In this document: one piece after another, positions 1 to 24,947 of the stretch
How positions within the stretch are numbered: position 1 is the first letter of the stretch
How the letters are laid out: every line of letters begins with the position of its first letter
IMG/VR virus record: IMGVR_UViG_3300008108_000769
Coordinates: 1 to 24,947 of that record
Source of the DNA: a virus
Reading direction: 5' to 3' (one strand)
DNA: 24,947 nt
Notes under the pieces: generated by a model
Databases searched by the model: none
What the model saw: only the letters and a program-made list of their open reading frames with translations
What the model was told of the DNA's origin: nothing
Translations under genes and position numbers: made by a program

Positions 1-55
1 ACTCCGTTCTCATTGGCACTACAAATATAAAAAAGAAAATAAAAAATAAAAAGAA

Positions 56-865
56 ATGGCAGAAGTTTTTGTACCCTTAAATCGGTTCCAGTCAGTAGTA
101 ACAGGATTGACTGGAGAACAAGATGAAATATATGCAACTCCATTAGGAGTTTCATCTATTGTACTATCTTGTCAAATTACAAATAATAGTTTAGTGACAC
201 AGCCGGTTACTATATTAGTTACATCTAATAGAGAATTGCCTGTACCACAATTTGTTGACATATATAATGGTAGTTCATTTATTAGTTCTTCTGTGTCTTT
301 ATTAGATTTTAGTGGTAGTTTTGCGAGTGCATCTTTATTATTAAATGCAAATAGACAATTTTTAAGAAAAGAAATAGCAGCATATACTAATAATCAAAAT
401 AGTTTATCTGAAACTCCATTTACTTTTATATCATCATACTTTGAACAAAATACTTTAGATGATGTGGATGCAATAAAATATGATATTGTAAATAATACAA
501 CTATTAGAACAAATAAAGCAGCAAAAGCTTACTTTGATAAAAATGGTGTATCTGCAATTGCAACAACTGAATATTCCGCATCAATATTTGCATTAGATTA
601 TTTAAAAACACTGTCTACTCAAATTATAAAAAACGAATCAACAACGGGTTCAGTCGATTCTCCACTTTTATTTCAAAATGTAGTTACTCAATCTGTACTA
701 ACTGGATTTACAAACGGAAGTGTAGCGGGAATTTCGGCATCTATATATTTGGTTAATAGTTTAGTGGATGTTATTAAGGCAACCATTGAAAATCCAGTAT
801 TTACCGAACAACCACCTGTTGAGTTGGTAATAACGATAATATTATCTATTAATATTTATAGGTGA
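56..865 (+). CDS. Putative virion structural protein (269 aa)
   Basis: I do not recognise a named family with certainty. The protein is rich in Ser, Thr, Asn and beta-prone stretches, with no signal peptide or membrane segment. Residues about 15-60 carry a pattern (Y-A-T-P-x-G-V-S-S-I-V then N-N-S, then alternating Val/Thr strands) that resembles the 110-residue protein at 13343-13675 and small beta-sandwich virion proteins of environmental T4-like phages. The ATG at 56 follows an A-rich leader with at best a weak AAAGAA ribosome site and begins MAEVFVPLN. The gene ends 36 bases before the first giant fibre, so a role at the baseplate or fibre attachment point is plausible, but this is inferred from context only. 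The last 15 or so residues are AT-rich and of low complexity. That the gene is real is fairly sure; its function is not. Confidence 0.72.
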   Translation: MAEVFVPLNRFQSVVTGLTGEQDEIYATPLGVSSIVLSCQITNNSLVTQPVTILVTSNRELPVPQFVDIYNGSSFISSSVSLLDFSGSFASASLLLNANRQFLRKEIAAYTNNQNSLSETPFTFISSYFEQNTLDDVDAIKYDIVNNTTIRTNKAAKAYFDKNGVSAIATTEYSASIFALDYLKTLSTQIIKNESTTGSVDSPLLFQNVVTQSVLTGFTNGSVAGISASIYLVNSLVDVIKATIENPVFTEQPPVELVITIILSINIYR

Positions 866-873
866 TTTTTTTC

Positions 874-882
874 ATATTTATA
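874..882 (+). promoter_or_regulatory. ATATTTATA motif before the first giant fibre (possible promoter)
   Basis: This nonamer occurs in the 36-base gap, 19 bases before the ATG at 902. Another copy at 852-860 lies in the last codons of the upstream gene. The same nonamer precedes three other genes in the window. Confidence 0.35.
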
Positions 883-901
883 ATAAAGCTGGAAAGTACG
901 A

Positions 902-3900
902 ATGGCAATTAGTAATCTATTATCAGGTAGGGTAAGGGTAGTATCCCCAAAAAACGTAACACAAGATAGGTATCAATTCGTTGATTTATCTCAAGTTGAA
1001 CCTAATTTGGGTGTTCCAAACTTTTCTGCTTCACTTTCTGGTTCACCGGCTATCGTAGTTTCGGATGACCAGGGTAATAGAGGATTTGTAAGAAGCCTTG
1101 ATTTAGATAGAGTAAGTGGACAATTTACGGGGTCTTTTACCGGTAGTGCCGAATCTTTGAGCGGTAGTTTTACTGGTTCTTATACTGGTTCGTTTTCTGG
1201 TTCATATTTTGGTGATGGTGCTGGTTTATTTAATTTACCAGATACAATTAGATTAGCAAGTGGTTCTGCAACTGCTTCTATTTCACCTAATTTTGGATTA
1301 CAAATAAATGTTGATACAACGATTGCAGAAAACTTATATGTATCAAAATCAATATACGCCGAACAATTAGTTGTTAGTATAATTTCATCATCGGTAATTT
1401 ATTCATCTGGTTCAAACAAATTTGGTGATGAATTAAGTGATAAGCAAGAATTTACTGGTAGCGTAACTATAACAGGTTCTTTAGCAGTAGAAAATCAAAT
1501 TATATTTGGAGAAGCTACGGGTTCTTCTATTTCGGCATCATTTACTGGTTCTTTCTTTGGAGATGGTGCAAATTTAATCAATCTCCCACAGGCTACAAAA
1601 TTGGCAAGTGGTAGCGTAACCGCATCAGTTAGTCCTGAAAATGGATTTTTAGTTATTTCATTAGAAAGCGGTTCGATATTTAGTGGTAGTGTAAAATTAA
1701 GTAGCGGTTCTGTATTTAGTGGTAGTGGTAGAGACCTTTTTGATATACCTGAATCCGCTTTATCATTTGCACCTTTTAGAATTTCAAGTGGTAGTGTAAC
1801 CGCATCTGTTTCTCCAGTTTATGGATTTAGAGTTGAATCACCTGATAGTGGTTCTGAATTTACTGGTAGTATTAAACTATCGTCTGGTTCATTCTTTAGT
1901 GGTTCTGGTAGATTTCTTTTTGATATTCCAGAATCCGCTTTATCATTTGCACCTTTTAGAATTGCAAGTGGTTCGGTAACTGCTTCCGTTTCTCCTGTTT
2001 ATGGGTTTAGAGTAGAATCTGCGGCAAGTGGTTCTGAATTTACTGGTAGTGTGGATATTTCCGGTTCGGTAAATGTTGATGGTGCGGTAACTGCATCTTT
2101 CTTTGTGGGAGATGGTAGTAAGTTAATAAATGTACCATCGTTAGTAGCACCGAGAATTGCAAGTGGTTCTGCAACTGCATCGATATCACCGGATAGAGGA
2201 TTAGAAATTAACACATCAGCAGCGATAAATGGATATTTAGTAGTAACCGGTTCGGTTTCTGCATCACAATATAGTGGTAGTGGTAGAGGGTTATTTGATA
2301 TCCCGCGTTCTGCATTATCGGAAGAAGTATTCCGTATTGCGAGTGGCAGTGTAACTGCATCCGTTTCACCAACCGAAGGATTTAAAGTAGAATCATTAGA
2401 AAGTGGTTCTCAATTCACTGGTTCATTATTTGTAAGTGGTGGTGTTGAATTATCTTCTGGTTCTTCGTTTAGTGGTAGTGGTGAACGATTATTTAATATT
2501 CCAAGAACGGCTTTATCACCAGACGCACTTATTTCAAACTTAATAGCGAGTGGTAGTGTAACCGCATCAGTTTCCGATTCGGAAGGATTTGTTGTAAAAT
2601 CAACTGCAAGTGGTTCTACATTTAGTGGTAGTATTTTTCTATCATCTGGTTCATTTTTTAGTGGTAGTGGTGAAAAATTATTTAATATACCTCGTTCGGC
2701 TATTTCGAATTTAGATACAAATTTAATATTTTCCGGTTCGGCAACTGCATCAATAGACCCGGTAAAAGGATTTAATGTAAACATTTATAGTAAGTTTAGT
2801 GGAAGTATGATTGTTTCATCTTCAAACTATGCAATACCAAGTCAATCATTAAATACAGTATATGATGTAACAAATAATGGATTTAGTGCATATTTGTTTA
2901 CAAACGCAATAAGTGCTTCAAATCCAACATTGACTTTAGTAAGAGGAGTTACTTATACTTTTAACGTAAACGCACTTGGACATCCTTTTTGGATAAAATC
3001 AGGAAGTAGTAAAGTTAGCGGAACGAATGATGCATATAATACAAATGTTACAAACAATGGTACTGATAATGGAACTATTATATTTAGTCCAGATGAACTA
3101 ACACCGGATAACCTATATTATATTTGTCAGAATCATAGTACTATGAATGGCGATATTACAATTGTTAATTCAATTGAAATACCTGCAGAAATTACATTCA
3201 TAGGAAAAACTAATATAACAGGAAGTTTAGGAGTAAGTGGAAGTATATTTTTAGGAAGTGGTTCATTCTTTAGTGGTAGTGGTAGAGGGTTATTTGATAT
3301 CCCACAATCGGCATTTACCGGTGATGCATTTAGAATTGCAAGTGGTTCTGTCACGGCTTCTGTTTCGCCTGTTTATGGGTTTAAAGTAGAATCTTTAGAA
3401 AGAGGTAGTGAATTTACGGGTAGTATTATTGTATCTGGCTCAATTACTGCGGAAAGAATATTTTCAGCGGATTTTACAGGTTCATTTGAAGGTGATGGTA
3501 GTAGATTAAGAAATGTACCATCGATAGAAGGAACTAGAATTGTTTCTGGTTCTGTAACTGCATCCGTTTCTCCAATTTATGGATTTAGATTAGAAGGCGG
3601 TGAAAGAGCGGAATTTTCATCTTCTATATTTGTAAGTGGTAGTTTAGGTATAGAACTTGCATCCGGTTCATCGTATTCCGGTAGTGGTGCAAGATTATTT
3701 AATATTCCAAGAACAGCATTAGCTCCTGACGCATTATTTAGTGAAAAAATTGTAAGTGGTAGTGTTACCGCATCAGTATCTCCTAATTTTGGATTTGTTG
3801 TAACTTCAATTGAAACCGGTTCTACATTCTATGGAGAAGTTAGAGTAATAACAGGTTCATCATTCTCTGGTAGTGGTAGAAAATTATTTGATATACCAGT

Positions 3901-5872
3901 AGCGGCATTATCTGATTTAGATACATCAAAAATATTTAGTGGTTCGGCAACGGCATCTATTTCACCTGATAAAGGATTTTTAGTAAATACCGGTGTAACC
4001 GTTAGAGATTACCTAATTGTAACAGGTTCAACTGATTTAAAATCTAATTTAGTTGTAACGGGTTCTTTAGTAGTAAACCAATCTGCTTTATTTAAATCTG
4101 GTATTTCATCATCGGTATTTAGTGGTAGTGGTAGAGGATTGACGGATATACCATTTTCGGCATTATCTCAAGAATTATTTAGAATTGCATCTGGATCCGT
4201 AACGGCTTCAGCATTGCCAAATAGAGGATTTATTGTTGAATCTGGTTTACTTGGTTCTCAATTAACTGGTAGTGTTTCTATTAGTGGTAGTTTATTTGCA
4301 TTTGGAAATATAGAATTACAAAGTGGTTCGGCATTTAGTGGTAGTGGTAGAAATTTATTTGATATTCCAGAATCTGCTTTATCGTTTGCACCAAATAAAA
4401 TTGCAAGTGGTAGTGTAACTGCATCCGTTTCGCCTCTATTTGGATTTAAAGTACAATCATTTGATAGTGGTTCTGAATTTACTGGTAGTGTTGATATAAC
4501 CGGAAGTCTTTTAGTAAGAGGTGATGTAACTTCAACTAGTGGTTCTTATTTCATCGGTGATGGTAGATACTTATCAAATATTACATTAGCTAATTTAGCA
4601 ATTGATTCTACAAAAATATTTAGTGGTTCGGCAACGGCATCTATTTCACCAAACGAAGGATTTGAAGTAAATGTTCATTCTAGATTTGATGGTAGTTTTA
4701 TCGTATCATCATCTGCAAGACCATTGCCTAACGAATTAATAGATAATATCATATATGTAACTAACGATGGAAGTAGTGCGTATGTAGTGAGTAATGGAAA
4801 TGTATCTGGTTCAAACGCAACATTAACATTAGTAAGGGGTGTTCAATATACTTTTAATGTAAACGCAGTAGGTCATCCATTGTGGATTAAGTTTGTTAAT
4901 TCATTTGGTACTTCTAATGCCGTTAGTCAAAGTATTACAAATAACGGAGATGATAGTGGAAATATTGTATTTACTCCGTATTCTGGTTCACCTAACACAT
5001 TATATTATAACTGCCAATTGCATTCGTCAATGGCGGGACAATTGAATATTGTTGATTTTTTAGAAATACCATCAGAAATAACATTAATAGGTGATACACA
5101 AATTACCGGAAGTTTAGATGTATCTGGTCCAATTTCGGCTTCTATGTTTAGTGGTAGTGGTAGAGGATTATTTGATATTCCTCGTTCGGCATTATCAGAA
5201 GAAGTATTTAGAATTGCAACCGGTAGTATTACCGCATCTGTAACTCCAGAAAGAGGATTTTTGGTTGAATCATTGGAAAGTGGTTCTACGTTTAGTGGAA
5301 GTATTACAATGGCTAGTGGTTCATTTATTAGTTCATCTGGTAGATTATTCTTTGATATACCTCGTTCGGCATTAACCGAAGACGCATTAATATCAGCGGA
5401 AATCAAATCTGGTTCAGTAACAGCATCAGTAAGTCCAGTTGATGGGTTTAGGGTTTTAACACCATTTACATCATCTATTGATGAATCCGGTTCATTTAGT
5501 ACGCAAATAGCATCACAATTTACTGGTTCAATTTCAGTAAGCGGAAGTATCTATGTTAATGACCCAAGTGGTGGTTTATTCATAGATTCTTCTTCATTCA
5601 TTTATGCGGAAGGTACATTTTTAAGAAATATTCCTAAATCAGCATTAACCGAAGATGCACTTATTAGTACTGAAATTAAATCTGGTTCGGTAACCGCATC
5701 AGTATCACCTGATTTTGGATTCAAAGTAATTACTCCATTTACTGGTTCGGATGTTGGTTCTCAATTTACCGGTTCAATTGAAGTTAGTGGAAGTATAAGA
5801 GCATGCTTCGGTAGCAAGTGGCGAATCTTTTATAGTAATAACAGCAAAGACTGGTTCTCAAATTGGTTCTGA
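902..5872 (+). CDS. Giant tail fibre protein, N-terminal part (frame broken near 5804)
   Basis: This is a repetitive fibre protein of the virion. Residues 1-75 form a non-repetitive head (MAISNLLSG...) likely to attach to the tail. After that come tandem beta modules: [14 protein letters not shown] units (18 by eye) alternating with F-x-G-D-G or SGSGRxLFDIPxSAL units and [14 protein letters not shown] linkers. Two cupredoxin-like domains are inserted at residues about 654-757 and 1282-1385. The ATG at 902 has GGAAAG five bases upstream and an ATATTTATA motif at 874-882. In-module sequence stops at residue 1634; the last 22 residues (CFGSKWR...) are unlike everything before them, and fibre modules resume in another frame from 5805. 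I therefore read this ORF and the next as one interrupted gene of at least 3,581 codons. Long shafts of this kind are normally trimeric. Confidence 0.85.
2861..3172 (+). other. Cupredoxin-like domain embedded in the fibre, copy 1
   Basis: Residues about 654-757 of the first fibre break from the repeat pattern. They read as beta strands ([18 protein letters not shown]), a GHPFWIK turn, and [12 protein letters not shown] near the end. The candidate copper ligands are H694, C742, H745 and M748. The spacing Cys-x2-His-x2-Met is that of amicyanin, and the order (early His, then Cys, His and Met late in the domain) is that of type-1 copper proteins. The assignment rests on motif order and strand pattern; copper binding has not been shown. 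Confidence 0.6.
4747..5056 (+). other. Cupredoxin-like domain embedded in the fibre, copy 2
   Basis: Residues about 1282-1385 repeat the domain at 2861-3172: [25 protein letters not shown] and [12 protein letters not shown]. The candidate ligands are H1325, C1371, H1374 and M1377, again Cys-x2-His-x2-Met. The surrounding modules match those around copy 1 too, so the whole block appears to have been duplicated. Ligand positions are conserved although many other residues have changed. Confidence 0.6.
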
Positions 5873-8800
5873 ATTTACTGGTAGTGTAGGAATTAGTGGT
5901 TCACTTTACGCATCTGAATTTATATTTGGTGATGGTAGATACATCACAAACGTAGTTGCAGCCGCAGCACCTTTTATCGCCAGTGGTTCGGCAACTGCAT
6001 CGGTAGCTAATGGATTTGATTTTAGAGTAATAACTTCGGCAACTGGTTCTGAAATTGGTTCTGAATTTACTGGTAGTGTTTCAGTTAGTGGTTCATTAAC
6101 TGCCGATGATTTAACTGCAAGAGGATTCTTATTTGGTGATGGTAGATATATCACAAATGTACAAGCGGCAGCAGCTCCGTTAATTGCTAGTGGTTCGGCA
6201 ACTGCATCGGTAGCAAGTGGTAAGTTCTTCCAAGTGGTAACCGGAGTTACTGGTTCTGATATAGGAACACAAATTACCGGTTCGGTTTCAATTACCGGTT
6301 CATTAACTGCATCTTTATTCATTGGAGATGGTGGTGGATTATTTAACATCCCACCTGAAGCGATTGAGAATCTTGAATTAGATAAAATTAATTCTGGTTC
6401 TGCAAGAGCAATTATTGACCCATCTAAATTGGATGTAAACGTACCAATAACTGCTGCAAGATACGATGGAGATGGTAGTGGATTATTTAATATCCCTGCG
6501 GAAGCATTGGAAGATTTACAATTAGATAGAATTATATCTGGATCTGTTGAGGCAGTTATTTCTCCAAATAAAGGATTAGAAATAAACACATCAGTAAGAA
6601 TATTCTCTGGTTCGTTGGCAGTGAGTGGTGGTATATTTGTAACTGGTTCAGATGTTGTACTTCAATCTGGAAGTAGATATGTGGGAGATGGTAGTGGGTT
6701 AAGAAATATTAACATTGCGAATTTAGCATTTGAAACATCAATATTAAAATCGGGTTCTCAATTTGCAGAAATATCTCCTGATTTAGGATTTAGAGTAAGT
6801 ACTTCATCTTCAATTGATGGTAACTTAACCGTAACACATAATATATCGGCGGTAGATATAACTGGTTCACACGCAGTATTCGCACCAATCGTAAGTGGTG
6901 GTTTAATTGGTACATACAATTTCCAAGGAGTAGGACCAACTGCATCTGCTGAATACGATATGTTAAGGTTTGATGAAAATAGAGGATATTTTGTTCCTCA
7001 ACCTGAGACATCATTAACTGAAACCGTATCATTTAGTAATATAAGTGATTTAACAATTGTACACAATTTAGGAATCCTTTACCCAATGGTACAGGTTTAC
7101 GCAACTGGTTCGGAAGACCAAATTATCCCTGGTACAATTAAATCAATCGATGAAGATACAATTCAAATTAAATTTGCTGGATTAACTTCTGGACATGTTG
7201 TAATTGGTAGTGGTGGTTCTTTGATTAATGGTACTATAAATGGAGATAGAGTATTTGGTGAAGTATTATCAGCATCATATGCTCGTAGAGCTGAAGTTGC
7301 TGTATCTGTTCAAGGATTTGATTCTGCATCTTTAGCATCGTTATCCGCTTCATTAGGGGATTCATCTCAATATGTAAGAAACAATCAAACCGCATCAATG
7401 AGTGTGTTTAGTGCAGTAAGTTCTTCTTACGCATTAACCGCATCTTTCGCTTTAAATGGCGGTGGTGGTGGAACTGAATTATTTATTTATCATACTGGTT
7501 CGTTAGTAAAATCTCAAACCGCAAAAATAAACTTTAGTGGTTCTGGGGTAGATGTGATTTCATCTGGTTCGGATGGAGTATTGGTAACAATAAATGGTGG
7601 AGCAGCTCAATCATCTCAAACGGCATCTTATATTTTATCAACTGGAGTAGATGGACCGTTGGGAATGGATAGTATAACTTTTTCAAGAACCGCATCATAC
7701 GCATTATTTGCATTAAGTACTCCATCATCTGATACATCTTCATTCTTACAAATTAACACAGACCAAACAATAAACGCATCACTTACAATTAGTGGAAGTT
7801 TAGGTGTTAGTGGTAGTATAATGCTTGGGGGAATCGTATCGGCATCATATGATGAGGTTGTAACGTGGGACCCAATAACTAAAAAATTAGGATATAGAAA
7901 CGTAGCAGCTGCTGTAGGTTCATCTGGAACCGGTGGTTCTTCTGGTTCTTCTGGTACATCTGGATTTACCGGTACATCTGGTTCATCTGGTAGTTCTGGT
8001 TCTTCTGGTACATCTGGAAGCAGTGGAAGTTCGGGAGTAGATGGTACATCTGGTTCATCCGGTAGTTCGGGAAGTTCAGGTTCAACTGGAACTTCTGGTT
8101 CATCTGGAAGTAGTGGTAGTAGTGGTTCATCTGGTTCTTCTGGCTCATCTGGAAGCTCTGGTACATCTGGTTCTTCTGGTTCATCTGGAAGTTCCGGTAC
8201 TAGTGGCACTAGTGGCACATCTGGTACATCCGGTTCGGACGGAAGTTCTGGAACATCTGGTACATCCGGGTCATCGGGAACATCAGGAAGTTCAGGTAGT
8301 TCAGGAACATCTGGTACATCCGGGTCATCTGGTTCATCAGGAACATCTGGCACATCAGGTTCTTCTGGTTCTTCTGGAAGTGGAGGTTCATCTGGTAGTA
8401 GTGGTTCAACTGGTTCTGCAGGAACTTCTGGTTCATCTGGAAGTGGAGGTTCATCTGGTAGTTCAGGTAGTTCAGGTAGTTCAGGAACTTCTGGTACATC
8501 GGGTTCTTCTGGTTCATCTGCAACATCGGGTACTAGTGGTAGTTCCGGAACATCTGCATCTTCTGGTAGTGGTGGTACTGCCGGGACATCTGGCACCTCT
8601 GGTACATCAGGTACGAGTGGCACATCTGGTACATCTGGTTCTTCTGGTAGTGGCGGAACATCTGCTACATCTGGAACATCGGCATCTTCTGGTACCGGTG
8701 GTTCAGCAGGTACATCTGGTACCTCTGGAACTTCTGGACAAAGCGGCACATCTGGTACATCTGGTTCATCTGGTTCTTCTGGTACATCCGGGTCATCTGG

Positions 8801-11648
8801 TTCCGATGGTAGTGGTGGTTCATCTGGTACAACCGGTACATCTGGTAGCTCTGGTACAACCGGGTCAGCGGGTTCTTCCGGTTCTTCTGGTACATCTGGT
8901 TCATCCGGAGAAGATGGGTCATCTGGAACATCAGGAAGTTCGGGTTCATCTGGCTCTGCAGGAACTTCTGGTACAAACGGTTCAGCAGGTTCTTCTGGTA
9001 GTTCTGGTTCATCTGGAACCGCAGGAAGTAGTGGAAGTAGTGGCTCATCTGGTTCATCTGGTAGTAGTGGTTCAACTGGTTCTGCAGGAACTTCTGGTTC
9101 ATCTGGAAGCAGTGGCACATCTGGCACATCTGGTACCGATGGTACATCTGGCAGTAGTGGCACGAGTGGAAGTAGTGGCTCATCTGGTACAACCGGTTCA
9201 TCTGGTTCTTCTGGAAGTAGCGGAAGCAGTGGAAGTTCAGGGGTAGATGGAACATCAGGAACTTCAGGTTCATCTGGTACATCTGGTAGTTCTGGTACAA
9301 CTGGTTCATATGGTACATCTGGAAGTAGTGGCTCATCTGGTAGTAGCGGCACATCTGGTAAAGATGGAACATCGGGTTCATCTGGAACATCTGGAAGTAG
9401 TGGTTCATCCGGGTCATCTGGAACTTCTGGATTAGACGGAACTTATTTTGGTTCTTCAGGAACTTCGGGTACTTCTGGCTCATCTGGAAGCAGTGGCACA
9501 TCTGGTACATCGGGTTCTTCTGGAACAAGCGGTGTTGATGGAACATTCTTTGGAAGTAGTGGTACATCCGGTGAATCTGGTACATCGGGTTCATCAGGAT
9601 TAACAGGAACTTCTGGTACAACTGGTGTTGATGGTTCATTTGGAACATCTGGTAGTAGTGGTATCGATGGAACATTCTTCGGTAGTGCTGGTACATCTGG
9701 TTCTTCTGGTAGTAGTGGCACATCCGGTTCATCTGGTTTATCTGGTACCGATGGTACTTCGGGTAGTTCCGGTAAAGATGGAACATTCTTTGGTTCACAT
9801 GGTACTTCGGGAACATCTGGAGAAAGTGGCACTTCGGGTACATCAGGTTCTTCTGGTTCATCTGGTAAAGATGGCACATCTGGTACATCTGGTTTAGACG
9901 GAACATTCTTTGGTTCACATGGTACATCTGGTAGTAGTGGTTCAACTGGTTCTGCAGGAACTTCTGGAGAAAGTGGCACTTCGGGTACATCTGGAGAAAG
10001 TGGCACATCTGGTTCATCTGGTTCATCTGGTACTTCCGCGGAAGGTTCATCCGGTACTTCTGGTTCTTCTGGAGAAAGTGGCACATCAGGAACTTCTGGT
10101 TCTGATGGCACATCTGGTTCAGCGGGTACATCAGGTAGTTCTGGTAAAGATGGGACATTCTTTGGTTCTTCAGGGACTTCTGGTACATCTGGAAGTAGTG
10201 GCTCATCTGGTACAACTGGTTCATCTGGTAGTGCTGGAACGGGTGGTACTTCGGGAGTAAGTGGCACATCAGGTAGTTCTGGTAAAGATGGAACATTCTT
10301 TGGTTCTTCAGGAACTTCTGGAGAAAGTGGTACAGCCGGTACATCGGGTAGTTCTGGACAAAGTGGAACTGATGGTAGTGGTGGTTCATCGGGTTCTTCT
10401 GGAACTTCTGGTAAAGATGGTACATTATTTGGTTCATCTGGAACTAGTGGAGAAAGTGGTACATCTGGAACCAGTGGAGAAAGTGGCACATCAGGAACTT
10501 CTGGTTCTTCTGGTACATCGGGTAGTTCTGGGTTAGATGGTACTTATTTTGGTTCATCTGGTACATCGGGTGTAAGTGGAACTTCGGGTTCTTCTGGACA
10601 AAGTGGCACATCTGGTGTGAGTGGAACTACTGGTACATCTGGTTCATCTGGTAAAGATGGAACTTTATTTGGAAGTAGTGGTACATCTGGTGAATCTGGT
10701 ACATCGGGCGTAAGTGGTACATCTGGAACTTCTGGATTAGGTACAAATGGTACATCTGGAACTTCTGGATTTGATGGAACATATTTTGGTAGTAGTGGTA
10801 CATCTGGTAAAGATGGTACAAATGCAACCGGTGAAGCAGGAACATCTGGTACATCGGGTACAACACCTCCAGGCTTTACATCGGGAACATCTGGTGAAAC
10901 TGGAACATCTGGTACATCGGGTACAACGCCTCCGGGCTTCACATCCGGTACATCGGGTAGTTCTGGAGAAAGTGGTACTGCTGGTACATCTGGTACAACT
11001 CCTCCTGGTTTCACATCTGGTACATCTGGTACTTCTGGAATAAGTGGCACGGCTGGTACATCTGGTACAACTCCTCCTGGTTTTACATCTGGTACTTCTG
11101 GACAAAGTGGTACATCCGGTACATCTGCACCTGGATTTACATCAGGTACATCAGGTACATCTGGGTTCCCATTAGCGGGTAATACCGAAGATGGTATCTT
11201 AACTTATAATGCCGTTTCATTTGGTGCAAACGTTGAATCGAATTTAACATTCAATGGTAGTACGTTAAGTGTAACTGGTAATGTAACGGTAACAACATCA
11301 TTAGCGGCAACTACATTCGTTTCGGCAACTACATTTAGAGAAACTTATGCAGACCAAGGGACAGGTGGAAGTGTAACAATAGACCTTTCAACCGGAAATA
11401 ACTTCAGAAGACAATTTAATACCAATTCAACCGTTACATTCACAAACGCACCGGGTTCAAACGCATTTGGATTTACATTAGTTACTGTGAATGCTGGAGC
11501 ATATACGATAACTTGGCCTGGTAATGTAGATTGGGCTGGTGGTAGCCAACCAACATTAACATCCGTTGGAACTGATATTTTGGTATTCTATACTTATGAT
11601 GGCGGTACTACATATTATGGATTTGTTAGTGGTAAAAACTTTAGTTAA
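5805..11648 (+). CDS. Giant tail fibre protein, C-terminal part (continuation of the 902 gene in another frame)
   Basis: The frame is open from 5805 and starts inside a repeat (ASVASGESF), so it has no start of its own. The first usable start codon is a GTG at 6234 without a ribosome site. Numbering from 5805: residues 1-400 continue the GDGRYITNV / SGSATASVA modules. About 406-473 is a domain with HNLG, YPMVQVY and IPGTIKSID motifs, seen in other phage fibres. About 474-704 is linker beta structure. Residues 705-1787 are a Gly-X-Y tract. Residues 1788-1947 form a tip with [20 protein letters not shown] and a final [17 protein letters not shown], a known style of phage fibre end. The stop is six bases before the next gene. 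The probable role is host contact at the distal end of a long trimeric fibre. The coding call is secure; the intact length is not, because repeats may be collapsed. Confidence 0.82.
7917..11165 (+). repeat. Collagen-like Gly-X-Y tract, about 1,083 residues, X and Y mostly Ser or Thr
   Basis: Almost every third residue is Gly, giving runs such as [13 protein letters not shown]. The DNA is an imperfect 9-base periodicity (ggtacatct, ggttcatct, ggttcttct, ggaagtagt). Proline is nearly absent except in the GTTPPGFTS cassettes at the 3' end. From 9429 the tract is interrupted at intervals by DGT(F/Y/L)FG. Such tracts in phage fibres are expected to be rod-like trimers. Collagen triple helix is the default reading; a polyglycine-II type bundle is an alternative. 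Confidence 0.9.
8394..9967 (+). repeat. Three exact copies of a 38-base segment within the collagen-like tract
   Basis: The same 38 bases, starting ggtagtagtggttcaactgg and encoding [13 protein letters not shown], occur at 8394-8431, 9060-9097 and 9930-9967. Flanking codons differ between copies. Synonymous codon choice elsewhere in the tract is varied, so exact copies suggest recent internal duplication or conversion. Confidence 0.8.
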
Positions 11649-11653
11649 TAGTT

Positions 11654-12553
11654 ATGGGAATTTTTAGAAGATTAATAACATCAGCAGAAGGGGGACAAGA
11701 GTTCCCATTTATTATCAGAATTACTACAACATCTGCTAATACTATTTTTACTTTACCTATTGCTGATTATGCTGGGTTTACTCCTACCTTTACGGTTAAT
11801 TGGGGAGATAGTAGTTCTTCTACAATTACCTCATCAACTGATTTGGATAAAACGCATACATACGTTAGTGCTGGTACATATGATATTAGTATAAGCGGGT
11901 TTATGCCGTATTTTAAGGTTAATAATAATGCGGCGATTCGTCCTCTTATTGTTGCATTAATACAATGGGGTACTGTTGGATTGAGAGCAATTGATTTTTA
12001 TGGTTGTTCTAATTTAACAACTATTCCTGGTAGTGCTTCTTTAAGTGGAGTTGGTGGATATACTGGATTAGCAGAAGTTATTACCTTTGCTAGTTTTATG
12101 AGAAATACCGGATTAACATCAATCCCTGCGGATTTGTTTGCATATTCTCCAAACGCAACTACTTTTACCGATACTTTTACAAATACACCAATTACATCAA
12201 TACCTACGGGATTATTTGATGAAAACGTATCAGCTACAAACTTTGCAGCATGTTTTAGTACTTGTACTTCATTGAGTACTGTACCATCAACTCTTTTTGA
12301 TTTGAATATAAACGCAATTAGTTTTGCTTCAACTTTTAGAAACTGCTATGCTGTAACTCAACCTTTACAATTTACATATAATACTTCGGTGAGTACTTTT
12401 GTAAACGTATATAATATGGCAACAACTGCTAATGCAATGACTGGAACGGCACCCGATTTATGGAATAGAGTTCCTACTCCATTTGGAACGGATGCTTTTA
12501 GAAATTGTATAAATTTATCAAATTACGCTTCAATACCTACAATTTGGAAATAA
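11654..12553 (+). CDS. Putative adhesin with PKD-like and BspA-like leucine-rich-repeat regions (299 aa)
   Basis: Residues about 45-82 look like a PKD-type beta domain: FTVNWGD at 46-52 followed by HTYVSAGTYDISI at 68-80. Residues about 110-299 hold leucine-rich repeats of the BspA type with a period near 26, recognisable by TSIPADLF, TSIPTGLF and STVPSTLF, each followed by a Phe-rich strand and a Cys/Asn turn (STCTSL, RNCYAV, RNCINL). BspA-type repeats are common in bacterial and protist surface adhesins that bind host surfaces. There is no signal peptide, which fits a virion protein rather than a secreted one. The ATG lies five bases after the stop of the giant fibre and one base separates its stop from the chaperone gene, so it is probably co-translated with both. 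It is likely a receptor-binding or fibre-tip protein; this is inferred. Confidence 0.72.
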   Translation: MGIFRRLITSAEGGQEFPFIIRITTTSANTIFTLPIADYAGFTPTFTVNWGDSSSSTITSSTDLDKTHTYVSAGTYDISISGFMPYFKVNNNAAIRPLIVALIQWGTVGLRAIDFYGCSNLTTIPGSASLSGVGGYTGLAEVITFASFMRNTGLTSIPADLFAYSPNATTFTDTFTNTPITSIPTGLFDENVSATNFAACFSTCTSLSTVPSTLFDLNINAISFASTFRNCYAVTQPLQFTYNTSVSTFVNVYNMATTANAMTGTAPDLWNRVPTPFGTDAFRNCINLSNYASIPTIWK

Positions 12554-12554
12554 T

Positions 12555-12998
12555 ATGTATTTAAGAATTATAAATAACGAAATTCAATATCCGTATTCTA
12601 TTGAAAATTTAAAAACGGATAATAAAAATGTAACGTTCCCTTTGGAACTTACTGAAAACGATTTATTATCGTGGGATATGTATGAAGTAAGACAGACTCC
12701 TAAACCAAATAACTACACAAAAATAGTGTCCGAAGAAACTCCTATACTAATTGAAGGAGTTTATTATCAAAATTGGGTAATAACCGATGCAACACAGGAA
12801 CTAATCAATACACGAGTAGAAGAAAAATGGGCTAATATTAGAGATATTAGAAACGAGCTATTATCGGAGTGTGATTGGACTCAATTATCGGACATACCAA
12901 CTGAAATTAAATCAGTTTGGACAGAATATAGACAAAATTTAAGAGATATAACAAACCAAATAGACCCGTTTAATATTGAATGGCCAATAAAACCTTAA
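12555..12998 (+). CDS. Phage tail assembly chaperone-like protein (Phage_tail_APC type, 147 aa)
   Basis: The C-terminal half carries the hallmark of the Phage_tail_APC family (PF16778): RDIRNELLSECDWTQLSD at residues 96-113, then WTEYRQNLRDIT at about 122-133 and a closing WPIKP. The N-terminal half (about 1-90) is a small beta domain with a YYQNWVITDAT segment, as in many fibre-linked members. These proteins are encoded next to tail fibre genes and are thought to help fibre folding or assembly rather than to stay in the virion. The start at 12555 overlaps no gene but follows the adhesin stop by one base, with GGAAA just upstream. Its position between the adhesin and the second fibre set fits a helper for one of these. 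The family call is good; which partner it serves is unknown. Confidence 0.82.
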   Translation: MYLRIINNEIQYPYSIENLKTDNKNVTFPLELTENDLLSWDMYEVRQTPKPNNYTKIVSEETPILIEGVYYQNWVITDATQELINTRVEEKWANIRDIRNELLSECDWTQLSDIPTEIKSVWTEYRQNLRDITNQIDPFNIEWPIKP

Positions 12999-13013
12999 AA
13001 GAAGGATTCGTTT

Positions 13014-13022
13014 ATATTTATA
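13014..13022 (+). promoter_or_regulatory. ATATTTATA motif before the 93-residue gene (possible promoter)
   Basis: The nonamer lies in the 49-base gap after the tail chaperone gene, 25 bases before the ATG at 13048. It would drive the small genes and the S74 fibre. Confidence 0.35.
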
Positions 13023-13047
13023 CCTATAACAAAAGTAAGCAGGTAAA

Positions 13048-13329
13048 ATGGTAATACACAATCCCATATTTTCGGGTTCAATTTCACAGGATAGAAATTT
13101 CGCTTTTGCGGATTTAAGCGGTTCGTTTACAGGTTCATTGACGGGTTCTTTTAAAGGAACTATCGATGTACAGCAGGCATCATTTGATAACCTAAATGTA
13201 AATAACCGATTATCCATAACTGGCTCGGTAATTTTGACGGGTTCTATGAACCTAACTGCGGGTGGATATTTAGTAGATGGAGTAGATGTACTAGATACCT
13301 CTTTAGCATATGCTATTGCTTTAGGATAA
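13048..13329 (+). CDS. Small fibre-like virion protein (93 aa)
   Basis: This short protein consists of FTGSLTGSFKG and SITGSVILTGSMNL strands, the same style as the first fibre around residues 75-105 (FTGSFTGS...). It has no Gly-X-Y tract and no tip domain, so it may be a short relative of a fibre head or an attachment piece. The ATG at 13048 is preceded by AGCAGG and by an ATATTTATA motif at 13014-13022, which suggests a transcription start in this 49-base gap. The stop lies 13 bases before the next gene. I cannot name a family. It is clearly not a fragment of the neighbouring fibre, since both ends are intact. Confidence 0.68.
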   Translation: MVIHNPIFSGSISQDRNFAFADLSGSFTGSLTGSFKGTIDVQQASFDNLNVNNRLSITGSVILTGSMNLTAGGYLVDGVDVLDTSLAYAIALG

Positions 13330-13342
13330 AATAAAAATATAG

Positions 13343-13675
13343 ATGGCAAACGTATTTAAAAATAGTATTACAGGTTCAATCGGAACATCGAATACAATAG
13401 TGTATTCAGTTCCATCTGCAACCACTACTACTATTATTGGAGTTAATGTTGCAAATGTAGCAACACAAAATATATCGGTAAGTGTTAGATTGACGGATAC
13501 TTCGGCAACTAAAACCGTATATTTAGTAAAAGATGTACTTATTACCCAAGGGTCATCAGTAGTTCTTGTAGGTGGCGAACAAAAAATAGTTATGGAAGCA
13601 ACAGATACTTTAGCAGTAGTATCATCTGTGGCATCGTCTGCAGATGTAATCATTTCAGCGTTAGAGTTATCATAA
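13343..13675 (+). CDS. Small beta-rich virion structural protein (110 aa)
   Basis: The sequence follows a pattern I associate with small structural proteins of environmental T4-like phages: a variable N-terminus (MANVFKNSITGSIGTSN), then Y-S-V-P-S-A-T-T-T-T-I-I-G, an NVATQNISVSVRL strand, YLVKDVLI, a GSSVVLVGGEQKIVM hairpin and a closing ASSADVIISALEL strand. All of it is consistent with a single beta-sandwich. The opening strands resemble residues 15-60 of the protein at 56-865. It sits 13 bases after one small gene and 18 bases before the S74 fibre, so a connector or baseplate decoration role is plausible. The function is not known. Confidence 0.72.
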   Translation: MANVFKNSITGSIGTSNTIVYSVPSATTTTIIGVNVANVATQNISVSVRLTDTSATKTVYLVKDVLITQGSSVVLVGGEQKIVMEATDTLAVVSSVASSADVIISALELS

Positions 13676-13693
13676 AAAAAGTAAATTAGGTAG

Positions 13694-16600
13694 ATGAGTA
13701 GTTTTATAGGTATTGACCCAAATGGATTAAATCAAGTAAGTTCTAGCGTAATATCACTTTATGTTAGTGGAAGCCCTGTTATAAGTGCTTCCCCAAATTC
13801 AATTAGTATTGTAAACGCGATACCTTTTTCTGCTTCTAAAATTGAAACATCAATAATCGATACTCCAGCATCAGAAACACTTACAATTAATGCAAATACA
13901 TTAATAACTGGGTCGGTATCGGCATCAATATTTAGAGGAGATGGTAGTGGACTATTTAATATACAAGCGGATTCGATTGGTGATATCAATAGAATAAAAT
14001 CAGGTTCTGCAGTTGCACAAATTTCACCTAATAACGGATTGGTAGTAAATGTACCAACAAATATAAGTGGTGGATTAACTCTAACTGGAAATGCAAATGT
14101 AACCGGTAATGCAAATATAATTGGTAATATTAATGTTAGTGGTAAGATTACATCAACTGAAATAAGTACAACATTTATTTCATCATCCGTAATTTATTCA
14201 TCTGGTTCAAATAAATTTGGGGATGCTACATCCGATAGACAAGAAATCACAGGTAGTTTAAACATAAGTGGTTCTATATTCGTTGGAACTCCTGATACGA
14301 TACCAACCGATAACACAACAAATGAAGTGTTGGTATTAAATACAACTACTGGTAGAGTTAGTAGAAGATTTGCAGCAGCAACTTCTGGTACTTCTGGTAC
14401 ATCTGGAACAAGTGGCAGCTCTGGTACAACTGGTTCTGCGGGTTCTTCAGGAACTTCAGGTAGCTCAGGTTCATCTGGTTCTTCTGGAACATCAGGTTCT
14501 TCTGGTAGTTCTGGTTCTTCTGGAACATCCGGGTCATCTGGTACCTCTGGTTCATCTGGAAGTAGTGGTACATCTGGTAGTTCAGGTAGTTCAGGTTCTT
14601 CTGGTAGTTCAGGTAGTTCAGGTTCTTCTGGTACATCGGGAAGCGGTGGTTCATCGGGTTCATCTGGTTCATCGGGAACATCAGGTTCTTCTGGTTCATC
14701 TGGAAGTTCTGGTTCATCAGGAACTAGTGGAGTATCCGGTAAAGACGGTTCTTCTGGTTCTTCTGGTAAAGATGGTACATCTGGTATAAGTGGCTCATCT
14801 GGTAGTTCAGGTACTTCCGGTTCATCTGGAACATCTGGTAGTGGAGGTTCTTCTGGCTCATCGGGAAGTTCTGGTATATCGGGAGGAACGGGTACACCTG
14901 GTACTTCTGGTTCATCTGGTACATCCGGGTCATCTGGTACTTCTGGTAAAGATGGAAGTAACGGAACATCTGGTTCATCTGGTACTTCTGGTAGCGGAGG
15001 TTCATCTGGTCTAACTGGAGCAGGTGGTGGTTCTGGTACTGCTGGTAGTGGGGGAACGAGTGGCTCATCTGGTAGTTCTGGTTCTTCTGGAAGTAGTGGC
15101 ACATCTGGTTCATCTGGTTCTTCTGGTAGTAGTGGAGTAGGTGGAGCGAGTGGCAGTTCAGGTTCATCGGGTAGTTCGGGTACTTCTGGTTCATCTGGAA
15201 GTTCTGGTACATCTGGTTCATCTGGTACAAGTTCAACGGGTGGTACGGGAGGTTCTGCAGGGTCTTCTGGTAGTTCAGGTACTTCTGGTTCATCTGGTAC
15301 TTCTGGACAAAGTGGAAGTAATGGAAGTAGTGGTACATCTGGTAAAGATGGTGCAGTAGGTACATCGGGAAGTTCAGGTTCATCTGGTTCTTCTGGAGTA
15401 TCTGGTAGTAGTGGCACATCTGGTAGTAGTGGAAGTTCTGGTACAAGTGGAAAAACTGGAGCAGATGGCACGAGTGGTAGTTCTGGTACATCCGGGTCAT
15501 CTGGAACAAGAGGCACCGGTGGTAGTTCAGGCACATCAGGTTCATCTGGAGTATCCGGTTCATCCGGAAGTAGCGGTACTTCTGGTTCATCTGGAAGCAG
15601 TGGCTCATCAGGCAGTAGTGGTTCATCTGGAACATCTGGAAGTAGTGGTTCATCCGGGTCATCTGGAACATCTGGTACACAAGGTACATCTGGTTCATCT
15701 GGATTATTAGCATTAACTGGTACAACTGATAATGGTGTAATTACATTAAACGGAACTGCACCAAATGGAACGGTTGAAAGTAATTTAACTTTTAATGGAA
15801 CTTTATTGACAGTTACTGGTAATGCGGTTATTACCGGTGACTTGACAGTTAGTGGTACAACAACTACAATTAATACTGAAACAATCCTATTAGCGGATAA
15901 TATTATAACTCTTAATTCAAACTTCACAACTGGCACACCAACTGAAAATGCGGGTATTGAAGTTAGAAGAGGTTCATTATCAACTGTTTCATTCTATTGG
16001 GATGAATCAAATGATAGATGGACAGCAGATAACACTTTATCAGTAAGTGGAAATGTAGTTTTGAGTGGTACGATTGATACAGGACAAGGTGCAACCGAAG
16101 TTTACTTAATGAATCAGAATATAAGAACAACTGATTCTCCAACTTTTGCTGGACTTACACTTAATGGTGATTTAACTTTATCTTACACATATCCAAGAAT
16201 TAATTTAACGGATACTAATAATGATTCCGATTATTCTATTATAAATGCGGATGGTTCGTTTGTTGTTTATGACGTAACAAATAATGCAAATAGATTTACA
16301 ATATCAAACACAGGCCTTTTAACGCATAGAAGTATAACGGGTGGTACTGCTGGTAGTACTGTGGCGGGTCATATCAAAAACTTCTCATTAGGTGGCGGAA
16401 GTTACAATAGTACATGGAATAGTGGTAATTCGGTAATGTTGTATATTGAAGGATATTCAAATGATGCAGGCGATAGTGTTTATCCAGTTTATATTGAAGA
16501 TGAAAATAATATAGTTGATTTTTATTTATTCTCTGGAACTGACCAAAGTTTAGGTACAAAACAGGCTTACATAGCAGGTAATACTGGTATAGGTACTGCA

Positions 16601-19600
16601 CCAAATAATTCATATAGATTAAATGTTGGTGGTTCAATTAATATACCAAATGACGGATTATTATCTGTAAATAATGAACCAAACACTTGGGGAGCAAGAT
16701 TTAGAACAACTACTTCTACTACAAATTTAGGAGCACAACTTAAAAATATTATTTGGACAGGTGGTGGTACTAATGAAGGATTTGCCGTAAGTGGAGTTGG
16801 TACTGGTGGAGCTGCATTAGAAGTTAGAAATGATGGTATTGTTTGGGCAAAGAGTTCAGTATATTCAAATGCAGCCGGAAATGGTGGGGCATTTTATTTA
16901 TCGGATACAGCGGCTGGTATTTATAGAGATAATACCTATGATGTAACCGTTATACAAAATAATTCATCTGGTAATATATTAAACTTAGCAAGTGCCGGTG
17001 ATGTTCGTGTAAGTATTGATTCTAATAATAATGATACCGGTGTAAGATTTATAGTTGGTAATAATGCAATTAAATCAACGAATGAATTATTCTCTGTAAA
17101 TGAAAGTGGTGTCGCATATGCATCTTCTGATTTTAGAGCACCAATATTTTATGATTCCGATAATACATCATATTATACCAATCCATTATCAACATCTAGA
17201 TTAAACGCATTACAAGTAAATAAAACTTATCAGAACGAACAATATATTGATGTTCCTGGTACATTTAATGGTAATAGAAGATGGGTAAGATTTAGTATTA
17301 GTAGATTCAATAGTGGTGGTTCACCAGTTAGACTTTCTATATCTCGTGCAATTAGTGATAATGGTAGTAACCCGTATGGTGGTTGTACTGCGGAATTTGT
17401 AATAAATTCTAGAGAATGGCATAGTGGGCAAGAAAATATGTGGTATTTCTATACTGAACATGGTTCTTACAACGCTAACCAAAATCCATATGGATATTAT
17501 ATCTACCAAGCTGGTCCAAGAGATTTAGCCGGTAGTGGATATTGGTTCTATATGTTATTATTAGATGGAGTTCGTTATAGAATGTCTGTATCTGCGGACA
17601 TGAATTTCAATAATGATAACATTGGTTCAATTGAATATAGTGTAGCTGATCCGGGTGGTGTACCAAGAGTTCCACTAGGTTCTGGTGTAATTGGTAACAA
17701 TACAACTTATAATCAAACTACATCAACATATGCAATGCATAGTATTATGTATGATTATGATGATAGAAACTATTATATTGACCCAAATAGTACTTCAAGA
17801 ATTAGAAAAACTAATTTAGTAGCAAGTGGTACGAGTTGGGATGATGGATTGAATTTATATTCTTCTGATGAAAGTAATAGATGGAACTTATTAGTTGATA
17901 ATGGTGCATCCGATTATTTAAGATTTGCGTATAACAACTCCGAAGATTTTAGATTACAACCAGATGCGACTATTTCGTATAATTCAATGTACGCACCAAT
18001 TTATTATGATTTAGATGATTCAACATATTATACAAATCCTGCAAATGGCGGATTTGTACTACAAGGTGGGTCATCAAATCGAGTTAAATTCTACACAAAC
18101 GATAGTGGGTTTAGAGTTCAAAATCCAGAAGGTAATGGTGTAAGTGATGTAAGGTTAGGAGCAGCTTGGGGAGCACCTGGTGTATATTCATCAACGTATT
18201 TAATGTTGGGTTCTGAAAACTATGTTGAATTTAGAATTGGAAACTCACAAAAAGGATATATGGATAGTTCATCTAACCTATATTCTTTCGGTTCGGTTCG
18301 TTCTCCAATTTATTATGATTACACATCTACTGCATATTATTTAGACCCGGCATCTACATCTAATCTGAATGAAGTTTACGCTTATTCTTATAGAGGTAAT
18401 GGTAACGTTGATACTGGATATTTCTTAAATCCAGCTTCAACCGCAACATCTTTAAGAATTCAAGGTGGTATTAAACAAAGAAATATTGTTGGTAGACCAT
18501 ACGCAGTTTGGGGTGCAACTGGTGCAACCGGTGCCGTAATTATTAAATTCCCTGGTGGAACCGGTAACTATGGTATGATTCACGCCGTAATTGACATTTA
18601 TGAATATAATGGAAATGCGGCAGCAACTGTAATTGTTGGTGGACATAACTGGAATGGTGCGTGGTATAACTATAACGCAAACGTAGTAGGATATACTGAT
18701 AAGCAAGTTAGAGTTGGTGTTAAAGATGGTAGATATTGTATCGTAATTGGTACTGGTGGTTCTTCTTGGTCTTATGGACAAGTTGTTCTTCGTAAAATAC
18801 AAAATGGTACATATTACGATGGTGTAATGGATGTTGCTGAAGGATATTCGGCGGCAATCGAATCTGATTCATATAGCTGGATTTCTGGTGACCTTCAGGT
18901 ATTAAGAAGTAGAGACATTTATGGTGTAAACTATGTACAAGCTCCAATATTCTACGATACAAACTCAACTTATTATTTTAATGGTGATAGTACAACTGCG
19001 ATAAGAACTCATGGTAGTTGGAGAGCAGACTCTTCTGGATGGGATGGTGAATATGCTGGAAAAATTCAATATCATAGTCCTGCTTCTACTAATAACTTCA
19101 ATCAAACGGAGCAAAATGGTAGAATGTGGTATAGTAACTATTTGGTAAGTAGAAATAGTGGTGGTTTGATGGGTGATTATAATAACGCAGGTACATCGGC
19201 AAAAGTAATTTGGACGATTGGTGAATCTTGGCCACTTGGTAATATGTACGGATTGGGTTATGAGTATGGAAGTGGATATGGACATCATTTGGCATTAAAA
19301 GATAATGGTACAACTTATTCTCGTTTAGGTTTTGCAGGTGGTGCATTTATTGGTGGTACTGTATCCGTTGGTGGTGCAATGTACGCTCCAATTTATTACG
19401 ATTCAAATGATGGTGGTTATTATGGTGATTTTGCATCAACATCTCGTACAAACTATATTGTTGGTAATAGAATTAAACTTGTTAATAACGTAAACAACGA
19501 ACCTCGTTGGGATTTCTCAGCATATGTAGTTGAGGCACAACATTGGTATGGTAACAACTCATCTATGACAATGTATATGGGTGAGGGTAGTAATACTATT

Positions 19601-22600
19601 CAAGTACCTGGTAGTGGTGGTATTAGACCTCAAATAATTTACGATTATAATGATAATGGCTGGTATCTTAATATGGATGGTACATCTAACTTAAATAGAT
19701 TTACTCAAAGAACACATGCCGCAATGAATAGGGGTTATCATTGGATTACTCCTAGATTCGATTATACAAGTGATGTAAACTATTGGACGGGTACTTTTGG
19801 ATGGGGTACATCTGCTGGAAACTGGGATAACGCTTGGAAATCTGGTTTTGGGGGATGGGATATTTGGGGTGGTGGAACTGGTCACCCTCAAGGCGGTGGT
19901 TATGTTCACGCACAAGGTATAGTTTCGGGTCAACACTACGCATCATCTGATGGTGGTTCTGCGTATGGTTGGCAAATGGTAGGTGCGCATGACGCAGGAA
20001 GCCGTTGGTGGTTAAGAGGTAAATGGGGTGGTACAACATATCCTTGGTATGAGGTGATGTTGTACGATAGAAACATAGGTGGTGGTACATTCTATGCCGG
20101 ATATTGGTATGATGGTAATAACACCGGATATTATATAGACCCGAATGGTTCTTCTCAAATGAGTGCGGTATATGCAAATGACTGGTTCAGAGCACAAGGT
20201 TGTGCTGGATTCTATTTCCAATCATATAGTAGAGGACTATGGTCACCTGAATGTGAGGGTAATCCTTATGGGCACGTTGCAACAAACGGAGGTGGTAGAA
20301 ACGGATGGGGTGGATATGGTATATTCAGCCGTTATACCCTGATGAGTACCGGTGGTGACAACGTTGGTATGCATGACAGTGCTAGAGGATGGGTGTGGTA
20401 TATGAGTGGTGGCGAACTAAACTTATATTATGCCGGTTCGGATAGAGCATCGATGAGGTCACATGGTATTTATGCACATTCCGATGTTAGAGCAGCCATA
20501 TATTATGACCACGATACTGGATATTATTTTGATGGTAATGGTACATCGAATATGAATAGATTTACCGATAGAACAAAAGCTTCTATGGGTAATACCGCAA
20601 AATATAATTCACCTCGTTGGGATTTCACCGGTGATAGTAACTATTGGGTTGGTTCAATGGGTTGGGGTACAACTGACCTTAACTCCGTTTGGAACTGGGG
20701 TAGTGGATTCTTTGATAGCTGGGGTAATCCTGGTAACCAACCAGCGGGTACATCTCACTGGACCGGTATTCAAACCGCTCACTATACTTGTGGATATGGT
20801 TGTGGATACGGTTGGCAAATGGTTGGTGGACCTATTAGTGGATTGTGGTTTAGAAATGTTTGGTCTTCACCGTCTGGTTGGAGAAAGATTGCAATGTATG
20901 GTCTGAATGAATATTCTAGTGATTTTTATGCAACTATCGTTTATGATTCAAATAATACCGGATTCTATTCAGACCCTAATGGTACATCTGCATTAAGCCG
21001 TATTACCGTAGACAGTGAAATTATTTCTAGAAACGGTTGTGGTAGAATTTATCTTCCTGGTAACTTACATATAGATTCGTATTGCGGATATTCAATCTAT
21101 ATGAACTATTATACCAATCAATGGATGAGATACTTTGGACCATCTGAATATTATGGAAATGGTATTTATGGTGTTGGTGAAATATATTCTAATATTTTTT
21201 ATGATAGAAACGATTCTGGTTATAGATTAGACCCGAATGGTACATCTCAATTACACTATGTATTAGCAAACAACTGGTTCAGACCACAAGGATGTACCGG
21301 TGTTTATTGGGAATCTTATGGTAGAGGTATTTGGTCTCCAGAGTGTGAGGGCAATCCATATGGCCATATAGCAACTTATGGTGGTGGTAGAAATGGATGG
21401 TATGGGTATGGTATTGGTAGTAGATATACCTTTATGAGTACTATGGGTGATAACGTTGGTCTTCACGATAGTGCTAGAGGTTGGATTTGGTACATGAGTG
21501 GAGCTGAGTTGAATATGTACTATGCTGGTTCTAGAAGAATGGTTACTACTGGATGGGGTGTTTATGTAGACCAATATTTAGAAGCAGGTGGTTCATTAAG
21601 AGCGCCAATTTTCTATGATAACCAAGATACTGGATATTATTTAGACCAACACAATACTGATAACCAAGGTTTAAGAATTAGAGGTGGTACACTTCACGGA
21701 CCTAACTGGTGGTGGGGAGCTTATTTAAGAGTTGGTGCTAATAACCATATAGGTGATTGGGCACAAATGTTTACATCAAATGGTAACTTACACATTGATG
21801 CTAGACCGGGATATCCAATGTATCTTAACTGGCATACCGGTAATACCGTTCTTATAAACAGCGATGTACAGGCTAGAATTTATTACGATCTTGACGATAC
21901 TGGATACTATTTTGGTAGTAGTTCTGGTGATGGTAGATTTAGATACACCAACACAAATGGTGGTTTCTCTCAACCAAACTATGAATTCCAATTTGTAACA
22001 AATAGAGCATATTATGTAAACGATACCAATACTGCAAACTTACAAGCCTGTGCAAATAGTAACTTAACCGCATTCTTCTCTTGGCATAAATACGGTGTAT
22101 TTGCAACTAATATGGGACTTGATGTTGATAACGTAATTCGTATCGGTGGATGGTCAATGGGTGCAAATAGATGGCAATTGACACCGGGTGGTGATATGTA
22201 TGCAGCAGGTAACATTATTGCATATTCATCGGATGAAAGATTAAAAGAAAATATCACTACAATTTCAGATGCATTAGGAATGTTGAAAAGATTGAGAGGT
22301 GTTTACTTTGATTGGAAAGATATTGTTGATGATTTAGGATTTAATCCGGTTGATAGGCATGATATTGGGGTAATTGCACAAGAAGTTGAGAAAGTAATAC
22401 CACAAGCTATTAAACCTGCTCCGTTTGATGCATTATCCGATGGTAAATCAATATCCGGACAAAACTATAAAACTGTACAACTTGAAAAGATTGTACCTGT
22501 ATTGATACAATCAGTTAAAGAGCAGCAAGAAATTATAGAAAAACAAAACAAAGAAATTGAAGAACTAAAAACAATAGTTCATAAAATTTTAAATAAAAAC

Positions 22601-22603
22601 TAA
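13694..22603 (+). CDS. Giant tail fibre with collagen-like tract and C-terminal Peptidase_S74 chaperone (2,969 aa)
   Basis: Domains in order: residues 1-231, head and beta modules, including [19 protein letters not shown] and [15 protein letters not shown]; 232-670, Gly-X-Y tract of Gly/Ser/Thr; about 671-800, a shared fibre unit ([30 protein letters not shown]); about 1149-2746, some 13 YYDxxNTGYYxDPxxTSxLN repeats separated by Trp- and Tyr-rich beta domains, two kinds of which are duplicated; 2843-2969, the S74 domain. S74 chaperones drive trimerisation and then cut themselves off, so the mature fibre should end near residue 2846. A single uninterrupted frame of this size argues that it is functional. 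AGGTAG precedes the ATG at 13694. It is probably a receptor-binding fibre; the Trp/Tyr-rich part would suit glycan contact, though I see no recognisable enzyme active site. Confidence 0.9.
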   Translation: MSSFIGIDPNGLNQVSSSVISLYVSGSPVISASPNSISIVNAIPFSASKIETSIIDTPASETLTINANTLITGSVSASIFRGDGSGLFNIQADSIGDINRIKSGSAVAQISPNNGLVVNVPTNISGGLTLTGNANVTGNANIIGNINVSGKITSTEISTTFISSSVIYSSGSNKFGDATSDRQEITGSLNISGSIFVGTPDTIPTDNTTNEVLVLNTTTGRVSRRFAAATSGTSGTSGTSGSSGTTGSAGSSGTSGSSGSSGSSGTSGSSGSSGSSGTSGSSGTSGSSGSSGTSGSSGSSGSSGSSGSSGSSGTSGSGGSSGSSGSSGTSGSSGSSGSSGSSGTSGVSGKDGSSGSSGKDGTSGISGSSGSSGTSGSSGTSGSGGSSGSSGSSGISGGTGTPGTSGSSGTSGSSGTSGKDGSNGTSGSSGTSGSGGSSGLTGAGGGSGTAGSGGTSGSSGSSGSSGSSGTSGSSGSSGSSGVGGASGSSGSSGSSGTSGSSGSSGTSGSSGTSSTGGTGGSAGSSGSSGTSGSSGTSGQSGSNGSSGTSGKDGAVGTSGSSGSSGSSGVSGSSGTSGSSGSSGTSGKTGADGTSGSSGTSGSSGTRGTGGSSGTSGSSGVSGSSGSSGTSGSSGSSGSSGSSGSSGTSGSSGSSGSSGTSGTQGTSGSSGLLALTGTTDNGVITLNGTAPNGTVESNLTFNGTLLTVTGNAVITGDLTVSGTTTTINTETILLADNIITLNSNFTTGTPTENAGIEVRRGSLSTVSFYWDESNDRWTADNTLSVSGNVVLSGTIDTGQGATEVYLMNQNIRTTDSPTFAGLTLNGDLTLSYTYPRINLTDTNNDSDYSIINADGSFVVYDVTNNANRFTISNTGLLTHRSITGGTAGSTVAGHIKNFSLGGGSYNSTWNSGNSVMLYIEGYSNDAGDSVYPVYIEDENNIVDFYLFSGTDQSLGTKQAYIAGNTGIGTAPNNSYRLNVGGSINIPNDGLLSVNNEPNTWGARFRTTTSTTNLGAQLKNIIWTGGGTNEGFAVSGVGTGGAALEVRNDGIVWAKSSVYSNAAGNGGAFYLSDTAAGIYRDNTYDVTVIQNNSSGNILNLASAGDVRVSIDSNNNDTGVRFIVGNNAIKSTNELFSVNESGVAYASSDFRAPIFYDSDNTSYYTNPLSTSRLNALQVNKTYQNEQYIDVPGTFNGNRRWVRFSISRFNSGGSPVRLSISRAISDNGSNPYGGCTAEFVINSREWHSGQENMWYFYTEHGSYNANQNPYGYYIYQAGPRDLAGSGYWFYMLLLDGVRYRMSVSADMNFNNDNIGSIEYSVADPGGVPRVPLGSGVIGNNTTYNQTTSTYAMHSIMYDYDDRNYYIDPNSTSRIRKTNLVASGTSWDDGLNLYSSDESNRWNLLVDNGASDYLRFAYNNSEDFRLQPDATISYNSMYAPIYYDLDDSTYYTNPANGGFVLQGGSSNRVKFYTNDSGFRVQNPEGNGVSDVRLGAAWGAPGVYSSTYLMLGSENYVEFRIGNSQKGYMDSSSNLYSFGSVRSPIYYDYTSTAYYLDPASTSNLNEVYAYSYRGNGNVDTGYFLNPASTATSLRIQGGIKQRNIVGRPYAVWGATGATGAVIIKFPGGTGNYGMIHAVIDIYEYNGNAAATVIVGGHNWNGAWYNYNANVVGYTDKQVRVGVKDGRYCIVIGTGGSSWSYGQVVLRKIQNGTYYDGVMDVAEGYSAAIESDSYSWISGDLQVLRSRDIYGVNYVQAPIFYDTNSTYYFNGDSTTAIRTHGSWRADSSGWDGEYAGKIQYHSPASTNNFNQTEQNGRMWYSNYLVSRNSGGLMGDYNNAGTSAKVIWTIGESWPLGNMYGLGYEYGSGYGHHLALKDNGTTYSRLGFAGGAFIGGTVSVGGAMYAPIYYDSNDGGYYGDFASTSRTNYIVGNRIKLVNNVNNEPRWDFSAYVVEAQHWYGNNSSMTMYMGEGSNTIQVPGSGGIRPQIIYDYNDNGWYLNMDGTSNLNRFTQRTHAAMNRGYHWITPRFDYTSDVNYWTGTFGWGTSAGNWDNAWKSGFGGWDIWGGGTGHPQGGGYVHAQGIVSGQHYASSDGGSAYGWQMVGAHDAGSRWWLRGKWGGTTYPWYEVMLYDRNIGGGTFYAGYWYDGNNTGYYIDPNGSSQMSAVYANDWFRAQGCAGFYFQSYSRGLWSPECEGNPYGHVATNGGGRNGWGGYGIFSRYTLMSTGGDNVGMHDSARGWVWYMSGGELNLYYAGSDRASMRSHGIYAHSDVRAAIYYDHDTGYYFDGNGTSNMNRFTDRTKASMGNTAKYNSPRWDFTGDSNYWVGSMGWGTTDLNSVWNWGSGFFDSWGNPGNQPAGTSHWTGIQTAHYTCGYGCGYGWQMVGGPISGLWFRNVWSSPSGWRKIAMYGLNEYSSDFYATIVYDSNNTGFYSDPNGTSALSRITVDSEIISRNGCGRIYLPGNLHIDSYCGYSIYMNYYTNQWMRYFGPSEYYGNGIYGVGEIYSNIFYDRNDSGYRLDPNGTSQLHYVLANNWFRPQGCTGVYWESYGRGIWSPECEGNPYGHIATYGGGRNGWYGYGIGSRYTFMSTMGDNVGLHDSARGWIWYMSGAELNMYYAGSRRMVTTGWGVYVDQYLEAGGSLRAPIFYDNQDTGYYLDQHNTDNQGLRIRGGTLHGPNWWWGAYLRVGANNHIGDWAQMFTSNGNLHIDARPGYPMYLNWHTGNTVLINSDVQARIYYDLDDTGYYFGSSSGDGRFRYTNTNGGFSQPNYEFQFVTNRAYYVNDTNTANLQACANSNLTAFFSWHKYGVFATNMGLDVDNVIRIGGWSMGANRWQLTPGGDMYAAGNIIAYSSDERLKENITTISDALGMLKRLRGVYFDWKDIVDDLGFNPVDRHDIGVIAQEVEKVIPQAIKPAPFDALSDGKSISGQNYKTVQLEKIVPVLIQSVKEQQEIIEKQNKEIEELKTIVHKILNKN
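14387..15703 (+). repeat. Collagen-like Gly-X-Y tract, about 439 residues
   Basis: Gly occurs at nearly every third position with Ser or Thr between, in the same 9-base DNA style as the tract at 7917-11165. It differs in lacking the DGT(F/Y/L)FG interruptions and the TTPPGFTS cassettes. A few charged triplets (GKDG, GKTG, GTRG) are scattered through it. The two tracts share enough sequence to recombine with each other. Confidence 0.9.
17138..21930 (+). repeat. YYDxxNTGYYxDPxxTSxLN fibre repeats, about 13 copies
   Basis: Recurrent units such as APIFYDSDNTSYYTNP, SPIYYDYTSTAYYLDP, GYWYDGNNTGYYIDP and IVYDSNNTGFYSDP occur at irregular spacing, each usually closed by a (T/S)S-x-(L/M)N turn and then a variable domain. 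They mark domain boundaries in the fibre. One further partial unit (TGYFLNPAST) lies near 18415. The motif is known from other S74-type fibres. Confidence 0.85.
19694..21550 (+). repeat. A-B-A-B duplication of two Trp/Tyr-rich domains in the S74 fibre
   Basis: Domain A (NRFT.RT.A.M, then PR(F/W)D(Y/F)T.D.NYW, then YGWQMVG) occurs at about 19694-20090 and 20554-20930. Domain B (WFR.QGC.G, WSPECEGNPYGH, DSARGW.WYMSG.ELN.YYAGS) occurs at about 20169-20470 and 21261-21550. YYD repeats lie between them. B copies are very similar and A copies more diverged. Cys in QGC and SPECEG are conserved in both B copies. Confidence 0.82.
22220..22603 (+). other. Peptidase_S74 intramolecular chaperone domain with predicted self-cleavage site
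   Basis: Residues about 2843-2969 begin AYSSDERLKENI. By analogy with endosialidase chaperones the cut is between S2846 and D2847, with K2851 as the partner of the catalytic Ser (same +5 spacing). GVIAQEVEKVIP is the second family hallmark. The end (IQSVKEQQEIIEKQNKEI) is a heptad coiled coil, as expected for a trimer clamp. All key residues are present, so the domain looks active. Confidence 0.93.
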
Positions 22604-22629
22604 ATTGGTTACTTTTTTTAAAAACACAT

Positions 22630-22638
22630 ATATTTATA
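22630..22638 (+). promoter_or_regulatory. ATATTTATA motif before the DUF7936-like gene (possible promoter)
   Basis: The nonamer lies in the 51-base gap after the S74 fibre, 16 bases before the ATG at 22655. Confidence 0.35.
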
Positions 22639-22654
22639 GATAAAATAGTAAGCT

Positions 22655-23083
22655 ATGGCATATACACAAAGTTGGTCATTAAAAGGACTAAGAAAACAAA
22701 ATCATGAAGGTCTAGAGGGAGTTATCATTGGAACTAACTGGGAAGTAGTAGTTACTGATGATGATGGATATAGTGGAAAATTTACTGGTGCAACTCCATT
22801 TAAAGCATCTGACGTTAATGTAAGTACTTTTACATCATATAATGAACTAACAGAAGAGCAAGTATTAGGATGGATAAAAAATCACGTTAGTGGTTCAAAT
22901 ACTGCAACAAACTATTGGGACCATATAATTGGTAGAATCCAAAAAGATATAGATGGTCAGCGAAATGTTGTACAAATCGTTGGAGAAACCGAATTACCTT
23001 GGTATACCGGGTCATTATCTGGTTCAGTAACGCCAGACCCATTATCCGGTCAGGCATTATATGCATCTCAAGCAGCTCAATAG
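22655..23083 (+). CDS. DUF7936-like small phage protein (142 aa)
   Basis: The order TNWEVVVTDDDG, a G-K-F-T-G strand, FTSYNELTEEQVLGWIKNHV and a helix ending in IIGRIQKDI matches the small DUF7936-type proteins found in tail regions of many environmental phages. Their role is unknown. The C-terminal 40 residues (ETELPWYTGSLSG...) extend beyond the usual core and use the GS-rich style of the local fibres. There is no Shine-Dalgarno before the ATG at 22655, but an ATATTTATA motif ends 16 bases upstream. The gene is followed by a hairpin terminator, so it probably ends the fibre transcription unit or is expressed alone. The family call is from memory of the motif pattern. Confidence 0.7.
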   Translation: MAYTQSWSLKGLRKQNHEGLEGVIIGTNWEVVVTDDDGYSGKFTGATPFKASDVNVSTFTSYNELTEEQVLGWIKNHVSGSNTATNYWDHIIGRIQKDIDGQRNVVQIVGETELPWYTGSLSGSVTPDPLSGQALYASQAAQ

Positions 23084-23102
23084 GTTAATTTAAAAATAGT
23101 AT

Positions 23103-23144
23103 ATACCCAAAACACTTTAACTAATAAAATTGTGTTTTGGGTAT
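23103..23144. terminator. Hairpin terminator after the DUF7936-like gene
   Basis: A perfect 13-base inverted repeat (atacccaaaacac / gtgttttgggtat) flanks a 16-base AT-rich loop. On the + strand it is followed by only TTT, on the - strand by a run of five T, so it may work in both directions. It sits 20 bases after a stop codon and just before a putative promoter. Confidence 0.7.
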
Positions 23145-23151
23145 TTTCATT

Positions 23152-23160
23152 ATATTTATA
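23152..23160 (+). promoter_or_regulatory. ATATTTATA motif before the tail sheath gene (possible promoter)
   Basis: The nonamer begins seven bases after the terminator stem and 66 bases before the sheath ATG. Its position, after a terminator and before a highly expressed structural gene, is where a late promoter is expected. Confidence 0.4.
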
Positions 23161-23206
23161 TGTGTATTGTTATACAAAAAATAATACCAACAATCAAAAT
23201 CAAATC

Positions 23207-23210
23207 GGAG
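23207..23210 (+). promoter_or_regulatory. Ribosome binding site of the tail sheath gene
   Basis: GGAG lies seven bases before the ATG at 23218. It is the clearest Shine-Dalgarno in the window; most other genes have only A-rich or partial sites. It fixes 23218 as the true start even though the frame closes soon after. Confidence 0.6.
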
Positions 23211-23217
23211 AAATAAA

Positions 23218-23313
23218 ATGGCAGAAAGAATTGTATCACCTGGTGTATTCACAAGAGAAAATGACCTGTCCTTCTTAGCACAGGGAGTAAAGCAGGTTCA
23301 GCAACAATCGTAA
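23218..23313 (+). CDS. Tail sheath protein, N-terminal stub before a frame break
   Basis: The first 24 codons read MAERIVSPGVFTREN then DLSFLAQGV, a typical start of T4-like tail sheath proteins (SPGV / SPGIE near the N-terminus). The next residues (KQVQQQS) are out of frame and end in TAA at 23311. The rest of the sheath is open in another frame from 23286. Between FLAQGV and the next recognisable part, related sheaths have several tens of residues that are missing here, so this is a deletion junction and not a simple one-base slip. It should be read with the next entry as one gene. Confidence 0.75.
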   Translation: MAERIVSPGVFTRENDLSFLAQGVKQVQQQS

Positions 23314-24947
23314 GAGTTGGTGGAATCGGTGGATATTTACAAACCGCACCAATTGCAATTAAAGCATCTGGTTCGTTTGGAGAAAAAATCGTTGCAACTC
23401 TACATTCAACAAGAGTTGGTGATGAAGGAGTAGGATTCCCATCATCGGTTTTAACTAGCGATGGTAGAGCGGCATTCTCTGGTTCTTTCTTACTTTCTGG
23501 TTCTGGTATAGGTTTGGTTTCTGCATCTGTATTACCATCATCTCAAAATGATATTAGAGATGTATTTGGTGAATCTCCATTTGGTTCTAAACATGCATAT
23601 TCATACACTTATTTTGAAAATGTAGCAAGTGAGTACGATACCGATGGTGGTGGTGCACAAGGAGTTGTGATTAGTGTGGTACAATTACCAACACAAGATT
23701 TTGCATACGATGCAACAACAGCAACTACTCCTTGGATATTATCACAAAAAGATAACAACGATTTAAGATATGAACTTTTCCGTTTCCATACGATTGGACA
23801 TGGTAATCTTTATAATAGAAAATATAAAATTGGAATTTCAAATGTAAGAGCAGCTGGTGAAGATGGTTCAACTGATTATGCTGTATTCTCTGTAACGCTT
23901 AGAACATATGGCGATACCGATAAGAGAAAGAGTGTAATGGAAACATGGAATAATGTAAACCTTGACCCATCATCTCCTAGATATATTGCTAGAGTAATCG
24001 GTGACAGATATTTTGAAACTGATGCAAATGGTAAAATTACTGAATTCGGTGATTATTCAAACAAATCACTTCATATAAGAGTTGAAGTTGCTAAAGAAGG
24101 TTCATTCCCAATTTCAGCAGCACCATTTGGACACAAAGCATATGAATTACCAATTAAAACTACTGCAAGTGATAGTTTAATCCCAGCAGTTGTTTTCCAA
24201 ACCGGTTCTGCTAATAACACATCTTCATCTCCACTTTATTTTGCTGGATTTGATTATGAAACAACTGGAGTTGTTATTGATAACCAACAATATTTAAAAC
24301 CAATTCCTGACGGAGCAACAACTGGTGCAAACACACTATTTGCATTCGATTCTCAATTGACTTATAAAATGACCGGTTCAGCCGCTGTTGATATGGTTAA
24401 AAGACAATTCTTGGTAGCATTCCAAGGAGGGTTTGATGGTGTTAATCCAACAATTCCTATCGCTAAAGCTGGTGATAAAGATTTAAATAATGTTGATATA
24501 TGGGGAGCGGCTAACAATCAAGGATTTAACTGTGGAACATCCACCGCATCTGGTTCGGTAGGATATACTAAAGCAATCAACGCTTTATCAAACCCTGATG
24601 AATATGATATCAATTTAGTGGCAGCACCTGGTATTAATAGAGAATTACATCCAGCAATCACACAAAGAATTATCGATATGTGTGAAGATAGACAAGATTG
24701 TTTCTATATCGCTGACTTTACTGATTACGATTCTGACATTACAACTGCAACTGAACAAGCAAACGCAGTTGATTCAAACTACGCAGCTTGTTACTATCCT
24801 TGGTTAAAAACAATTGATGTTAATACCAATAAGATGACAACTGTTCCACCATCAGTATTATTACCTGCAGTATTTGCAAGTAGTGATAGATTATCGGCAG
24901 AATGGTTTGCACCTGCTGGTTTAAATAGAGGTGGTATCATCGGTGCT
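23286..24947 (+). CDS. Contractile tail sheath protein (gp18-like), main part, cut by the window end
   Basis: The frame is open for 554 codons from 23286 to the last base, with no start of its own. It begins AGSATIVRVGGIGGY, matching the early strand that in T4 gp18 reads NDLRVVRAV. A middle region contains SPRYIARVIGDRYFETDANG and FGDYSNKSLHIRVEV. The conserved C-terminal core follows: TQRIIDMCEDRQDCFYIADF, VDSNYAACYYPWLK, VPPSVLLPAVFASSD and WFAPAGLNRGGIIGA, close in order to T4 RQDC, SSTYAAIDGNY, WVPLAADIAGL and WMSPAGYNRG. Sheath subunits form the helical contractile cylinder around the tail tube, so the phage is a myovirus type. The C-terminal part lies beyond the window. Family assignment is strong; whether the gene is intact is in doubt. 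Confidence 0.9.

What the first reader, a model, noticed from the sequence alone, without database searches (positions are those of the whole stretch)
2861..3172. A cupredoxin-like domain with a complete type-1 copper ligand set inside a phage tail fibre
Seen: residues about 654-757 of the first fibre hold GHP (H694) and C742-x2-H745-x2-M748, in the order and late-domain placement of type-1 copper proteins. Known: amicyanin uses the same Cys-x2-His-x2-Met spacing. Inference: the fibre may bind copper, for stability, for sensing the host surface or for redox contact. A metal-binding electron-transfer fold in a virion fibre is unusual, and I know of no function assigned to it.
Basis: partly seen in the sequence, partly recalled or inferred. 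Interest (0 to 1): 0.75.

Follow-up and report, generated by a model that had tools for sequence, protein, structure and literature searches.

The report
Blue-copper-type domain in phage tail fibre
A long tail fibre of an uncultured phage carries, twice, a small domain predicted to fold like the blue copper electron-transfer proteins and holding all four of their copper-holding residues; the same domain sits in fibre and baseplate proteins of many cyanobacterial viruses, so some phage particles may carry copper.

Summary
AlphaFold2 gives a confident eight-strand model (pLDDT 95); all 50 listed Foldseek PDB rows are cupredoxin-fold copper proteins, and a profile alignment lays the four residues on rusticyanin's ligands. 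The domain is not private to this phage: it is the unnamed C-terminal part of cyanophage "baseplate wedge tail fibre connectors" (phrog_677), and occurs in many uncultured-phage and bacterial proteins. The ligands are kept in 23 of 24 sampled loci of the GenBank phage collection. A ligand-blind scan also found a large sister family, in another phage protein, that keeps the fold and has lost the site; so has a third copy in a near-identical record of this phage. Loss is nearly all-or-none, which fits a metal site. Most likely: a type-1-like mononuclear copper site in a virion structural domain, probably loaded outside the cell and stabilising the fibre. Copper, ligand distances and function are untested. 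Electron transfer or copper-guided adsorption is possible but unsupported. Novelty lies in the setting, not the fold.

The parts
902..5872 (+). Fibre ORF, 1656 aa, made of SGS-rich repeats (SGSxTASVSPxxGF) with two cupredoxin domains. Its end (about 5804-5872) is out of register with a sister contig.
2858..3166 (+). Cupredoxin domain 1 (res ~653-755), eight predicted strands, pLDDT 95
2981..2983 (+). H694, predicted copper ligand (GHPF)
3125..3127 (+). C742, predicted thiolate ligand, at the end of the penultimate strand
3134..3136 (+). H745, predicted ligand in the C-terminal loop
3143..3145 (+). M748, predicted axial ligand
4757..5056 (+). Cupredoxin domain 2 (res ~1286-1385), not folded on its own; ligands H1325 (4874), C1371 (5012), H1374 (5021), M1377 (5030)
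2660..3260 (+). Cassette copy A: fibre repeat + cupredoxin + IPAEITFIG linker
4550..5160 (+). Cassette copy B, 54% identical to copy A over 196 columns

Best explanation
Each of the two domains is a cupredoxin with an intact type-1-like mononuclear copper site (His, Cys, His, Met; amicyanin-type short loop), used as a globular module within a long tail fibre. Shown here, as prediction or sequence: the fold (copy 1), the ligand set and its order, its conservation, its near all-or-none loss in relatives, and the duplication. Inferred: that the site holds one copper ion; that the fibre is made with the site empty in the host cytosol and takes up copper after lysis; that the metal has a structural use, most simply to lock and stabilise the domain in the exposed fibre. 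I put copper binding at about 0.7; most of that weight (0.58) goes to a structural use and about 0.1 to a use at host contact.
For: Confident AlphaFold2 model (pLDDT 95.1, pTM 0.87). Foldseek PDB: 50 of 50 listed rows are cupredoxin-fold copper proteins, best rusticyanin E 4.9e-5; VIA-align Z 10.6 to the cupredoxin domain of a copper nitrite reductase, 9.9 to a rusticyanin mutant (9.1 wild type), 9.0 to auracyanin A. Profile A1 against PDB sequences: 31 of 31 hits at E<=10 are copper proteins, and the rusticyanin alignment lays GHP, C, H, M on its His, Cys, His, Met (that these are its ligands is recalled). In the model C97 ends strand 92-97, H100 and M103 lie in the loop before the last strand. 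Ligand columns rank among the top 10 of 91-111 columns in three homologue sets, two of them found through ligand motifs. Phage-collection set, found by tblastn: 23 of 24 loci keep H and CxxHxxM. Of 228 rows, 181 keep His-Cys-His, 46 keep at most one of the three (one of these has gaps there) and 1 keeps two; rows are related, not independent. One cellular row has Gln at the axial place. The fibre otherwise has almost no His or Cys.
Against: No metal was measured and no ligand distances could be read. The fold persists without the site: a sister family of 41 domains (model pLDDT 97.6 and cupredoxin matches) and a third copy in a near-identical record of the phage, YPFW/YYVSQNRSSM. The larger profile A2 gave only 7 PDB hits at E<=1, 3 of them copper proteins. 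Pfam's best match is below its gathering score; NCBIfam gives nothing for the window's own domain. The residue after the first His is Pro, where Asn or Ser is usual in known cupredoxins (recalled). Virions assemble in a cytosol poor in free copper (general knowledge). The stabilising role rests on no test here.
Confidence: 0.58

Rival explanations
1. The domain is a purely structural cupredoxin-fold bead; the ligands are inherited and no metal is bound in nature.
For: Sister family and a paralogue in the near-identical record keep the fold or sequence family without the site. Cytosolic assembly with little free copper (general knowledge).
Against: Ligand columns are among the most conserved; loss is nearly all-or-none; both window copies keep all four while 46% of the cassette columns differ.
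Confidence: 0.22
2. Copper in the fibre acts at the host surface: a copper counterpart of the iron 'Trojan horse' idea, or a redox trigger with a host partner.
For: Conserved complete site in fibre and baseplate-connector proteins; named phage records with the domain are nearly all cyanophages, 123 of 127. Iron analogue proposed in PMC11705849 (passages seen).
Against: No partner, receptor or redox evidence. The cyanophage bias may reflect shared descent. The window phage's host is unknown: no Photo_RC or NblA match in its three closest records. The domains lie among the fibre repeats, not at a recognisable tip.
Confidence: 0.1
3. The site binds another metal (zinc, iron) or the lone Cys makes intermolecular bonds.
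For: The same ligands can take other metals in vitro (recalled). One Cys per domain.
Against: Such uses do not need the full cupredoxin ligand set in cupredoxin places; His and Cys are mostly lost together.
Confidence: 0.08
4. Chance motif in a beta-rich fibre.
For: The C-x2-H-x2-M pattern is short; one unrelated case in the six frames.
Against: Two copies, hundreds of relatives, confident fold.
Confidence: 0.01

Closest known systems
phrog_677, cyanophage gp9-like baseplate wedge tail fibre connector (C-terminal domain)
   Same: The same domain (E 1e-20, profile 295-412 of 412). Connector and fibre relatives keep H and CxxHxxM in 23 of 24 sampled loci.
   Different: Syn9 gp9 has a T4_gp9_10_N N-terminus and one such domain at its end; the window protein is a long repeat fibre with two internal copies.
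Rusticyanin, auracyanin and the cupredoxin domain of three-domain copper nitrite reductase
   Same: Fold (Z 9.0-10.6) and ligand order.
   Different: 16-22% identity in those rows; rusticyanin has longer ligand loops (C-x4-H-x4-M, seen in the alignment); electron carriers or enzyme domains, not virion parts.
Amicyanin (TIGR02657)
   Same: C-x2-H-x2-M ligand loop (amicyanin's spacing recalled; an azurin with engineered CAAHAAM loop, 3fs9, is listed).
   Different: No NCBIfam match for the window's domain; 3 of 10 relatives match weakly, best E 0.0034.
Iron-binding HxH motifs of T4 gp37 and alterophage R22Y fibres
   Same: Metal held in a tail fibre (T4 by crystallography, R22Y by prediction; PMC11705849, passages).
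   Different: Octahedral iron held by His pairs, no globular metal domain and no Cys ligand (recalled).
Cyanophage-encoded plastocyanin (petE)
   Same: Cupredoxin encoded by phages (PetE listed in PMC3037559, passages).
   Different: Separate host-like metabolic protein, not a structural part.

Membership tests
Cupredoxin fold (type-1 copper proteins) | Greek-key beta-sandwich of about eight strands | tested here: met
   Prediction only, copy 1: 8 strands, pLDDT 95.1; 50 of 50 listed Foldseek rows; VIA Z up to 10.6 over 100 residues, rmsd 2.6
Cupredoxin fold (type-1 copper proteins) | Ligands His ... Cys-xn-His-xn-Met in order, Cys ending the penultimate strand, His and Met in the next loop | tested here: met
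   aligned to rusticyanin's His, Cys, His, Met
Cupredoxin fold (type-1 copper proteins) | Four ligand side chains within bonding distance of one point | not testable with these tools
Cupredoxin fold (type-1 copper proteins) | Binds copper, blue band near 600 nm | not testable with these tools
   Needs purified protein
Amicyanin (TIGR02657) | Score in the curated amicyanin model | tested here: not met
   0 NCBIfam families for the window's domain at E<=1
Amicyanin (TIGR02657) | C-x2-H-x2-M loop | tested here: met
   (amicyanin's own spacing recalled)
Pfam Copper-bind PF00127 / Cupredoxin_1 PF13473 | Match over the gathering score | tested here: not met
   Window domain: neither listed at E<=1; weak in 4 and 2 of 10 relatives, best E 0.0029 and 0.014
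Pfam PF25489 At5g54830-like domain | Match over the gathering score (27 bits) | tested here: not met
   21.0 bits
Binuclear CuA domain | Second Cys in the ligand loop (recalled) | tested here: not met
   One Cys per domain
phrog_677 gp9 connector, whole protein | N-terminal gp9/10 region plus C-terminal domain | tested here: not met
   Best stretch is profile 262-411 only; no T4_gp9_10_N listed for the fibre at E<=1 while Syn9 gp9 has it

The most novel reading that the evidence does not exclude
Virions of this phage and of many cyanophages are copper metalloparticles: fibre and baseplate-connector cupredoxins take up copper from the water (two sites per chain here; up to 36 per virion if there are six trimeric fibres, an assumption), and the copper is used at host contact, to engage a surface metal receptor or to sense the redox state of the cell surface before the baseplate fires.
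Probability: 0.1. Interest if true: 0.9.

Novelty: new variant of a known kind. Interest (0 to 1): 0.6.

Why it matters
If the site holds copper, some abundant aquatic phages carry a blue-copper centre as a structural part, a setting that none of the ten literature searches made here turned up. It would add copper to the discussion of metals in phage tails, give an optical or EPR handle on virions, and bear on copper chemistry in water. Even without copper, naming this recurrent domain as a cupredoxin annotates a part of cyanophage baseplate connectors for which PHROGs names no fold, and the loss of the site in a sister family gives a natural control.

Tried and rejected
Chance motif: rejected (second copy, relatives, fold). 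CuA site: rejected (one Cys per domain). Membership in amicyanin or the Pfam copper families: not met by score. 'Unique to this fibre': rejected. Cyanobacterial host for the window phage: not shown. Photo_RC (PF00124) was found in 1 of 10 records searched, not in the three closest ones; NblA in 0 of 5, but that 0 includes Mel-JY01, a phage of a cyanobacterium, so it says little. The nearest tail sheaths, Microcystis phage Mel-JY01 (41%) and LR756508 (38%), have no match to the domain profile (0 of 2; the same profile matched 14 of 14 records). Plasmids: no match. Single-sequence phmmer against PDB gave only a laccase at E 3.5.

Literature, all ten searches: cupredoxin + phage + tail fiber, 0 papers; cupredoxin + cyanophage, 1, on Borgs; plastocyanin-like + phage + tail, 1, an archaeal genome; cupredoxin + giant virus, 0; six broader ones of which only part of the hits was listed: 20 of 4,713; 18 of 18; 25 of 82; 15 of 28; 15 of 17; 12 of 258. 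I saw titles and starts of abstracts there, none of which described this domain; the library lacks most subscription journals. PMC3037559, PMC10665884 and PMC11705849 were seen as passages, and section 26 of the first in full; its Table S8, which would tell whether gp9 was detected in virions, was not seen.

Bias: sets V and C were found through patterns that include ligand motifs, so their ligand conservation is inflated. The phage-collection set is 24 loci that I chose from 120 listed rows. Rows from one contig recur (L002 and L249; L072 and L240), so rows are not independent. The count of full-site rows in U is 22 and 21 plus one HCHS (alignment difference). The one-clade support for the site-less family is 0.948 with ligand columns and 0.502 without.

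Full report
OBSERVATION. A search for the same pattern found a second, complete copy in the same protein: H1325, C1371, H1374, M1377 (also found by a protein search of the window record at 4700-5074, 53% identity). The two sit in cassettes of about 195 residues that are 54% identical and include the flanking fibre repeat and linker, so the cassette was probably duplicated. His and Cys are otherwise almost absent: 1 of each in the remaining 1444 residues.

FOLD. An alignment of 51 domains (A2; window copy 1 first, the rest from IMG/VR loci) gave an AlphaFold2 model with mean pLDDT 95.1 and pTM 0.87, eight strands. The Cys closes the strand at 92-97, His100 and Met103 lie in the loop before the last strand 104-110, and His49 precedes the strand 51-54, as in type-1 copper proteins (recalled). 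Copy 2 was not folded on its own. Foldseek against the PDB listed 50 rows, all cupredoxin-fold copper proteins, best rusticyanin (E 4.9e-5; query TM-scores modest, 0.38-0.62). VIA-align gave Z 10.6 (rmsd 2.6, 100 residues) to the cupredoxin domain of Hyphomicrobium copper nitrite reductase, 9.9 to a rusticyanin mutant (2.4, 96) and 9.0 to auracyanin A (2.4, 91). By sequence, profile A1 (10 rows) against PDB chains returned 31 hits at E<=10, all copper proteins, best E 0.0099, and the rusticyanin alignment puts GHP and C/H/M over its His, Cys, His and Met. The wider profile A2 was less clean: 3 of 7 hits at E<=1 were copper proteins. Ligand distances could not be measured because no coordinates are given out.

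WHO HAS IT. tblastn in 50,697 phage records: 127 at E<=1e-3, of them 123 named Synechococcus, Prochlorococcus or cyanophage, 3 marine virus, 1 Actinomycetia phage; copy 2 found 190, of them 186 cyanophage-named. Many listed rows lie in the gp9 'baseplate wedge tail fibre connector', whose family phrog_677 ends in this domain; Syn9 gp9 has T4_gp9_10_N in front. In 9 of the 24 loci that I fetched, the next gene has a further divergent copy. BFVD matches include cyanophage fibres and connectors and 'beta-sandwich' proteins of Pithovirus and Marseillevirus records. A scan of genome contigs gave 57 loci in Bacteroidota, Alphaproteobacteria, myxobacteria, archaeal and other assemblies, some possibly viral. 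Of 9 such proteins scanned, 5 carry DUF7282, CHRD or Lipoprotein_15 ('secreted repeat') domains and end in this domain. No match in plasmids.

LIGAND TEST. In 24 loci of the phage collection picked by me from the tblastn lists (mostly cyanophages, one single-cell marine virus, one Actinomycetia phage), 23 keep H and CxxHxxM; RB11-B has lost all but Met. Eleven further, shorter hits in the same loci: 10 have CxxHxxM, one does not. Of 104 unique long IMG/VR domains, 99 have GHP and CxxHxxM, 3 more have NHP or SHP with the motif, and 2 have lost Cys and the second His, one of them also the first; but those scans used ligand motifs. Of 65 unique full domains, 22 keep all four ligands and 43 do not. 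Of the latter, 41 form one group in a different phage protein (MATxxRTVDFLPEIFQT type, three examples read). Pooled, 228 rows: 181 keep His-Cys-His, 46 keep at most one (one of these has gaps there), 1 keeps two. On a tree without the ligand columns this needs 5 changes, against a minimum of 36 in 200 label shuffles. The site-less family still folds as a cupredoxin by prediction (pLDDT 97.6; the 50 listed Foldseek rows are copper proteins and relatives, among them human factor VIII and ceruloplasmin; VIA Z up to 10.4). So the fold alone does not show copper, and the ligands are not needed for the fold; their retention elsewhere, and joint loss, is what one expects of a metal site. Rows are related, so these counts are not independent events.

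THE SAME PHAGE. A 54.7-kb record (G001) matches the window at 99.98% over the compared stretch and has three matches to the profile. The third lies in another fibre-like protein, of which the first 1353 aa were fetched, and has lost the site (YPFW, YYVSQNRSSM). So at least two complete and one empty site occur in one phage, if the two records are of one phage.

HOW IT MAY WORK. Most likely a copper-holding structural bead in an exposed fibre (see best explanation). Iron held by His-x-His motifs in T4 gp37 is the nearest precedent for metal in a fibre (PMC11705849, passages). Electron transfer has no partner in evidence; use at host contact cannot be excluded. The host of this phage is unknown: its three closest records show no Photo_RC or NblA match, and its sheath is nearest to Microcystis phage Mel-JY01 at 41%, in which the domain profile finds nothing.

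VERDICT. The fold and ligand set are well supported as predictions; copper and function are open. New variant of a known kind: a cupredoxin as a repeated structural module of phage tails.

Noticed in passing
window 828/829 and 5803/5804: Against record IMGVR_UViG_3300032093_000178 (otherwise about 99.7-100% identical here) the window lacks 140 and 83 bases at these places. The ends of ORFs 56-865 and 902-5872 probably differ for that reason; in that record the fibre frame is open for 3614 aa, so the fibre and the collagen-like ORF 6234-11648 may be one gene there.
   Followed up: partly
L324 (G001:46500-54729), minus strand, residues 621-727 of a frame cut by the stretch at 1353 aa: Third copy of the domain in a near-identical record of this phage, with the copper site lost.
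   Followed up: partly
L248, L212, L253 and others, about residues 205-303 of MATxxRTVDFLPEIFQT proteins: Large family of site-less cupredoxin-fold domains in an unnamed protein of phage contigs, some over 100 kb.
   Followed up: partly
L124, L194-L198, L200, L201, L204: The gene after cyanophage gp9 holds a second, divergent HP ... CxxHxxM domain.
   Followed up: no
window 6234-11648: Very long collagen-like GTSGSSG repeat region (Pfam Collagen E 6.7e-105).
   Followed up: no
window 13694-22603: 2969-aa tail fibre with collagen-like repeats near its start (PHROG matches) and a C-terminus that looks like an S74-type self-cleaving chaperone (by eye).
   Followed up: no
L203 (Synechococcus phage RB11-B): Only one of the 24 phage-collection loci in which His, Cys and His are all replaced; a natural negative control.
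   Followed up: no
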